From: Clostridia bacterium | GTDB taxonomy: Bacteria; Bacillota; Clostridia; Christensenellales; Borkfalkiaceae | NCBI GenBank assembly: GCA_017536205.1 | Contig: JAFXHX010000004.1 | Location: forward strand, 1 to 64,000 | Direction: 5' to 3' | DNA: 64,000 bases | Shown: in pieces, positions 1 to 64,000 of the stretch | Layout: every line of letters begins with the position of its first letter | Position numbering within the stretch: the stretch's first letter is position 1 | Program-made: the position numbers and the translations under genes | The notes under the pieces: generated by a model | The model's input: the letters and a program-made list of their open reading frames with translations, nothing else | Told to the model about the DNA's origin: nothing | The model's database searches: none

Positions 1-182
1 ATCTAAGAAGAAAACGCATACAACAAAAATTTTTACAATTAAATTAAAAAATTAAATTATATAAATGAGAATTTGAGACGTATAGCAAAAATGACAAGCT
101 TACATTATAGTTGCATTTTATGGGCGAAATACGATACCTTCTTTGGTCGTATTACGCTCTTTTTCTCTTGTAAGGAGAAATT

Positions 183-344
183 ATGGAAAAAGCAACAAGA
201 AAAAGAAAACTAAAAGTTATAAACTACGGAAAACCTTCATTAATAGATATTCCGAAACCTGACGCTGACGCATTTTACAAAAGTCTATTAGAAATCATTC
301 TAGATTTACACAAAGATAATAAAGAAAACAACAAGGAGAAATAA
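183..344 (+). CDS. Small charged protein upstream of the serine recombinase
   Basis: A 53-residue ORF with a good ribosome binding site (AAGGAG at 172-177) that stops 2 bases before the recombinase start, so the two are very probably co-translated. The protein starts with a strongly basic stretch (KATRKRKLK) and ends with a lysine- and glutamate-rich tail. No family was recognised. The tight coupling suggests a recombinase accessory or regulatory peptide, such as a directionality factor, but that is inference from position only. It could also be a short leader ORF that sets recombinase translation. Confidence 0.6.
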   Translation: MEKATRKRKLKVINYGKPSLIDIPKPDADAFYKSLLEIILDLHKDNKENNKEK

Positions 345-346
345 AA

Positions 347-1864
347 ATGAAAACTGCTGTAATTTATGCAAGATTCTCTTGCGAACGACAAACAGAACAA
401 TCTATTGAAGGCCAACTTCACGTTTGTCAAGACTATGCTGCACGTAATGATATTGTAATTGTTGACACTTACATTGACCGTGCTATGACAGGAACTAATG
501 ATAATCGTAAAGATTTTCAACGCATGCTTAAAGACTGTACCAAACAAGCTTGGGATTATGTTCTAGTTTATAAGCTTGACCGTTTTTCACGAAACAAGTA
601 TGAAACAGCTATCCACAAAAAAACTTTAAGAGATAATGGAATAAAACTATTATCTGCTTGTGAGGCAATACCTGATGCCCCCGAAGGAATTATATTAGAA
701 TCACTTCTTGAAGGTATGGCTGAATATTATTCAGCAGAACTTTCACAAAAAGTTAAACGTGGTATGCGAGAACTTAGAGCAAAAGGCTATTATATGGGTG
801 GTACATTACTCTATGGATACAAAAAAGATGGAAAAAAAGTTGTTATAGATGAAGATAAAGCTTCAGTTGTCAAATATATCTACGATGAATATTTACACGG
901 AACTTATATAAAAACTATTATTTCAACTCTTGCATCAAAGGGTATTTTTCATAGAGGAAAACCTTTTGCGGTATCCACTATAGACCACATGTTAGAAAAT
1001 ATGAAATACACCGGTTGTTTTGAGTGTAACGGAGAAATAATAGACAACATATTTCCACAAATCATAGACCCTGAAACTTTTAGACTAGTTCAAGAAAAGA
1101 AATCTTCCAACCGATATGGAAAGCATAAGGAAGGAATTGTATATCTACTAAAAAACAAACTTTACTGTGGATATTGTAATAAAATAATGTCAGCAGAAAC
1201 AGGAACTGCAAGAAATGGCGAAGTTCTACGTTATTATAAATGTTACGGAAAAAAGAAAACTAGTAAATGCAAAAAAGGCAACGTAAAAAGAGAAGTGATT
1301 GAAAAAGCAGTTGTTGATAGTATTATTGAAGCATTTAACAAAACTGACTTAAATCAGATTGCTGAAAACATAATGCTTTTTAATAAAGAAAAAATCAAAA
1401 CTAATAATCGTATAAATTTACTTACAGCTGAAAAAATAGAAATAGATAAATCAATAAGCAATTTACTTGCAGCTGTTGAAAAAGGGCTTTTCTCCAATGC
1501 AACAAATTTAAGACTAAAACAACTTGAAGAACAGCAAGCTATAATCAATGAACAACTTATTTTGGAAAAGTCAAAAAACAAATCTGCCCTAACAAAAGAA
1601 GATATTTTAGGCTATATACGATTAGCTCTAAAAAAAGAAGCAAGGAAAATGATAAACTTGCTTGTAGATAAAGTTGTTCTATACGACAAAAAAATTGAAA
1701 TCTACTATAAATACCAAAAAACAAAAAGTCCTGACGATAAAAGTCAGGGCTTTATATTTTACCAAAATATCGCATTTTATCAAAAAACACGTGTTGTAAA
1801 GAACGATTTTATAAAAAAGACCAATTTTGAAGATAAAGAAATCGAGGTTTTTCACCAATTTTAA
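347..1864 (+). CDS. Large serine recombinase
   Basis: Site-specific recombinase of the large serine (resolvase/invertase) class, which integrates and excises mobile elements through a covalent phosphoserine intermediate. The 505 residues show the N-terminal resolvase domain (about 1-150) with catalytic Ser11 in ARFSCERQ and the YKLDRFSR motif near 75-82, a recombinase domain (about 155-260), and a zinc-ribbon region with Cys274, Cys277, Cys299 and Cys308, followed by a coiled-coil-like lysine- and glutamate-rich segment. RBS AAGGAG lies 5-10 bases before the ATG. It faces the minus-strand defence cassettes and is the only recombinase in the window, so it is the best candidate for moving them. 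A terminator-like hairpin (1723-1751) lies inside the last fifth of the gene. Confidence 0.93.
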   Translation: MKTAVIYARFSCERQTEQSIEGQLHVCQDYAARNDIVIVDTYIDRAMTGTNDNRKDFQRMLKDCTKQAWDYVLVYKLDRFSRNKYETAIHKKTLRDNGIKLLSACEAIPDAPEGIILESLLEGMAEYYSAELSQKVKRGMRELRAKGYYMGGTLLYGYKKDGKKVVIDEDKASVVKYIYDEYLHGTYIKTIISTLASKGIFHRGKPFAVSTIDHMLENMKYTGCFECNGEIIDNIFPQIIDPETFRLVQEKKSSNRYGKHKEGIVYLLKNKLYCGYCNKIMSAETGTARNGEVLRYYKCYGKKKTSKCKKGNVKREVIEKAVVDSIIEAFNKTDLNQIAENIMLFNKEKIKTNNRINLLTAEKIEIDKSISNLLAAVEKGLFSNATNLRLKQLEEQQAIINEQLILEKSKNKSALTKEDILGYIRLALKKEARKMINLLVDKVVLYDKKIEIYYKYQKTKSPDDKSQGFIFYQNIAFYQKTRVVKNDFIKKTNFEDKEIEVFHQF

Positions 1865-1898
1865 AACAGCAAAATCGTCAGTAATTATCTAATTAAAA

Positions 1899-1933
1899 AC
1901 GAGCAATCAAACCGATGAGGTTCAATTGCTCGT
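1899..1933. terminator. Hairpin before conserved block, copy 1
   Basis: A 9-bp outer stem (ACGAGCAAT/ATTGCTCGT) plus a 4-bp inner stem (AACC/GGTT) lies just after the recombinase stop. It lacks a strong T-run on the + strand, so termination is uncertain. It occupies the same place relative to the conserved block as the hairpins at 4453-4487 and 15103-15139, although its sequence is unrelated to theirs. Confidence 0.55.
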
Positions 1934-1936
1934 CAA

Positions 1937-2010
1937 GTGGTTGCACAAGCGCCAACTTAATTGAACTATTTTCGTATAAATGGTCAGTCGGCGTGATTTT
2001 AAGTTTATGA
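1937..2010 (-). repeat. Conserved 74-bp block, copy 1 of 3
   Basis: Direct repeat also present at 4489-4562 and 15142-15214, about 85-90% identical by eye. The block is placed at the 3' end of a minus-strand defence gene and next to the recombinase. Read on the minus strand it gives a shared peptide frame (KLKITPTDHLYENSSIKLA and similar), open in this copy from about 2055 to a stop at 1893. Differences between copies are often at third codon positions (CCG/CCA, TTA/TTG, ATC/ATT), which suggests a relic of a gene end. Other explanations are recombination sites or a structured RNA. Confidence 0.75.
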
Positions 2011-2068
2011 GTTATTGCCTTTTTATAACCTTTTTGCTTTGAAAGAGAATAGAAAAGTCCCCGAATGG

Positions 2069-2093
2069 CACCAGGATTGATGCTATTCGGGGA
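2069..2093. terminator. Hairpin at the 3' end of the DUF262 gene
   Basis: Stem CCCCGAAT/ATTCGGGG with a central loop, immediately downstream of the DUF262 gene stop on the minus strand. The T-run on that strand is weak (CTTTTCT), so it is a moderate terminator candidate. Confidence 0.6.
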
Positions 2094-2098
2094 TTTTG

Positions 2099-3883
2099 TT
2101 ACAGAGTTTTTCTAACATCCTCCGCTTGCTTTACGCGCTTATTATCCTTTTCCGCTTCGTGAAGAGTATATGCTATACCAAAAATTTCAAACAGTTTTTT
2201 CTTAATTAAAATCCTTCTTTTTTCAAAGAAAACTCCAAAATCAATAAAATCAAATAAACCTCCACTTGGAAGATATTCGATGCTATTTCCTTCGGAAATC
2301 CACTCTATCAAAGGAGTTTTATTCTTGTGTTCGTTTTCAGCACCTTCTAAAAACTGTAAGTTAGGAAGCAAATTGCGTTTGCTCTGCCAATCACCCGCTA
2401 CATCCTGAGGAAGATTAAATGTTTTAATGTTTTTATTATCAAAGCCAACATAAGGATGACAATGATCTTGGTGGAAGGACACTTGGCTCAACTTGCAGTT
2501 CGGATATAATAGAGAAAGCAAAAGGTATGTACTTTGCCCCTTTTCATAGTTATCAAGCCAAAAATCAATATCCTCAACGGACACAGAAAATGTGCGTCCA
2601 CCAGTAAGTACAACAGACGAAAACAGTGAAAGGCTAAAATCGGATTTGGTACAATCAATAGCTTTTAATGCGTTCCGAGTGCTGTTCAAAGCACTGTTAC
2701 TTGCAACACCAAAAAGGCGTTTTGCCATAGCAATAGAAAGGAATTTTCGTACTTCTGTTTTTTGATATGAATTTTTAATTTTTCCTCCCTTGTAAAGATA
2801 ATACGCTATTGGCATAGTTGCATTATAAGAGGTAATGGTTTCGTGCGATAAACCGATATCTGCCAATAATGTGGACATCGTATCCAATGCACTATTTATT
2901 CTGTTCCAGTTGCTTCGTATATTCGATATCGTTTTTTGAGTCAAAGATTGAATTTTCAAATTCGTATCAGCATCAACCAAAACCAATGCCAATCTCATAA
3001 GGTAATCTCTGGTAAAGTTGAATCGGTCCCCCTTGCTATTCATTGCTGCAAGCAAATCCTCGATGTTTTGCTTTCCGTCAGACCAACCATCAATGAGCGT
3101 CGAGAAAAGCAGATCGGATTTAGCGAGCTTACGACCTGTAGAGTTTACTCGCACAAAAATGTCCAGTGCTTCATCGTAGTCATTTTCTTCAATGCAATAA
3201 AAATGAATCAAGCCGTCCCCTGAGTTGGAATGAAGTCTTCGAAACAATGCGCTTAAATCTTTACGGGCTGATTTTTCATATTCATTTTGTATCAGTTCAT
3301 CCCAGTAATCCTCGACAGAATCAAACGCCAAAAGTTCTTTAATCTTGTACCAATTACCGTGCGAAGCCTCATCGGTAGTTAAAAAACAAAACCGTTTTTT
3401 AGGATTTTCATCATCTTCGTCCTCGGTTGTTCGGTAAAAATCAAGATTATAATAAAGCTCTCTTGTAATCCAAGAATTAGGGTTATTCCGGGCATTGCCC
3501 CTTCCGCCTTTGAACGAAGTATATGACCCAAACAATGCAATGTTCAGCGAAGTTATACGCTGTTGTCCGTCTAAAACAATGTAATAATCACCCTCATCAC
3601 TTAATACTTCGGGAGCTTTTTCGTTTTTTGATTCCCCTTGCTTATATTCTCTCAAAAAATAGTATAAATTAGGCTTGTCTTTATTTATAATCGCGCGTGT
3701 TGTTTTCCACAAAATACAAGAGCCAACAGGATATTCATCAACTATCGACTCAAACAATCTCTCAACTTCATATGCTTCCCAAACATATTCACGTTGAATA
3801 TCCGGCAAAACTAAAAAGTGCTCTTTAGCGCGTTTTAACGCATCCAAAGCGGACATATCATCATACTTATTTGTTGTTCCCAT
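2099..3883 (-). CDS. DUF262-HNH protein, GmrSD-like
   Basis: A 594-residue protein with an N-terminal DUF262 (ParB/Srx-like NTPase) domain: DGQQRITSL at about 105-113 and FVRVNSTGRKLAKSDL near 247, both hallmarks of the family. The C-terminal part holds an HNH-like pattern (HQDHCHP, then LPNLQ and NEHKNK), resembling the DUF1524/GmrD nuclease half. DUF262 proteins of the GmrSD group (type IV restriction) cut modified phage DNA using nucleotide-dependent regulation. Here both halves are in one chain, a known arrangement. The gene is alone in its cassette, between the conserved block at 1937 and the ORF-free gap at 3.9-4.7 kb. The family call is firm; the modification it targets is unknown. Confidence 0.85.
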   Translation of the reverse strand: MGTTNKYDDMSALDALKRAKEHFLVLPDIQREYVWEAYEVERLFESIVDEYPVGSCILWKTTRAIINKDKPNLYYFLREYKQGESKNEKAPEVLSDEGDYYIVLDGQQRITSLNIALFGSYTSFKGGRGNARNNPNSWITRELYYNLDFYRTTEDEDDENPKKRFCFLTTDEASHGNWYKIKELLAFDSVEDYWDELIQNEYEKSARKDLSALFRRLHSNSGDGLIHFYCIEENDYDEALDIFVRVNSTGRKLAKSDLLFSTLIDGWSDGKQNIEDLLAAMNSKGDRFNFTRDYLMRLALVLVDADTNLKIQSLTQKTISNIRSNWNRINSALDTMSTLLADIGLSHETITSYNATMPIAYYLYKGGKIKNSYQKTEVRKFLSIAMAKRLFGVASNSALNSTRNALKAIDCTKSDFSLSLFSSVVLTGGRTFSVSVEDIDFWLDNYEKGQSTYLLLSLLYPNCKLSQVSFHQDHCHPYVGFDNKNIKTFNLPQDVAGDWQSKRNLLPNLQFLEGAENEHKNKTPLIEWISEGNSIEYLPSGGLFDFIDFGVFFEKRRILIKKKLFEIFGIAYTLHEAEKDNKRVKQAEDVRKTL

Positions 3884-4170
3884 TACCGTATATCTCCTTT
3901 ATAACTATTTCACTTGAATAATTCATTATATCACTTTTCTCCTCATAAAACAACATTTCTTTGTAAATTTATTTCCTGAACGATTGAACCCTTGAAGGAT
4001 ACAAAATCCACCACTTCTGTCTTTACGGGGCAGAGGATGGCTTTATCGTTAATAAAGCAAAAAACACCCTCAAAACCGCCGAAATGAGCGGTAAAAGGGC
4101 GAAAATCAGCTGTTTTTCGCATATAAAGCAAAATTCCATAGCCGAAATTGTATCAACTATGGAATCTATT
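3884..4170. other. Gap upstream of the DUF262 gene
   Basis: AT-rich sequence holding the presumed promoter of the DUF262 gene. A 62-codon open frame on the minus strand (3943-4131) has no ribosome binding site and no recognised family, so it is not called. A short direct repeat of ATTCCATAG/ACTATGGAAT type occurs near 4132-4163. Nothing else is supported. Confidence 0.4.
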
Positions 4171-4287
4171 TTGGTTGCGGACTTTTTCCCTTGTTAAGGG
4201 GAGGGGCGAACTTTAGTTCGTCGAGGGGATCACTGTCCTCCGCTAGGAGATGGGATTTGCTTCTTTCTTTTTGCAAAGCAATTTGTG
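4171..4287 (+). repeat. Intergenic hairpin repeat, copy 1 of 2
   Basis: Matches 14879-14995 in the same orientation. Shared elements in order: TGGTTGCGG, a CCC-TTG-TAAGGGG hairpin, a short inverted repeat (CGAACTTTAGTTCG here), GAGGGG, a TCC..GG.GA segment and TCTTTTTGCAA. This is an untranslated element of the dispersed palindromic type found between genes in many Clostridia. Its first nine bases match the end of tRNA-fMet at 19642. Confidence 0.7.
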
Positions 4288-4452
4288 TAATATTTTAATT
4301 TTCGGGTTAGTTTGCTTTCAGCAAAGGCAACGCCAAAGCGATTGCGTTCCCCTTTCGCTTAATCACTATAATCTATTACTAATTGTCAGTATAAAGCGAA
4401 AGACGGGCTAATAGATACCAAAAGCCGTAAGATACAAACCATATTCGATAAC

Positions 4453-4487
4453 AAAAAAAAGGAACAACACGTGGTTGTTCCTTTTTT
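4453..4487. terminator. Hairpin before conserved block, copy 2
   Basis: Stem AAGGAACAACAC/GTGGTTGTTCCTT with A-run and T-run flanks, so it can act as a bidirectional terminator. It is nearly identical to 15103-15139. Confidence 0.75.
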
Positions 4488-4488
4488 A

Positions 4489-4562
4489 GTGGTTGCACAA
4501 GCGCCAACTTAATTGAACTATTTTCTTACAAATGGTCAATTGGTGTAATTTTAAGTTTGTAA
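4489..4562 (-). repeat. Conserved 74-bp block, copy 2 of 3
   Basis: Same block as 1937-2010 and 15142-15214. On the minus strand this copy contains a short frame starting ATG (MVYKLKITPIDHL) that ends in TAA, after which the shared frame continues. It lies on the 3' side of the HNH gene, between two hairpins. Confidence 0.75.
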
Positions 4563-4573
4563 ACCATAATCAT

Positions 4574-4601
4574 AAAAGGCGAGAACTTTCTCGCCTTTTA
4601 G
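4574..4601. terminator. Terminator at the 3' end of the seven-gene cassette
   Basis: AAAAGGCGAGAA/TTCTCGCCTTTT stem with a two-base loop and A/T flanks. On the minus strand it would end the operon that finishes with the HNH gene. Confidence 0.75.
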
Positions 4602-4662
4602 TTTGTTAAAAATTAGATAATTATTACATTTGCTCCAAATAATTGTGTTTTACGCAACTTTC

Positions 4663-4723
4663 TGGAGCAAATCTCACTTTCGAAACTTAAAAATTTTTTA
4701 TTTTTTGAAAGTATATCAACTTT
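4663..4723 (-). repeat. Relic copy of the AAA-ATPase leader
   Basis: Closely matches 14468-14526, the region directly upstream of the AAA/DUF4143 gene, including TTTCGAAA, the A/T tracts and the GTGAG ribosome-binding region. Here no ATG or coding sequence follows. It looks like the leftover 5' end of a second copy of such a gene, lost by deletion. Confidence 0.5.
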
Positions 4724-4755
4724 ATTTGCTTAATCTATGCAGACAACTATACTTA

Positions 4756-5637
4756 TTATTCATTTATAAGAAGATTACCCGGATATCCAACAATAATTAG
4801 AGAATTATTGTTTATTAAATCAACTGTGTCTAATTTTACTGCCATGGGGAGCATCCCCTCAACAATCACTGTTACCACTGTATCGTTTTCTCTAACAGTA
4901 AAATGGATAATGTGAAAAATACCTTCTTTGAACGTAACCTGTAGCGCATCACGGATAGAGTTAAACATTGCCCCATCTATAAATGAAACATTTTCATTTA
5001 AAAACTCAATATCCAAAACATCCTCATATATGTACTTGAATATAACATTCTGCATTTTTTCAACCACAGCTTCCTGTAAACATGATGTTCCGAGTTTATA
5101 TACTACTGTCTCAAAAACTATTTTTATAGCTTCTATTTTCAGCATGTTAATGTTTAATTCGAAACTATAGTTAATTCTTGGATGTTCTTTGTGTGCCACT
5201 TTTGATAGAATGATTTCTTTGGCAGCTTTGGATAATGGAGGCTTACCATTTCTTTTTAATATTTTTTCCGCAATGTTAATTGCTTCATCATGAGAGCCAG
5301 TTATAATATTGTATTTATTTTCATTTTTTGATACCTTGGGCTCAATTGTGGGTTTCATCTCTAATGAAAGCTTTACAGTAAAGCCATCCTCTGTTTTGCC
5401 TTTTGCAAACGGGAAAGGAATTTTTCCTGAATGACCGGGGACTTTTTTTGTCATTCGCATTAATTCAGCCATTATATTGTTAGTGCTATACACATCGATT
5501 TTCTCACCAATTAGTGAATTGCATTTTTTACATACATTCCTCAAATAAAAGTTGTTGTTACCCAACGCAAAAGGAATTATATGTTCCAGTGTAAACTCAG
5601 CATCTAAGTTGTTACAAATAATACATCTATCGTTCAT
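4756..5637 (-). CDS. HNH endonuclease-like protein
   Basis: A 293-residue protein whose N-terminus has a compact HNH motif: Cys5 and Cys8, then LEHIIP at 17-22, then CKKCN at 36-40. This forms the zinc-supported beta-beta-alpha-metal nuclease fold that nicks or cuts DNA. The remaining 250 residues match no domain I recognise and may give target or partner specificity. It is the last gene of the seven-gene run, 35 bases after the unknown 254-residue gene, with RBS GAGGAG before the ATG. A defence nuclease role fits the setting but is inferred. Confidence 0.75.
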   Translation of the reverse strand: MNDRCIICNNLDAEFTLEHIIPFALGNNNFYLRNVCKKCNSLIGEKIDVYSTNNIMAELMRMTKKVPGHSGKIPFPFAKGKTEDGFTVKLSLEMKPTIEPKVSKNENKYNIITGSHDEAINIAEKILKRNGKPPLSKAAKEIILSKVAHKEHPRINYSFELNINMLKIEAIKIVFETVVYKLGTSCLQEAVVEKMQNVIFKYIYEDVLDIEFLNENVSFIDGAMFNSIRDALQVTFKEGIFHIIHFTVRENDTVVTVIVEGMLPMAVKLDTVDLINNNSLIIVGYPGNLLINE

Positions 5638-5672
5638 TTTTCTCCTCTCTTATAGCAACTTGATTTTTAAAT

Positions 5673-6437
5673 TTAAGAATCACACGCTATCGGATAAAGC
5701 AGTTTGCCATTTTCAAAATGAATTTCTTTAACATCTTTCATCATTATCGGAACGGCGATATCTCGAAGAGAGCGTCCCAATTCTATCTTTGTGGGTTTAT
5801 CATCATCTGATACAAAGGTTGCTCTAAATTCGTTTTGGTATGAAAACTTCTCTTTCTTTAAGAAAGGATTCCAGTCAATGAGACCTTGTTGCTTAGTTTG
5901 AGGAATATATTCTAAAAACCCCATTGTCACTTGCGAATATTTTTTTGATTCATAAATCGCCTTCCAAACTCTTTGAAAAAATTCTTGACGACTTAAAATC
6001 AAAATTCCATATTCCCCAAATTCTTTTTTCATTCTGTTATCAAAAGGTGCGACTCGCTGCTCTTTGATATTTACGAAGGCGGTATAGAATGAAATGATTT
6101 TTCGACGCCTGTTGATAGCTGATGAGTAATCCCAAACTGTTCCTCGCTTGTAGTATTCGGGATTGTTGGAATAATCTCTCACTACTATAACATAGGCATC
6201 TCCTACTTTTTCAAGGTTTGCTGATGTTAAATTGGGTTTTTCATAATCTACGACAAATGTATTTCCCTCGTCGGAATCACCCCGTCCTTCATCATCGCAT
6301 TTTGCGAAGAAATCAGCAGTATTAAAAAACAGATTTCCGTTCAAAAAATCTTGTTGATATTCGTATGATGTGGTGAACTTCATCAGCATATAGCCATCAT
6401 ATTCTATTGCGCTATCTGGCATACCTATATCTATCAT
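5673..6437 (-). CDS. Unknown protein in the restriction operon
   Basis: A 254-residue soluble protein with no signal peptide, membrane segment or family I recognise. Its N-terminal half has an acidic stretch (CDDEGRGDSDEG at about 47-58) after LFFNTADFF, and the C-terminal half has NEFRATFVSDDD and LGRSLRDIAVPI. It lies 66 bases after the OLD gene and 35 before the HNH gene on the same strand. The pairing with an HNH protein suggests a two-gene unit, for instance a sensor or toxin partner, but nothing in the sequence proves it. Confidence 0.65.
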   Translation of the reverse strand: MIDIGMPDSAIEYDGYMLMKFTTSYEYQQDFLNGNLFFNTADFFAKCDDEGRGDSDEGNTFVVDYEKPNLTSANLEKVGDAYVIVVRDYSNNPEYYKRGTVWDYSSAINRRRKIISFYTAFVNIKEQRVAPFDNRMKKEFGEYGILILSRQEFFQRVWKAIYESKKYSQVTMGFLEYIPQTKQQGLIDWNPFLKKEKFSYQNEFRATFVSDDDKPTKIELGRSLRDIAVPIMMKDVKEIHFENGKLLYPIACDS

Positions 6438-6503
6438 ATTTAAGCAATATCCTTTCTAACTAGTTAATATTTTACCCCATCATGCTTCTAACGGTAAGTG
6501 ATA

Positions 6504-8363
6504 CTATCCCAACAATTCTAATTTGTTAAACAACATGGTAAAGTTTGTTTTAACATTTTCGTTCAATGTAAACGAACCATCTTCAACAGCGTTGCTTAGT
6601 ATTTTTGCGACTAATGATTTACTTGTTGTTTTCGATATACCAAAATCATTGCAAAATCTATCAATTTCGGAACGAGTTATCAAATCTTCTATCATTTTAG
6701 GTGATTGCTTGTAAGTATATGTGTTAATATCTTCCTGCTTGACATCAACTATATACTGAAAATTCTCTCCTATTTTAGAACCAAATGTTTTTCTTATCTG
6801 CTCGCCGCCCTCTTCAACACCTTCTTTGTCGTAATCAAATAATGCAACATATTTACAACCCCATCCGTGCAATATCATTGCAATGTTTACACAGTTTGTT
6901 GCTCCTTGAGAAGGAATAAAGGCAACTTTACTTAAATCAATTCCCAACTGTTTTGCCATCAAAGTAATATAAATATAATCACTCATTCCTTCAGTAATAA
7001 TATTTAATTTGTCTTTTGCAGGACCAAACGTGCCTAATAAATTCATACCCAAGGCACGAATAATAGGTGTTAAGGTGTCATTTTGACTATCTAGAGCTAT
7101 TTTCGAATCATACGCAGTTTTATAAATATAAGTATTTTCATCTTCATTTTTAACCACTGCTCTAATTCGATGAATTCCGTCGTTTTCCATATCAAGCATA
7201 TAAGGTGAATGTGTTGTATAAACAATTTGATTTCCATTTTCTGCAAGGTGATTAAATAAATGTAATAATTCTCTTTGTGCATTTACGTGTAGATTTGTTC
7301 CCGGCTCATCTAAAAGGAATACCACTTTATTATTAACAGCATCGTTAGCAAGCATATCAATAAATAAATTTAAATACCACTTCAAACCATTGCTTCTTTC
7401 TGACAAGACCAAAGTTGCTCCATCTTCTTTTTTTATGGTAAAGGTTATAATACCCGCATTAAACTGTATTCCTAAATATAATTTTTCCGTTGTATAAAAA
7501 CTATGAAAGGCTTTATTCAGTTTTTCATTAATTAACTTATTTATATTATCACGTTTAGTTATTTGAGTTGCATTGTATCCTTGTTGACAAGCGGAAAGAA
7601 AGTCGCTGTGCGGTACGCCGATAATTTTTACCAACTCTCTTATTAAGCTATTAGGATTTACATTTGGATTATTAAGTTCACTATTAATATCATCATATTT
7701 ATACGACGAATTAAGCATCTTGCTAGTGCTTCTATAGAAAAAAGTTGGGAAGATAGAACCAAAGGAGTCCCAAGCTATTTGAAAGTCATCTAATAAATTT
7801 TTATATTCTTCGCGTTTATCTTGTGGAATATTGTTTATTCTACTTTTACATAAATTAACAAAGTAAGTTAGCCTATAAAAATTTATGTCATCTTCCTTTT
7901 GTATTTCATTCAAATATGCTGTGTAATTGTTGTAGTCTTGTCCTGATAAGCCAAAAGGATTGTTATTAATAGATTTGAGAAGCTCAACCAAAGAAACAAA
8001 AATACTTTGAATAGTATTTTTATAATAACCAACAATTCCGCCCGTTGCAGAATATCTATCCTTTGTTATAAGTATTTTTGTATCAGTATTAGCACCCTTT
8101 TCAATTTCATCTTGACTATGCTTTAATGTTACAAGAAACGAATTAAAGGTTCCGCTTTCTACTTGCCTATTGACACATTCAACGCTAAAAGCGGCATCAT
8201 TTCTTGATAAAAATCTTATTTTAGATATTCCTTCTAAAACATTACTCTTGCCACTTTCATTTTTTCCTATAATAGCGGTAACTTTTGGCTCTATAATGAT
8301 TTCATCTTCATCGTAGCAGCCAATAGACTTGTAATTCGTTAACTTTATTGAATGTATGTACAT
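6504..8363 (-). CDS. OLD-family ATPase-TOPRIM nuclease
   Basis: A 619-residue overcoming-lysogenization-defect protein: an ABC/SMC-type ATPase joined to a TOPRIM nuclease. Walker A GKNESGKS is at 33-40, a signature-like LSERSNG lies before Walker B FLLDEPG (about 346-352), and the TOPRIM part has IITEG near 456 and FDYDKEG near 510, the acidic metal-binding residues. Such proteins degrade DNA in phage defence, often with a UvrD-like helicase (as in Gabija). No UvrD gene is present. It starts 9 bases after the type III Res gene and is probably in the same transcript. Assignment to the family is firm; the substrate is unknown. Confidence 0.9.
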   Translation of the reverse strand: MYIHSIKLTNYKSIGCYDEDEIIIEPKVTAIIGKNESGKSNVLEGISKIRFLSRNDAAFSVECVNRQVESGTFNSFLVTLKHSQDEIEKGANTDTKILITKDRYSATGGIVGYYKNTIQSIFVSLVELLKSINNNPFGLSGQDYNNYTAYLNEIQKEDDINFYRLTYFVNLCKSRINNIPQDKREEYKNLLDDFQIAWDSFGSIFPTFFYRSTSKMLNSSYKYDDINSELNNPNVNPNSLIRELVKIIGVPHSDFLSACQQGYNATQITKRDNINKLINEKLNKAFHSFYTTEKLYLGIQFNAGIITFTIKKEDGATLVLSERSNGLKWYLNLFIDMLANDAVNNKVVFLLDEPGTNLHVNAQRELLHLFNHLAENGNQIVYTTHSPYMLDMENDGIHRIRAVVKNEDENTYIYKTAYDSKIALDSQNDTLTPIIRALGMNLLGTFGPAKDKLNIITEGMSDYIYITLMAKQLGIDLSKVAFIPSQGATNCVNIAMILHGWGCKYVALFDYDKEGVEEGGEQIRKTFGSKIGENFQYIVDVKQEDINTYTYKQSPKMIEDLITRSEIDRFCNDFGISKTTSKSLVAKILSNAVEDGSFTLNENVKTNFTMLFNKLELLG

Positions 8364-8372
8364 TATTTCTCC

Positions 8373-10985
8373 TTATAAATCTTTAATAATATTCAAGAAT
8401 TTATCGAAAGACGTAGCATCAGGATTGCTTGCAATATCATTCTCGCTAACCATATAATAGCGGAATTTGCTACCCGCTTGTGCTTGCCACATCTTGCCAA
8501 GTTCAGCCTTTTCACGGCTATCGTCATTTGACGTTAAATGTTCGCCTTTTGTTTCAATCATCACGATATAACCGCTATTCGTCATAACGATAAAGTCGGG
8601 ATAATGATTGATAAAACCATTGATGCAGAACTCGTGACGTTCGATATTTCTATGCCACCATTTAATATTCGGCATAGACGCAACTTTTTCGATAACCTTA
8701 CGTTCAAAAGCGTTCATCGTTTGCTCTTCAGCGTACAAAGACTTTGACAAGAACGAGAACGTTTCGCCCGGATTGATTTCGCTTTTTAACTTAAACGACG
8801 GAATACAAACGATTTTGCCCGTTTCAATTAAATGCTTAAACCTATCACGACGGTATTCATCAAGAAGTTTATTGATTTTCTCTTTAATTCTAATAGCAAA
8901 ACCGTGAACGTTCTTTTCAAGCGCTGCAAGTTCGTCACCGTTCATATTTTCTACAACACGGTCGATATAAGCAGTCAATTCGCCACTCGAAACAATATCA
9001 AGCGTTTCAAGAATTTTCTTTATTTGATATTTGCAATTCCTTACACGGCTTTCAGGTGCTTGATTTTTGAACATTTCTTTGAAATATTCGCTTTCCGCTT
9101 CAGCCATAAAACGATATTTCGGTTTTTCGTTTTTATTAACGTCAACTTCTGCAACTCCTTCAGTTGCCGAACGGAAATCAATTTCAACACTCTTATCTTT
9201 CAAAGTAAATCCGTCGGATAAAAATTCCTTGCTAACAAGTTCTTTATAATCGCCATCCAAGAAAGCAAATAAACTGTTCTCAGACTTGTAATAGAACTGT
9301 GGAATTTCTAAAGCCAACGCCTCATCTTTATATTCATCGTAAATTCTATATGTAGTCACTTTACTTCTTACCTCCAACGGTAAATCACTTAACGGCTCCG
9401 TCTGTAGCGCTTTTAATTCTTCATCATAAGTATCACTCTTAACTTCTGCACTTGCCAACATATCGTCAATAGCAGTAGAAGGCGTTTCCGTTTTTTGCCT
9501 TTCTTCGATAATTGCTTTAAGTGCCGAACTATCAAACTGCAAAAATTCTTCTTCATCCACCGTAGCCGGTGTAAGCGTAATTTCTTGTTGTACAGGCTTC
9601 GGTGCAGGTTCAACAACAGGTTTTTCTTCTGCCACACGGTAATCTTTACTACTAAAGCCAGCATCGTTAAGTCCTTGAATTACTTTCGTAATCGTAGCGT
9701 GGAAATCGTTAGAACTTGTAAGCACGTAAGAAAGATTTAAGAACTTACTCGTATTTTGTTTTGTGTAAGGCAAACGCAAAACACGACCTAAAATTTGCTC
9801 TACGTCAACGGTAGAAGTTTTGTTTGCAAGTGTTGCTAAAATATACGCAAACGGACAGTCCCAACCTTCTTTAAGAGCGTTTACCGTAATAATATATTTT
9901 ATCTTACATTCCGGCGACATTAAGTCTTTATCTTTAATTTCGTTTATTTCCGCCGTCTTAATTGCAATTTCTTCCGCAGGAATGCCGTTTTCTACAAGTT
10001 TTTCTTTTAACTTGTCAAACGTTTCCTTGTTTTCGCCATTTCTTGGTTGTGCTTGAAATAAGACGATAGGACGAATATAACGACCACCCGTGTTCGTTTT
10101 TGACAACTCATCTAAACGGTTGCGTAAGTCAATCGCATCGGCAATAACTTCTTCTTGCGACGGACGATTATAAACAATAACGGGAAGTTTAACCATATTT
10201 TCCGCTTTAAGTTGCGCCGCGTCTACGTAAGAAATAATATTGCTATTCTTTCTTGGTGTAGCGGTTAAATCAAGAATAAAGCAAGGATTCAAGTTTTTAA
10301 GCATTTCCACACTTAATTCGCCCGTAGTGTGGTGGCTTTCATCAACTACTACAACAGGAGAAAGTTGATTTAATACTTGAATAAGCGCAGTATCATCAAC
10401 CCCTTCTATAAGTGTTTCAGGAGTAGAAATAAACTTAGTAAATTGCTGCAAGTTGCCGTTTTCTTGATAAACCTTCCTACCTTCTTTGTTTTTAATACGG
10501 AAACTATCGAAACTCATTACAACGATAGACAATTGCTCGTTTACGGTAGTAGGGTTAAACTGTTGTCCGTCTAAAACTTGTTGTTTGCTATATACTTGAA
10601 CTCTACCGTTAAAATCCGATTCAATTTTTTGTCTATACGGATGTGCAGAATTAGATAAATTCTTTAACGTTTGCGTTAAAATTGCTTCAGACGGAACAAG
10701 CCAAACGACAACTTTTGCTTTTTTACTTGGCAAGTTGCCGAAAATAGTTCTTAACGAATTACACGCCAAAAAGGTTTTACCACCACCCGTAGGAACTTTG
10801 AAACAAACGTGCGGAGTATTTTCAATCGTGTTTTTGTATGTAGGAATAGAATCAAAACCGACCCTAACACCTTTTTCTAACCAATAATCATTGTAGGCTT
10901 TAACAACGCTATTCGTAGAGTTTAACAACTCACAATAGCGGTTCAAATCACTAATAACTTGTTTTTGAAAGTTTTTTAATTCCAT
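8373..10985 (-). CDS. res: Type III restriction endonuclease, Res subunit
   Basis: An 870-residue ATP-dependent translocase-nuclease that cuts DNA with unmethylated, oppositely oriented sites in complex with Mod. Superfamily 2 helicase motifs are visible: Walker A CFKVPTGGGKT (61-71), DESHH (215-219), LDLTATPRK, and a motif VI-like QILGRVLRLP (about 397). The C-terminal PD-(D/E)xK nuclease shows HYPDF (794-798) and ETKGEH (811-816). All catalytic residues appear intact and the length is normal for the family. It lies 11 bases after the mod stop and 9 before the OLD gene, within one operon. Confidence 0.94.
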   Translation of the reverse strand: MELKNFQKQVISDLNRYCELLNSTNSVVKAYNDYWLEKGVRVGFDSIPTYKNTIENTPHVCFKVPTGGGKTFLACNSLRTIFGNLPSKKAKVVVWLVPSEAILTQTLKNLSNSAHPYRQKIESDFNGRVQVYSKQQVLDGQQFNPTTVNEQLSIVVMSFDSFRIKNKEGRKVYQENGNLQQFTKFISTPETLIEGVDDTALIQVLNQLSPVVVVDESHHTTGELSVEMLKNLNPCFILDLTATPRKNSNIISYVDAAQLKAENMVKLPVIVYNRPSQEEVIADAIDLRNRLDELSKTNTGGRYIRPIVLFQAQPRNGENKETFDKLKEKLVENGIPAEEIAIKTAEINEIKDKDLMSPECKIKYIITVNALKEGWDCPFAYILATLANKTSTVDVEQILGRVLRLPYTKQNTSKFLNLSYVLTSSNDFHATITKVIQGLNDAGFSSKDYRVAEEKPVVEPAPKPVQQEITLTPATVDEEEFLQFDSSALKAIIEERQKTETPSTAIDDMLASAEVKSDTYDEELKALQTEPLSDLPLEVRSKVTTYRIYDEYKDEALALEIPQFYYKSENSLFAFLDGDYKELVSKEFLSDGFTLKDKSVEIDFRSATEGVAEVDVNKNEKPKYRFMAEAESEYFKEMFKNQAPESRVRNCKYQIKKILETLDIVSSGELTAYIDRVVENMNGDELAALEKNVHGFAIRIKEKINKLLDEYRRDRFKHLIETGKIVCIPSFKLKSEINPGETFSFLSKSLYAEEQTMNAFERKVIEKVASMPNIKWWHRNIERHEFCINGFINHYPDFIVMTNSGYIVMIETKGEHLTSNDDSREKAELGKMWQAQAGSKFRYYMVSENDIASNPDATSFDKFLNIIKDL

Positions 10986-10996
10986 AATTTTACCCC

Positions 10997-12604
10997 TTAA
11001 AACCTTGTAATATCACGTGGTATTTTCTTGAACACAATATTAAACTTTTCCATTACTTCTTGTGCGAGTACACATTTATCTGCATAAATTATGTATTCCG
11101 TTGCTTTTGTGTTTATCGTTGATAAAAATTCGTGGTTAAGCGTAGTGATTTCATCTTTTTTGTAGAAGAAGTAATACGCGGTGTCATTATTCTTGCCTAA
11201 TAAATAAGGATTGTCCGCCCTATCCGTATCAAGTGGCTTTTTAGTTTCCATATAATAAACGTATTTGCGAATTTCTTCTTCGGGGACTTCTTCATTTAAA
11301 TTTTTATCGTCCTTAAACAAAGGTTGTCCAAGTTCATAGTAAGTGAAATCACCGGGAATACCTGCAACTGCTTTATCGTCTTTACCATATCCGTTTATAA
11401 CGCGCTTTACTCTTTCTGCGGTAATGGTATCAGCATAATCCATCATTTCCACAAGAATAAACTTGCGTTTTCCACCATTTTTATTAAGATTTAGCACCGC
11501 GTGGGCTGTGGTTCCTGAACCTGCAAAAGAGTCTAAAATTATTGCATCTTCCTTATCCACAAACTTCAATAAATATTCAATTAAAGATGTATCTTTAGGA
11601 TAGTCAAATACTTTTTTCCCAAAAATATTAATTTGTTCTTTTCCCGCTTCTTCTGTTGTTGATACGCCAACCGTATCATCGATTAAGTTAGGCGGAACTT
11701 CAGCACTATATTCTTCTCTTTTATATGAAAGAACAAGTTGTTTTGATAGATTTATACGTGTATTTGCTTGTATATTTTTATCTAATGTCTCTTGTATCCA
11801 AATAAAACGATTTTCAAATCTAACCGTATTTTGATTTACGCCATCTTTAATAATTAAATCGTCAAGCAATTTGTTTGGGAATTTTTGTGTTCCATATACA
11901 CCCGCTTTAATTATGCCATCAGCACCTTTAAAATGAATACTATGGGGCGGAAATGAAAGAATTTTATAAGAGTTTTGTGGTTTTGTAAATGGGTCATCGC
12001 TAGGACTATTTTTCTTAATGCCACCATATTTAATATTATTTTTTTCTTTTTCGTAGCAAAGGACGTATTCTAAGTTTCTCTTAATTTTATAAGACAAGTT
12101 CGGCGGGGTTGCCGATTTATACCACATATATTGTCCAACGAAGCACGAAGAACCAAAAATTTCGTCGCAAATCTTCTTTAAGTTATATAATTCGTTTTCG
12201 TCAATGGAGATAAATATTCTACCTTCTTTAGACAACAACTTTTGTAAGAGTTTTAATCTTGGATACATCATACAAAGCCACTTGTCGTGTCTTGATAGGT
12301 CTTCACCTTCAGCACCAACTACTTCACCGAGCCACTTTTTAATTGTTGGGTCATCCACATTGTCGCTATATACCCATTTACCTTCAGGTGTCCCCGTATT
12401 ATACGGTGGGTCGATATAAATGCAATCTATCAAACCTTCATATTGTGGAAGAAGGGATTTAAGCGCAATCAAATTATCCCCGTGAATTATCATATTCTCG
12501 GAGTTTTCCGCATTAAACGTATATTTTTTATCAAGAATCCTAAACGGCACTTCTTGATGATGATTTACAACCTTATCTTTTCCAATCCATTCTAACGTAG
12601 GCAT
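10997..12604 (-). CDS. mod: Type III DNA adenine methyltransferase, Mod subunit
   Basis: A 535-residue N6-adenine (or N4-cytosine) methyltransferase that also provides sequence recognition for the Res subunit. Motif IV DPPYNTG (65-71) comes before motif I DSFAGSGTT (about 355-363), the order of the beta class. The variable region between them should hold the target recognition domain. The start MPTLEWIGK is the usual one for this family. It lies between the SieB-like gene (12 bases upstream) and res (11 bases downstream). The recognition sequence cannot be read from the protein. Confidence 0.95.
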   Translation of the reverse strand: MPTLEWIGKDKVVNHHQEVPFRILDKKYTFNAENSENMIIHGDNLIALKSLLPQYEGLIDCIYIDPPYNTGTPEGKWVYSDNVDDPTIKKWLGEVVGAEGEDLSRHDKWLCMMYPRLKLLQKLLSKEGRIFISIDENELYNLKKICDEIFGSSCFVGQYMWYKSATPPNLSYKIKRNLEYVLCYEKEKNNIKYGGIKKNSPSDDPFTKPQNSYKILSFPPHSIHFKGADGIIKAGVYGTQKFPNKLLDDLIIKDGVNQNTVRFENRFIWIQETLDKNIQANTRINLSKQLVLSYKREEYSAEVPPNLIDDTVGVSTTEEAGKEQINIFGKKVFDYPKDTSLIEYLLKFVDKEDAIILDSFAGSGTTAHAVLNLNKNGGKRKFILVEMMDYADTITAERVKRVINGYGKDDKAVAGIPGDFTYYELGQPLFKDDKNLNEEVPEEEIRKYVYYMETKKPLDTDRADNPYLLGKNNDTAYYFFYKKDEITTLNHEFLSTINTKATEYIIYADKCVLAQEVMEKFNIVFKKIPRDITRF

Positions 12605-12616
12605 TTTCTTTTCTCC

Positions 12617-13258
12617 CTAATCAAACAATTTCCCATCAAATAAATCACAAAAGTACTGAATGTTTTCTTTTTCATTTTGCAATTTGTTTTTTCGTTTTTC
12701 GCTTTTTACTTTCTTCAGCCTATTTTCTATGTGAATAATATTTTTCTTAAAAATCGGCAAATACTTATCAATTGTTTTCCATACAAAAGGCTGCAAGGTT
12801 AAATTTACAGGTATTTTATTGCTATATGCAAATGTTGCCACCGTTTGGTTTCCGCCATAAAGATAATTTCTATTTACCAATCCTTTTATAATCGGTTGAT
12901 TATAATCATATGTGGCTGTATATCCAGGAGAATTATATAATTTAGCCAAAACTGATTGCTCAGATAGATTAAGTTCAATTATTCTTTTGATATTTTTACG
13001 GTCAAACGTAGCCTTAAACCAAATCTCTTTTGTTTGATTTATAATAAAAGCAATAAAATATACCAAAATAAAACTTAATGATATTAAAAACAATAATCCG
13101 AAGATAAACCCATTTTGAGCGCTCCAAGAAAACAAGTTCATTTTTTCAAGCAATTCATCACTAGCGAACAACAAAAAACCACTAAATATGCAAATAGCAG
13201 GCAACAATACTTTAAGAGGTATTTTTAATATATTTATAAGTTTTGTAATCCAATCCAT
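12617..13258 (-). CDS. Membrane protein, SieB-like
   Basis: A 213-residue protein with two hydrophobic segments near the N-terminus (about 12-30 and 48-75) and a basic, lysine-rich cytoplasmic tail. The arrangement and the W/F-rich first loop resemble superinfection exclusion B proteins, which sit in the inner membrane and stop growth of infecting phage, but no catalytic motif can confirm this. It lies 11 bases after the AAA gene and 12 before mod, so it is part of the restriction operon. The alternative is an unrelated two-TM defence effector. Confidence 0.6.
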   Translation of the reverse strand: MDWITKLINILKIPLKVLLPAICIFSGFLLFASDELLEKMNLFSWSAQNGFIFGLLFLISLSFILVYFIAFIINQTKEIWFKATFDRKNIKRIIELNLSEQSVLAKLYNSPGYTATYDYNQPIIKGLVNRNYLYGGNQTVATFAYSNKIPVNLTLQPFVWKTIDKYLPIFKKNIIHIENRLKKVKSEKRKNKLQNEKENIQYFCDLFDGKLFD

Positions 13259-13269
13259 AATTTTCTCCT

Positions 13270-14466
13270 TTAATCTTTAAGCAACCATAAAGCAAGGTCA
13301 CAAATTTTTATTCCTTCATAAGAAGTTTCGTCGTGTTTTGTGTTTGCAATAATCATTTTGGGATGAGCATCTGCAATTTTTAACAACGGTTCATATTCTC
13401 TCTTAAAGGTTTCAGGATTATCTATATTGTCGCTTACTTGAATATAAATTTGTTCGCTACCACGTTTTGCAACAAAGTCAACTTCTTTTTGATAAAGCTT
13501 GCCAACGTAGATTTCATAGCCACGGCGCATAAGTTCTATACAAACAATATTTTCATAAATTCTGCCGTAGTCCATATTTCTACTACCGAGCAACGCATAT
13601 CTAAAACCAACGTCGCTTAAATAATACTTATCAGACGTATCAAGATATTTTTTGCCTTTAATATCATAACGCTTAACGTCATAAAACATAAAAGCATTGC
13701 ACAAATATTTAACATATTTACCGATAGTAACGTGGTTTGTTGTTATCTTATTAGAGGTGAGCGTGTCGCTTACTTTATTTGGTGAGGTCAAATTACTTAT
13801 ATTGTCCATCAAATATTCTGAAAGATGGTCTAAAACGTATGTGTCGGGCAAGTTGTATTTACTCACTAAATCTCTATTAACAATGGTGTTGTAAACTTCG
13901 CTTATATAGTTAACCCTATCTTGCTCGTTCTTATAAGCGTAAGAACCTGCAAGTCCACCTTTTATCGTGTATTGTTTAAACAATTCGTCTATACTACTTT
14001 CGTTTTCATGGTAAAGAACATATTCTTTAAAGCTAAACGGAAAAACGTGTATCTCTATATATCTACCTGTAAATAAAGTAGCCAAATCGTTACTTAAAAG
14101 AAAAGCGTTTGAGCCTGTGATATAAATATCGTATTTACCACTTGTATATAGGCTATTAATTGCAACTTCAAATTTATCACAAAGTTGAACCTCGTCAATG
14201 AAAAGGTAATTGTTTTTACCTTTTTGATAATTGGCTTCTACGTAGTTGTTTAACTTGTGATATTCCTTCAGTTCTTCGTATTTAATATTGAAAAAATCAA
14301 TAAATATTATATTTGCAGAACTATCGTTTTCTTTCAAATAGTCAATATAAGATTCCATTAACTTAGATTTGCCCGAACGCCTAATTCCTGTAATAATTTT
14401 TATATCAGGCGTGCCTTTTAAATTTATTAATCTATGCAAATAATTCGTTCTTTCAATGATTTTCAT
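13270..14466 (-). CDS. AAA ATPase with DUF4143 domain
   Basis: P-loop ATPase of the AAA_14/DUF4143 group: Walker [10 protein letters not shown] near the N-terminus, Walker B FIDEVQ, arginine-rich TGRYIEI region, then a C-terminal DUF4143 domain with a nuclease-like fold ([18 protein letters not shown], resembling a PD-(D/E)xK core). The open frame extends upstream to 14502, but the ATG at 14464-14466 is preferred because GAGG lies about seven bases before it; this gives 398 residues. It is the first gene of the seven-gene run. These ATPases are abundant in gut Bacillota and their function is mostly unknown; a role in defence is inferred from position. Confidence 0.85.
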
Positions 14467-14502
14467 TTTAAACCTCACTTTCGAAACTTTAAAAATTTTC
14501 AT

Positions 14503-14878
14503 TTTTCGAAATCGATATAATTATATACTTTAAAAAGTATATTGTCAATACCATATGCCATTTTTTAAGCTAATTTGATAATTTTCACGCCTTGACGTAA
14601 ACTATGATGAAGAATTATTTTCTTTTAAGAAATTGGGGGCTTTTGATGCTTTTTAAGTTCTTTTGCATAAATTCGTAGCACTTTAAGTGTTTTTAGGAAG
14701 ATAAAAAACTAAAACCGATTTTTATTGAAAAAAACCTAAAAATACTTAACGAGTTTTAAAACAATTTTTGCACGTTTCTTTGCACAAATTCGTAGCAAAT
14801 TTGCAATTTCCGACCGAAATTCAAAATTTTGAAAAAAATAAAAGCCTGCAAAATCTTCGATAATTGCTGACTTTTTCT
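14503..14878. other. Gap upstream of the AAA gene
   Basis: Very AT-rich. It holds the AAA-gene leader (14468-14526, duplicated at 4663-4723) and two short related stretches around AAATTCGTAGCA (14668 and 14788). No ORF, RNA gene or clear promoter was identified. Confidence 0.4.
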
Positions 14879-14995
14879 ATGGTTGCGGGGTTTCTGCCCC
14901 TTGATAAGGGGAAAGTAAACGCTAGTTTATGAGGGGTTTGCCGTCTCCGGCGAGGAAGGGCATTTCTTCTTGTCTTTTTGCAACGCAATTACAAA
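14879..14995 (+). repeat. Intergenic hairpin repeat, copy 2 of 2
   Basis: Second copy of the element at 4171-4287, same orientation, with CCCCTTGATAAGGGG hairpin, AAACGCTAGTTT inverted repeat and GAGGGG. It begins TGGTTGCGGGG, an exact 11-base match to the CCA end of tRNA-fMet at 19642-19652. Confidence 0.7.
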
Positions 14996-15102
14996 AACTA
15001 AAACTTATGGTTACAAAAAGCCTTCAGTCACCACTAAAAATATGCGGAGCAACGCATATTTTTTTAATGCTACTTCAAACCCCATAAACCCAGCACAAAT
15101 AA

Positions 15103-15139
15103 ATAAAAAAAGGAACAACACACGGTTGTTCCTTTTTTT
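15103..15139. terminator. Hairpin before conserved block, copy 3
   Basis: AAGGAACAACA/TGTTGTTCCTT-like stem with A-run and T-run flanks, the near twin of 4453-4487. It could end transcription in either direction. Confidence 0.75.
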
Positions 15140-15141
15140 AT

Positions 15142-15214
15142 TGGTTGCACGTCCGCTAACTTAATTGAACTATTTTCTTATAAATGGTCCGTTGGCATAA
15201 TTTTGAGTTTGTAA
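15142..15214 (-). repeat. Conserved 74-bp block, copy 3 of 3
   Basis: Third copy of the block at 1937 and 4489, here on the 3' side of the DUF4062 gene. The minus-strand frame starts ATG (MFYKLKIMPTDHL) and stops at TAA, as in copy 2. Confidence 0.75.
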
Positions 15215-15226
15215 AACATAAACACA

Positions 15227-15256
15227 AAAGGCGTTAGAAAAACACTAACGCCCTTT
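15227..15256. terminator. Terminator of the Mrr-DUF4062 operon
   Basis: GGCGTTAG/CTAACGCC stem with A/T flanks, 12 bases from the DUF4062 stop. It matches the position of 4574-4601 but has a different stem. Confidence 0.75.
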
Positions 15257-15267
15257 TTGATTTATTG

Positions 15268-16386
15268 TTATAAAGAATTTTCTATATCTTCACAATTGCT
15301 TAATGCTATTTCTAGCGCATTAACATATTCCTTAAACTCAGACGCAAGAAGCTTTATCGCCATATTTACATCCTTTTGAGCATTGGGGATATTAGCCATA
15401 ATATTTATAACCACCTCTGTATTATCTTTTAATTTGATAAATGTATTTCTTAATCCTGCAACGGCATTTCTTAACAAAAGTTTGTCTTTTTCTTCGTTGT
15501 TAAATGATAAAATATTTTTTAATGATATATGAATATTCCCCCACTTTATCAAAAACTGTTCGGTAAATGCATGTACTTTTCCCCGATATGCATGGGTTTC
15601 TTTAGCATAATTTTTGAACAGTAATAGTATTCTCTGTTGGTTTGATGATTTTTTTAGCATCTCAAGTTCTTGAGCAAAATTTTCTGTCTTAAATGTGTAC
15701 TGTTGCATATCATAGTTGTAAATTTCAGTTAACTTTGTTATTTCAGCACACAATTCTGTCACAATAACTACACTATCATAAAACCCATCTTGATTTGAAG
15801 TTTTATCAATATTATCATTATTTGTATGAATTAATTCTTTATTTGTTAATTCTACATCATCCTCTTTAATTGTATTTTCTTCCTTTTGTATTCCCAACAA
15901 CCACAAGCCAATTTCTTGTGTAGCTAATGTTTTGAAAGACTCTTTGTCGCTAAATTCTTTATAATATGCTTTTTGTTGTTGTGTTTGTTTATAATGTTGC
16001 AAATCTGTCAATTGCTGCAAACAGTCTTGTCGGTTTAAATTAATTCTTGGATTAGTATTAAAAAGCAATGAAACATGTTTACTTTGTTGAATCATTAAGT
16101 CAATTTCTTCAGCTGTACCACAAGGATATTCATGAACAGGAGTTCCCAATCTTGCATTAAATATCGCCATCAGTCCGTCACTTTGATTTACTAATTGCTT
16201 ATTTATACTTTCTTGAGCTGGAGTAGCCGCATCAGATATTGTATCTGTAACCCAATAAGTCAGTTCTACAAAATCATCATCTCTTATTCTATTTATTTGT
16301 TCTACACATTCTTTTAAATATTCTTTTTCTTCCGTAACATCCCCTGGGCACGAAATCATTAAATAATAATGTTTTTTAACTTTCAT
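15268..16386 (-). CDS. DUF4062-type protein
   Basis: A 372-residue protein whose N-terminal about 160 residues fit DUF4062, a Rossmann-like fold related to TIR and nucleotide-processing domains: YLMISCPGDVTEEKE, then PAQESINKQLV with DGLMAIFNARLGTP and GTAEEIDLM. The C-terminal half is helical and has no recognised domain. DUF4062 domains occur in NLR-like and other immune proteins as putative effectors. The start codon directly abuts the stop of the membrane-Mrr gene, so translation is coupled. The pairing suggests that one protein senses and the other acts, but the division of labour is inferred. Confidence 0.75.
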   Translation of the reverse strand: MKVKKHYYLMISCPGDVTEEKEYLKECVEQINRIRDDDFVELTYWVTDTISDAATPAQESINKQLVNQSDGLMAIFNARLGTPVHEYPCGTAEEIDLMIQQSKHVSLLFNTNPRINLNRQDCLQQLTDLQHYKQTQQQKAYYKEFSDKESFKTLATQEIGLWLLGIQKEENTIKEDDVELTNKELIHTNNDNIDKTSNQDGFYDSVVIVTELCAEITKLTEIYNYDMQQYTFKTENFAQELEMLKKSSNQQRILLLFKNYAKETHAYRGKVHAFTEQFLIKWGNIHISLKNILSFNNEEKDKLLLRNAVAGLRNTFIKLKDNTEVVINIMANIPNAQKDVNMAIKLLASEFKEYVNALEIALSNCEDIENSL

Positions 16387-17916
16387 TTATTTCTCCGTCA
16401 ATTTTTCTTTCAACGTTTCTCTATCCCATAATACTATGTTGTTATCTTTAGCCAATTCTTTAGCTGCACGAGTAAAGTAGTTATTTGTAATTACCATACC
16501 TTTATCAAGATTATAGTGCTTAATACCTGCAACAATTTCTTGAATAGCAGAGTTCGTAACTCTATCGGAATAACGTTTTGCTTGAACACCGATTTTTACA
16601 AGTTCGTTCTCAACAATTATATCTACACCAAAATCTCCCGCAAGTGGCGTAACTGTCGCTTTATAACCTATCTTTTTGAAATAATCACCAATAAATTTTT
16701 CAAATTCTTCGCCTGTTATTTGGTCAATATATTCAATTGTAATTGTATTTTCTTTCGTTTCAAGCCTCTTTTCAACTTTTGAACTATCTTCTTCAATAAT
16801 TTCTTCTGAATATATAAATAAATTTTCTTCTTTACGTTGCAATTTTATTTCAGATAAACGTTTGTCTATTTTTTCTGATATTTCCTTAAAAGTAATCCTT
16901 AAAGGCAAGGACATATCGGTTTTAGAAATATAATTAAAGGCATATATCATTTCATAAATATATAATTCTTTATTGTCTATGGTTGTAATATCATTGCAAT
17001 ATTCGTCTATTGTTTCGTATCCATAATTTAATTTATAGAATTTTGCAAAATAATTTATTACTGAATTCCTAATGATTAAATAGACAACGGAGTCTAATGT
17101 TTTGTTATCACCCCAGCTTTCTTTAATTCTTTTTCTCAAGCCTTTTGCATAAAAGACAAAATTTTCAACTTCTTCATATAATGAAACATGTCCATTTGTA
17201 TAAAATCCGTCTTTGGCAACAAACGCTTCGGAAATCTTATCCTTAAATAAACTTTGCCACAAAGAACTAGCAAATATTGCTTTGTCAGAACTTTCAATTA
17301 GACTAAAAATATCTGTTGAATATTGAGTTATATATTTTTTTAATTTTTCTTCCTTTCCATTTATTACTTGTAATAGATTTTCAAATTCAAAAACTTCTTT
17401 TTCACACGTTAAAACTTGATTAAAATAATTTTCATTAAATTTTTTGTTAATCGCAATTATATTTAGAATAATCCTATATACCCTTTCGGCATTTTCTAAA
17501 TATTTTACACTGAACGTAACTTCTTTTATTTTATCTTCTTTTTCTTCTCCACAAATATTCGTTCCAGAAGATTCATATACCAAAAATTTTAAGCTCTCAA
17601 ACGCCTTAGAAACTGTTATGTTTTTTATGTCAGAAAGCCAAATGCTTGAATGATTATATTCAGCGTAAATATTGTATTCATCAATTTTTACTTGATTAGC
17701 ACCATAATTCCCATCCGTTTGTGCAAATGTTTTCACAGCTAATTTTTCTATATATTCTTTTAAATTCCAATTAGAAATATTTACGTTTTTATTAATGGAC
17801 TGTATCAAGCGATATTTTTCTTCTAAATTTGTTTTTCCTAATTGTTGCTTTATTTTATCATAAATAAATGGTGTTACTATTACTAGAACAATTATTAAAA
17901 TATATAACCAACTCAT
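16387..17916 (-). CDS. Membrane-anchored Mrr-like restriction endonuclease
   Basis: A 509-residue protein with one N-terminal membrane segment (about 3-20), a long helical middle region of unknown fold, and a C-terminal Mrr_cat nuclease domain (about 400-505). The catalytic pattern GDFGVDII followed by GVQAKRY and the tail WDRETLKEKL are typical of Mrr-family PD-(D/E)xK enzymes, which cut modified or foreign DNA. Membrane anchoring would place the nuclease where phage DNA enters. It is the middle gene of a three-gene operon: a small helical protein starts it and DUF4062 ends it. Target specificity is unknown. Confidence 0.85.
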   Translation of the reverse strand: MSWLYILIIVLVIVTPFIYDKIKQQLGKTNLEEKYRLIQSINKNVNISNWNLKEYIEKLAVKTFAQTDGNYGANQVKIDEYNIYAEYNHSSIWLSDIKNITVSKAFESLKFLVYESSGTNICGEEKEDKIKEVTFSVKYLENAERVYRIILNIIAINKKFNENYFNQVLTCEKEVFEFENLLQVINGKEEKLKKYITQYSTDIFSLIESSDKAIFASSLWQSLFKDKISEAFVAKDGFYTNGHVSLYEEVENFVFYAKGLRKRIKESWGDNKTLDSVVYLIIRNSVINYFAKFYKLNYGYETIDEYCNDITTIDNKELYIYEMIYAFNYISKTDMSLPLRITFKEISEKIDKRLSEIKLQRKEENLFIYSEEIIEEDSSKVEKRLETKENTITIEYIDQITGEEFEKFIGDYFKKIGYKATVTPLAGDFGVDIIVENELVKIGVQAKRYSDRVTNSAIQEIVAGIKHYNLDKGMVITNNYFTRAAKELAKDNNIVLWDRETLKEKLTEK

Positions 17917-17937
17917 TATTTTTCTCTTTTGTAAAAA

Positions 17938-18273
17938 TTATTTCTTTCCTTGTTTTTCTTCTTTTGTCTTATCAACTAATTCTTTAGCCATATACATAGA
18001 AATAGCTTCTTTAAACATTTTCATAACTTCTCGTTTGTTATGATAAGATAATTGATTGAAAGGTATATTTCCAAACATGTTTTTTGTTTTCCTTAACGCA
18101 AAAACATAAGGAACATATTCAATCTTACTATTTAACTCGTTATATATCTTATCTGCCTTGTCGTGATAAGTCGAAACATCTTCTAAAAATTTGTCAATTT
18201 TTTCAATATCTTCTTTAGCTTCTTCTAGTTTTTTTGCTAAATCTATTGTTTTCGTTATTTTTTCTTCTTTCAT
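17938..18273 (-). CDS. Small helical protein of the Mrr-DUF4062 operon
   Basis: A 111-residue charged protein with a likely N-terminal coiled coil (about 5-50, rich in K, E, D and L) and a second helical part with MKMFKEAISMYMAKEL. No membrane segment and no family recognised. It ends 21 bases before the membrane-Mrr gene and would be its first co-transcribed partner. A regulatory or scaffold role is plausible. The gene has a weak ribosome binding site. Confidence 0.65.
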   Translation of the reverse strand: MKEEKITKTIDLAKKLEEAKEDIEKIDKFLEDVSTYHDKADKIYNELNSKIEYVPYVFALRKTKNMFGNIPFNQLSYHNKREVMKMFKEAISMYMAKELVDKTKEEKQGKK

Positions 18274-18346
18274 AATCCTAAATCTTTCTTATAAAAATTT
18301 ATTTTGTTTTTATTATATCATTTTTTCTACTAAAAAACAACAAAAT

Positions 18347-18382
18347 AAAAAAGCAAAAACTTTTCACAGTTTTTGCTTTTTA
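18347..18382 (-). terminator. Terminator of the PIN-like gene
   Basis: AAAAAGCAAAAAC/GTTTTTGCTTTTT stem just after the stop at 18389 on the minus strand, flanked by A- and T-runs, so it may work both ways. Confidence 0.75.
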
Positions 18383-18388
18383 AAATAA

Positions 18389-19573
18389 TTAGATTTTTGA
18401 TAATAGAAATTCTAATCCCTTTATTGTTGCTTCCATATCGTGAGATGCGGACATTCTTCTATTTACCGATTCGACATTAAAAAATTTAAATATTTGTTCC
18501 TGTGTTAAAGAGTTCATTTTATAAAAAAATTGGCATTGTCCTGTTGTATTGTTTTTAAATAAACATTTAATTTGATATGCGTTCCTTATTCCATTCAACC
18601 CTTTATCTTTGCTTATAAAAATAGGAATTTGAAAGATACTTTTATCTTTGTGTGCAGACTGGATTGATTCTTCCATAAATCTTAAGTGGAATAAATCCCA
18701 CGCCATATTTTTTATATCTCCTATTAAATTTTTGTTATTTTTCTGTATTTTTTTAAAAAATCTTAACTCTAGATTTTCATAAAACATTTTAGCTAAATTT
18801 ATAGCGCACGGATGAAAAAGCATAATATCTTTATCGCAAAACTCTAAAAATTTTTCAAACTTGTTTTTTGCTGACAATTTATAATGTTTAAAATGAATAT
18901 ATATCATTGACATTAAATAAATTAACTCGACAAGATAATACTTCTCATACAAACTTTTTATAACGTTTATGTAATTAGGGTCTTTGTACATGTTAATCAA
19001 ACTCGCCATTCTTTTGTCAATGGGAACAATTTTGCCCGTGTCACAATCAACATAAGGAAACATACTTTCAAAATTTCTCATATCTTCAATCGTATATTCG
19101 TCTAAACCTAAATTATCTGGGTCTTTCATGAAATTTTCAATTCCAAAATTAATACAATCAAACACACAAACGGTAGATTTGCAGATTTTTATTGTTTCTT
19201 TTAACGTAAAATCTTGTTCGTTTGTTTTTAGATATTTCAATTGACTTATTATATTTAAATCAAACGATATATATGGTTGAAATTTGGAAATATAGTTTTT
19301 CCCTTTATCTCTCATTGTTAAAACATCATCATTAACACATAGCAATTTGTTGTTATAAAAGAGTGAATTTGCATCGTAATTTAGACTTGCAAACCGATTT
19401 AAAAAGTTTGCTTTGTCAACACCGAAAATTTCATCCACAAAATACATACTGTAATCAATTAGGAAACCCCTGTACTCTTCGTATAGCCTTATTCTTTCGT
19501 TGTTGTCATCTAAATTCCCAATATGTGCTATTAACCCTAGTAAATTATTGTCAATATCATTAATGTATTGCAT
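18389..19573 (-). CDS. Unknown protein with PIN-like features
   Basis: A 394-residue protein without a firm family match. Three spaced acidic motifs look like a PIN-type RNase core: SFDLNIIS (about 103-110), AWDLFHLRF (about 295-303) and FISKDKGL (about 325-332). Together these follow the D...D...D pattern of VapC/DUF4935-like nucleases. It has no membrane segment. It stands alone with its own terminator, directly downstream of tRNA-fMet. If PIN-like, it could cut tRNA or mRNA during infection. Both the fold and the function need confirmation. Confidence 0.6.
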   Translation of the reverse strand: MQYINDIDNNLLGLIAHIGNLDDNNERIRLYEEYRGFLIDYSMYFVDEIFGVDKANFLNRFASLNYDANSLFYNNKLLCVNDDVLTMRDKGKNYISKFQPYISFDLNIISQLKYLKTNEQDFTLKETIKICKSTVCVFDCINFGIENFMKDPDNLGLDEYTIEDMRNFESMFPYVDCDTGKIVPIDKRMASLINMYKDPNYINVIKSLYEKYYLVELIYLMSMIYIHFKHYKLSAKNKFEKFLEFCDKDIMLFHPCAINLAKMFYENLELRFFKKIQKNNKNLIGDIKNMAWDLFHLRFMEESIQSAHKDKSIFQIPIFISKDKGLNGIRNAYQIKCLFKNNTTGQCQFFYKMNSLTQEQIFKFFNVESVNRRMSASHDMEATIKGLEFLLSKI

Positions 19574-19603
19574 TGCAGCCTCTCTTTTGTTTTATATATA
19601 AAA

Positions 19604-19636
19604 ACACTGTTGAACCTTAGGTGGTTCAACAGTGTC
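19604..19636 (-). terminator. Terminator of tRNA-fMet
   Basis: ACACTGTTGAACC/GGTTCAACAGTGT stem followed on the minus strand by TTTTTATAT, six bases beyond the CCA end of the tRNA. Confidence 0.85.
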
Positions 19637-19641
19637 TCACT

Positions 19642-19719
<78 letters not shown>

Positions 19720-19847
19720 ATGACTTGTGCGTTTATAATACATAAAATTATAAACTTTGTCAACTGTTTTTTATTATTTTCTTCGTTTTTACATTGTAAC
19801 TTTTTTAAACTTGTGCTATTATATATAAAAAAGAAAGTAGGTGTTTT

Positions 19848-20621
19848 ATGAACGTTGCTATTATTACGGGCGCTTCGTCTGGCATGGGAAAGGAATTTGT
19901 TGTTCAAGCCGACGTTAGATATTCGCTCGATGAGATTTGGGTTATTGCAAGAAGAACTGAAAGGCTTATTGCCCTTCAAGAAGAAGTTGGCGCTAAAATA
20001 GTGCCCATTTCGCTTGACCTTACCTTGCCCGAAAGTTTTAACGTTTTAAAACAAAAACTTGAAAAGGAAAACCCCAACGTTAAACTTTTAGTTAACGCAA
20101 GTGGCTTTGGTAAAATGGGCGAGTTTATAGAGTCGAGCCCCGAATCGAACGCTGGTATGTGCGACCTTAACCTTAAAGCCCTTATTCTAACCACTCAAAC
20201 CGTTCTTCCTTATATAAAAGAAGGCGGAAAAATAATACAGGTTGGCTCTATGAGTTCGTTCGAGCCCGTTCCGCACCTTTCAGTTTACGCGGCAACGAAA
20301 GCCGGCGTTTTAAGTTTTTCACGCGCGCTTTCTTTTGAACTTAAGCCCAAAAAGATACGAGTTTTATGCGTTTGCCCTTACTGGGTTAAAACAGAGTTTT
20401 TCGAGCGTGCAGGCGAAAAAGAAAACCTTGAAAAGTTTGACATTCTTTACACTTCAGATTTTGTTGTAAAAGTGGCCTATAAGGCGCTAGACAAGTCTAG
20501 AAAAAATTACGTTGTGCCTGGAAAATACGCAAAACTTCTTCGCTTTTTAGCAAAGTTTTTAAGCCACGATTTTATGATGTGGGCAATGAATAAAATGTTT
20601 AAATATAAGAAAAATGATTGA
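19848..20621 (+). CDS. Short-chain dehydrogenase/reductase
   Basis: A 257-residue cytosolic NAD(P)-dependent oxidoreductase. The Rossmann motif GASSGMG is at 8-14, NASG near 87 and the catalytic YAATK near 150; the upstream SMSS supplies the catalytic serine. The substrate is not evident. The C-terminus has basic and hydrophobic residues (LLRFLAKFLS), possibly a membrane-associating helix. It overlaps tilS by eight bases (ATG within the stop region), so the two are co-translated. RBS AAGTAGGTG precedes the ATG. Confidence 0.9.
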   Translation: MNVAIITGASSGMGKEFVVQADVRYSLDEIWVIARRTERLIALQEEVGAKIVPISLDLTLPESFNVLKQKLEKENPNVKLLVNASGFGKMGEFIESSPESNAGMCDLNLKALILTTQTVLPYIKEGGKIIQVGSMSSFEPVPHLSVYAATKAGVLSFSRALSFELKPKKIRVLCVCPYWVKTEFFERAGEKENLEKFDILYTSDFVVKVAYKALDKSRKNYVVPGKYAKLLRFLAKFLSHDFMMWAMNKMFKYKKND

Positions 20622-21903
20622 TTTATCTTTAATTAAAAAAGGCGACGTGGTTGCCGTTGCGCTTTCTGGCGGACTTGATAGCGTTTGTTTACTTCATATG
20701 CTTAATGCAAACGCAAAAACTCACGGCTACACCGTTAAAGCAGTTCATGTTAACCACTCAATTCGTGGTATATATAGCGATAACGACCAAGCGTTTTGCG
20801 AAGAATATTGCAAAAAGTTAGGCACCCCTTTTAAAACGTTTACCGTTGACGCGCCCAAATATTCTGAAGAAAACCACCTTTCGCTTGAACAGGGCGCAAG
20901 AGCGCTTAGATATAGCCACTTTTTTAGTTTGCTTGAACAAGGTTGGTGCACTAAAATTGCAACGGCGCACCATATAGAAGACAATTTTGAAACGGTGCTT
21001 TTAAACCTGTTTCGTGGCACGGGGCTAAAAGGACTTTCGGGCATAAAGTCAAAAGTAAACAGCGTTATTCGCCCATTACTTTCTTACTCTAAAGCCGACC
21101 TTATGCTATACGCTAAACGTAACGACCTTAACTACGTTACCGACGAAACCAACAAAGACGTTAACTACACCCGTAACTATATTCGCCACAACCTTACCCC
21201 CGTTATAACTAGCAAGTTCCCAGAAGCAATTTCGGCTGTTTCTAGAACTAGTTTAATTATTGCCGAAGAAGACGCTTTTTTAAACGACCTTTCTAAATCG
21301 GCGCTTGAAGTTAAAGGCGAAAAGATTTACGTTTCCACAAAAAACGATAACGTTATTTTACGCCGTGCAGTAATTTTAGCCCTTAACGCGCTTGGCGTTG
21401 AAAAAGATTACGAGTGGGCGCACGTAGAAAGCGTTTTAAACCTTATCAAAAACCAAAGCGGAAAAGCAGTTAATTTACCAAAAAACGTTATTGCGCTTAA
21501 AGAATACGACAAAATCGTGTTTTTCGTTTCGCAAAACAACGCATCTACGCTTAACGAATACTCTTATAAAAAAGGCGAGTTTGCCTTTAAAAACAAAACT
21601 GCCGTTATTTGTGACGGAAAACTTGAAAACGTTAAAACTTCGCTTATTTTCGACGGCGCAAAAATACCACCGTCTGCTAAAATTAGGCTACGCCGTGATG
21701 GTGACACGTTTGAAAAGTTTGGCGGTGGCACAAAAAAACTTAAAGAGTTTTTAATTGATAAAAAAATACCACTTCTTGAACGTGACGACTACCCCGTTAT
21801 TGCAAGCGGAAACAAAGTTTACGTTATTTTTGGGCTTGCAATAAGCGAAAGCGTTAAGGTTACCGAAAAAACCAAAAAAATATTCGAAGCGAAACTTAAA
21901 TAA
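20614..21903 (+). CDS. tilS: tRNA(Ile)-lysidine synthase
   Basis: ATP-dependent enzyme that converts C34 of the tRNA-Ile CAU anticodon to lysidine, switching it from Met to Ile decoding. The N-type PP-loop SGGLDS is at 18-23, followed by the TilS motif IATAHHIEDNFET and GLKGLSGIK. The middle domain and the C-terminal substrate-binding domain (LRRDGDTF, KKLKEFLIDKKI) are present, and the 429 residues fit the full-length form. It overlaps the SDR gene and ends in a terminator. Confidence 0.95.
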   Translation: MIDLSLIKKGDVVAVALSGGLDSVCLLHMLNANAKTHGYTVKAVHVNHSIRGIYSDNDQAFCEEYCKKLGTPFKTFTVDAPKYSEENHLSLEQGARALRYSHFFSLLEQGWCTKIATAHHIEDNFETVLLNLFRGTGLKGLSGIKSKVNSVIRPLLSYSKADLMLYAKRNDLNYVTDETNKDVNYTRNYIRHNLTPVITSKFPEAISAVSRTSLIIAEEDAFLNDLSKSALEVKGEKIYVSTKNDNVILRRAVILALNALGVEKDYEWAHVESVLNLIKNQSGKAVNLPKNVIALKEYDKIVFFVSQNNASTLNEYSYKKGEFAFKNKTAVICDGKLENVKTSLIFDGAKIPPSAKIRLRRDGDTFEKFGGGTKKLKEFLIDKKIPLLERDDYPVIASGNKVYVIFGLAISESVKVTEKTKKIFEAKLK

Positions 21904-21904
21904 A

Positions 21905-21927
21905 AAAAGGAGCAAGTTGCTCCTTTT
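21905..21927. terminator. Bidirectional terminator between tilS and the M20 gene
   Basis: AAAAAGGAGCAA/TTGCTCCTTTTT, a near-perfect palindrome with A- and T-runs, between two convergent genes. Confidence 0.9.
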
Positions 21928-23150
21928 TATTTTGCTAGTTCGTAAATTGCTTGCTTATATGCTTTATAACACTTTTTAAGCCTTTCAATGCTAATTTTTT
22001 CGTTTGGAACGTGGCAACAATGTTCGCCGTAAAGCGACGGGCCGAACGCCACACCGTTTTTAAGCGCACGCGCGTAAGTTCCACCACCCGTAGTTATGGG
22101 CGTTCCCTTTTCGTTAAAGCAATTTTCATAAACTTTTAAAAGCGTTTTTACAAGTTTGCCGTTTTTATTTGCGTAAAGCGCCGGTTGATGCGATAAAACT
22201 TTAAAATTGCCAACTTTTCCAAGTAGTTTTTCAATGTTTTCACGTAAGTAGGTTACGGGGTAACGAACGTCGGTTTTAATAAAAATGCCGTTTTCGTTTG
22301 CCGTTATAACGTTTGGCGAAAAGGTTAAAACCCCACTTTCGTCGCTAACGCTACTTAACTCTTTATTTAAAAACAAAGCGTTATAATCTTTAATATCAAA
22401 AGCGTTGTTTTGAACTAAAAACTCAAGTGCTTTTTTAATGGCGTTATCGCCCTTTTCAGGTGTTGAGCCGTGCGCCGAAACGCCCGTAAACAAGTAATCG
22501 TTTCCGTAAAATGTTAGATTTACCTTGTCGCAAACGACGTTAATTCTATCGCCACCAACAAGTTTTTCAATAAGCGGGTGCTTTTTAAAGGTATATTCTA
22601 TATGAATAATTCCCTTTTCGGCGTATATTACGGGAAAGTCGCCGTCGGGCGAAAAGCCAACGGTAGATAGCGTTGCAACTTTTTTATAATGCTCAATACA
22701 ATCCCAACCACTTTCTTCGTCCATACCGAATATAAGTTTAATTTTTTTAGAAGGTTTAAAACCTTGGTCTTTAAGTTCTTTGAGCGCATAAAGACACAAA
22801 ACGGCAGGTCCTTTATCGTCAACGACGCCCCTACCTACTAAATAACCGTTTTCTTCAGTTAAAGTAAAGGGATTGCTATTCCAAAGCGAAAGGTCGCCCT
22901 CGGGAACAACGTCTAAATGGCAAAGCACCGAAACCCCGTCTTCGTCGCTACCATCACCCAAAGTTACTTCAACGGCGTAACCATCGTAATAGATTGCGTT
23001 TAAACCGAGTGATAAGGCGTGCTCGTAACACGTTTTAGCCATTTCGTAAACGCCTGCGCCTAACGGCATGTTCGTTTGGGGCGCAGACTTAACGCTTTTA
23101 ATTTTAATCCAGTCTTTAAGCGCGCATAATGCACTTTCAAAATATTGCAC
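21927..23150 (-). CDS. M20-family dipeptidase, PepV/Sapep-like
   Basis: Zinc metallopeptidase of the M20 group that hydrolyses dipeptides. Metal-binding motifs are visible: SVLCHLDVVPEG, GRGVVDDKGP (bridging Asp) and GMDEESG (catalytic Glu), plus the C-terminal GGGTYARAL and GEHCCHVPNE. The open frame runs to 23183, but GTG at 23148-23150 is chosen as start because AAAGGAG lies eight bases before it; this gives 407 residues and the usual family start. It is convergent with tilS and monocistronic. Confidence 0.9.
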   Translation of the reverse strand: MQYFESALCALKDWIKIKSVKSAPQTNMPLGAGVYEMAKTCYEHALSLGLNAIYYDGYAVEVTLGDGSDEDGVSVLCHLDVVPEGDLSLWNSNPFTLTEENGYLVGRGVVDDKGPAVLCLYALKELKDQGFKPSKKIKLIFGMDEESGWDCIEHYKKVATLSTVGFSPDGDFPVIYAEKGIIHIEYTFKKHPLIEKLVGGDRINVVCDKVNLTFYGNDYLFTGVSAHGSTPEKGDNAIKKALEFLVQNNAFDIKDYNALFLNKELSSVSDESGVLTFSPNVITANENGIFIKTDVRYPVTYLRENIEKLLGKVGNFKVLSHQPALYANKNGKLVKTLLKVYENCFNEKGTPITTGGGTYARALKNGVAFGPSLYGEHCCHVPNEKISIERLKKCYKAYKQAIYELAK

Positions 23151-23210
23151 TGTTTTTACTCCTTTTATAAACATATTATACACTTTATTTTACAAAATCG
23201 GTAGATATTA

Positions 23211-23239
23211 TTAACAAAAATAAAAAAATGTGCTAAAAT
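23211..23239 (+). promoter_or_regulatory. radC promoter
   Basis: TTAACA (23211-23216), 17-base spacer, TAAAAT (23234-23239). Transcription would begin at about 23246-23249, at or next to the radC ATG, so the mRNA is probably leaderless. Confidence 0.7.
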
Positions 23240-23248
23240 AAACGTGTT

Positions 23249-23977
23249 ATGCAAAATAAAACCACAAAAACAACCAAAAACCTACACGACGGGCATAGAA
23301 AACGCCTTCGCGATAAGTTTAAGCTTAGTAAAGAGTCGTTTGCACAGCACGAACTGTTAGAACTTCTTCTCGGTTACGCTATTCCAAGAAAAGATACTAA
23401 CGCTCTTGCCCACGATTTAATAAACAAGTTTGGCTCTTTAAGCGAAGTTTTAAACGCCGACCCAAACCTTTTAATGCAAGTTGACGGCATAGGCGAAAAC
23501 GCTGCAAGTTTACTTTCGCTAGTTGGCTACGTTTCTAGCGTAAAAAGCGCAAAACGCCGTGAAAAAGTTAAACTTTCCACTATCGAACAAGTTAAAGATT
23601 TTGCAACGCCACTCTTTGAAGGAAGTGACCACGAACTACTGTTTATGCTTTTTCTAGACGCGCAAAAGAACTTGGTTGGCTACACTATGCTTGACGACGG
23701 AAGTAAAAACTCCGTTTCGCTTAATTTTGAAACGTTTTCTAAAGACGTTTTAATTTACAAACCAAAGTCGGTTGTGCTCGTTCACAACCATTTTGCAGAC
23801 TATCCTTACCCATCGCAAGACGACGATAAGGCAACTGCTAAAATATTTGCATTTTTAAACACTTGTAAAGTTAACCTTTACGACCACGTTATTATAGGCA
23901 ATAAAGACGCTTACAGTTATTTTTACGATAATAGGCTTCAACGCATTAAAGAAACTGTTAGCGAAAAGTTTTTATAG
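23249..23977 (+). CDS. radC: RadC-family JAB/MPN domain protein
   Basis: A 242-residue protein with an N-terminal helix-hairpin-helix region (LLMQVDGIGENAASLL) and a C-terminal JAB-like domain. The metal motif is VHNHFADYPYPSQDD near 178-192, close to the RadC HNHPSGxxxPSxxD but with FADYPYP in place of PSG. The role of RadC is unsettled; a place in DNA repair or recombination is historical. The family start LHDGHRKRLRDKF is present. No ribosome binding site is visible before the ATG, in line with a leaderless transcript. It ends eight bases before gltX. Confidence 0.9.
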   Translation: MQNKTTKTTKNLHDGHRKRLRDKFKLSKESFAQHELLELLLGYAIPRKDTNALAHDLINKFGSLSEVLNADPNLLMQVDGIGENAASLLSLVGYVSSVKSAKRREKVKLSTIEQVKDFATPLFEGSDHELLFMLFLDAQKNLVGYTMLDDGSKNSVSLNFETFSKDVLIYKPKSVVLVHNHFADYPYPSQDDDKATAKIFAFLNTCKVNLYDHVIIGNKDAYSYFYDNRLQRIKETVSEKFL

Positions 23978-23985
23978 GAGTTATT

Positions 23986-25410
23986 ATGGCAAAAGTTAGA
24001 ACTAGATTTGCGCCCAGCCCCACCGGCTTTATGCACCTTGGCGGTTTAAGAACGGCGCTTTATGCTTACTTATACGCAAAACACAACGGTGGCGACTTTG
24101 TTTTACGCATTGAAGACACCGATAAAGAACGCTTTGTTGAAGGCGCAATGGAAGTTATTTACTCATCACTTAAAGGCACGGGGTTAAATTACGACGAAGG
24201 CCCCGACGTTGGCGGTAATTACGGGCCGTATATTCAAAGCGACAGAAAGCCCATCTATTTAGAATACGCTAAAAAACTTATTGAACTTGGCGGGGCTTAC
24301 TACTGTTTCTGCTCGAAAGAACGCCTTGAAAGCCTTACCGATGAAAACGGCAACCGTAAATACGATAAGCACTGCTTAAAACTTTCAAAAGAAGAAGTTG
24401 AGAAAAGAATTAATAGTGGTGAAAGTTACGTTATTAGGCAAAATATTCCCCTTGAAGGTAAATCTAGTTACGAAGACCTTATTTACGGCACTATCGAAGT
24501 TGACTACTCTGACCTTGAAGATAATATCTTAATTAAGTCTGACGGAATGCCCACTTATAACTTTGCAAACGTTATTGACGACCACCTTATGGGAATAACC
24601 CACGTTATTCGTGGTACGGAATACCTTTCTTCAACGCCAAAATACAACCTTATGTACGACGCTTTTGGTTGGGAACGCCCCGTTTATATTCACCTTCCCA
24701 CCATTATGAAAGATGCTACCCGTAAACTTTCAAAGCGTTACGGCGACGCTAATTTTGACGACTTTATAGGAAAAGGTTACGTTCCCGAAGCAATTTTAAA
24801 CTACGTTGCCCTTCTTGGTTGGTGCCCGAAAAACGGCGCTGAAAAAATGACGCTTTCTGAAATGATAGAACTTTTCGACCTTACGGGCATTTCTAAATCG
24901 CCTTCTATTTTTGACGAAGTTAAGTGCAAGTGGCTTAACGGCGAATATTTAAAGGCTATGACGGACGAAGAGTTTATTGAAATAGCAAAGCCCTTTATGA
25001 CGGGGCTTGAAAACTTTAACACCCAAAAAATTGCAAAACTTATAAAGTCGAGAATAGAGATTTTAAGCGATATTGAAAATATTACATTATTTTTAAAAGA
25101 ACACCTTTCTTTCGATAACGCAATTTACGAAAATAAAAAACAAAAGACCGACGCTAGTTTGGCAAAGGTTTTACTTCCTAAAATATATAATAAGGTTGAA
25201 GAAATAAAAGACTTTAATAACGATACTTTATTTAGCGAACTTTCGCTCGTTGCAGAAAGTGAAGGCGTTAAAGCCCGCCAACTTTTCTACGTTATGCGAA
25301 TTGCTTTAACGGGGCTTGAAGTTACCCCCGGTGGAGCAACCGAAGTTGCCGACATTTTAGGTAAAGAAGAAACTTTAAAAAGGTTACAAACCGCAATATC
25401 TAACTTATAA
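23986..25410 (+). CDS. gltX: Glutamyl-tRNA synthetase
   Basis: Class I aminoacyl-tRNA synthetase, 474 residues, charging tRNA-Glu (and possibly tRNA-Gln for later amidation). The HIGH-like motif appears as PSPTGFMHLGGLRTALY (12-28) and the KMSKS-like motif as RKLSKRYGD (about 246-254). The C-terminal anticodon-binding domain is helical and ends normally. RBS AGGAG is six bases before the ATG. Probably co-transcribed with radC. Confidence 0.96.
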   Translation: MAKVRTRFAPSPTGFMHLGGLRTALYAYLYAKHNGGDFVLRIEDTDKERFVEGAMEVIYSSLKGTGLNYDEGPDVGGNYGPYIQSDRKPIYLEYAKKLIELGGAYYCFCSKERLESLTDENGNRKYDKHCLKLSKEEVEKRINSGESYVIRQNIPLEGKSSYEDLIYGTIEVDYSDLEDNILIKSDGMPTYNFANVIDDHLMGITHVIRGTEYLSSTPKYNLMYDAFGWERPVYIHLPTIMKDATRKLSKRYGDANFDDFIGKGYVPEAILNYVALLGWCPKNGAEKMTLSEMIELFDLTGISKSPSIFDEVKCKWLNGEYLKAMTDEEFIEIAKPFMTGLENFNTQKIAKLIKSRIEILSDIENITLFLKEHLSFDNAIYENKKQKTDASLAKVLLPKIYNKVEEIKDFNNDTLFSELSLVAESEGVKARQLFYVMRIALTGLEVTPGGATEVADILGKEETLKRLQTAISNL

Positions 25411-25411
25411 T

Positions 25412-25437
25412 AAAAACCGCCTATAAGGCGGTTTTTT
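25412..25437. terminator. Bidirectional terminator between gltX and the SLOG gene
   Basis: AAAACCGCCT/AGGCGGTTTT stem with a two-base loop and a T-run, between convergent genes. Confidence 0.9.
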
Positions 25438-25898
25438 TAAACTAAAACTAATTTTTTATTTAAACTTAAAGCGTATTTTACAGTGTAATAAGTTCCACCT
25501 TTATTCTCTTTTAAATAAGCAACTAACAAAGATGAATTATCTACCATATAACGGTTTCTTTTAAACATACAACCTTTTGAATATTCGTTACTTACGTTAA
25601 CTATTTTGTCGGCTTTATTTAAAAGTTCTAAATACGTTTTTTGTTGTTCTTTAGTAAAGTATTTGCTTTGCTCGGGGCAAGGCACGCAAGCAATAATATC
25701 AATATTATTTTTTTTATATTTTAAAAGCGTTTGAAAAACCACGGTGTCGTACCCGAGCGCCATACCAACTAAAAAAGTTTTATAACCTTCCTTTATAAGT
25801 TTTTTTATAGTTTCTTCAGTGTTATCAATAAAAAAGGTATCGTCGAGTTCTCTATGCCCTGAAAAACAACAAGTGGTTTTAACGTCGAAATCGGTCAC
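25437..25898 (-). CDS. YpsA-like SLOG-family protein (DUF1273)
   Basis: A 153-residue cytosolic protein of the SLOG superfamily. The typical opening CCFSGHREL is present, with GMALGYDTVVFQ, CVPCPEQSKYF and the C-terminal GGTYYTVKYA nucleotide-binding segment. YpsA affects cell division and stress in Bacillus; the ligand is thought to be a nucleotide derivative. The start overlaps the end of rsmG by four bases (ATGA type), so the two are coupled. Confidence 0.85.
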   Translation of the reverse strand: MTDFDVKTTCCFSGHRELDDTFFIDNTEETIKKLIKEGYKTFLVGMALGYDTVVFQTLLKYKKNNIDIIACVPCPEQSKYFTKEQQKTYLELLNKADKIVNVSNEYSKGCMFKRNRYMVDNSSLLVAYLKENKGGTYYTVKYALSLNKKLVLV

Positions 25899-26560
25899 AG
25901 TGGTTTACTCCTTTCTTTTCCGTTTCCACGGGGGTATTTATCGGGTGTTTTTTCTATTTTTTCAATAACGAAAATAGTTCTTTTACCGTAATTTTCACTT
26001 AACTCGTAATCATGCTGGGTTTTAAGTTTTCCACCAAGCGTTTTTATTGCGTTTTTAGCAAGAACTTCTTCACCGCTTTCATAGCCTTTATAGGCAATAA
26101 AAAGCCCACCCACCTTAACAAGTGGCATAGTATACTCGCATAAAGTGTTAAGTTTTGCAACAGCGCGAGCAGTAGAAACGGTGAACTTTTCACGGTAATT
26201 AACGTTTTTACCAAGGTCTTCTGCACGGGCGTTTATAACAGTGGCGTTAAGTTTTAAAGTTTTTATAACTTCTTTTAAAAACTCACACTTTTTTCCAACC
26301 GATTCAACGAGAGTAAAAGTTAAATCACTTCTTACTATCATTAAGGGTATTGATGGAAATCCACCACCAGAGCCTATTTCTATAACGCTAGCGTTTTCTG
26401 GAAATAAAAAAGCGCCTTTTATCGAGTCTTCAAAATGTTTTATAAACATTTCTTTTTCATCTTTTATAGCCGTTAAATTAAACTTTTCGTTCCATAAAAG
26501 AAGTAAATCTTTAAAAATATTAAGTTTTTCTAACTGTTTATCTGTTATAGTAACGTTCAT
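25895..26560 (-). CDS. rsmG: 16S rRNA m7G527 methyltransferase
   Basis: A 221-residue S-adenosylmethionine-dependent enzyme that makes m7G527 in 16S rRNA. The SAM motif VIEIGSGGGFPSIPL lies near 60-74, and VSTARAVAKL and VGGLFIAYKG are family hallmarks. In Bacillota rsmG is usually at the end of the mnmE-mnmG-rsmG run beside oriC; here mnmE and mnmG are absent and rsmG faces away from dnaN across an AT-rich gap. Confidence 0.95.
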   Translation of the reverse strand: MNVTITDKQLEKLNIFKDLLLLWNEKFNLTAIKDEKEMFIKHFEDSIKGAFLFPENASVIEIGSGGGFPSIPLMIVRSDLTFTLVESVGKKCEFLKEVIKTLKLNATVINARAEDLGKNVNYREKFTVSTARAVAKLNTLCEYTMPLVKVGGLFIAYKGYESGEEVLAKNAIKTLGGKLKTQHDYELSENYGKRTIFVIEKIEKTPDKYPRGNGKERSKPL

Positions 26561-26914
26561 AGTAAGATTTTAACATATTTTTTTAACTTTTTCAATTTTT
26601 ATAAACGTTTATTTTTAAACAATGTTAATAATTTTATTTATAACTTTTCTTTTTATAAAGTTTGGCTTTTTTTATTGATTTTTTCGCCTTTATTATATAT
26701 AATATATATGTTAGTTATATAAATACTATTTTTACCTTTTTATTGATAACTTTTAAAACTTAATTTTTATAAACGTTTTATCAACTTTTTTAATTTTAGT
26801 ATTTTTAATAACTTTTCTTCGGTATTTTTAAAGAACTTTATAAAGTTTTCAACTTATAAACGTTCCCTACTACTATTACTAAGTTTAATTATAATAAAGG
26901 AGTATATATCTATC
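26561..26914. other. Candidate replication origin region (rsmG-dnaN gap)
   Basis: A 354-base, extremely AT-rich divergent gap with three direct copies of TTATAAACG (26599-26607, 26767-26775, 26854-26862) and related TTTATAAAG stretches near 26653 and 26838. The motif matches the DnaA box TTATCCACA at only six of nine positions, so binding is unproven. The setting (rsmG on one side, dnaN-rpmH-rnpA on the other) is typical of oriC. The presumed dnaN promoter and its RBS AAAGGAG (26897-26903) are also here. No dnaA is found. Confidence 0.45.
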
Positions 26915-28015
26915 ATGAAGTTCGTGGTAAACGGCCAAGACCTTAGCAGTGCAGTTTCAAAAGTAGTAAAGGCAATAAGCACAAAATCAACAAATCCGGT
27001 ACTTGAAGGTATTAAACTTTCAGTTGTGGGTGACGAACTTATTTTACTTGCAACCGACGGTGAGATTTCTATTGAAAAAACTATAAACTCATCAACTTTT
27101 ACAGAAGGTGAAACGGTAGTTCCTGGTAAACTTTTTGCAGAGTTCGTTAAAAAAATAGAAAATGAAGAAGAAATTGAAATAACCTTAATTGAAAACGAAA
27201 TTAAAATAAATTACGGCGCAAGCGAAGGTTTTATTCAAACGTTAAACGTTAACGATTTTCCTTTAATAAATAAAGATATTAAAGAAAAGTTTTTTACCAT
27301 TAAACAAAAAGATTTAAAAGAACTTATTTTAAAATCAAGTTTTGCCTGCTCGCAAGACGATGCTAGGCCACTTCTTAAAGGTTGTTTAATAGAAATTGAA
27401 GAAGACGGTGTTAATTCCGTTGCGCTTGACGGGTTTCGCCTTGCTATTTGCAGAAAGAAAATAGTTGAAAGTTCGGGTGATTTTAAAATAATAGTAACCG
27501 CTAGAACTTTAAACGAAATAGTTAGAATATTAGAAAGTGATGAAGACGTTGTTACAATTATCGTTCAAAAGAACGTTTTAATGTGCGAAGTAGACGGTAC
27601 CGTATTAATATCTCGCTTATTAGAAGGAGACTTTATCGATTATAAAAAAATTATTAAAGACGACTTTTTAACTTCGGTAAACGTTAATAAAAACCAACTT
27701 TTAAACGCTATTGACCGTGCAACCGTAGTTTCAACCGATTTAAGAAAGATTGTTAAACTCGATATTAAAGAAAACTATATGACTGTTTCAGCAAGCAGTG
27801 AAATAGGTAAAATGAGTGAAAACGTTTTAATTAACCTTGAAGGACGCGATTTAGTTATAGCGTTTAACGCAAAGTTTATAAGCGACTGCATAAAGGTTAT
27901 AGACGACGAGTTTATAAACGTTTACTTTAATAATAAAATAGAGCCTTGTATTATTAAACCTTATTCAGGTAACGATTATTTATATCTTATAGTTCCATTA
28001 AGAATAAACGCTTAA
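26915..28015 (+). CDS. dnaN: DNA polymerase III beta subunit (sliding clamp)
   Basis: A 366-residue ring-forming clamp that holds the replicative polymerase on DNA. Three clamp domains are present; start MKFVVNGQDLSSAVSKV, FACSQDDARPLLKG and VALDGFRLAICRK are characteristic, and the C-terminus YLYLIVPLRI fits the partner-binding cleft. Normally dnaN follows dnaA, but here it is the first gene after the AT-rich gap. The next gene rpmH has its own promoter. Confidence 0.96.
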   Translation: MKFVVNGQDLSSAVSKVVKAISTKSTNPVLEGIKLSVVGDELILLATDGEISIEKTINSSTFTEGETVVPGKLFAEFVKKIENEEEIEITLIENEIKINYGASEGFIQTLNVNDFPLINKDIKEKFFTIKQKDLKELILKSSFACSQDDARPLLKGCLIEIEEDGVNSVALDGFRLAICRKKIVESSGDFKIIVTARTLNEIVRILESDEDVVTIIVQKNVLMCEVDGTVLISRLLEGDFIDYKKIIKDDFLTSVNVNKNQLLNAIDRATVVSTDLRKIVKLDIKENYMTVSASSEIGKMSENVLINLEGRDLVIAFNAKFISDCIKVIDDEFINVYFNNKIEPCIIKPYSGNDYLYLIVPLRINA

Positions 28016-28019
28016 AAAG

Positions 28020-28048
28020 TTGACAAATAAAAAAATAAAAAGTATAAT
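28020..28048 (+). promoter_or_regulatory. rpmH promoter
   Basis: TTGACA (28020-28025), 17-base spacer, TATAAT (28043-28048): a perfect consensus sigma-A promoter, as expected for a ribosomal protein gene. It starts three bases after the dnaN stop. Confidence 0.9.
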
Positions 28049-28095
28049 CGTAAAGCATTATAAATAAAAAACTTTAACTAAGGAGTTAATATATT

Positions 28096-28230
28096 ATGAA
28101 AAGAACTTACCAACCCAAGAAAAGACAAAGAAGCAAAGTTCACGGTTTTAGAAAGAGAATGGCTACTAAAAACGGTAGAAACGTACTTAAAAGAAGAAGA
28201 GCAAAAGGCCGTCATAAACTCTCGGCATAA
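28096..28230 (+). CDS. rpmH: 50S ribosomal protein L34
   Basis: A 44-residue, very basic protein of the large ribosomal subunit. The sequence [18 protein letters not shown] and the end GRHKLSA match L34 throughout. RBS AAGGAG lies 11 bases upstream. It is followed by rnpA as in nearly all bacteria. Confidence 0.97.
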
Positions 28231-28238
28231 TTTAAGTT

Positions 28239-28565
28239 TTGGATATCAGGCTTAAAAAACAAAAAGATTTTGACGCTGTTTTTAGTAAAGGAAAAAGGGT
28301 TTATTCAAAAACCCTTACTCTTTTATATATTCCAAATAATAACTTTAAGTTTGGAATAAGTCTTTCTAAAAAACACGGAAAGGCTAATATAAGAAACAGA
28401 ATAAAAAGGCTTATACGCGCTTCGGTGCGCGAAGTTATTAAAGGTAAAACTTTAAATAACTACAACGTCGTAATACTACCTAAAGTGCTAGAAGAATATT
28501 CTTTTATAGATATTAAAAATGACGTTTTATACACTTTTAAAAAGGGAAATATCGTAAATGATTAA
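28239..28565 (+). CDS. rnpA: Ribonuclease P protein component
   Basis: A 108-residue basic protein that assists the RNase P RNA in maturing tRNA 5' ends. The RNR signature is seen as [18 protein letters not shown] near 46-63. The start is TTG at 28239: an in-frame stop at 28233 excludes an earlier start, and no ATG fits. There is no good ribosome binding site, so translation probably depends on coupling with rpmH eight bases upstream. It overlaps yidD by eight bases. Confidence 0.94.
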
Positions 28566-28800
28566 AAAGTTTTTGATATTACTTGTAAAGTTTTATAGAA
28601 AAGTTTTAACCCACTTTTTAAGGTCGAAGTGTATATATACTCCGTCTTGCTCGGCATACGCGCTTGAAGCACTTTACAAACACAACGTTTTTACTGCGCT
28701 TGGGCTTATTATTTTTAGAATATTAAGGTGTAACCCTTTCAGTAAAGGTGGTTTCGACCCCGTTCCGGACAGTAAAAGAAAACTAAAATGGGTTTTATAA
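28558..28800 (+). CDS. yidD: Membrane protein insertion efficiency factor
   Basis: An 80-residue protein of the YidD family that assists YidC-dependent membrane insertion. The cysteine-containing core [15 protein letters not shown] and [17 protein letters not shown] is conserved, and an amphipathic N-terminal helix is present. It overlaps rnpA and is followed by a terminator, then yidC. Confidence 0.95.
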
Positions 28801-28805
28801 TAAAA

Positions 28806-28824
28806 AAGGGCTTTTAAGCCCTTG
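28806..28824 (+). terminator. Terminator after yidD
   Basis: AAGGGCTT/AAGCCCTT stem followed by TGCTTTTTG. It separates rpmH-rnpA-yidD from yidC, though read-through is possible. Confidence 0.75.
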
Positions 28825-28852
28825 CTTTTTGTTATAAAAAATAAGGATAATT

Positions 28853-30151
28853 ATGAATTTGTTTAACGTTTTAGCAGAGCAAATTACAATATACGACCAA
28901 GGTTTAACTAACGTTCCTTTAACGGGGCTTGTTGAACTTGTAAAAACTATAATTGAAAAATTATCGTTCGGTGGTACTATTGCGGTAGGTATTTTATTAT
29001 GTTCGCTTATTTTAAAAATAATTCCCCTACCTTTCGATATTTACTCTCGCGTTTCAACTAAGAAAAACGCTATGCGCATGGAAAGAATGCGCCCTGAACT
29101 TGAAAAACTTCAAAAACAATACGCTAACAACAAAGAACTTTACCAACAAAAAATGATGGCACTTTACAAAAAAGAAGGTTATTCAACTTTTGCAACCTGC
29201 CTTCCCACCCTTTTCACGCTCGTGTTCTTTATAGTTGTTATTACTGCTTTTAACCAGTATTCAACTTACGCAAAAATTGAAGTGTTTAACGATATGGCTA
29301 TCGCTTACAGCCAAAACGTTAAAGAAAACCAAAATATAGAGTATCGTTATTACGACGTTTATACTGAAGATATAGGCGACCATAAAAAAGGCGAGATTAT
29401 TATTGATGGTAATTATGAAGTTATTACCGATTTAAGCGCCGTTTCTGAAGATAATCAGTATAGAATTAAATATTTTACTAAAACCGATTTAACTCAAGAC
29501 GAGTTGCAAACTTTAATTTATACCCCCGCGCAAGACGCTGCTGCTAGGGTTTATATTGAAAAAACTAAAAAGTTTTCGTTCTTGTGGGTAGAAAATATTT
29601 GGATTGAAGACTTACCTTGGAAAAAGGCGTTTATCGACGCTGACACCTATGTAAACAGTGCGTTCGTTTATTCTTCGGGTTGTTCTTCAAAAAGGCTTGA
29701 ATCGCCCATCAAATCGAAAGACGCTTACGAAAAAATTATGGGCTCGACCATACCAGAGTTTCAAGAACTTAAAAACAAGCCCAACGGTTACCTTATTTTA
29801 GTTGTTTTATCAATAGGTACCATGCTTTTATCGCAACTTGTAATGAACAAAACGCAAAAAACACAAATGGAACTTCAATCGGTTGACGGAGCAGACGGAC
29901 AAGCGGCACAAACCAGCAAAATGATGATGTGGATGATGCCTATTATGTTTGGTTTCTTCTCGTTTATGTATACGGCGTCGTTCTCACTATATCTTATAGT
30001 TTCAACGGTGTTTAGTATGTTCTCTACTATTATTATAAATAAAATAGTAGAAAAAATGGTTGAAAAACAAATTGCTAAAGAAGAAGAGGCAAAATATCAA
30101 AAGAGATACGGCCATCTTTTAAAAAATAAAGAAGAAAAAGAAAATAAATAA
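28853..30151 (+). CDS. yidC: Membrane protein insertase YidC
   Basis: A 432-residue Oxa1/YidC insertase. The core has an N-terminal transmembrane segment (about 38-58), the coiled cytoplasmic hairpin (MRPELEKLQKQYANNKELYQQKM), then further membrane segments (about 118-136, 318-335, 365-395). A long extracellular insertion (about 140-300) between the first and later segments is larger than in the Bacillus SpoIIIJ form. No lipobox is visible. It is followed by jag 15 bases later. Confidence 0.94.
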   Translation: MNLFNVLAEQITIYDQGLTNVPLTGLVELVKTIIEKLSFGGTIAVGILLCSLILKIIPLPFDIYSRVSTKKNAMRMERMRPELEKLQKQYANNKELYQQKMMALYKKEGYSTFATCLPTLFTLVFFIVVITAFNQYSTYAKIEVFNDMAIAYSQNVKENQNIEYRYYDVYTEDIGDHKKGEIIIDGNYEVITDLSAVSEDNQYRIKYFTKTDLTQDELQTLIYTPAQDAAARVYIEKTKKFSFLWVENIWIEDLPWKKAFIDADTYVNSAFVYSSGCSSKRLESPIKSKDAYEKIMGSTIPEFQELKNKPNGYLILVVLSIGTMLLSQLVMNKTQKTQMELQSVDGADGQAAQTSKMMMWMMPIMFGFFSFMYTASFSLYLIVSTVFSMFSTIIINKIVEKMVEKQIAKEEEAKYQKRYGHLLKNKEEKENK

Positions 30152-30166
30152 TAAGAAGGTTTAATT

Positions 30167-30910
30167 ATGGGTTTTTATTACGGAAAAAGTGTAGAAGCCG
30201 CAATTGATTCGGCCTTAAAAGAACTTAACGCCACTAAGGAGCAGGTTGAAATAACCGTTATAGAAGAGGCAAAAGCTGGTATTTTAGGTATCGGCGCACA
30301 TCAAGCAAAAGTTTCTGTTGAATTAAAAGTTGACGATGCTAAAAAAGCCGCAGACTTTTTAGACGGATTGTTTGACATATTAAAAGTTCCCGCTCAAACC
30401 GAAATCAAAGAAAACGGCGATAAAATCGTGCTCGACGTATTAACCACGTCGCCCACTCAAGTAATAGGCTATCGCGGAGAAATGCTCGATGCTCTTCAAA
30501 CTTTAGCATCTGCAGCCGCAAACGTTGGAAATGAAGATTATAAAAGAGTTGTAGTAAACTGCGAAAACTACCGTGAAAAGCGTGAAGAAACGCTTAAAGC
30601 GCTTGCTTTAAGGCTTGCAGACAAAGCCGTTAAATACGGCAAAAAGTTCTCGCTCGAACCTATGAATCCTTTTGAAAGAAAGGTTATTCACTCTGCGCTT
30701 ACAGGTAACGAAAACGTTAAAACCGAATCGCAAGGCGTTGAACCTAACCGCTACATCGTTATTATTCCTAACAACTTAAAACCATCTTCAAAGCCCGAAC
30801 GCGATAGAAAACACAGTCGCGACAGAAAGCCCCGTGAAGAAAAATCGCAAATGATAGGCGAGAAAAAGCAAATGGGCTACGGTACGTTTTTGGGGAATAG
30901 CCTGAAATAA
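30167..30910 (+). CDS. jag: Jag/KhpB RNA-binding protein
   Basis: A 247-residue protein with the Jag N-terminal domain (GKSVEAAIDSALKELN, GILGIGAHQAKV), a KH domain (VIGYRGEMLDALQTLASAA) and an R3H domain (MNPFERKVIHSAL, then ESQGVEPNRYIVI). It binds RNA and links to cell elongation in Gram-positive bacteria. The C-terminal tail is rich in K, R and S. It follows yidC closely. Confidence 0.95.
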   Translation: MGFYYGKSVEAAIDSALKELNATKEQVEITVIEEAKAGILGIGAHQAKVSVELKVDDAKKAADFLDGLFDILKVPAQTEIKENGDKIVLDVLTTSPTQVIGYRGEMLDALQTLASAAANVGNEDYKRVVVNCENYREKREETLKALALRLADKAVKYGKKFSLEPMNPFERKVIHSALTGNENVKTESQGVEPNRYIVIIPNNLKPSSKPERDRKHSRDRKPREEKSQMIGEKKQMGYGTFLGNSLK

Positions 30911-30925
30911 TTTTATTTTAAGACA

Positions 30926-30959
30926 CAAAAAAGTGTGGCGTTGAGCCACACTTTTTTTA
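30926..30959 (+). terminator. Terminator after jag, TTGA-loop type
   Basis: GTGTGGC/GCCACAC stem (30933-30951) with a GTTGA loop and T7. Downstream TATTCCCG begins the dispersed repeat. Compare the terminators at 50005 and 52496, which share the loop and flanks but not the stem. Confidence 0.9.
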
Positions 30960-31070
30960 TTCCCGTATAAACTTCGCACAAGTTCGTTTACTGCCAACAA
31001 GTTGCAACCCCAACAACCAAAAAGGTTAGTTGTGTCTAGCCAAACTCACGAGCCTTCTAAAACACGCTTC
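30960..31070. repeat. Dispersed repeat R1, degenerate copy
   Basis: Begins TATTCCCGTATAAAC directly after the jag terminator and continues GTTTACTGCC, resembling the start of the R1 repeats at 45751, 50031 and 52519. The remainder diverges and leads into R2. Confidence 0.55.
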
Positions 31071-31197
31071 TAACGTCTTGCGTTGCAACTTGCTATAATT
31101 GCCAACCCTTAAAGTGTTAAGGGTAGGGCTATATCGCAGTTGCTCCTTTTTCCCAAAAATCTTTTTATTCTAAAAACATTTTCGGGAGCCCTTTTAA
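31071..31197. repeat. Dispersed structured repeat R2, copy a
   Basis: Starts TAACGTCTTGCGTTGCAACT. It contains a two-level hairpin (31085-31143): GCAACT/AGTTGC outside, TATA/TATA, then CCCTTAA/TTAAGGG with an AGTG loop. A second stem follows: TCCCAAAAAT with ATTTTCGGGA. Related copies are at 31261, 50147 and, partly, 52954. Confidence 0.75.
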
Positions 31198-31260
31198 ATT
31201 GCTTTTTACGGCAAACAAAATTACGGGCTTAAAAAGATGCTTTCTACAACAACTCGCAAC

Positions 31261-31388
31261 TAACGTCTTGCGTTGCAACTTGCTATAACCCGCAACCATT
31301 AAAGCGTTAAGGGTAAGGATATATCGCAGTTGCTCTTTTTCCCAAAAATCTTTTGCAAGCAAAACATTTTCGGGAGCCCTTTAATTTG
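31261..31388. repeat. Dispersed structured repeat R2, copy b
   Basis: Tandem with copy a, separated by about 63 bases. It keeps the outer stem and the TCCCAAAAAT element; the inner stem has one mismatch and an AGCG loop. Confidence 0.75.
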
Positions 31389-31489
31389 TTTTTACAACAA
31401 AACCGGGTAAGAGATTTTACAAGGTTTTTACCATTGTTTTATACAACAAATCTCAGGCAAAAACACTTAAAAGTTCCTAGAAAAGTTTA

Positions 31490-31993
31490 TTAAAATAACG
31501 CTTTTATAACGCCGTTACTAACGTCTAACGCCAAGCGATAAACAAGCCCTAATCTAACGCTTAAAGAGTTGCTTGCGCTTGATACTATTCCTATAATAGA
31601 AACGTCGCCTATAAGTGGTAAATCTTTGTTATATCCAAGCCCCGGTTTAACCCCCTCCCCTTTAATTTTAACGGTGCCAACGTCTTCTTCTACTCCAACG
31701 GCGGCATCAATTACCAAAACTTTAGATAAAGGGTGTAGTTTTTTTAAATTGTTATATAAAACGCCAACTTCTTTTGCCGTTATGGGGCTATCTAGCGTGC
31801 CGTAAATAAACGCTTTACCCTGAAGTTTGTTTTTAATTAGCGTTCCTACAAGCGGGCCAAAACTATCGCCCGTAACTAAATCGGTTCCAACACAAACGAT
31901 AACGGGCATTTGCGTTTTGTAAAGTGACGTTATGGCGTTTTTAATTTCTAAACTATTTTCTCTACTAAAACTATTAAAAATATAACTTTGCAT
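31490..31993 (-). CDS. yyaC: YyaC-like sporulation-associated protease (DUF1256)
   Basis: A 167-residue protein of the YyaC family, structurally related to the germination protease. CVGTDLVTGDSFGPLVGT, GTLDSPITAKEV and VIDAAVGVEEDVGTVKI are family hallmarks. In Bacillus yyaC lies near the parAB/yidC region and is expressed during sporulation, so its presence suggests a spore-forming ancestry. It lies alone on the minus strand beyond the R2 repeats. Confidence 0.88.
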   Translation of the reverse strand: MQSYIFNSFSRENSLEIKNAITSLYKTQMPVIVCVGTDLVTGDSFGPLVGTLIKNKLQGKAFIYGTLDSPITAKEVGVLYNNLKKLHPLSKVLVIDAAVGVEEDVGTVKIKGEGVKPGLGYNKDLPLIGDVSIIGIVSSASNSLSVRLGLVYRLALDVSNGVIKALF

Positions 31994-32081
31994 ACGTTAA
32001 TTATTTACAAAACCCCTACTAAATAATCAAATAAGGTTATAAAAGTTTAGTTTTGGGAATAAACGGTATAGTCACTCACAC

Positions 32082-32110
32082 TTGACATTTATAACTTTTA
32101 ATGATATAAT
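32082..32110 (+). promoter_or_regulatory. Promoter of the CvpA-like gene
   Basis: TTGACA (32082-32087), 17-base spacer, TATAAT (32105-32110): a full consensus promoter 30 bases upstream of the ATG. Confidence 0.88.
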
Positions 32111-32140
32111 CATTACACAAAACTTAATAAGGAGAACATT

Positions 32141-32914
32141 ATGCTTAATTTACTTGCAATTCCTACCGTAATTACAATAGGCACGTTTAACGTTGCATTA
32201 ATTGACCTAATCGTTCTCGGTTTGCTACTTATTGCTTTAATAGTCGGGCTTATTCAAGGCTTTGCAAAACAAATCTTTTCAATTTTAGGTTGGGTTGCAG
32301 CCGTTGTGCTCGGCGTTATCTTCTGTAAAGACGTTGCGGCGCTTTTAAACGAGAAAATACCCGCCCTTTACGAAGGCATTTATAACTGGCTTAACGAGAT
32401 TATAGGTTTAGAAGGCGTAATTACAGGCGAACAAACCGTTGAACAAATATTAGTTATTTTAAAAGAACAAACTCAAATACCAGAGTTTTTACATCAAGCA
32501 ATTGCGCAAGCAGTTGTAGATGCAGCAGGTGAAATACAAATTACCCAAATCGTTACCGAATGGGCAATAATTGCTATCAGTTTCCTTGCAATATTTATCG
32601 TTTCGTTCCTAGTTTTTGGTATTTTAAAGGCAATTTTTAAAGCGCTTACTAAAAAAATTAAGATTTTCGGCGCTATTGATAGATTGCTCGGCGCATTATT
32701 TGCAATATTAAAAATGTTTGTAGTTTTAATACTTGTAACAATGCTTTTAACTTCGTTATTCCCCGCTTCGTTCGATGCCCTACTTCATCCCGTTTTAGAA
32801 AGTGGAGAAGAAGTTGTTTCAATATTCAATAACGTATTACACGCAGTAATGGAATCACAAGTGGTTAAAGACATTTTTAACTCGATAATAGCAGGAACTC
32901 AAGCCGTTGCTTAA
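32141..32914 (+). CDS. CvpA-family membrane protein
   Basis: A 257-residue integral membrane protein with about four hydrophobic segments (22-45, 55-72, 145-170, 190-210). The N-terminal IDLIVLGLLLIALIVGLIQG and FSILGWVAAVVLG fit the CvpA/YshB family, linked to colicin V production in E. coli and of unknown exact role elsewhere. RBS AAGGAG is present, and it is followed by a terminator. Confidence 0.8.
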   Translation: MLNLLAIPTVITIGTFNVALIDLIVLGLLLIALIVGLIQGFAKQIFSILGWVAAVVLGVIFCKDVAALLNEKIPALYEGIYNWLNEIIGLEGVITGEQTVEQILVILKEQTQIPEFLHQAIAQAVVDAAGEIQITQIVTEWAIIAISFLAIFIVSFLVFGILKAIFKALTKKIKIFGAIDRLLGALFAILKMFVVLILVTMLLTSLFPASFDALLHPVLESGEEVVSIFNNVLHAVMESQVVKDIFNSIIAGTQAVA

Positions 32915-32923
32915 CAAAAATAT

Positions 32924-32950
32924 AAAGCCAACCAAGCGGTTGGCTTTTAT
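32924..32950 (+). terminator. Terminator of the CvpA-like gene
   Basis: AAAGCCAACC/GGTTGGCTTT stem with a four-base loop, then TATT. Confidence 0.85.
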
Positions 32951-33115
32951 TGTGCCAAAAACAAGCAATTTAAACTAGCGCAAAGCAATATTATATGCGC
33001 TTTAAAGCAAAAACAATCAAATAACGGCAACTATTTGCGCACCAAAAAAGTATGCGCTACACAATTTTAAACGCAAAACCACTTTAAAACCTTGCACCCA
33101 CAAAAAAATTAAAAA

Positions 33116-33131
33116 TGTTTCACGTGAAACA
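33116..33131. promoter_or_regulatory. parS site, perfect
   Basis: TGTTTCACGTGAAACA, an exact match to the 16-bp palindromic ParB-binding site of Bacillus and most bacteria. parA and parB are 4 kb downstream in this window. Confidence 0.95.
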
Positions 33132-33260
33132 TTGATTTTTGGCCACCAAAAATACAGTGGACAAAGAGAAAATATAAGAGTTTTGGTAAAAACTGTGGGT
33201 GATGTAAACGCTTAAAATTGCCGATAAAATCGGCAATTTTGGGTTTTTAAAAAGTAAAGT

Positions 33261-33276
33261 TGTTTCACGTGGAACA
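33261..33276. promoter_or_regulatory. parS site, one mismatch
   Basis: TGTTTCACGTGGAACA differs from the perfect parS site by one base. It lies 145 bases downstream of the first site in the same gap. Together they could nucleate ParB spreading. Confidence 0.88.
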
Positions 33277-33357
33277 CAATTTGTCACAACCCGTCGTAAA
33301 ACGAAAGTGAAAAATGTGAAAATATGCTAAAAATTAACTTAATTATTCCATATAAGG

Positions 33358-33385
33358 TTGTAATTTTAAAAAATTGTGATATAAT
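33358..33385 (+). promoter_or_regulatory. dxs promoter candidate
   Basis: TTGTAA (33358-33363), 16-base spacer, TATAAT (33380-33385), followed by the dxs start at 33417 with AAGGTG as RBS. Confidence 0.65.
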
Positions 33386-33416
33386 ATGTTTACGTTAGTA
33401 TATAATAAGGTGTGTT

Positions 33417-35126
33417 ATGCTTGATAAAATAGACTTTCCTTCATCATTAAAAGGGATTACGCAGGGTGAATTAGTTTCGCTATGTAACGATATTCGCTAT
33501 ACGCTAATAGATAGAATTACTAAAACGGGTGGTCATATGGGTTCAAATCTTGCAGTTGTTGAACTTACCGTTGCGCTTCACTACGTTTTTAATGCGCCTT
33601 TTGACAAAATCGTATATGATATATCCCACCAAACCTACGTTCATAAAATACTAACGGGTAGGAAACACGCTTTTTTAAACCCAAGCGAATATAATTCGGT
33701 TTCAGGTTACACTAACCCTAGCGAAAGCGAATACGACTTATTTAGAATAGGGCACACGTCAACCTCTTTATCGCTTGCGCACGGCTTAATCGTTGCGCGA
33801 GATAGGCTAGGTGGCAAAGAAAACGTTATTTCGGTTATAGGTGACGGGGCTTTATCTGGTGGTGAGGCGTTAGAAGGGCTTAACAACCTATCTTCGCTAA
33901 ACTCTAACTGCATCGTTATTTTAAACGACAACGAAATGTCTATTGCCGAAAACGTTGGTGGTATATATAAAAATCTTAAAAATCTTCGCGATACAAACGG
34001 TGGTAGCGCAAACAATTTATTTACTGCGCTAGGCTTTAATTATGTTTACGTTGAAGAAGGAAACGACGTTTTAAAACTAATTGAAACGCTTAAAAAGGTT
34101 AAAGATAGCACTGCTCCCGTTCTCGTTCACGTTCACACCGTTAAAGGGCTTGGGTGTAAGTGGGCAGAAGAAAATAAGGAAGCAGGGCATTACGCAAACG
34201 CCGTAGCCGTTGAGCAAGTCGAAACCTACGTTTCGCTTACCAGAGATTTTTTAGTTGACTACGCGTTAAAAGATAGTAGGTTGGTAATAATAAACGCCGC
34301 AACGCCACACGTTGTTGGTTTTGATAGAGAAACGAGAGCAAAAATCAAAAACTCGTTTATAGACGTTGGAATTGCCGAAGAACACGCCGTAGCAGTTACG
34401 TCTGGCGCTGGAAAGGGTAAAATAAAACCCGTTATGTGCGTTTTATCATCGTTTATGCAAAGAACGTTCGACCAGTTAATGCAAGATTTGGCGCTTAACA
34501 AAACGCCTGCAACGGTGCTAGTTTACTCGGGTGGCTTATCTTCTAGCGACGAAACGCACGTTGGCGCATTCGATATTGCAATGACGGCGCAAATACCAAA
34601 CGTTTCGTGCTTTGCTCCCGCAAGCAAAAAAGAGTATTTAGACCTTTTAACTTGGTCGATAGAGAGCGCCGAGCGCCCCGTTATTATAAGAGTTCCCACA
34701 AGCGAGCCTTGCGAATTAAACACGGCGTTTAATAAAAACGCAATTTATAACTATCAAACGCTAAAAGTTGGCGAAAAAGTTGCCATTTTTGCGCTTGGAA
34801 GTATGCTAAAAACTGCGCTTAAAGCAAGCGAAATATTAAGCAAAAAAGGAATAAACGCAACGGTAATAAGCGCAAGCAGTTACTCGCATTTTGACAAAGA
34901 AACCATAGAAAAAACGGCAAAAACGCACGAACTTGTTATTGCAATTGAAAACGGCGTTAAGTGTTGGAGCGAAAAGTTGGCAAGCCGTTTTGCCGAATAT
35001 AAAGTAAAGGTTTTATGCCGTGGTGGCGAAAAAGAGTACACCGACCGAGAAAGCCTTTCAAGTCAGTATATTCGCTACCGTCTAACCCCCGAACTTATAG
35101 CGGAAGACGTTATAAAAAACCTTTAA
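33417..35126 (+). CDS. dxs: 1-deoxy-D-xylulose-5-phosphate synthase
   Basis: A thiamine-diphosphate enzyme that joins pyruvate and glyceraldehyde 3-phosphate for the MEP isoprenoid pathway. The family pattern GGHMGSNLAVVELTVALH, the cofactor motif GDGALSGGEALEGLNN and the C-terminal transketolase domain (DVGIAEEHAV) are present. At 569 residues it is shorter than typical DXS (about 620). It could in principle be a DXS-like paralogue. Likely the first enzyme for quinone-independent isoprenoids here. Confidence 0.9.
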   Translation: MLDKIDFPSSLKGITQGELVSLCNDIRYTLIDRITKTGGHMGSNLAVVELTVALHYVFNAPFDKIVYDISHQTYVHKILTGRKHAFLNPSEYNSVSGYTNPSESEYDLFRIGHTSTSLSLAHGLIVARDRLGGKENVISVIGDGALSGGEALEGLNNLSSLNSNCIVILNDNEMSIAENVGGIYKNLKNLRDTNGGSANNLFTALGFNYVYVEEGNDVLKLIETLKKVKDSTAPVLVHVHTVKGLGCKWAEENKEAGHYANAVAVEQVETYVSLTRDFLVDYALKDSRLVIINAATPHVVGFDRETRAKIKNSFIDVGIAEEHAVAVTSGAGKGKIKPVMCVLSSFMQRTFDQLMQDLALNKTPATVLVYSGGLSSSDETHVGAFDIAMTAQIPNVSCFAPASKKEYLDLLTWSIESAERPVIIRVPTSEPCELNTAFNKNAIYNYQTLKVGEKVAIFALGSMLKTALKASEILSKKGINATVISASSYSHFDKETIEKTAKTHELVIAIENGVKCWSEKLASRFAEYKVKVLCRGGEKEYTDRESLSSQYIRYRLTPELIAEDVIKNL

Positions 35127-35241
35127 AAAACTCAAAAATTACTGTAAAAAGTTATTATAAATAACGTAAAATATCAAATACTATAAAAGTACTAGTTAAT
35201 CGTATATTCGTGCGCATTAACTATAAAAATAAGGAGAAATT

Positions 35242-37275
35242 ATGAAGAAAAACGGAGTAAAGATTTGGCCTATAATACTTGTTGCCATAGCCGTTATAGC
35301 GCTTGTAGGCTTCTTTTTATTAGACGGTTTTGGCGTTCCAGAACTCACCACTACCGAATTTTTAGAAAAAGCAGGTTTCGTTGTTGACGGCAACGGCGAA
35401 CTTATATATAGTCCCGCCGGAATAGATGCCGATGAAAAAATAGAAAAAGTGGTTATCGATTCGTATAACTTAATCGGTTATATAAACAAGGGAACTGCAG
35501 AAAGCCCAAGGTACGTTGAACGCTACACCACTAGTTACGGTAGGGGAACTAATAGCGTAAACTTTTCAGACGCTATGATAGATAGTTTAGCGTCAAAGGG
35601 AATTATTATAGACTATTCCGACCCCAACGAAGGTTCGCTTTGGTCGTCGCTTTTAATGCCGATAGGAACAACGGTAGTAGGCTTGTTTTTAATAATGTTT
35701 TTAATGCGCCAAGTAAACGGCTCGAACAAGTCTGCAATGGACTTTGGCAAAACCAAAGCAAGAGTAAACCAAAACGTTAAAGTTCGCTTTACCGACGTTG
35801 CGGGAGCAGAAGAAGAGAAGCAAGAACTTCAAGAAATAGTAGAGTTTTTGAAAAACCCCAAAAAGTTTAGTGCGCTCGGCGCAAAAATACCCAAGGGCGT
35901 TTTACTCGTAGGCCCTCCGGGAACGGGTAAAACTTTATTTGCAAAGGCAGTTGCTGGCGAAGCAAACGTTCCTTTCTTTTCAATTTCGGGTTCAGACTTC
36001 GTTGAAATGTTCGTTGGTGTGGGCGCATCAAGGGTAAGAGATTTATTTGCAATGGCAAAAAAGAGTATGCCTTGTATAGTGTTCATTGACGAAATTGACG
36101 CAGTAGGCCGTCACCGTGGTGCAGGTCTTGGCGGTGGTAACGACGAAAGAGAGCAAACGCTTAACCAACTTCTCGTTCAAATGGACGGTTTCGATGCTAA
36201 CGAAGGTATTATTATAATGGCTGCAACCAACCGTGCCGACATTTTAGACCCCGCACTTATGCGCCCGGGTAGGTTTGATAGGCAAATATACGTTAATATT
36301 CCCGACGTTCGCGGTAGAGAAGCCATTTTAAAAGTTCATTCAAGAAACAAACCCCTTGCCCCCGACGTTAACTTTAAAGTTTTAGCAAGAATGACGGCAG
36401 GTTTTTCAGGCGCAGACCTTGCTAACCTTTTAAACGAAGCGGCAATACTCGCTGCAAGGCAAGATAGAAAGTTTATAACTAACGTTGACCTTTACGAAGC
36501 AATTAACAAAGTTATTATAGGCCCGCAAAAGAAATCGCGCGTGGTAACCGAAAGCGATAAGAGAATTACCGCATACCACGAAGCAGGCCACGCAATACTT
36601 GCAAGATTACTTCCTAACTGCGACCCCGTTCAAGAAGTTTCTATTATTCCACGTGGTATGGCTGCAGGCTACACTATGACAAGGCCCGATAACGACAGTA
36701 ACCACATTGAAAAGAGCAAACTTTTAGACGATATCGCAATGACGCTCGGTGGTAGAGTTGCCGAAGAACTTATTATTAAAGACATATCTGCCGGCGCATC
36801 TAACGACATTAGCGTTGTTACACAACGTGCTAGAAAAATGGTTACCGAGTGGGGTATGTCAGACGTAATAGGCCCCGTTAACTACGGTTCGGGCGACCAA
36901 GTGTTTATAGGAAAAGATATGCAAACTCGCGCAACTTATAGCGAAGAACTTGCAAAAGTAATAGACCAAGAAGTTCAAAAAATTATTAATGAAGCGCACG
37001 AACGCGCAACTGAACTACTTAAGGCTAACAAGTCTAAACTTGATAATATGGCAAGGCTTTTATTTGAAAGAGAAACTATTTATCAAGATGAAGTAGATAT
37101 GATAATGGACGGCAAAGATGCGCTTGAAATTATTAAAATAATGGAAGAAAGAGACGAGACTTATAAAGAAAATCCGTTTGCTAAAATGGAACAAAAAAGC
37201 GCAGAAGAAGTAAAGGTTGAAAAACAAGAAAACCTTGAAAATACCCAAGAAAAAACCGATAAAAAGGATGAATAA
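35242..37275 (+). CDS. ftsH: ATP-dependent zinc metalloprotease FtsH
   Basis: A 677-residue membrane AAA protease for quality control. Two N-terminal membrane segments (about 8-28 and 131-151) flank an extracytoplasmic loop; the AAA domain has GPPGTGKT (about 222-229) and [13 protein letters not shown]; the protease domain has the zinc motif HEAGH (about 447-451). The C-terminal tail is very charged. RBS AAGGAG. It is followed two bases later by parA, so they may share a transcript. Confidence 0.96.
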
Positions 37276-37277
37276 TA

Positions 37278-38057
37278 ATGGGAAAAATTATATCGTTTTC
37301 TAACCAAAAAGGCGGTGTGGGTAAAACGACTACTTGCGTAAACCTTGCCTCGAACCTTGCCGTGCTTGGCAAAAAGGTTTTAATTGTCGATATGGACCCG
37401 CAAGGCAACGCAACCACGGGGCTTGGCATTTCAAAGAGCGCAACTAAAAACTCGGTTTACAACGTTTTAATAGACGATACCCCCGCAAAAGACGTTATTT
37501 TAAAAACTCAAATAGAAGGTCTTGATATTTTACCGTCTGGAATAGACCTTGCGGGCGCAGAAGTTGAACTCGTTTACATTAAAAACCGTGAGAAGCGTTT
37601 AACCACGGCGCTTAAACCACTTATAAAGCACTACGATTATATTGCGATAGACTGTCCGCCGTCGCTTGGGCTTTTAACCATTAACGCACTCACTGCTAGC
37701 GATAGCGTTATAATTCCTATTCAATGCGAATATTTTGCGCTTGAAGGTTTATCGCAACTAATGAACACTATAAAACTAGTAGTTAAGCACCTTAACCCCA
37801 AACTTGAAATAGAAGGCGTTTCGCTTACTATGTATGATGCTCGTGCGCTAGTTTCACGCCAAATAGCCGAAGAAATTAGAAGATTTTTCGGCAAAAAAGT
37901 GTTTAACACCGTAATTCCCCGTAACGTTAGGGTGTCAGAAGCGCCAAGCCACGGCGTTCCCGTAATGCTTCACGACCCCAAGTGCGCCGGAACTAGAGCG
38001 TATAGCGAACTTACCAAAGAGTTCTTGTTAAAAGGAGAAAAAGAAAATGGCAGGTAA
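37278..38057 (+). CDS. parA: Chromosome partitioning ATPase ParA/Soj
   Basis: A 259-residue deviant Walker A ATPase. KGGVGKTTT (11-19), DMDPQGNATTGLG and DCPPSLGLLTINAL are family signatures. It works with ParB and parS in origin segregation. It overlaps parB by 11 bases and follows ftsH by two. Confidence 0.96.
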   Translation: MGKIISFSNQKGGVGKTTTCVNLASNLAVLGKKVLIVDMDPQGNATTGLGISKSATKNSVYNVLIDDTPAKDVILKTQIEGLDILPSGIDLAGAEVELVYIKNREKRLTTALKPLIKHYDYIAIDCPPSLGLLTINALTASDSVIIPIQCEYFALEGLSQLMNTIKLVVKHLNPKLEIEGVSLTMYDARALVSRQIAEEIRRFFGKKVFNTVIPRNVRVSEAPSHGVPVMLHDPKCAGTRAYSELTKEFLLKGEKENGR

Positions 38058-38967
38058 TAAAGGATTAGGAAAAGGCTTATCGGCACTTTTTACAGACGCC
38101 GCTGAAGACTACAAAAAAACTCTTGGCGTTACCGAAGACGATATTAAAAAAGGTGTTTTTGAACTCGACCTTAAAGACGTTTACCCCAACCCTTCGCAAC
38201 CCAGAAAGATTTTCGACCCCAAAGCGCTTGACGAACTTGCATCGTCTATAAAAATTAACGGCGTTATTATGCCCATTGTCGTTAACAAAGATAAGAGTGG
38301 CAAATATATGATAATAGCCGGCGAACGCAGATTTCGCGCGTCGAAAATTGCAGGAAAGGACACCATACCTGCAATAGTTAAAGATTACGACGATAGAAAA
38401 ATACAAGAGATTTCGCTTATTGAAAACCTTCAACGTGAAGACCTTAACCCCATAGAAGCGGCAACGGCTATGAAACAACTTATGGACGATTACGGGCTTA
38501 CGCAAGAAGAACTTTCTGAAAGAATAGGCAAAAGCCGTTCGGCAGTTGCAAACACCTTGCGCCTTTTATCGCTCGACCAAGAAGTTATTAAAATGGTTTC
38601 GGACGGAAAACTTTCGTCAGGTCACGCTAGGGCGCTAGTTACGCTCCCTGTTGAAATGCAAAAGAAAATTGCAAAAAAATCGGTGGGGGACGGGCTTTCA
38701 GTTCGTGGAATAGAGCAAGAAGTTAAAAACTACTTTAACCCACCAGCCGAACAAAAACGCCAAAAACGAATTAGAAACGAAGCCGACCAAAGCGCAGAAC
38801 TCAAAGACCTTATTTCTCGCATGCAACAAACGCTTGGCACTAAAGTACAAGCAGTTGGAAACGACAAAAAGGGCAGAATATACATTGACTACTATACCAC
38901 CGACGACCTTGATAGGCTTTGCGATATTATTGAATACCTTGAAAAGAACGCCGACAAAATAAGATAA
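38047..38967 (+). CDS. parB: Chromosome partitioning protein ParB/Spo0J
   Basis: A 306-residue CTP-switch DNA clamp protein that loads at parS. The N-terminal segment NPSQPRKIFD and the CTP-binding GERRFRAS and ENLQREDLNPIEAA are present, followed by the helix-turn-helix TQEELSERIGKSRSAVAN and a C-terminal dimerisation domain. It would bind the two parS sites at 33116 and 33261. The gene overlaps parA. Confidence 0.96.
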   Translation: MAGNKGLGKGLSALFTDAAEDYKKTLGVTEDDIKKGVFELDLKDVYPNPSQPRKIFDPKALDELASSIKINGVIMPIVVNKDKSGKYMIIAGERRFRASKIAGKDTIPAIVKDYDDRKIQEISLIENLQREDLNPIEAATAMKQLMDDYGLTQEELSERIGKSRSAVANTLRLLSLDQEVIKMVSDGKLSSGHARALVTLPVEMQKKIAKKSVGDGLSVRGIEQEVKNYFNPPAEQKRQKRIRNEADQSAELKDLISRMQQTLGTKVQAVGNDKKGRIYIDYYTTDDLDRLCDIIEYLEKNADKIR

Positions 38968-38968
38968 T

Positions 38969-38994
38969 TAAAAGGAAGCATATGCTTCCTTTTC
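38969..38994 (+). terminator. Terminator of parAB
   Basis: AAAAGGAAGCAT/ATGCTTCCTTTT, a perfect palindrome directly after the parB stop. Confidence 0.9.
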
Positions 38995-39010
38995 GTTGTT
39001 AAAAACACCT

Positions 39011-40399
39011 ATGCTAAAGTTTAAAAAGTTTACCGAAAACTCAATAAAAAGGGTGCAAAAATACACTAAAAATAGCCCATATTTAGTTTGCGACTTATCT
39101 GGTGGCGTGCTTTTTATGTGGAACGGGCATTACAACCTTTCTTACGCCGAGTATAATAACACGCTTATTTTAAAAAGCAATTTTAAAGAAAAACAAACGG
39201 CGTTTTTCTTGCCTATGGGTAACGATTTTGAAGGCGCGCTTTTACAAATTGAAAACTACTGCGCCCAAAACGATACTCCCTTAACCTTTATGTGCGTTGA
39301 AGAAGAATATTTACCCTTTTTAAAAGAGCGTTACGGCGAAATTGAAAGTTCGTTTCACAGAAACTGGTCTGACTACGTTTATAATTATAGCGATATTGTT
39401 ACGTTTGCAGGCAAAAAGTTTAGCGGTCAAAGAAACCACATAAATGCCTTTAAAAAAACTTACGAGTATAAGTTTAAAAAACTCACCCTTAAAGATATTC
39501 CTAAAATTAAAGAGTTTTTAAAGGAATATAGAAAAGAGCATAAAGGTGGCGGTAAAATAGAGCGCCGTGAATATCAAAACACCTTGCGCCTTTTAGATAA
39601 TTATAATAAAGGCAGTTTTATAGGCGCTTATATAGAAATAGATAATAAGATTTGCTCGTTTACAATAGGCGAATATGCGGGAAAAACCCTTATAATTCAC
39701 GTTGAAAAGGCGCTTAGAAGTTACCGTGGAATATACCCCACTACTTTTCAAGAGTTTACAAGGTTTTGCGAGTTAAACGGCGTAATTTACGTTAACCGAG
39801 AAGACGACTCTGGCGATTTAGGTTTAAGAACTTCTAAAACGCAATATCACCCCGTTATAATACTAAACAAGCACTTCGTTACCGTAAAAAGCCCGTTAAA
39901 CGTTGAAAAAATCCCCACGCTAAAAGGCGAAAGGGTGGTGCTTTCAAAAATTAAAAAAGAACACAAAAACGATTACTTTAAGTTAAGCGTTTCAAAATCG
40001 CTTAACAAGTACTGGGGTTACGATTATACTAAAGATATAAGCGTTGCCACCCCCGATGCGTTTTTTAATATGCAAAAAAGCGATTTTAAAAGAAAGGCGT
40101 GCTTGTCGCTTGCTATTTTAGAAAAAACTAGCAAAGCGTTTATGGGCGAAATAGTACTTCACCATTTTGGTTACGATAACAGCGTTGAAATAGGCGTTAG
40201 GCTACTTAAAAAGTTTCAAGGAAAAGGCTTTGCAAAAGAATCGCTGTCCATTATAATTGATTATATAGAAAAAGTTTTACAAAAAACTGCCGTTGCAAAA
40301 TGCTATTTAAAAAACCAAAAATCGTTAAGTGCGCTTACTAGCGTAGGGCTTACCATAACACATAAAGACAAAAAGTTTTACTATCTAAAAAAATTGTAA
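39011..40399 (+). CDS. DUF2156 protein fused to a GNAT acetyltransferase
   Basis: About 462 residues from the ATG at 39011 (a TTG at 38996 is also in frame; no ribosome binding site decides it). The N-terminal 300 residues fit DUF2156, the catalytic half of phosphatidylglycerol lysyltransferases (FAGKKFSGQRNHINAFKK, GEYAGKTLIIHVEKALRSYRGIYP). The C-terminal 150 form a RimJ/RimL-like GNAT domain (ILEKTSKAFMGEIVLHHFG, KFQGKGFAKESL). Both are acyl-transfer folds. It may aminoacylate or acetylate a small acceptor; no membrane part is visible. The C-terminus is complete. Confidence 0.8.
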   Translation: MLKFKKFTENSIKRVQKYTKNSPYLVCDLSGGVLFMWNGHYNLSYAEYNNTLILKSNFKEKQTAFFLPMGNDFEGALLQIENYCAQNDTPLTFMCVEEEYLPFLKERYGEIESSFHRNWSDYVYNYSDIVTFAGKKFSGQRNHINAFKKTYEYKFKKLTLKDIPKIKEFLKEYRKEHKGGGKIERREYQNTLRLLDNYNKGSFIGAYIEIDNKICSFTIGEYAGKTLIIHVEKALRSYRGIYPTTFQEFTRFCELNGVIYVNREDDSGDLGLRTSKTQYHPVIILNKHFVTVKSPLNVEKIPTLKGERVVLSKIKKEHKNDYFKLSVSKSLNKYWGYDYTKDISVATPDAFFNMQKSDFKRKACLSLAILEKTSKAFMGEIVLHHFGYDNSVEIGVRLLKKFQGKGFAKESLSIIIDYIEKVLQKTAVAKCYLKNQKSLSALTSVGLTITHKDKKFYYLKKL

Positions 40400-40504
40400 A
40401 ATATTAGAAAAAATCGCATAAAAACGCTTTACAAAATAAAAACAAAAGCGTATATTATAGTCATTGAAAAAAATTATTCTCACCCCCTTACATATTTTTT
40501 CAAA

Positions 40505-40600
40505 TGACTGCTACGTTTTTTTAACGCAAGCAGTCATTTGGCTTTAAGGGGCTTGAAGGTTTTCGGAAAACACTTCAAAATAAAAAAACCGAGGTACAAA
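40505..40600 (+). promoter_or_regulatory. Candidate preQ1 riboswitch upstream of queT
   Basis: An 11-bp hairpin (AAATGACTGCT/AGCAGTCATTT, about 40502-40539) is followed by a small stem-loop: TTGAAG (from about 40551) pairs with CTTCAA, then an A-rich linker AAATAAAAAAA. The loop base string TCGG could pair with CCGA just before the ATG, forming an H-type pseudoknot that would hide the ribosome binding site GAGG (40591-40594). This matches the plan of class I preQ1 riboswitches, but the sequence is not a strict match. QueT is the expected downstream gene. Confidence 0.5.
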
Positions 40601-41095
40601 ATGTTAAATAAAAAACCCACGTCAAAGCAAGTTGCAAACGCAGGCATAATTTCGGCAATATATATTGCCCTTTCGCTAATTTTTTACCCCATTTCGTATG
40701 GTGGCGTGCAAGTAAGAATAAGCGAAGCGCTATCGCTATTACCCTTATTCTTTCCCGAATCGGTGTTAGGGCTAACGGTTGGCTGTTTAATTTCAAACTT
40801 GTTTGGAAACGGGCTACTCGACGTTGTTTTTGGAACGCTAGCAACTCTCTTATCTGCAACGCTTACCTATTTTATAGGCACGAAAATAAAAAGCGAGCCA
40901 CTTAAAATTACAGTTGGTGGAATATTCCCCGTTGTTATAAACGCAGTTATTGTTCCGTTTACTTTTTTAGCGGTAACTGAACTAAAATCGCTTTACTTAA
41001 TAAATGCAGTACAAGTGTTTTTAGGTCAGGCAATATCAGTTTACGCGCTAGGTATTCCAATTTATTTAGCAATAAAAAAGAGCAAAAAAAATTAA
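40601..41095 (+). CDS. queT: QueT-type queuosine precursor transporter
   Basis: A 164-residue integral membrane protein of the QueT family, the substrate-binding (S) component of an ECF-type importer for queuosine precursors. About five hydrophobic segments are seen, with GGVQVRISEALSLLPLFFP and NGLLDVVFGTLATL. The open frame extends upstream to 40538, but the ATG at 40601 with GAGGT seven bases before it is preferred; the earlier part overlaps the riboswitch candidate. Confidence 0.9.
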   Translation: MLNKKPTSKQVANAGIISAIYIALSLIFYPISYGGVQVRISEALSLLPLFFPESVLGLTVGCLISNLFGNGLLDVVFGTLATLLSATLTYFIGTKIKSEPLKITVGGIFPVVINAVIVPFTFLAVTELKSLYLINAVQVFLGQAISVYALGIPIYLAIKKSKKN

Positions 41096-41113
41096 GGTCA
41101 TCGACCTTAATTT
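41089..41113. terminator. Bidirectional terminator between queT and the DUF378 gene
   Basis: AAATTAAGGTC/GACCTTAATTT palindrome between convergent genes. Confidence 0.85.
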
Positions 41114-41313
41114 ATTCGCCTGAAAGGCTTGTACATAATGGCAAAGAAAATCGTCCAAAGTCCAGCAAGACCTACTAAAACGTAAATAATTCTGGGAACG
41201 ACGCCCGAGCCGAGTAGCATCGTAATGGGGTTTACGCCGAAAATACCAACGGCAAGCCATACGAGTGCGCCTACAATTACTAGTACAATAGAAATAATGC
41301 TTGTAATTTTCAT
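41107..41313 (-). CDS. Small membrane protein, DUF378
   Basis: A 68-residue protein with two membrane segments (about 4-27 and 37-57). IVGALVWLAVGIFG and RIIYVLVGLAGL match the DUF378 family of small membrane proteins with unknown function. The open frame extends to 41340, but GGAGG lies seven bases before the ATG at 41311-41313. Confidence 0.82.
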   Translation of the reverse strand: MKITSIISIVLVIVGALVWLAVGIFGVNPITMLLGSGVVPRIIYVLVGLAGLWTIFFAIMYKPFRRIN

Positions 41314-41358
41314 AACAACCTCCAAAAGTAGTTTTGGCAAGTTTGTTAAAAATTATAC

Positions 41359-41619
41359 TTATTCTTCAACGTTTTCTAAATATAAAAAGTCAAAGTTAAC
41401 TTTATCTATAAAATCATCTTTAAAAAACTTAACGCTATTAAAACTCTCGTAACTTTCACGGTGATAGTTAATTACCACGGGCGTTTCAATTTCAAGTTCA
41501 CGGCAAATTGTCGTTAGGTGAAAGTAAAAGTCGCTAGACTCGTAGGGCTTAACGTTTTTATAGGTAAAACTTTTTATCGTTCGTTGGTTTTTAATAAGTT
41601 TTGCAAAAATGTGTGTCAT
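41359..41619 (-). CDS. Unknown small protein
   Basis: An 86-residue protein of mixed charge (FAKLIKNQRTIKSFTY, FKDDFIDKVNFDF) with no membrane segment or known motif. The ribosome binding site is weak (TAGGCT). It lies between the DUF378 gene and rex, which points the other way. Small proteins like this occur next to housekeeping genes in Clostridia, but no function is evident. Confidence 0.6.
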   Translation of the reverse strand: MTHIFAKLIKNQRTIKSFTYKNVKPYESSDFYFHLTTICRELEIETPVVINYHRESYESFNSVKFFKDDFIDKVNFDFLYLENVEE

Positions 41620-41670
41620 AGCCTAATTTTACCACGAACTTAAAATTAAAACAACAAAAAAGGTGAAAAA

Positions 41671-42294
41671 ATGGAAAACAAACCTATTTCCGAAAACGTA
41701 ATTCAACGCTTGCCTAAATATTATAGGTATTTAAAAGAACTTTGCAATAACCAAGTTTTAAGGGTTTCGTCTAAAACCATAAGCGATGCGCTTCATATAA
41801 CTGCTTCGCAAGTAAGGCAAGACCTTTCGCATTTCGGCGGGTTTGGTCAAACGGGTATAGGCTACGATACCGAGTATTTAAAGGCAAGAATACAAGAAAT
41901 ACTTGGAATTAACAAAGTTCACACCGCAATAGTAATAGGTGGCGGTAACATAGGCCAAGCGCTTATATCGTATAAAGGCTTTAAAGAAGAAAACGTTTTT
42001 ATAAAAGCCGTGTTCGACGTTGAAACTTCGCACCTCTCACACCTTTTAGACGTTGACGTTATGCCGTCCAGCCGACTAGAAGAATATCTTGAAAAAAACC
42101 CCGTAGATATAGCAATTATATCAGTTCAAAAAACTCACGCCGAAGAAATGGCAAAGCGCTGTATTGCGTGTGGCGTTAAATCAATTTGGAACTTCGCCCC
42201 CACCGACCTATATTTTGGAAAATCAGTCGCCGTTGAAAATATAAATATGAGCGAAAGCCTAATGCGCCTTATTTACAAAAGCAAAGATTTGTAA
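41671..42294 (+). CDS. rex: Redox-sensing transcriptional repressor Rex
   Basis: A 207-residue NADH/NAD sensor. The N-terminal winged helix has SKTISDALHITASQVRQDL with FGGFGQTGIGY, and the Rossmann domain has VIGGGNIGQAL near 92-102. It binds operators of TTGTTAA-N4-TTAACAA type when NADH is low. A perfect site of this kind lies at 53176 upstream of the mdh-fum-hdr-frd operon. RBS AAGGTG, monocistronic. Confidence 0.96.
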   Translation: MENKPISENVIQRLPKYYRYLKELCNNQVLRVSSKTISDALHITASQVRQDLSHFGGFGQTGIGYDTEYLKARIQEILGINKVHTAIVIGGGNIGQALISYKGFKEENVFIKAVFDVETSHLSHLLDVDVMPSSRLEEYLEKNPVDIAIISVQKTHAEEMAKRCIACGVKSIWNFAPTDLYFGKSVAVENINMSESLMRLIYKSKDL

Positions 42295-42300
42295 AATCAA

Positions 42301-42330
42301 AAAAACTCCGAGAAAACTCGGGGTTTTTGT
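42301..42330. terminator. Bidirectional terminator between rex and the lipoprotein gene
   Basis: AAACTCCGAG/CTCGGGGTTT stem with AAAA loop and flanking A/T runs, between convergent genes. Confidence 0.85.
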
Positions 42331-43739
42331 TATCTATGTGATATTTTTACTAAATCAACGTAAAACAAGCCAGAATATGAATCGTAATAATCAATAGTAA
42401 CAACAATTCGTACGTTGTCGCCAACTTTAAAATAATCGCTACCTAAATACTCGCAATTAAGAGTGATATTAGGACCATAGGCGTGATTTTCATCAAAGTC
42501 TTTACATCCTAAAAGCACGTCGTACCTTGTATTATAGCCATCGCTTTTCCAAATTGCCCAAATGCAAGCGTCAATTTCTAAATGAAGCCCGTCGTATGCT
42601 TCTGCATATAAAGCAACGAAGTTATCGTTAGGGTCTTTTAAGTTTACTAGCGTTTCCGTGTCGCCATTATTTTCAACTGTAAGCGGACCGATATAGTAGT
42701 AAATAACAATTTCAACCGATTTACTATATTTTAAGTTTGTTTTGTAGTCTTTTGTCCCGTTTAATTCAACATATAAAACGTCGCCAAGTTCAAGGGTAGT
42801 ATCGTAGTCAACCACTTGTTCAACGAAAACTTCGGTAAACCCAGCATCTTCAAATTGAGCGCCAACGTCTAAAAAGTTAAGCCCTTTAGCGTTTGCTGAT
42901 GAAATGGGGGCATAAGTGCCGTTAGAGTCTATTACTTCTTTTTCTTCTTCGCTAGGTTCGTTGCTCCATAGGTCGTGATAAGTTATTGTTACTATCGTAT
43001 CGTAAGAAAAAGCATCGCCATTAGAAAAAGTGTCTAAACCGTTTAAAACGACACTACCAACTTCTCCTTCATCCCATAAAAAACCAGTAACAATATCATA
43101 AATTATTTCATATTCAATATTTACAAATCCAGCATTCTTAAATTGAGTTGTAATTAGTTGATAATTCTTAAACTTGCAATCCTCAGCACTTAAGGGTGCG
43201 TAAAGCATTATTTTAGTTCCTGTTGTTGTGTTGCAAGTGGTGCACGTTTTTGGCGTTGTATAAGTTGCATCAACCCAAGTGTGCCCTAGTGCTGAACCTA
43301 CGAAATAACCACATCTATCACACGTCTTTGGAGTTGTGCAAGTTGCATCAACGAAATTATGTCCTAATGCGGACCCTGTTGTTGTTCCGCAATGTTTGCA
43401 AGTTGTTGCTAAAAGGCAGGTGGGCGAAAGCCAATCGTGAGCAGACGGGCTTGCGTTGCCTGTCGTTTCACCACATCTGTTGCAGGTTTTTGGGTTGGAA
43501 CAATTCGCAGGCTCCCAATTATGACCTAATGAAACACCAGAACTAAAAGTTTCGCTAGACAGTGCACCACAAGAACAAGATAAATAATATAGAGGTGATT
43601 CAGTACACGTTGCACCTTTACACAATGCAGAAGATAAAACCCTGCGCTCAAACTCGCATTTATGACACGCCGATAACGGCGCAATGCTTAAACAGAGTAA
43701 AAAAACAAAAGTCAAAAATATCAAGTTACGCTTTTTCAT
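42330..43739 (-). CDS. Lipoprotein with CxxC zinc-ribbon-like repeats
   Basis: A 469-residue secreted protein. The signal peptide ends in a lipobox (PLSAC) near residue 25. It carries several copies of a repeat of type CTTPKTCDRCGYFVG-SALGHTW between about residues 80 and 175. This repeat is common in surface proteins of gut Clostridia, followed here by two similar beta domains (FKNAGFVNIEYE and FEDAGFTEVFVE). The open frame extends upstream to 43769, but GGAGAG lies before the ATG at 43739. The function is unknown. It is divergent from the HTH gene, whose product may control it. Confidence 0.85.
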   Translation of the reverse strand: MKKRNLIFLTFVFLLCLSIAPLSACHKCEFERRVLSSALCKGATCTESPLYYLSCSCGALSSETFSSGVSLGHNWEPANCSNPKTCNRCGETTGNASPSAHDWLSPTCLLATTCKHCGTTTGSALGHNFVDATCTTPKTCDRCGYFVGSALGHTWVDATYTTPKTCTTCNTTTGTKIMLYAPLSAEDCKFKNYQLITTQFKNAGFVNIEYEIIYDIVTGFLWDEGEVGSVVLNGLDTFSNGDAFSYDTIVTITYHDLWSNEPSEEEKEVIDSNGTYAPISSANAKGLNFLDVGAQFEDAGFTEVFVEQVVDYDTTLELGDVLYVELNGTKDYKTNLKYSKSVEIVIYYYIGPLTVENNGDTETLVNLKDPNDNFVALYAEAYDGLHLEIDACIWAIWKSDGYNTRYDVLLGCKDFDENHAYGPNITLNCEYLGSDYFKVGDNVRIVVTIDYYDSYSGLFYVDLVKISHR

Positions 43740-43776
43740 AAAATCTCTCCAAAATAAAGCAAAACACAATTACACA

Positions 43777-43789
43777 CAGTTATAAACTG
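43777..43789. promoter_or_regulatory. Operator candidate 1, CAGTT-ATA-AACTG
   Basis: CAGTTATAAACTG is an inverted repeat in the gap between the lipoprotein gene and the HTH gene. A second, imperfect copy (CAATTATAAACTG) is at 43806-43818, 29 bases away, so the two are about three helical turns apart. Confidence 0.65.
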
Positions 43790-43805
43790 TATTTTGTATA
43801 TTATA

Positions 43806-43824
43806 CAATTATAAACTGTATAAT
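43806..43824 (+). promoter_or_regulatory. Operator candidate 2 overlapping the HTH promoter
   Basis: CAATTATAAACTG overlaps the -10 region TATAAT (43819-43824) of the HTH gene. A -35-like TTGTAT lies at 43794-43799 with a 19-base spacer. Repressor binding here would block transcription. Confidence 0.6.
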
Positions 43825-43831
43825 GTCAAGT

Positions 43832-44080
43832 ATGGAAGATAAAATTAAAAAACAACTTAAAACTTTCGCAAAAACGCTATGTGAATTAAGAGAAACTACT
43901 TTAAAGCCAGACGGCAGGTGTTATACCCAGCAAGAAATTGCCGATAAAATAGGCGTTAGATATCAGTCTTATCAAGCGTATGAAAGGGGTGTTTCATTTC
44001 CTACGCTAAAAAACTTTTTAAAACTTGCCGAGATTTACGAAGTTAGTCTTGATTATTTAGTTGGTAAAAGCGATATTTAA
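43832..44080 (+). CDS. XRE-family HTH regulator
   Basis: An 82-residue helix-turn-helix protein: TQQEIADKIGVRYQSYQAYERG is split here as the HTH, followed by PTLKNFLKLAEIYEVSLDYLVGKSD. An ATG at 43823 is also in frame, but it lies inside the -10 box, so 43832 is the likely start and the mRNA would be nearly leaderless. It probably represses itself and the divergent lipoprotein gene through the two operators. Confidence 0.88.
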   Translation: MEDKIKKQLKTFAKTLCELRETTLKPDGRCYTQQEIADKIGVRYQSYQAYERGVSFPTLKNFLKLAEIYEVSLDYLVGKSDI

Positions 44081-44084
44081 AATC

Positions 44085-44118
44085 AAAAAAACTCTCACGA
44101 AAAGTGAGAGTTTTTTTA
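44085..44118. terminator. Bidirectional terminator between HTH and serS
   Basis: AAACTCTCAC/GTGAGAGTTT stem with GAAAA-type loop and A/T runs, between convergent genes. The same stem sequence recurs at 50336-50367. Confidence 0.9.
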
Positions 44119-44127
44119 ACGTGTAAA

Positions 44128-45411
44128 TTAAAGTTTAATAACGGTTTGGCCGTTCATAAACGGGCGCAATACTTCAGGAACGGTAATAGACCCGTCTTCA
44201 TTTTGATATTGCTCTATAAGTGCGGGGAATACGCGCGAAGTAGCAAGGCCTGAGCCGTTAAGGGTGTGAAGGTATTGTGGTTTACCCGTTTCTTTATTTC
44301 TATACTTGGTGTTGTTTCTTCTTGCTTGGTAATCTCTTGCGTTAGATACCGACGAAACTTCTTTAAATATTCCCATTGAAGGTATCCAAACTTCAACGTC
44401 GTAAGTTCTAGCCATTGAAGCCGAGCAGTCGCCTGCGGCAAGTTTAGATAAACGGAAGTGAAGCCCAAGTTTGTCCATAAGCGAGCAAGCCTTGTTAACA
44501 AGTTCTTCAAACGCCTTGTCACTTTGTTCGGGGGTGGTGTATTGCACCATTTCAACCTTGTTAAACTGGTGACCCCTTATCATACCCCTTTCTTCTGCTC
44601 TTGCCGAGCCTGCTTCTTTACGGTAGCAGGGGGTGTAAGCAAAGAACTTAAAGGGAAGTTTATCTTCTTCAACGATTTCTCCAGCGTATAAGTTAACGAG
44701 CGCCGTTTCTGCCGTTGGGAGCATAAAGCGGTTTTTCTTTCTATCTTCATCAACGTCGAGCCAGTAAACTTCATCGCTAAACTTGGGGAATTGACCTGCG
44801 CCGAAACCACAATTATACGAAAGTTGGTGTGGTGGAAGAATAAACTCGTAACCGTCACTTAAATGCTCGCTAATAAAGAAGTTTAAAAGCGCCCATTCAA
44901 GCCTAGCACCGTCACCACGGTAAGCCCAAAAGCCGTTACCTGCAAGTTTAACGCCACGCTCGTAGTCGATAAGCCCGTTTTTAACGCAAAGGTCAACGTG
45001 GTTTTGAATTTTAAAGTTGAACTTAGGCATTTTGCCGTAAACTTTAACAACTTCGTTCGCTTCTTTTTCGCCGGCTTTAAGGTCGTCGTCTGGCATATTA
45101 GGTAAAACTGCTAAAAACTCGAAAACTTCTTGCGAGAGTTTATTCATTTCAGCATCGCCGTTAGCAATTTTGTCGCCAAGTTCGCGCATTGCAGTAAAAA
45201 TAGGCTGAACGTCTTGCCCTTGCTTTTTAAGCATAGGTATTTGAGCCGAAACTTTGTTTCTTTCAGCCTTTAAACTATCAATTTCCTTTTGAAGCGCACG
45301 CCTTTTTTCATCGAGAGCAATAACTTCACTAAAGTCAACGTCATAGCCTTTTTTCTTAAGCGAAGCCTTAACGTATTCGGGGTTTTCTAAAATAAGTTTA
45401 ATGTCTAACAT
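44128..45411 (-). CDS. serS: Seryl-tRNA synthetase
   Basis: A 427-residue class II synthetase charging tRNA-Ser and tRNA-Sec. The N-terminal long coiled coil (about 30-100) grips the tRNA, and class II motifs are seen: FRKEAGSARAEERGMIRGHQ, split here as motif 2, and NGSGLATSRVFPALIEQYQ as motif 3. The start follows AGGAG. No T-box is present upstream on its strand. The gap between it and the cys operon holds the divergent T-box. Confidence 0.96.
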   Translation of the reverse strand: MLDIKLILENPEYVKASLKKKGYDVDFSEVIALDEKRRALQKEIDSLKAERNKVSAQIPMLKKQGQDVQPIFTAMRELGDKIANGDAEMNKLSQEVFEFLAVLPNMPDDDLKAGEKEANEVVKVYGKMPKFNFKIQNHVDLCVKNGLIDYERGVKLAGNGFWAYRGDGARLEWALLNFFISEHLSDGYEFILPPHQLSYNCGFGAGQFPKFSDEVYWLDVDEDRKKNRFMLPTAETALVNLYAGEIVEEDKLPFKFFAYTPCYRKEAGSARAEERGMIRGHQFNKVEMVQYTTPEQSDKAFEELVNKACSLMDKLGLHFRLSKLAAGDCSASMARTYDVEVWIPSMGIFKEVSSVSNARDYQARRNNTKYRNKETGKPQYLHTLNGSGLATSRVFPALIEQYQNEDGSITVPEVLRPFMNGQTVIKL

Positions 45412-45552
45412 AGTAACTCCTAAAATCTTTTAATTAAGTATATACCTAAATCGTTTTTTTTGCAAGCGGTTAAATGCCATAAAATAATCTTTTATTTTAA
45501 TTGCGTTTTTAAAACTTTTGTGGTATTATAATCGTACCATATATAAACCGTT

Positions 45553-45747
45553 GCAAGAAAGAGTAGTTTTTTCTAGGGTAAAGAGAGTGGCTGTTAGGTG
45601 AAAAGCCAACCCAAAATTAAGCGAAAGTGCGTTTTGCAGTTAAGGGGAATTAACGTTTCACGGGTTGCTCCGTTAAAGGCATTTGAGGGCTGAAAAGCCA
45701 AATTAAAGTGGAACCACGCGCAAGCGTCTTTATGACGGGTGCGCTTT
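45553..45747 (+). ncRNA. T-box leader, probably cysteine-specific
   Basis: Structured leader of cysE-cysS. The T-box sequence AAAGTGGAACCACGCG (45705-45720) is followed by a terminator stem GCGCAAGCG.../...GGGTGCGC and a T-run. The 3'-end-binding bulge reads TGGA, which pairs with a UCCA tRNA end, as expected for tRNA-Cys (discriminator U73). TGC occurs in the right region (45628-45630) as a Cys specifier. The stem I block with GAGAGTGGCTG and GAAAAGCCAAC fits the family. Confidence 0.85.
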
Positions 45748-45750
45748 TTT

Positions 45751-45896
45751 ATTCCGTTATAGCCGTCGCAATACTGCGTTTACTGCCGTCAATTCGTGAC
45801 CGTAATGACCGAGCAAGTTTAATTACGCTAAGCGCCTTGCCGTCGAGCCTTGTTTTGCTAGGCTCTAACGCCTTAAAATATCACTTACTACGGCTT
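45751..45896. repeat. Dispersed repeat R1 between the T-box and cysE
   Basis: Starts ATTCCGTTATAGCCGTCGC directly after the T-box terminator T-run and ends at AAAATATCACTTACTACGG. The same unit follows the terminators at 50005 and 52496. It lies inside the leader of the cys operon, so it would be part of any read-through mRNA. Confidence 0.8.
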
Positions 45897-45991
45897 GAAC
45901 GGGGTGCGCTATAAAATGAGCGCTCTATGGCAAATAGAAAAACACATTACAATAAAAACAAATCTATAGGGCGATTAGCCCAAAGGAAGTT

Positions 45992-46626
45992 ATGTTTAAA
46001 AGTTTAAAAGCAGACATAAATGCGGCAATGCAAAACGACCCCGCCGCTAGAAACAAGTTTGAAGTATGGCTAACGTACTCGGGCGTAAAGGCGCTTTCGG
46101 CGCACCGCCGTGCAAACTTTTTCCATCGCCACGGGTTTAAACTTCTTGCTCGCATAATATCGCAAAACGCAAAAAGGCGCACGGGCATTGAAATACACCC
46201 CGCCGCAACTATTGCCCCCGGCGTGTTTATCGACCACGGCGAAGGCGTGGTAATCGGCGAAACGGCAGTTGTTGAAACGGGCGTTGTAATTTATCAAGGC
46301 GTAACGCTTGGCGGTACGGGTAAAGATAAAGGCAAAAAACGCCACCCCACCGTTAAAGAAGGCTCGGTAATATCGGCGGGCGCAAAAGTTCTTGGTGGAA
46401 TTACCGTTTCGAATACTGTAAAATAGGCGCATCGTCCGTCGTACTTCAAGACGTTCCCGCATATTCTACGGTAGTGGGAATACCCGGCAAAGTTATAAAG
46501 CGAAACGGTCAAAAAATTATCGACCTTGAACAAGACAAGCGCGACCCCGTGCTCGACGAGATTAACGCGCTTAAAAAACAAGTAAACGAACTTGAACAAG
46601 AAATAAAATCATTAAAAGGAGAGTAA
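45992..46626 (+). pseudogene. cysE: Serine O-acetyltransferase, frameshifted
   Basis: Makes O-acetylserine from serine and acetyl-CoA, the precursor of cysteine. The first 144 codons encode the helical N-terminus and the left-handed beta helix (HPAATIAPGVFIDHGEG, GVTLGGTGKDKGKKRHPT). At about 46411-46416 the frame breaks and a stop is reached at 46426. The next frame then continues the family sequence (KIGASSVVLQDVPAYSTVV) to a stop at 46626. Adding one base in the GAATACTG region restores one chain of about 211 residues. It could be a real mutation or an assembly error; no slippery site is evident. RBS AAGGAAG. Confidence 0.8.
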
Positions 46627-46627
46627 T

Positions 46628-48007
46628 ATGAAACTCTATAACACCTTAACCAGAAAAAAAGACGAGTTTAAAACTCTTGACGGCTCTAACACCGTAAGAA
46701 TGTATTCTTGCGGACCTACCGTATATAACTACGCGCACATAGGCAACCTTCGCACTTACGTTTTTATGGACTTACTTCGCAGAGTGCTTAAATACGAAGG
46801 TTATAACATCAAAGGCGTTATGAATATTACCGACGTTGGTCACCTTACCGACGACGACGATAACGGTGAAGACAAAATGGCAAAAACTGCCCGTGAACAA
46901 AAGAAAGACCCGTGGCAAATTGCCAAATATTACACCGAAGTGTTCTTAAAAGACTTTAAGCGTTTAAACATAGACGTTCCCGAAATCGTTTGCAAGGCAA
47001 CCGACTATATAGGCGAAATGATTGAATACGTTGAAGGTTTAATTAAAAACGGTTACGGCTACGAAACCGACGACGGTATTTATTACGACATTTCAAAGTT
47101 TAGTGGGTACGGTCAACTTTCAGGCAACACGCTCGACGACCTTAAAGCAGGCGCGCGCATTGAAGTTAACGACGGAAAGCGTAACCCCTACGACTTTGCA
47201 ATTTGGAAAAAAGCACCCAAAGAACACATTATGCAGTGGCCAAGTCCTTGGGGGCAAGGCTATCCAGGTTGGCACATAGAGTGCTCGACTATGTCTCGAC
47301 TTCACCTTGGCGACCAGTTCGATATTCACACCGGTGGCGTTGACCATATTCCCATTCACCACGAAAACGAAATAGCGCAAAGTGAAGGTTTTACTGGGAA
47401 AAACCCTGCAAAATACTGGATACACGGCGACTTTATGCTTGTTGATGGTGGTAAAATGAGCAAATCGCTCGGCAACACTTATACGATAGACCAACTCATT
47501 GAAAAAGGCTATTCGCCTATGGTGTTTAGGTTCTTCTGCTTAAACGCGCACTATCGCAAAAAACTCAACTTTACCTTTGAAACGATGGACGGTGCAAAAA
47601 CTTCTTACGAAAGACTTTGCGCATCTCTTTTAAAGCACAAAAACTCGCCCGCTAAAACGGACGCCAGCGTGCTTGAAAAATACGAAAAAGAGTTTAGAGA
47701 AGATATTCAAGACGACATCAACGTTCCATCTGCGCTCGGCGTACTCTTTACAATGCTTAAAGAGCCTGCGTCTATCGACGTTTACAACTTGGCGTTAAAG
47801 TTCGACAAAGTTTTCGGTTTAGACTTTGATAAACTTGAAGAAGAAAAGCAAGATATTCCCGCCGAAGTAATAGAAAAAGCCGAAAAAATGCAATCGGCGC
47901 GCCTTGAAAAGAACTGGGCTGTTGCCGACGCAATAAGGGCTGAACTTACCGAAATGGGCTACGTTATTAAAAACAGTAAAGAAGGCTACACCATAGAAAA
48001 GAAGTAA
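46628..48007 (+). CDS. cysS: Cysteinyl-tRNA synthetase
   Basis: A 459-residue class I synthetase. The start MKLYNTLTRKKDEF, zinc ligands CGPTVYNYAHIGN (Cys28 and the HIGH-like HIGN), WHIECS and the KMSKS motif GGKMSKSLGNTY are present. RBS GGAG lies within the end of cysE, and the ATG follows the cysE stop by one base, so it depends on the T-box transcript. The C-terminal part is full length. Confidence 0.96.
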   Translation: MKLYNTLTRKKDEFKTLDGSNTVRMYSCGPTVYNYAHIGNLRTYVFMDLLRRVLKYEGYNIKGVMNITDVGHLTDDDDNGEDKMAKTAREQKKDPWQIAKYYTEVFLKDFKRLNIDVPEIVCKATDYIGEMIEYVEGLIKNGYGYETDDGIYYDISKFSGYGQLSGNTLDDLKAGARIEVNDGKRNPYDFAIWKKAPKEHIMQWPSPWGQGYPGWHIECSTMSRLHLGDQFDIHTGGVDHIPIHHENEIAQSEGFTGKNPAKYWIHGDFMLVDGGKMSKSLGNTYTIDQLIEKGYSPMVFRFFCLNAHYRKKLNFTFETMDGAKTSYERLCASLLKHKNSPAKTDASVLEKYEKEFREDIQDDINVPSALGVLFTMLKEPASIDVYNLALKFDKVFGLDFDKLEEEKQDIPAEVIEKAEKMQSARLEKNWAVADAIRAELTEMGYVIKNSKEGYTIEKK

Positions 48008-48014
48008 AAAATCG

Positions 48015-48043
48015 TTTACAAAACCGTTAGGTTTATATATAAT
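48015..48043 (+). promoter_or_regulatory. alaS promoter
   Basis: TTTACA (48015-48020), 17-base spacer, TATAAT (48038-48043), 35 bases upstream of the alaS ATG. Confidence 0.85.
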
Positions 48044-48077
48044 GTAAACAGTTTTACACCTTTATAGGAGAAACGTT

Positions 48078-49865
48078 ATGAAACAACTTACTTCACAAAG
48101 TTTAAGAGAACTTTACCTTTCCTTTTTTAAAGAGAAAGGTCATAAAATAATTCCGTCGGCAAGTTTAATTCCCGAAAACGACCCTTCAGTGCTTTTCACT
48201 ACTGCGGGTATGCACCCGTTAGTTCCTTACCTTTTAGGCGAAAAACACCCCGAAGGTACTAGACTTACCGACGTTCAAAAGTGCGTTAGAACGGGCGACA
48301 TTGAAGACGTTGGCGACCCATCTCACTGCACCTTTTTCGAAATGCTTGGCAACTGGTCGCTTGGCGATTACTTCAAAAAGGAAATGATTGCTTGGAGTTT
48401 CGAGTTTTTAACTAGCGAAAAATACCTTGGTATTCCCGTTGAAAAACTTGCAGTTACCGTGTTTGAGGGCGATGAAGACGCTCCACGCGATGAAGAGTCG
48501 GCAGGTTACTGGGAAAGCGCAGGTATTCCTAAAAATAGAATATTCTATCTTCCTAAAAAGCACAACTGGTGGATAGCAGGCAACGTTGGACCTTGTGGAC
48601 CTGACACCGAAATGTTTATAGACCGTGGTAGGCCTTGCGGTCCTGATTGCTCACCCGCTTGTTCTTGCGGTAACTTTTTAGAGATTTGGAACGACGTGTT
48701 TATGCAGTTCGAGAAAAAGGCGGACGGAAGTTACGAAAAACTTAAACAAAGAAACGTAGACACGGGTATGGGTCTTGAACGCACGCTTTCAATATTAAAC
48801 GGCGTTCCCACCGTTTACGATACCGACGTTTTCGAGGGTGCTAAACACGAAATTGAAAACTTAACGGGCAAAAAGTACGGCGAGAGTGACGAAATTACCA
48901 AAGCGTTTAGAATTATTTTAGACCACGTTAGAACTGCAACCTTTATGCTTGGCGACCAAAAGGGCGTAACCCCGTCTAACGTTGACCAAGGCTACGTTTT
49001 AAGAAGGCTTATTCGCCGTGCCGTTAGATACGGTAGGCAAATAGGTTTAAACGCAGGCGACCTTTCTAAAATATCTTTAAAGTTCGTTGAAAAATACGCA
49101 AGCGTTTACCCCGAACTTGAAGAAAACAAAGAAAAAATCGTTTTAGAACTTAACAAAGAAGAAGAAAAGTTTTCTAAAACGCTTAACGACGGGCTTAAAG
49201 AGTTTAACAAAGTGCTTAATTACGTTACGGGCAACGTTTTCCCAGGAAAAACTGCGTTTAGGCTTTTCGATACTTACGGTTTCCCCATAGAAATTACCAC
49301 CGAACTTGCAAGCGAAAAAGGTTTTACCGTTGACCGTGAAGGTTACGAAGAAGCCTTTAAAAAGCACCGTGAAAAATCGCAAGCAGGTAGCGAAAACAAG
49401 TTTAAAGGCGGTCTTGCCGAACAAAACGAAACCACCGCAAGATTACACACTGCAACTCACCTTTTAAACGCTGCGCTTAAAGTGGTTTTACAAGATGAAA
49501 ATATTAACCAACGTGGTTCAAACATAACCGTAGAGCGTTTGCGTTTCGACTTTAACTTCGATAGAAAAGTTACCCCCGAAGAACTTGAAAAGATAGAAGC
49601 GTGGGTAAACGAAGCAATCGAAAAAGACGTTCCCGTAGTTATGGAAGAAATGACCGTTGCCGAGGCAAAAGAGCAAGGCGCAGTCGGCATTTTCACTTCA
49701 AAGTACGGCGACAGGGTTAAGGTTTACACCATTGAAGGATATTCTAAAGAAATATGCGGTGGTCCTCACGCAAAATCAACCGGTGAACTTAAAAAGTTCA
49801 AAATCAAAAAAGAAGAAGCAAGTTCAGCCGGCGTAAGGCGTATTAAAGCCGTAATTCTTGATTAA
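48078..49865 (+). CDS. alaS: Short alanyl-tRNA synthetase without C-Ala domain
   Basis: Class II synthetase charging tRNA-Ala. The catalytic domain is complete ([54 protein letters not shown]), and the editing domain has [11 protein letters not shown] and [12 protein letters not shown], the zinc-binding HxxxH and CxxxH pattern. At 595 residues it stops right after the editing domain, lacking the DHHA1/C-Ala part found in the usual 870-residue form. No downstream ORF resembles the missing part. Shorter AlaRS forms exist in some lineages, so it is probably functional. Confidence 0.93.
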
Positions 49866-50004
49866 GTCCCTATAAGCGTCGTTATGCATCGTTTCTGCGT
49901 CGGTCTTGCGACCTTGATGACCACAAAGGTCTATCAATTCCGCAATTCCTTGCGAGCCTTCTCTCGCTTGCTTCTAGTGCCTTAAAACTTTTAAGACATA
50001 AAAT

Positions 50005-50034
50005 AGGCAGTGTTTGATGCACTGCCTTTTTTAT
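50005..50034 (+). terminator. Terminator after alaS, TTGA-loop type
   Basis: AGGCAGTG/CACTGCCT stem with a TTTGAT loop and T6, then ATTCCG. It lies 140 bases after the stop. The stretch 49866-50004 between them looks like a degenerate R1 unit (GTCTTGCGACCTTGATGACC). Confidence 0.85.
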
Positions 50035-50146
50035 TCCGTTATAACCGTCGCAATACTGCGTTAACTGCCGTCAATTCGTGACCGTAATGACCGACAAGGT
50101 CAATTACGCTAAGCGCCTTGCCGTCGAGCCTTGTCTTGCTTGGCTC
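50031..50146. repeat. Dispersed repeat R1 after the alaS terminator
   Basis: Starts ATTCCGTTATAACCGTCGC and continues into R2 at 50147. Contains a GACC...GGTC hairpin near 50090-50110 and GAGCC/GGCTC near 50125-50145. Confidence 0.8.
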
Positions 50147-50276
50147 TAACGTCTTGCGTCGCAACTTGCTATAATTGCCTACCCTTAAAGAGTTAAGGGT
50201 AAGGCTATAACGCAGTTGCTCCTTTTTCCCAAAAATCTTTTGCAGGCAAAATATTTTCGGGAACCCTATTAAATAT
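50147..50276. repeat. Dispersed structured repeat R2, copy c
   Basis: Joined to R1. Inner stem CCCTTAA/TTAAGGG with an AGAG loop, outer GCAACT/AGTTGC, and TCCCAAAAAT/ATTTTCGGGA. Confidence 0.75.
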
Positions 50277-50335
50277 CAGTTGTTACGGCTTTAGCAGAGT
50301 AGGGTTTAAAACATCACTTTATACGGCTTGTAAAT

Positions 50336-50367
50336 CAAAAAACTCTCACAAAAAGTGAGAGTTTTTT
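50336..50367 (-). terminator. Terminator of the acyltransferase gene
   Basis: ACTCTCAC/GTGAGAGT stem with A/T flanks directly 3' of the minus-strand gene at 50375. Same stem as 44085-44118. Confidence 0.85.
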
Positions 50368-50374
50368 AACTTTT

Positions 50375-51583
50375 TTATAGATTGTGGGATATTTTATAAA
50401 TGTTTTTTAAGGCAAAAATCCACTTCATAACAACTTTTGGGTTTTCCGGGTATATTCTAAAAATATCTTTGCCGTTTTGTATTTCAAAGTGCTTGCCAGG
50501 CTTAAACGGAGTTATAGGAAAGTTGCCCGCCCAAATAGTTAAGTTTACGTCTTCGCCGTTAAGATTGCCGTTTATTAAAAAGTTTTCTTTGTCGAGTGTA
50601 ACGGTGGCGAAACCAACCGTTTCAAAGCAATGCTTTTTGTCGTTAATTTTATGTACTTCAGCGTTCGTTTCAAGTTTAAAATTAGGCTTTAAAACTTCTT
50701 TTAAAACTTCGCTTTCAATAAAGGCGTGCCAGTCGGGTGGCATTTGATAAATAAGGGGCAGTTTTCCGCTTTGCTTAAACGTTCCGTAATTGTTGCTAAC
50801 CGCCTCATAGCCACACTTTTCGCAGTAAAGCGTGTTTTTGTTTTTAACCTTTATGCTAAACTCTTCTTTGCAGTGCGGGCAGGTATATAAAACGTTTTCA
50901 AGCCCCTCTACGTTGTTACCGTTTTTATAGGCGATTTTATTATTAAGGCTAGTTTCGTAAGCGTTAAAATATAGGTGAGAGCAAACGGTGTTATAAACTT
51001 CTTCAGCAGGGGTATTAGCAAGCGTTTCTTTATCGTAAAGTTTATAAACGTTTAAGGTTGTTTTACCACGCCTTTTAACCGTTGCCCATTTGGGGCTAGT
51101 TAAATAAGTACCGTTAATTTTAGCAACGTAAATATCGCAGTCGAACCACTTAAGCGTTTTTCCCGTTGCTAGTGGAATAGGCGTGGGCGTTCCTATTTCG
51201 GTCATAAGCCCGGCGGGGTAAAAAATAAGTTGCCCGTTATTATCTAAAACGTTTCGCATAGCGCGCATATCGGCAACGGTAGTTTGAAATTGATTTTTGC
51301 CTATACACCCAGCGCTTTCCATAATGGGCATAATTTTAATAGAGCGCAAAAACGAATTGCTCATAACCATATGCGCTCTACCTGGAATTGCGTGGTAAAG
51401 CCCTAAAAAGTCTATTTGCGATTCGTGATTGCAAATTATTACCCTTTTACACGGCTTTGTTCCTTTAAGTTCGTTTTTCTCAACCGTTAAGTTGTAAACG
51501 AACTTTGAAGCAAGGCAAGAAACCATTTTCAAAACGCCGTAATATATAGGATTTGGTTTTTTGTAAACGTCTTTCTTTTTCAT
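50375..51583 (-). CDS. PlsC-like acyltransferase with a zinc ribbon
   Basis: A 402-residue protein. The N-terminal half is a 1-acyl-glycerol-3-phosphate acyltransferase domain with NHESQID at 52-58 (the HxxxxD catalytic motif) and FYPAGLMTE in the place of FPEGTR. The C-terminal half has a zinc ribbon (CPHC near 231 and CEKC near 250) and ends with an extra domain. Such fusions are seen in Clostridia; the C-terminal part may bind an unusual acceptor. It has no strong membrane segment. It is monocistronic, and RBS TTGGTGA lies before the ATG. Confidence 0.8.
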   Translation of the reverse strand: MKKKDVYKKPNPIYYGVLKMVSCLASKFVYNLTVEKNELKGTKPCKRVIICNHESQIDFLGLYHAIPGRAHMVMSNSFLRSIKIMPIMESAGCIGKNQFQTTVADMRAMRNVLDNNGQLIFYPAGLMTEIGTPTPIPLATGKTLKWFDCDIYVAKINGTYLTSPKWATVKRRGKTTLNVYKLYDKETLANTPAEEVYNTVCSHLYFNAYETSLNNKIAYKNGNNVEGLENVLYTCPHCKEEFSIKVKNKNTLYCEKCGYEAVSNNYGTFKQSGKLPLIYQMPPDWHAFIESEVLKEVLKPNFKLETNAEVHKINDKKHCFETVGFATVTLDKENFLINGNLNGEDVNLTIWAGNFPITPFKPGKHFEIQNGKDIFRIYPENPKVVMKWIFALKNIYKISHNL

Positions 51584-51740
51584 AAATCACCAAATATTCA
51601 ATAACTTTATAATACTATTTTTTAGTTAAAAGCGCAAGGTTTTTTGTGCAAAACCCATTATATTGTGCAAAAGCGCAATAATACGCTTGATAAATATTTT
51701 TCGTTTTGCTATAATAATTTTATGAAAAAGGAGATGCGCT

Positions 51741-52148
51741 ATGTACTGTAAAAATTGTGGCAAACTTAACGATGACGACGCAAGATTTTGCTCGTCTTGT
51801 GGCGAGAAATTAGAAAGCGACTATTATCACGATTGCGACGAGAACGACTGCCGTGTTGAAGATTACGAAAGAAAAGATTACCAAAGGGCAAAATACGGCG
51901 AAGTTAACGAAAACGACGCGCCCAGCGTAGGTTACGGAATACTCTCGTTTTTTATTCCCATTGTAGGAATAATACTTTTTGTTACTTGGAACAAACAAAG
52001 CCCAAAAAAGGCAAAAAGTTGCATAATAGGCGCAATTATCGGTATAGTTGTTACCCTTATTTTTGAAGCGATAGGCGAATATTATTTACTTCCTATACTT
52101 GAAGAGTGGCTTGAAAGTTATATGGGCTACTACTCGCTTATTATTTAG
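51741..52148 (+). CDS. Zinc-ribbon membrane protein 1
   Basis: A 135-residue protein with an N-terminal zinc ribbon (MYCKNCGKLNDDDARFCSSC, CxxC...CxxC) and two hydrophobic segments near 60-80 and 90-115, the second followed by an acidic tail. Such small proteins are common in gut Bacillota and of unknown function. RBS AAGGAG. The next gene, nine bases on, has the same plan, so they are probably paralogues in one operon. Confidence 0.78.
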   Translation: MYCKNCGKLNDDDARFCSSCGEKLESDYYHDCDENDCRVEDYERKDYQRAKYGEVNENDAPSVGYGILSFFIPIVGIILFVTWNKQSPKKAKSCIIGAIIGIVVTLIFEAIGEYYLLPILEEWLESYMGYYSLII

Positions 52149-52156
52149 GAGAAGTT

Positions 52157-52477
52157 ATGTATTGTAAGTACTGTGGAACACAAGTTCCAGATGGCGCAAA
52201 GTTTTGCCCTAGTTGTGGCAAAGCGCTAAACGATGCGCCCGTTTGTGAAAATCGCCCCATGCCAGCGCCAGACGACGCCGGTGGTTTCGGTTGGGGATTT
52301 TTAGGGTTTATTATTCCCATTTTAGGTCTAGTGCTTTTTCTTATTTGGAAAGACGAGTATCCTTTGCGCGCTAAAAGTTGTGGTAAAGGCGCCTTAATAA
52401 GCGTTATCGTTTCCATAGTTATAGTGGTTTTATACTTTTTCTTTATTTTTGGATTGTTATTCCTATCTTTTGCTTGA
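52157..52477 (+). CDS. Zinc-ribbon membrane protein 2
   Basis: A 106-residue relative of the gene before it. CKYCGTQVPDGAKFCPSCGK forms the zinc ribbon, followed by GGFGWGFLGFIIPILGLVLF and a C-terminal hydrophobic segment. RBS AGGAG lies at the end of the previous gene. Both may be membrane sensors or scaffolds; no evidence for either. Confidence 0.78.
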   Translation: MYCKYCGTQVPDGAKFCPSCGKALNDAPVCENRPMPAPDDAGGFGWGFLGFIIPILGLVLFLIWKDEYPLRAKSCGKGALISVIVSIVIVVLYFFFIFGLLFLSFA

Positions 52478-52481
52478 TTTT

Positions 52482-52518
52482 AAGAACATAAAAAAGCGTG
52501 GCTTGATGCCACGCTTTT
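52482..52518 (+). terminator. Terminator after zinc-ribbon gene 2, TTGA-loop type
   Basis: GCGTGGC/GCCACGC stem (52496-52514) with TTGAT loop and T6. Third member of the terminator set whose loops and flanks are conserved and stems differ. Confidence 0.9.
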
Positions 52519-52667
52519 TTATTCCGTTATAGCCGTCGCAATACTGCGTTAACTGCCGTCAATTCGTGACCGTAATGACCGACAAGGTCAATTACGCCCA
52601 ACGCCTTGCCGTCGAGCCTTGTCTTGCTTGGCTCTAACGTCTTAAAATATCACTTTCTACAACCAAA
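52519..52667. repeat. Dispersed repeat R1 after zinc-ribbon gene 2
   Basis: Starts ATTCCGTTATAGCCGTCGC and runs to AAAATATCACTTTCTACAA. Nearly the same as the copies at 45751 and 50031. Confidence 0.8.
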
Positions 52668-52990
52668 AAGGTTAGTTGTGTCTGCCCCTTGTTGTCGAGC
52701 CTGCTTGTGCTTGTTTCTGCGGGCTTAAATATCACTTTATACAACGTTGATGTATTTAATCCTTGTCGGCGTGTCGAGCCTAGCCCAACTAGCAACTAAC
52801 GTCTTAAAAATATTACTTGCTACAACAACGTTGATGACAAAAAGGTCAATTACGCTAAGCGCCTTGACGTCGAGCCTTGTCTTGCTTGGCTCTAACGTCT
52901 TAAAATATCACTTTCTACAACTAACAAAAATTGCGAGCCTAGCCTAACTTGTTTCTGCGTAGCAACTTGCTATAATTGCCAACCCTTAAA
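52668..52990. repeat. Degenerate R1 repeats and partial R2
   Basis: At least two incomplete R1 units (end of one at about 52820, another from about 52840 to 52920 with GAGCCTTGTCTTGCTTGGCTC) and an R2 fragment from 52954 (GTAGCAACTTGCTATAATTGCC). No gene is supported in this stretch. Confidence 0.65.
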
Positions 52991-53034
52991 AACAACCCGC
53001 ATTTGCGTTAACTTTTTTATTCTATAAAAAATAT

Positions 53035-53052
53035 TCGTTAAAAAATTAACTA
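53035..53052. promoter_or_regulatory. Rex operator, upstream site
   Basis: TCGTTAA-AAAA-TTAACTA, one base in each half away from the consensus TTGTTAA-N4-TTAACAA. Located 28 bases before the promoter of the mdh operon. Confidence 0.7.
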
Positions 53053-53079
53053 ATTTTTGTAAATTGCTATCTTTTTTTG

Positions 53080-53108
53080 TTGTATATTTTAAAAAAATAT
53101 GGTAAAAT
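53080..53108 (+). promoter_or_regulatory. Promoter of the mdh-fum-hdr-frd operon
   Basis: TTGTAT (53080-53085), 17-base spacer, TAAAAT (53103-53108). A hairpin-like GCGAAGGG...CCCCTTTTCG follows in the leader. Confidence 0.75.
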
Positions 53109-53175
53109 AACCGTGTACATAGCGCGAAGGGCGGAAAATCACCCCTTTTCGTTGCTACTAATTTTTTGTAAAACA

Positions 53176-53193
53176 TTGTTAATTTTTTAACAA
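53176..53193. promoter_or_regulatory. Rex operator, perfect downstream site
   Basis: TTGTTAATTTTTTAACAA is a perfect inverted repeat with the four-base spacer typical of Rex. It lies between the -10 box and the mdh start, so binding would block elongation or initiation until NADH accumulates. Confidence 0.9.
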
Positions 53194-53235
53194 AGTGAAA
53201 GGCATTAAAACATTTTTATAGGGAGACAGTAAATT

Positions 53236-54183
53236 ATGAACAAGAAAATTACAATTATCGGCGCAGGAGCGGTTGGCTCGTCAATAGGTTACCTTTTAGT
53301 TGCGGGTGGAACTGCTTCGGAAATCGTTTTTATCGACGTTAACAAAGAAAAAGCGCTTGGCGAAGCAATGGATATTTACCAAGCAACGCCGTTCTTAAAC
53401 CCAACTATCGTAAGAGCGGGCGATTATCAAGATGCAGAAGGTTCTGACATTGTTATTATCGCATCGGGTTTAGCAAGAAAGCCTGGTCAAACTAGAATTG
53501 ACCTTGCTCAAACTAACGTTAACATTATGAAGTCGATTGCGCCCGAAATTGCAAAGGTGTGCCCTAACTCTATTTACGTTATAGTTGCTAACCCCGTTGA
53601 TATTTTAACTTACACTTTCCACCAAGTATCGGGCATTCCCCACAATCAAATTATCGGTTCGGGCACTTCGCTTGACACTGCAAGGCTTAAAACTCGTTTA
53701 AGCGAGATTTACGGCGTATCGCCCAAACAAATTGACGCAAACGTTTTCGGCGAACACGGCGACACTTCGTTTATTCCTTGGTCAATGGTAAGAATTGGTG
53801 GCGTTCCCATCGACGAATATTCAAAGGTAATTGACGGAACTAACGCAAAGTTTGCTTGTAGCAAAGAAGAAGTTATCGAATACGTTAGAAAGTCTGGTGG
53901 CGTTATCATTTCAAGAAAAGGCGCAACGTATAACGGCGTTGCCGCAGCGGTTGCTTACATTTGTAGGTGTTTATACAACGCAATAGACAGCGTTGTTTGC
54001 GTTTCGGTTTTATTAAAAGGCGAATACGGCATTGAAGACGTTTGCTTATCAATTCCCGCCGTTATCGGCATAGGTGGTATTAAGGCAACGCTTGCCCCCA
54101 CCTTAACCGAAGAAGAAGTTGAAAAACTTAAAATAAGCGCAAACGCTATGAAGGACGTTATAAATCAAGTAAACTGCAAATAA
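53236..54183 (+). CDS. Malate/L-lactate dehydrogenase family enzyme
   Basis: A 315-residue NAD-dependent 2-hydroxyacid dehydrogenase. GAGAVGSS (9-16) binds NAD, ANPVDILT and GEHGDTSF carry the catalytic Asp and His. Overall it resembles lactate dehydrogenases, but the substrate-specificity loop reads ARKPGQTR, with Arg81 where LDHs have Gln and MDHs have Arg. With fumarase next in the operon, malate dehydrogenase is the better reading. Clostridial enzymes of this subgroup are usually annotated as L-lactate dehydrogenase. RBS GGGAGAC; ten bases before fumC. Confidence 0.85.
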   Translation: MNKKITIIGAGAVGSSIGYLLVAGGTASEIVFIDVNKEKALGEAMDIYQATPFLNPTIVRAGDYQDAEGSDIVIIASGLARKPGQTRIDLAQTNVNIMKSIAPEIAKVCPNSIYVIVANPVDILTYTFHQVSGIPHNQIIGSGTSLDTARLKTRLSEIYGVSPKQIDANVFGEHGDTSFIPWSMVRIGGVPIDEYSKVIDGTNAKFACSKEEVIEYVRKSGGVIISRKGATYNGVAAAVAYICRCLYNAIDSVVCVSVLLKGEYGIEDVCLSIPAVIGIGGIKATLAPTLTEEEVEKLKISANAMKDVINQVNCK

Positions 54184-54192
54184 GGAGTAATT

Positions 54193-55557
54193 ATGAAATA
54201 TCGCATTGAGAAAGACACTATGGGCGAAATGCAAGTTCCCGCCGATAGATATTGGGCTGCACAAACTCAAAGAAGTTATCAAAACTTTAAAATAGGCGAA
54301 GAAATTATGCCAAGGGAAATTACCCACGCTTTCGGCATACTTAAAAAAGCCGCCGCTCTTGCAAACCACCGCTTAGGCAAAATTACCGATGAAAAACTCT
54401 CGGCAATTTCAAAGGCGTGTGACGAAGTGATATCTGGTCAGCTTAACTCACACTTCCCACTCGTAGTTTGGCAAACGGGTTCGGGCACGCAGTCTAATAT
54501 GAACGCAAACGAAGTTATTGCAAATCGCGGTAACGAAATTGCGGGCAAAAAACTTCTTCATCCCAACGACGATATTAACAAATCGCAATCAAGTAACGAT
54601 ACTTTCCCAACCGCAATGCACATTGCAGCCGTTATTGCCGTTGAAGATAAGGTTATTCCCGCAATAAACGGGCTTATCGAAACGTTTATAAGGCTTGAAA
54701 AAGAAAACGAAGGAATAGTAAAGTCGGGAAGGACTCACCTTCAAGACGCCGTTCCCGTAAGTTTCTCGCAAGAAATAAGCGGCTGGAGAAATATGCTTGA
54801 AAAAGCAAAAGGTATGCTTGAACTTTCGCTTGTGGGTTTAAAAGAACTTGCGCTTGGCGGAACTGCGGTAGGCACCGGTCTTAACGCTCCCAAGGGCTTT
54901 GCCGAAGCAGTTGCAGAAGAAGTTTCCGCTTTAACGGGCAAAAAGTTCGTTACTGCCGAAAATAAGTTCCACGCCCTTACTAGTAAAGACGAAATCGTGT
55001 TTGCTCACGGCGCACTTAAAGCACTTGCTGCAAATATGATGAAAATTGCAAACGACGTAAGGTGGTTATCTTCTGGTCCACGTTGTGGCTTGGGTGAAAT
55101 ATTTATTCCCGAAAACGAGCCCGGCTCGTCAATAATGCCAGGTAAAGTTAACCCCACTCAATGCGAATCAATGACGATGGTTGCCGTTCAAGTAATGGGT
55201 AACGACACTGCAGTTGGTATTGCCGCTTCGCAAGGCAATTTTGAACTCAACGTGTTTATGCCCGTTATCATTTACAATTTCTTGCAGTCTGCAAGGCTTC
55301 TTGCCGACGGTATCAATTCGTTTAACGCTAACTGCGCTTCGGGCATTAGGGCTAACAAGGAAAAAATGAACCACAACCTTTACAATTCGCTTATGCTCGT
55401 AACGGCGCTCAACCCGTATATCGGTTACGAAAACGCCGCAAAGACGGCAAAACTTGCTCACAAAGAAAACATCAGCCTTAAAGAAGCGTGCGTATCGCTT
55501 GGCTTTTTATCGGCTGAAGAGTTTGATAAGGTGTTCCACCCGGAACAAATGGTGTAA
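54193..55557 (+). CDS. fumC: Fumarate hydratase, class II
   Basis: A 454-residue iron-independent fumarase interconverting malate and fumarate. The start RIEKDTMGEMQVPADRYWAA, the motif GSGTQSNMNANEV, the active-site TGRTHLQD-type region (SGRTHLQDAVP) and the signature GSSIMPGKVNP are present. It is full length. It is translated right after mdh and three bases before the HdrB-like gene, which ties it to fumarate reduction. Confidence 0.96.
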   Translation: MKYRIEKDTMGEMQVPADRYWAAQTQRSYQNFKIGEEIMPREITHAFGILKKAAALANHRLGKITDEKLSAISKACDEVISGQLNSHFPLVVWQTGSGTQSNMNANEVIANRGNEIAGKKLLHPNDDINKSQSSNDTFPTAMHIAAVIAVEDKVIPAINGLIETFIRLEKENEGIVKSGRTHLQDAVPVSFSQEISGWRNMLEKAKGMLELSLVGLKELALGGTAVGTGLNAPKGFAEAVAEEVSALTGKKFVTAENKFHALTSKDEIVFAHGALKALAANMMKIANDVRWLSSGPRCGLGEIFIPENEPGSSIMPGKVNPTQCESMTMVAVQVMGNDTAVGIAASQGNFELNVFMPVIIYNFLQSARLLADGINSFNANCASGIRANKEKMNHNLYNSLMLVTALNPYIGYENAAKTAKLAHKENISLKEACVSLGFLSAEEFDKVFHPEQMV

Positions 55558-55559
55558 TT

Positions 55560-56342
55560 ATGAAGTTTACGTATTATCCCGGCTGTACGTTAAGAACGAA
55601 AGCCAAACAATTAGATATTTACGGCAGAAAGTCGCTTGAAGCGCTTGGCGTTGACTTTGAAGAAGTTAAAGAGTGGCAGTGCTGTGGCGCCGTTTATCCC
55701 ATTTCTCGCGATGAAGTTGCAACTAAACTTTCAGCCGTAAGAACGCTTAACAGCGCAAAAGTTGAAGGCGAAGGCAAACTCTTAACGCTTTGCTCTGCTT
55801 GCCATCACGTTTTAAAGCGCGTTAACGGCGATATGAAAAACGACGAAAATATTCGCTTTAAAGCAAACAACTATTTAGCGCTTGAAGAAGAATACGCCGG
55901 CGAAACCGACGTTATTCACTACCTTGAACTTTTAAGAGATTACGTTGGCTTTGACAATATTAAAAGAGCCGTTAAAAATCCCATAAATAAAAAGGTTGGC
56001 GCATATTACGGTTGCTTGCTTTTACGCCCCTCGAAAGAACTTGCTTTCGATAGCCCCGAAAACCCCACCATTATTGAAGACTTTATAAAAGCAATAGGTG
56101 GCACTCCCGTAATTTACGGTATGAGAAACGAGTGTTGCGGTGCTTACGTTTCGGCAACTAATAAAGAAATTGCCGTTAAAAAGAGCGTTAAGGTAACTGA
56201 CGACGCTATGGGTCACGGCGCAGAACTTTTAGTAACGGCTTGCCCGTTATGTATGTATAACCTTACCGAAAACGGCAATAAAAAAGTTCCCGTATACTAT
56301 TTTACCGAACTTCTTGCCGAAGCGCTTGGCGTAAAGGAGTAA
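55560..56342 (+). CDS. hdrB: HdrB-like CCG-domain protein
   Basis: A 260-residue subunit with two CCG domains that bind noncubane iron-sulfur clusters. The first is C9-x31-C41C42-x35-C78xxC81, an exact fit to the consensus. The second, YYGC...NECCGAYV...CPLC, has spacings 39 and 34. In heterodisulfide reductase this is the catalytic subunit; here it probably passes electrons to the fumarate reductase pair. It lies two bases after fumC and before HdrC. Confidence 0.9.
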   Translation: MKFTYYPGCTLRTKAKQLDIYGRKSLEALGVDFEEVKEWQCCGAVYPISRDEVATKLSAVRTLNSAKVEGEGKLLTLCSACHHVLKRVNGDMKNDENIRFKANNYLALEEEYAGETDVIHYLELLRDYVGFDNIKRAVKNPINKKVGAYYGCLLLRPSKELAFDSPENPTIIEDFIKAIGGTPVIYGMRNECCGAYVSATNKEIAVKKSVKVTDDAMGHGAELLVTACPLCMYNLTENGNKKVPVYYFTELLAEALGVKE

Positions 56343-56345
56343 ACT

Positions 56346-56732
56346 ATGGATAAACTTGAACAAGTAAAACTCGTTAAAGAAAGAAGTGGTACCGACGCTA
56401 GAAAGTGCATGAAATGCGGTAAGTGCTCGGGTAGATGCCCAGCCTATAACGAAATGGACGTTAAACCCCATCAATTCGTTTCATATATAGAAAAGGGCGA
56501 TATAGATAAACTTTTAAACAGCAAATCGCTTTACACTTGTCTTTCGTGCTTTGCGTGCGTTGAGCGTTGCCCCCGTGGCGTTGCTCCCGCTAACGTTATA
56601 GAAGCGGTAAGGCAAGAAGTTATTCGCGTTCAAGGCGAAAACAAAATACAAGCCGAAAAAGTTCCTGAAATGATAGATGAAACTATTCCACAACAACTTT
56701 TGGTTAGCATGTTTAGAAAGTTAAACAAATAA
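56346..56732 (+). CDS. hdrC: HdrC-like iron-sulfur protein
   Basis: A 128-residue protein with two [4Fe-4S] motifs: CMKCGKCSGRCP near 18-29 and CLSCFACVERCP near 62-73. HdrC carries electrons between HdrA and HdrB. It ends normally and the next gene begins ten bases later. Confidence 0.9.
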   Translation: MDKLEQVKLVKERSGTDARKCMKCGKCSGRCPAYNEMDVKPHQFVSYIEKGDIDKLLNSKSLYTCLSCFACVERCPRGVAPANVIEAVRQEVIRVQGENKIQAEKVPEMIDETIPQQLLVSMFRKLNK

Positions 56733-56742
56733 GGTGATAAAA

Positions 56743-58734
56743 ATGCAAAGAATAGGTGTATTTGTATGTTGGTGCGGTTCTAACATCGCTTCAACGGTTG
56801 ACGTAAAAAAGGTAGCAGAAGTATTAAAGGCCGAGCCAGGCGTTGTAATATCTGAAAACTATCAATATATGTGTTCTGAAAACGGACAGGCGCTTATAAG
56901 AAACGCTATTAAAGAGCATTCTCTTACGGGTATTGTAGTTTGTTCGTGTTCGCCAAGAATGCACGAAGCAACTTTTAGAAGAACTGCCGAAAGCGCAGGT
57001 CTTAACCCCTATATGGTTGAAATTGCCAACATTAGAGAACAATGCTCGTGGATTCATAAAGATATGGAAGAGGCTACCGAAAAAGCAATTATTTTAGGTA
57101 GGTCTGCCATTGCAAAATTAAAACTTAACGCACCGCTCACTTCGGGCGAAAGCGCAGTAGTAAAACGCGCTCTCGTTATAGGTGGCGGTATTGCAGGTAT
57201 TCAATCTGCACTCGATATTGCCGAAGCGGGTTTTGAAGTTGATATAGTTGAAACTTCGCCAACCATCGGTGGCAATATGGCTAAACTTGATAAAACGTTC
57301 CCCACTCTCGACTGTGCGGCGTGTATTTTAACGCCAAAAATGGTTGACTGCGCTCAAAACGAGAAAATAGACATTTTAACTTATAGCGAAGTTGAGTCGG
57401 TTAAAGGTTTCGTGGGCAACTTTAAAGTTCAAATTAGAAAAAAAGCAAGGTTCGTTGACGAGAAGAAGTGCACGGGCTGTGGCGAATGTATGCAAAAATG
57501 CCCCTCTAAAAAAGGTCTTAACGACTTCAATATGGGCCTTAACACTCGCCCCGCTATTTATATTCCGTTTGCGCAAGCAATTCCTAACGTTGCCGTTATC
57601 GACCCCGAACAATGCTTAAAACTTAAAAACGGAAAGTGCGGTCTTTGCGCTATGAAATGTAACGTTAACGCAATCGACTACACTCAAAAAGACGAAATTA
57701 TCGAAAGAGAATACGGCGCAATCGTAGTAGCAACGGGTTACAAGCCCATTTCGCTTGAAAACTTTAACGAATACGGCTACTCGCAGTATAAAGACGTTGT
57801 AACGTCGCTTGAACTTGAACGTTTAATGAACGCAGCAGGTCCTAGCGAAGGTCACCTTGTTCGTCCGTCTGACCATAAAGAGCCAAAGGTTATAACCTTT
57901 ATTCAATGCGTAGGTTCAAGAGATACTTCGGGTTGCGGTAAGCCATACTGCAGTAAGATTTGCTGTATGTACACTGCAAAGCACGCAATGCTTATTCGTG
58001 AAAAATATCCCGATACCGAAGTTCACGTATTCTACATAGACGTTAGAACGCCTGGTAAAAACTACGACGAGTTCTTCCGTCGCGCAGTTGAACAATACGG
58101 CGTTGACTACGTTAAGGGTATGGTTGGCAAGGTTTACGAAGAAAACGGTAAACTTATGGTACAAGGTGCCGACCTTATAAACAACGAACAAGTGGTTATT
58201 CCTTCCGATTTAGTAGTACTTGCCGCGGCAATCGAGCCAAGCCCCACCGTTAGAAAAATTGCAACGATGGTAACTGCAAGTATCGATACTAACAACTTCT
58301 TAACCGAAGCCCACGCAAAACTTCGCCCCGTAGAAAGCCCCACGGCGGGAATATTCTTATCGGGCGTTTGTCAAGGACCTAAAGATATTCCTGAAACGGT
58401 TTCGCAAGCAAGCGCGTGCGCCGCAAAGGTTATAGGCTTACTTGCTAAAGACAAACTTAAATGCAACGCGTCGGTAGCACACTCAGACGAAACGCTTTGT
58501 TCGGGTTGTTCGGTATGCGCTAACGTTTGTCCTTACGGCGCTATCACTTACGTTGATAAAGAGTTTAGGCTTGGCGGTGGCAAAACCGAGTTAAGAAGAG
58601 TTGCAAGCGTTAACCCTGCGGTATGTCAAGGTTGCGGTGCTTGTACGGTAACTTGTCCTTCGGGCGCTATGGACCTTAAAGGATTTACAACCGGTCAAAT
58701 TATGGCGGAGGTAGATGCAATATGCAAGAGATAA
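56743..58734 (+). CDS. hdrA: HdrA-like flavoprotein, electron bifurcating
   Basis: A 663-residue FAD and multi-[4Fe-4S] protein. GGGIAGIQSALDIAEAG near 150 binds FAD; GGNMAKLDKTFPTLDCAACILTPKM is the characteristic HdrA segment with the cluster ligands. Ferredoxin-type motifs CTGCGECMQKCP and C-terminal CSGCSVCANVCP and CQGCGACTVTCP follow. The bifurcating flavin site would split an NADH pair between a low-potential ferredoxin and HdrC/B. ATG at 56743 is preferred over the GTG at 56734 because of the spacing to AAGGTGAT. It overlaps the MvhD-like gene. Confidence 0.93.
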   Translation: MQRIGVFVCWCGSNIASTVDVKKVAEVLKAEPGVVISENYQYMCSENGQALIRNAIKEHSLTGIVVCSCSPRMHEATFRRTAESAGLNPYMVEIANIREQCSWIHKDMEEATEKAIILGRSAIAKLKLNAPLTSGESAVVKRALVIGGGIAGIQSALDIAEAGFEVDIVETSPTIGGNMAKLDKTFPTLDCAACILTPKMVDCAQNEKIDILTYSEVESVKGFVGNFKVQIRKKARFVDEKKCTGCGECMQKCPSKKGLNDFNMGLNTRPAIYIPFAQAIPNVAVIDPEQCLKLKNGKCGLCAMKCNVNAIDYTQKDEIIEREYGAIVVATGYKPISLENFNEYGYSQYKDVVTSLELERLMNAAGPSEGHLVRPSDHKEPKVITFIQCVGSRDTSGCGKPYCSKICCMYTAKHAMLIREKYPDTEVHVFYIDVRTPGKNYDEFFRRAVEQYGVDYVKGMVGKVYEENGKLMVQGADLINNEQVVIPSDLVVLAAAIEPSPTVRKIATMVTASIDTNNFLTEAHAKLRPVESPTAGIFLSGVCQGPKDIPETVSQASACAAKVIGLLAKDKLKCNASVAHSDETLCSGCSVCANVCPYGAITYVDKEFRLGGGKTELRRVASVNPAVCQGCGACTVTCPSGAMDLKGFTTGQIMAEVDAICKR

Positions 58735-59162
58735 AGAAAGATTACAAGCCTTTAATAGTTGCGTTCTGCTGTAACTGGTGTTCATACGCCGGTGCAGACC
58801 TTGCGGGCTCGTCAAGGCTTTCGTACCCTGCTGAAGTTAAAATTATAAGAGTGCCCTGCTCGTGCAGAGTTAACCCCACCTTTATTTTAAAGGCTTTCCA
58901 AAGGGGAGCAGACGGCGTTATTATTTGTGGTTGCCACCCCGGTGACTGCCACTACACTTCGGGCAACTATTTTGCAAGAAGAAGAATGTCGTTACTATTT
59001 AGTATGCTCGACTATCTTGGAATAGAGCGTGAAAGAACTAGAGTAGAGTGGGTTTCTGCCGCTGAAGGCGCAAAGTTCTCTGCCGTTATGAACGATTTTG
59101 CAAAAACGGTTACCGAACTTGGCGAAAATAAGAGGTTGGAGGATTTAAGATGCAAAAATTAA
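58722..59162 (+). CDS. MvhD-like iron-sulfur protein
   Basis: A 146-residue protein like the delta subunit of methyl-viologen-reducing hydrogenase, also called FlxD when linked to Flx. CCNWCSYAGADLAG and CSCRVNP with CGCHPGDCHY hold a [2Fe-2S] cluster. It bridges the NADH-oxidising subunits to HdrA. It overlaps both neighbours by 13 bases, a strong sign of translational coupling. Confidence 0.9.
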   Translation: MQEIKKDYKPLIVAFCCNWCSYAGADLAGSSRLSYPAEVKIIRVPCSCRVNPTFILKAFQRGADGVIICGCHPGDCHYTSGNYFARRRMSLLFSMLDYLGIERERTRVEWVSAAEGAKFSAVMNDFAKTVTELGENKRLEDLRCKN

Positions 59163-60124
59163 ACGAATTAGCACTTGAAAAAGCCAAAACTCTTTTAGCA
59201 AACGGAACGGTAGCAAGAGTTCTCGGCTGGAAAAAAGGCGAACTTGGTTACGATTTAGAGCCTGCCGTATTTTATAGCGAAAGCGATTTAGAAGGTTTTA
59301 TATACAACGCTTTTTCGGGCGCAAACCTTTCTAAATACTTAATTGAAGAAAGCAAAAAAGAAGGCAAGGTTTTAGTATTTTTAAAACCGTGCGATAGTTA
59401 CAGTTTTAACCAACTTGTTAAAGAGCACAGAATAGTTAAAGAAAACGTTTACACCGTTGGCATAGAGTGCCAAGGCAAGTTAGACGTTAAAAAACTTAAA
59501 GAAAAAGGTATTGAAATAGTAGACGGCGTTATTGAAAACGTTGACGACGTTACCGTTATATCGCTTGGCAAAGAATACAACTTCGTAAAAGAAGAAGTTC
59601 TTTTAGGCAAGTGCTCGGTATGCGAAAAACACCTTTTATCTTACGACGAAGTTATTTCGCTTCACGATAAGCGCACCCCTAAACTTGATAGGTTTGAAAT
59701 CGTTAAAAAGTTAGAGGCGATGACTGCCGACGAAAGATACGCTTTTTGGAAAGGCGAACTTTCAAAGTGTATACGTTGCAACGCTTGCAGAAACGTTTGC
59801 CCCGCTTGTAACTGCTTAAAGTGCGTTTTCGATAACGACGCATCAGGAATTGCAAGCAAAGCAAATAGCGATAGTTTTGAAGAAAAACTCTTCCATATTA
59901 TAAGGGCGTTCCACGTTGCAGGCAGATGTACCGACTGTGGCGAGTGTTCAAGGGTTTGCCCACAAGCAATTCCCCTTCACCTTTTAAACAGAAAGTTCAT
60001 TAGCGATATAAACAGGCTTTACGGTGAGTTCCAAGCCGGTGAAGACGACGTTACAAAAGGTCCTTTAACGGCTTACACCACGGGTGACGCAGAGCCTAGC
60101 GAAGTTTTTGGAGGGAATAAATAA
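59150..60124 (+). CDS. Flx-type iron-sulfur subunit with FrhB-like N-terminus
   Basis: A 324-residue protein. The N-terminal part resembles the FrhB/FdhB-like fold (VLVFLKPCDSYSFNQLVKEH), and the C-terminal third has two [4Fe-4S] motifs (CIRCNACRNVCPACNC near 217-232 and CTDCGECSRVCP near 263-274). This fits FlxC/HyhB-like subunits of NADH-linked HdrABC-FlxABCD complexes. It overlaps its neighbours by 13 bases and 1 base. Exact subunit naming is uncertain. Confidence 0.82.
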   Translation: MQKLNELALEKAKTLLANGTVARVLGWKKGELGYDLEPAVFYSESDLEGFIYNAFSGANLSKYLIEESKKEGKVLVFLKPCDSYSFNQLVKEHRIVKENVYTVGIECQGKLDVKKLKEKGIEIVDGVIENVDDVTVISLGKEYNFVKEEVLLGKCSVCEKHLLSYDEVISLHDKRTPKLDRFEIVKKLEAMTADERYAFWKGELSKCIRCNACRNVCPACNCLKCVFDNDASGIASKANSDSFEEKLFHIIRAFHVAGRCTDCGECSRVCPQAIPLHLLNRKFISDINRLYGEFQAGEDDVTKGPLTAYTTGDAEPSEVFGGNK

Positions 60125-61149
60125 TGAAGAAAATATCTTGTGAAAACCTTTCAAAATTATATAGCGAAATAGCGTCGCTTCAAGAACTTTATCTTCCCGT
60201 TAAAGAGTCGGGCGTTACTAACTACAAAAAGTACGAAAACGGCGCAGAAGTAGATATAAAAACTTTAAAAACCGTTAAATCTGCAAAAGATTTCTTCTTC
60301 CCCCAAACGGAAGATATGATGGAGTTTAAAGTTAACGGCAAAAATATTGAAATTAACGATGCTAGAAAAGTTGCAAATCCCTTCGTAATTTTTGGCGTTC
60401 GTGCGTGCGACCTTAAAAGTTTCGATATTTTAGATAAAGTGTTCCTTCAAGAGCCCGTTGACACTATGTATAAAGCAAAGCGCGAAGCGTCAACTATTAT
60501 AACGCTTGCGTGCAATAATCCCGAACAAACTTGTTTTTGTAAAACTTTCGGCATAGATGCGTCTAACCCTGCGGGAGATATAAGCGCAATTATAGTTAAC
60601 GGCGAAATGCTTTTCGAGGCAAAAACCGAAAAGGGCGCAGAACTTTTAAACAAACTTACTTGCCTTGAAGATGCAGGCGATACTGATGCCGACGCTGAAA
60701 GGGCGGAAATTGTTAAAAAGAGCGAAAATCTTCCCTTTGCAAACCTTAATTTAGATGAGTTCAAAGGCGAAAATCTTATGAAACTTTTCGATAGACCCGA
60801 GTGGGCTGAACTTTCAAAGGCTTGCCTTGGTTGCGGTACTTGCACTTTCGTTTGCCCAACCTGTCAATGCTTTGATATTCGCGACTTTATAACTAACGAA
60901 GGTGTTAGAAGATTTAGGTGTTGGGACTCGTGTATGTATAGCGAGTTTACCAAAATGGCTGCGGAAAACCCCAGAAAAACCCAACTTCAACGCTATCGCC
61001 AAAGATTTATGCACAAACTCGTTTATTTCCCACAAAATAACGATGGGGTTTACGGTTGCGTAGGTTGTGGCAGATGCGTTCAAAAATGCCCGCAAAACCT
61101 TAATATAATTAAGGTTATCAAAAAATTAGGAGGTAAAAACAATGACTAA
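60124..61149 (+). CDS. Flx-type iron-sulfur subunit, AsrA-like
   Basis: A 341-residue protein like the A subunit of anaerobic sulfite reductase and FlxB. Two ferredoxin motifs are near the C-terminus: CLGCGTCTFVCP (about 239-250) and CVGCGRCVQKCP (about 316-327), and the middle has GVRACDLKSFDILD. The sulfite reductase catalytic subunit (AsrC) is not in the cluster, so sulfite reduction is unlikely. It overlaps the next gene by eight bases. Confidence 0.85.
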   Translation: MKKISCENLSKLYSEIASLQELYLPVKESGVTNYKKYENGAEVDIKTLKTVKSAKDFFFPQTEDMMEFKVNGKNIEINDARKVANPFVIFGVRACDLKSFDILDKVFLQEPVDTMYKAKREASTIITLACNNPEQTCFCKTFGIDASNPAGDISAIIVNGEMLFEAKTEKGAELLNKLTCLEDAGDTDADAERAEIVKKSENLPFANLNLDEFKGENLMKLFDRPEWAELSKACLGCGTCTFVCPTCQCFDIRDFITNEGVRRFRCWDSCMYSEFTKMAAENPRKTQLQRYRQRFMHKLVYFPQNNDGVYGCVGCGRCVQKCPQNLNIIKVIKKLGGKNND

Positions 61150-61969
61150 CGAAGCGTTATTCCCCGTTGTCGGCGTTATTACCGACATAAGACGTGACAC
61201 GCCCGACGTTAAAACGTTTAGAGTAGTTACTCCCGACGGTAAAAAGGCGTTCGAGCATATGCCAGGACAATGCGCAATGCTTTCTATTCCGGGCGTAGGC
61301 GAAGCGATGTTCTCTATCACGTCGTCGCCAACGAACACCGAGTTTATGGAGTTCTCTATTAAAAAATGTGGTTGCTTAACTTCGTGGCTTCACGCTTGTG
61401 AAGTTGGGCAAATGGTTACTATTCGTGGACCTTACGGCAACGGTTTCCCCGTAGAAACTGCTTTCAAAGGCAAAAATATGCTTTTCATTGCAGGTGGTAT
61501 CGGTTTAGCGCCCTTGCGTTCGGTTATCAACTACGTTCGCGCGCACAGAGCAGATTATGGCACCGTTGATATCGTTTACGGCTCGCGCTCGATGGACGAC
61601 CTTGTTGACTTTAAAGAAATACAAGAAGAGTGGAAAAACGAAAAAGACTTTAACGTTTATCTTACGATTGACCGTCCGCAAGACGGTTGGGACGGGCACG
61701 TTGGTTTCGTTCCCGCTTACGTTAAAGAAGTTAATATTCCCACCGATAGAACTGCTATCTTATGTGGCCCACCCATTATGATAAAGTTCACGTTGCAAGC
61801 GCTTTTAGAACTCGGCTTTGAAAAAACGCAAGTTTACACCACGCTTGAGTTTAGAATGAAATGCGGTATAGGCAAATGTGGCCGTTGCAACGTTGGTAAT
61901 CAATATATTTGTAAAGACGGTCCGGTATTCCGTATGGACCAACTCGAAGAACTTCCTTCGGAATATTAA
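61142..61969 (+). CDS. NAD(P)H-oxidising flavoprotein, FlxA/AsrB-like
   Basis: A 275-residue ferredoxin-NADP reductase-type protein: FAD-binding SITSSP-type region (MFSITSSPTNTEF), NAD-binding FIAGGIGLAPLRSVI and a C-terminal [2Fe-2S] segment (CGIGKCGRCNVGNQYIC). This is the entry point for NADH electrons into the Flx-Hdr complex. It overlaps the previous gene and is followed 17 bases later by the FrdB-like gene. Confidence 0.9.
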   Translation: MTNEALFPVVGVITDIRRDTPDVKTFRVVTPDGKKAFEHMPGQCAMLSIPGVGEAMFSITSSPTNTEFMEFSIKKCGCLTSWLHACEVGQMVTIRGPYGNGFPVETAFKGKNMLFIAGGIGLAPLRSVINYVRAHRADYGTVDIVYGSRSMDDLVDFKEIQEEWKNEKDFNVYLTIDRPQDGWDGHVGFVPAYVKEVNIPTDRTAILCGPPIMIKFTLQALLELGFEKTQVYTTLEFRMKCGIGKCGRCNVGNQYICKDGPVFRMDQLEELPSEY

Positions 61970-61986
61970 AATGGAGATAAACTATT

Positions 61987-62661
61987 ATGGAAAAAATGGT
62001 AAACGTTTACTTTTTCGGTAAAAAATATCAAGTTCCCGAAAGCCTTACTATTATGAAGGCTATGGAATACGCCGGCTATCAACTTATTCGTGGTTGTGGT
62101 TGCCGTAACGGTTTCTGTGGCGCGTGCGCAACGCTTTATAGAATACACGGCAAAACCGAACTTAAAACTTGCCTTGCTTGTCAACAACAAGTAGAAGAAG
62201 GTATGTACGTTGCAACTCTTCCTTTCTTCCCACTCGTTAAGCAAGTTTACGATATTCAAAAAGTTAAGCCGACTGAACAAATTATGATGCAACTTTACCC
62301 CGAAATATACAGTTGCATAGGCTGTAACGCATGCACTAAAGCCTGCCCACAAAGCCTTAAAACTATGCAATATATCGCATACGCTCAACGTGGCGAATAC
62401 GAAAAGTGCGCAGAAGAGTCTTTCGACTGCATTATGTGTGGTCTTTGCTCGTCAAGATGCCCCGCTGGTATTTCTCACCCCCAAGTTGCAATTTTAGCAC
62501 GCCGTTTATACGGCAAATACATTGCTCCCGACTGCAAACACCTTATTGATAGGGTAACCGAAATCAACGAAGGCAAGCACGACGAAAGCATGGCAGATAT
62601 TATGAACAAATCTCTCGAAGAGCAAAAAGCGCTTTACAACACGAGAGATATTGAAAAGTAA
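61987..62661 (+). CDS. Soluble FrdB/TfrB-like iron-sulfur subunit
   Basis: A 224-residue protein with an N-terminal [2Fe-2S] domain (CGCRNGFCGACATL) and two further cluster motifs, CIGCNACTKACP (near 105-116) and CIMCGLCSSRCP (near 141-152). This resembles the iron-sulfur subunit of fumarate reductases and the first part of methanogen thiol:fumarate reductase TfrB, which continues with CCG domains; here those are on HdrB. RBS GGAGA precedes the ATG. No membrane anchor gene follows in view. Confidence 0.85.
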   Translation: MEKMVNVYFFGKKYQVPESLTIMKAMEYAGYQLIRGCGCRNGFCGACATLYRIHGKTELKTCLACQQQVEEGMYVATLPFFPLVKQVYDIQKVKPTEQIMMQLYPEIYSCIGCNACTKACPQSLKTMQYIAYAQRGEYEKCAEESFDCIMCGLCSSRCPAGISHPQVAILARRLYGKYIAPDCKHLIDRVTEINEGKHDESMADIMNKSLEEQKALYNTRDIEK

Positions 62662-62672
62662 GGAGGGGCGTT

Positions 62673-64000
62673 ATGTATTCTTATACTCAAGAACAACTCG
62701 ATTCAATTAAAAAAGTAGAGGCAACCCGTCAAGAAAGACTTTCTAATCTTCACCGCAGAATGACTGCCGAAGAAAAAGACGAGGTTTTAAAAAATTACCA
62801 CCCCGACTACATAGAAAGCGCGTACGAAACGCTTAAAGTTGGCCCTAACAAAGGCGAAAAAGTTCTTCACGAACTTGCTAACCTTTTACAAGGTAACACC
62901 CGTTTAGACCCCGCGAAAATCGACCTTTCAAAAATTGACTACGACGTTGACGTTTTAGTTATAGGTGGTGGTGGCGCAGGTTCTTCTGCCGCTATTACTG
63001 CGCACGCAAACGGCGCAAACGTTATGATTGTTACCAAACTTCGTATAGGCGATGCTAACTCGATGATGGCTGAAGGTGGTATTCAAGCGGCAGATAAGCC
63101 CAACGATAGCCCCGCTCAGCACTATCTCGATGCGTTTGGTGGTGGTCACTTTGCCGCTAAACCTTGCCTTCTTGAAAAACTCGTTAAAGAAGCACCCGAC
63201 GCTATTAGGTGGCTTTCAGACCTTGGCGTTATGTTCGATAAAACTGCAGACGGCGAAATGGTAACCACCCACGGTGGCGGTACTTCAAGAAAACGTATGC
63301 ACGCTTGTAAAGACTATTCGGGCGCCGAAATTATGAGAACGCTTCGTGACGAAGTTATAAATAGAAATATTCCCGTAGTTGACTTTACCGCCGCTATCGA
63401 AATTATTAAAGACGAAAACGGCAACGCTGCAGGCGCAGTTCTTCAAAATATGGAAACGGGCGAAATCTTAATTGCTAGGGCAAAAACCGTTATTATTGCA
63501 ACGGGTGGCGCAGGCAGAATACACTATCAAGGTTTCCCCACTTCAAACCACTACGGCGCTACGGCAGACGGTTTAGTTCTTGCATACCGTGCAGGCGCAA
63601 AACTCTTATACGCCGATACTTTACAATATCACCCCACGGGCGCAGCAGAGCCCACGCAGATTTACGGTGCGCTCGTAACTGAAAAAGTTCGTTCGCTCGG
63701 CGCTCAACTCGTTAATAAAAACGGCGAGCCTTTCGTGTATTCGCTCGAAACGCGCGACGTAACCGCATCTACTATTATTAGAGAATGTAAAGGTCGCTCA
63801 AACGGCGTTAAAACTACCGATGGTGAAGGCGTTTGGCTCGACACCCCGATGATAGAAATTATCGGTGGCGAAGGCACTATTGAAAAACGTATTCCCGCAA
63901 TGATGAGAATGTTTGGTAAATACGGCATAGATATTAGAAAAGAGCCTATCTTAATTTACCCCACGCTCCACTATCAAAACGGCGGTATCGATATCGATGC
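62673..64000 (+). CDS. Fumarate reductase/succinate dehydrogenase flavoprotein, partial
   Basis: Starts at ATG 62673 after AAGGAGGGG and runs off the window after about 442 residues. After a 90-residue leader, the FAD motif DVLVIGGGGAGSSAA appears, then GGIQAA, HGGGTSRKR, a HPTG motif, an ETRDV segment (the RD of the active site) and HYQNGGI with the conserved His. These match FrdA/SdhA/TfrA. The N-terminal extension with KKVEATRQERL is typical of clostridial soluble forms. It would reduce fumarate to succinate with electrons from the FrdB-like partner. Confidence 0.92.
   Translation, partial: MYSYTQEQLDSIKKVEATRQERLSNLHRRMTAEEKDEVLKNYHPDYIESAYETLKVGPNKGEKVLHELANLLQGNTRLDPAKIDLSKIDYDVDVLVIGGGGAGSSAAITAHANGANVMIVTKLRIGDANSMMAEGGIQAADKPNDSPAQHYLDAFGGGHFAAKPCLLEKLVKEAPDAIRWLSDLGVMFDKTADGEMVTTHGGGTSRKRMHACKDYSGAEIMRTLRDEVINRNIPVVDFTAAIEIIKDENGNAAGAVLQNMETGEILIARAKTVIIATGGAGRIHYQGFPTSNHYGATADGLVLAYRAGAKLLYADTLQYHPTGAAEPTQIYGALVTEKVRSLGAQLVNKNGEPFVYSLETRDVTASTIIRECKGRSNGVKTTDGEGVWLDTPMIEIIGGEGTIEKRIPAMMRMFGKYGIDIRKEPILIYPTLHYQNGGIDID

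Follow-up and report, generated by a model that had tools for sequence, protein, structure and literature searches.

The question raised by the window analysed here, that is, by the whole stretch of 64,000 nucleotides from a Clostridia bacterium contig, is whether an open reading frame of 315 amino acids, starting with ATG and matched in Pfam by both Ldh_1 domains, encodes a lactate dehydrogenase or a malate dehydrogenase. The initial annotation preferred the second, on account of an arginine in the motif ARKPGQTR, at a position said to be Gln in lactate and Arg in malate dehydrogenases, and of a fumC gene alongside.

According to the published signatures, lactate dehydrogenases (LDH) combine Q102 with D or E199 and T246, and type 3 malate dehydrogenases (MalDH type 3) combine R102 with M199 and A or S246, position 102 being the main discriminator between the two (PMC9486893, as far as its available text goes). 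Our alignment of 192 distinct family members bears this rule out. We sampled 149 genomes across the phylum, that of the window among them, and 62 of their genes exceed the cut-off of TIGR01771 (the NCBIfam equivalog for L-LDH); 47 of these genes have Q at position 102, nine have R, three I and three P. All 18 distinct genes with M199 and A246, which are MalDH type 3-like, have R. Since these columns agree with the published signatures, the residue numbering used here matches that of PMC9486893. The window protein reads Q68, R102, R109, D168, R171, H195, S199, T246 and V250, with the usual catalytic residues R109, D168, R171 and H195 retained; the motif begins at residue 80, and its Arg81 does fall in column 102.

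Arginine thus replaces the Q102 of a canonical L-LDH, and T246 is accompanied by S199 where a canonical enzyme has D or E. Identity as a MalDH type 3 (R102, M199, A/S246, P250) is rejected as well, R102 being the only residue shared and the score against TIGR01763, the model for this type, being 209.9 bits for a cut-off of 351.85. What the protein does carry is the signature of the intermediate-group malate dehydrogenases, namely R102 combined, in part of the group, with T246 (as given in the accessible text of PMC9486893). Nor is Arg102 there by chance, since 26 of the 28 sequences aligned from this genome and related ones have it (the other two being Q102 types), and since R102 goes with T246 in all 80 named relatives, the best 80 of at least 593 found in a GTDB scan.

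Against the malate reading, it must be said that the curated models favour LDH. The window protein passes both NF000824 (L-lactate dehydrogenase; 347.3 for a cut-off of 339) and TIGR01771 (322.3 for 303.55), and reaches the cut-off of none of the listed models for malate dehydrogenase, coming closest with NF004863 (277.7 for 283). These scores, together with the LDH-like T246 and V250 and with best PDB matches that carry the LDH name, are what speaks for a plain L-lactate dehydrogenase that would stand ahead of fumC by accident; yet the second-best of these matches, 1y6j, is named LDH and has Arg at 102. The cut-off of TIGR01771 does not separate LDH from the R102 type, since all ten R102 relatives chosen for the model test (nine from the window clade defined below and L026, of the 1y6j type) pass it; eight of the ten pass NF000824. 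L010, L012, L081 and L086 pass NF004863 too, which is a subfamily model and not an equivalog, and they could therefore be named either way under NCBI's rules. The nine R102 genes of the phylum sample that exceed TIGR01771 are the window gene, L154, L210 (whose residue 102 is uncertain, with an insertion in the loop), L212, L213, L215, L216, L219 and L220, the window clade being represented among them by the window gene alone. The suspicion voiced at the outset, that many annotations of this subgroup may be wrong, consequently finds its support in the scores of the models rather than in deposited names, and the R102 clade offers an example of what appears, from the profile models, to be a systematic naming problem.

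Phylogeny sets the window protein apart from the Q102 enzymes. In quick trees of 90 rows, computed with and without five diagnostic columns and with SH-aLRT as the only support, it belongs to a 36-row clade (SH-aLRT 98 with all columns, 95 without the diagnostic ones). In a careful tree of 53 rows, rooted on MalDH type 3 and likewise repeated without the five columns, it belongs to a clade of 21 rows, all of them R102/T246 (support 100/98, and 100/97 without the diagnostic columns). Starting from the root, this tree gives genes with R102/M199/T246 (L151, L222), then the window clade, then the join of an R102 group containing PDB 1y6j with a 20-row LDH clade (91/84; 97/79 without the diagnostic columns). 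The latter clade (93/97; 94/94 without these columns), whose support is just under the starred level, combines the Q102 LDHs with L213 and L216, which are R102/E199 genes, and the window protein lies outside it. The branching order is the same without the diagnostic columns, so that in both careful trees the window protein comes off after MalDH type 3 and before canonical LDH. The trees were built without the enzymes of A. fulgidus and I. islandicus, which are solved members of the intermediate group (PMC9486893, in its available part).

The deep branch order is not firm: both quick trees put the 1y6j group among the LDHs, the L151/L222/L223 group is also found there when the diagnostic columns are removed, and in an AU test a joint clade of the window and 1y6j groups had the higher likelihood and was not rejected (p-AU 0.829). 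With this in mind, the order would fit the path described in the available part of PMC9486893, in which T246 came before Q102.

Several other genes in these trees deserve a word. The idea that R102 genes form one clade is rejected, as L213 and L216 sit among the LDHs. Together with L154 and L215 they are R102/E199/T246 genes, from four phylum-sample genomes that each also have a Q102 gene, and the nesting of L213 and L216 within Q102 LDHs may possibly reflect a return to malate or to another specificity. In the careful trees L151, L222 and L223 (R102/M199/T246) are the next to branch off after MalDH type 3, and their place is unstable in the quick tree without diagnostic columns; judged by their residues and position, they are candidates for an early step towards LDH.

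The second argument of the initial annotation, the adjoining fumC, holds too, and can be extended: the gene, a clear equivalog, starts 9 bp downstream, and it is only the first of a series (Table 1). From the LDH-like gene through frdA the successive genes overlap or are separated by 1-17 bp, and a fumarase, Flx-Hdr proteins, a fumarate reductase and a transporter are found in a single same-strand run.

Table 1. Coordinates of the LDH-like gene, its diagnostic motif and the genes that follow
Feature	Position	Strand	Basis or remark
LDH-like malate dehydrogenase, intermediate type (predicted)	53236..54183	+	ORF, Pfam/NCBIfam profiles, alignment, trees
ARKPGQTR codons, residues 80-87	53473..53496	+	Arg81 = 53476-53478, counted from ORF start
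fumC, class II fumarate hydratase	54193..55557	+	TIGR00979 738.8 bits, cut-off 664.75
HdrB-like CCG-domain protein	55560..56342	+	PF02754
HdrC-like 4Fe-4S protein	56346..56732	+	profile matches
HdrA-like FAD/4Fe-4S protein	56734..58734	+	HdrA2 model 799 bits, under cut-off 1100
FlxD/MvhD-like protein	58722..59162	+	FlpD, PF02662
FlxC-position 4Fe-4S protein	59150..60124	+	Flx letter from position
FlxB-position 4Fe-4S protein, sulfhydrogenase beta / AsrA-related	60124..61149	+	PF17179; Flx letter from position
FlxA-like FAD/NAD-binding reductase	61142..61969	+	PF00970, PF00175, PF10418
FrdB/TfrB-like, 2Fe-2S + 4Fe-4S domains	61987..62661	+	profile matches
FrdA/TfrA-like fumarate reductase flavoprotein	62673..64000, ends 64280 on contig (535 aa)	+	related to TfrA/SdhA/FrdA
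PF06826 permease	64357-65721, beyond window	same strand	76 bp after frdA end

FrdA passes none of the listed NCBIfam models, and fumarate as its substrate thus rests on retained residues and on context. Aligned with succinate dehydrogenase flavoproteins, it keeps the stretches HPTG, TE..R, HY..GGI and NRL.GNSL. The divergence of FrdA, and the occurrence of P and I at position 102 elsewhere in the family, would suit a 2-hydroxyacid dehydrogenase acting on some other dicarboxylate or on a bulky 2-oxoacid, with an operon that reduces a substrate other than fumarate. We regard this as very improbable, considering how clearly FumC is identified, the four stretches kept by FrdA, and the good fit of R102 with R171 to oxaloacetate. 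As to other features of FrdA, it has Asn where succinate dehydrogenase flavoproteins have the His of HTV.A.GG, and about 90 residues precede the part that aligns with them. The PF06826 family presumably includes the succinate exporter SucE.

Upstream of the operon, the approximately 750 bp at 52478-53235 have no Rfam match, nor does any part of 49000-64000 at the gathering threshold, and counts of promoter-like sites (6, against 4.1 in shuffles, sd 2.3) and of terminator-like sites (3, against 2.3, sd 1.6) give no usable signal. Further upstream are two small tandem ORFs, at 51741-52148 and 52157-52477, apparently a duplicated pair; each starts with a zinc-ribbon-like MYCK.CG motif and has hydrophobic stretches.

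Is this arrangement more than a peculiarity of one contig? A search of 61 genomes, window included, gave a match in 29, and a 20-kb context was examined for 20 of the 31 places listed, again with the window, 17 of the 20 having at least 47% identity. All ten downstream genes through frdA are present in 15 of these 17 loci, the window being one of them, and the permease in 11 of the 15. The two exceptions, L040 (at 60% identity) and L048, have none of the downstream genes, and neither have the three loci at 40-43% identity. Among the best 80 of the relatives from the GTDB scan (66 from Bacillota, 13 from Spirochaetota and one labelled Methanobacteriota), cluster genes occur at 67 loci and fumC at 48. 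The other 13 lack any cluster gene in the DNA examined, eight of them with at least 9.5 kb downstream. Where at least 9.5 kb could be seen (50 relatives), 36 have all nine Hdr/Flx/Frd genes, six have some and eight have none; in two of the 36, L080 and L087, the cluster lies upstream of the gene. L075, a Methanocorpusculum-labelled contig with an R102 gene and a bacterial-type fumC, is probably a contaminating contig. A plasmid search gave matches of at most 42.5% identity among the 15 of 127 records listed.

Because these 80 relatives had been picked by likeness to the window protein, we added a sample anchored on FrdA. Of 291 genomes sampled from the class, 40 have a close FrdA (E 1e-150 or better), that of the window being one of them, and the contexts of the other 39 were examined. 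No LDH-family gene is seen in twelve of these, whose upstream DNA is shorter than 9 kb. The remaining 27 have 9 kb or more; 19 of them carry an LDH-family gene at the cluster, in every case R102/T246 (13 with fumC and six without it), and eight, including the diverged clusters L267, L268 and L269, do not. A Q102 or type 3 gene stands beside the cluster in none of these 27 loci. This sample overlaps in part with that of the best 80 (L234 and L086 lie on contigs of equal length, 5512510).

The control with Q102 genes points in the same direction: in the phylum sample, with flanks of 1.5-4 kb, FumC, HdrB, HdrA or FrdA is near none of 57 Q102 loci (47 distinct genes). This, together with the FrdA-anchored sample, leads us to reject chance adjacency to fumC. 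It also adds to the case against a plain L-lactate dehydrogenase, which we reject as very improbable on residue 102, on the position outside the Q102 clade and on the conserved context. Arg102 by itself, on the other hand, is rejected as a marker of the operon. With the same sample and its short flanks, none of the 11 R102/T246 loci that fall outside the window clade has cluster genes nearby, and one of 20 R102/A246 loci does (L135, with weak HdrB and HdrC matches), so that it is the window clade, rather than R102 in general, that is tied to the operon. Pfam scans of one neighbouring ORF for each of ten cluster-less relatives revealed no common theme and no recognised lactate gene; the neighbours include acetate kinase by L116 and DUF3887 by L082 and L099. 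One Lachnospiraceae MAG (L107:7712 and 10001) has, besides the R102 gene, a second family member of the P102 type some 2.3 kb upstream of it.

The genome (1.39 Mb, 93.55% complete, a figure that limits the weight of any absence) has a single PF00056 (Ldh_1) match, the window protein itself, and, at this completeness, no Ldh_2 match. A GTP-type PEP carboxykinase (PEPCK) is present (877.5 bits for a cut-off of 504), and the ATP-type was sought and not found in this 93.55% of the genome. There are also a malic-enzyme-like gene, a carboxylase/decarboxylase subunit and three 2-Hacid_dh genes, none of which exceeds the cut-off for D-lactate dehydrogenase among the models listed. The window gene, as the sole PF00056 match in a genome where Ldh_2 gave none, is therefore the one candidate we could find for the reaction linking PEPCK-GTP to FumC, and with it as the sole candidate for the malate dehydrogenase role the gene content allows a path from PEP to succinate to be traced.

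Residue 102, the tree position, the operon and the lack of any other Ldh_1 or of any Ldh_2 match all support malate over lactate dehydrogenase, as originally proposed, and we think it highly probable that the product is an L-malate dehydrogenase that uses NADH, belongs to the group lying between MalDH type 3 and canonical LDH, and works in a PEP-to-succinate branch, its gene standing first in the operon. The roles of Arg102, Arg171, His195 and Asp168 are well established in this family. In the window enzyme, Arg81 (Arg102) would pair with the second carboxylate of oxaloacetate, Arg150 (Arg171) would hold the alpha-carboxylate, and the proton would come from His174 (His195) with Asp147 (Asp168), the hydride being given by NADH. 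Oxaloacetate supplied by the GTP-type PEP carboxykinase would then be reduced to malate, which FumC would convert to fumarate and FrdAB to succinate, with electrons from NADH passing through the Flx-Hdr proteins. Reduction of ferredoxin is probably coupled to that of fumarate, and succinate is probably exported by the PF06826 permease.

Some facts do not sit easily with this. Ser199 and Thr246 differ from the Met199 and Ala/Ser246 of MalDH type 3, Thr246 being described as unfavourable for oxaloacetate in the accessible text of PMC9486893, and the association with the operon has its exceptions (the 13 relatives without a cluster gene, the eight FrdA clusters without the gene, and L040). Thr246 leaves room for pyruvate activity, and the window enzyme perhaps has a weak one. 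One may go further and suppose a dual enzyme, using oxaloacetate and pyruvate both at useful rates and yielding succinate or lactate according to substrate and redox state. The pairing of T246 with R102 and the lack of another Ldh_1 or an Ldh_2 match in the genome are in line with this, some T246 intermediate-group enzymes being reported to use both substrates (PMC9486893, available part) and the authors of work on C. cellulolyticum suggesting that each of their two enzymes can carry out either reaction (PMC3268733, available part). The constancy of R102 in the best 80 relatives, the company of fumarase and fumarate reductase, and the lack of any Q102 or type 3 gene beside the 27 FrdA-anchored clusters argue the other way, and we consider the dual enzyme unlikely, though worth keeping in view. 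Kinetic data for the window clade were not found in the literature searched.

We come back to the predicted malate dehydrogenase to compare it with known systems. Two C. cellulolyticum genes, Ccel_0137 with Arg81 and Ccel_2485 with Gln86, were both LDH genes according to the initial predictions; a Ccel_0137 mutant had 28% of the wild-type malate dehydrogenase activity, indicating that Ccel_0137 is the main malate dehydrogenase, and the two enzymes are said to overlap in specificity (PMC3268733, as far as its available text goes). Ccel_0137 and Cthe_0345 resemble the window gene in having Arg at 102 and in having first been predicted as LDH, whereas Ccel_0137 adjoins malic enzyme and the window gene fumC and the Hdr/Flx/Frd genes (PMC3268733, same portion). 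PDB 1y6j, like the window protein, has R102 and T246 in the alignment; unlike it, 1y6j groups in the careful trees with L026 and L030, outside the window clade, and these two have Q199 where the window protein has S199. This structure, named L-lactate dehydrogenase, is presumably from C. thermocellum, and from its Arg it is probably Cthe_0345, the malate dehydrogenase of that species, an enzyme that has reportedly been the subject of a kinetic study by Taillefer in 2015.

The published intermediate group shares R102 with T246 with the window clade, which differs from the three main combinations of that group by adding Q68 and I/V250 (PMC9486893, in its available part); Q68 is found in 18 of 19 of L001-L020, and I or V250 in all of the best 80 of at least 593 relatives. 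MalDH type 3 (TIGR01763; PDB 3tl2 and 1guz) has in common with the window protein R102 and the presumed reaction, but it has M199, A246 and P250 in place of S199, T246 and V250.

For the operon, the closest parallel is the succinate operon of Pseudoclostridium thermosuccinogenes, in which fumarate hydratase, Flx-Hdr and fumarate reductase are joined by a hypothetical protein as possible transporter, and for which a coupling of fumarate reduction with the reduction of ferredoxin has been proposed; PMC7282089, in its available part, cites for it a 2019 preprint by Koendjbiharie and van Kranenburg. The two organisms share these gene types and a GTP-type PEPCK, and they differ in that the window operon begins with a malate dehydrogenase, none being named for P. 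thermosuccinogenes in that part of PMC7282089. A malate dehydrogenase as first gene of such an operon is not mentioned in the literature searched, of which coverage was partial. Succinate operons and R102 clostridial malate dehydrogenases first predicted as LDH are thus already in print; the annotation correction is sound, and the window gene is a well-placed addition to known kinds, of modest novelty.

A broader proposal is that the operon covers, with soluble enzymes throughout, the whole way from oxaloacetate to succinate, with an R102/T246 malate dehydrogenase, a fumarase and an electron-bifurcating NADH:fumarate/ferredoxin reductase as a single unit, and that a quinone-independent, ferredoxin-yielding succinate fermentation in many gut Clostridia and Treponema has been hidden by the L-lactate dehydrogenase name of its first enzyme. 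We advance this tentatively, giving it slightly less than an even chance, the bifurcating fumarate reductase being itself proposed and putative. The practical consequence is that metagenome models infer the formation of lactate or succinate from gene names, and since a curated equivalog names every tested member of the clade L-lactate dehydrogenase, producers of succinate may be scored as producers of lactate. For the relatives of this gut-type bacterial gene, guesses made from genomes about which bacteria form lactate or succinate can therefore be wrong, and the pairing of R102 with T246 in the clade should be useful for testing the origin of LDH from MalDH.
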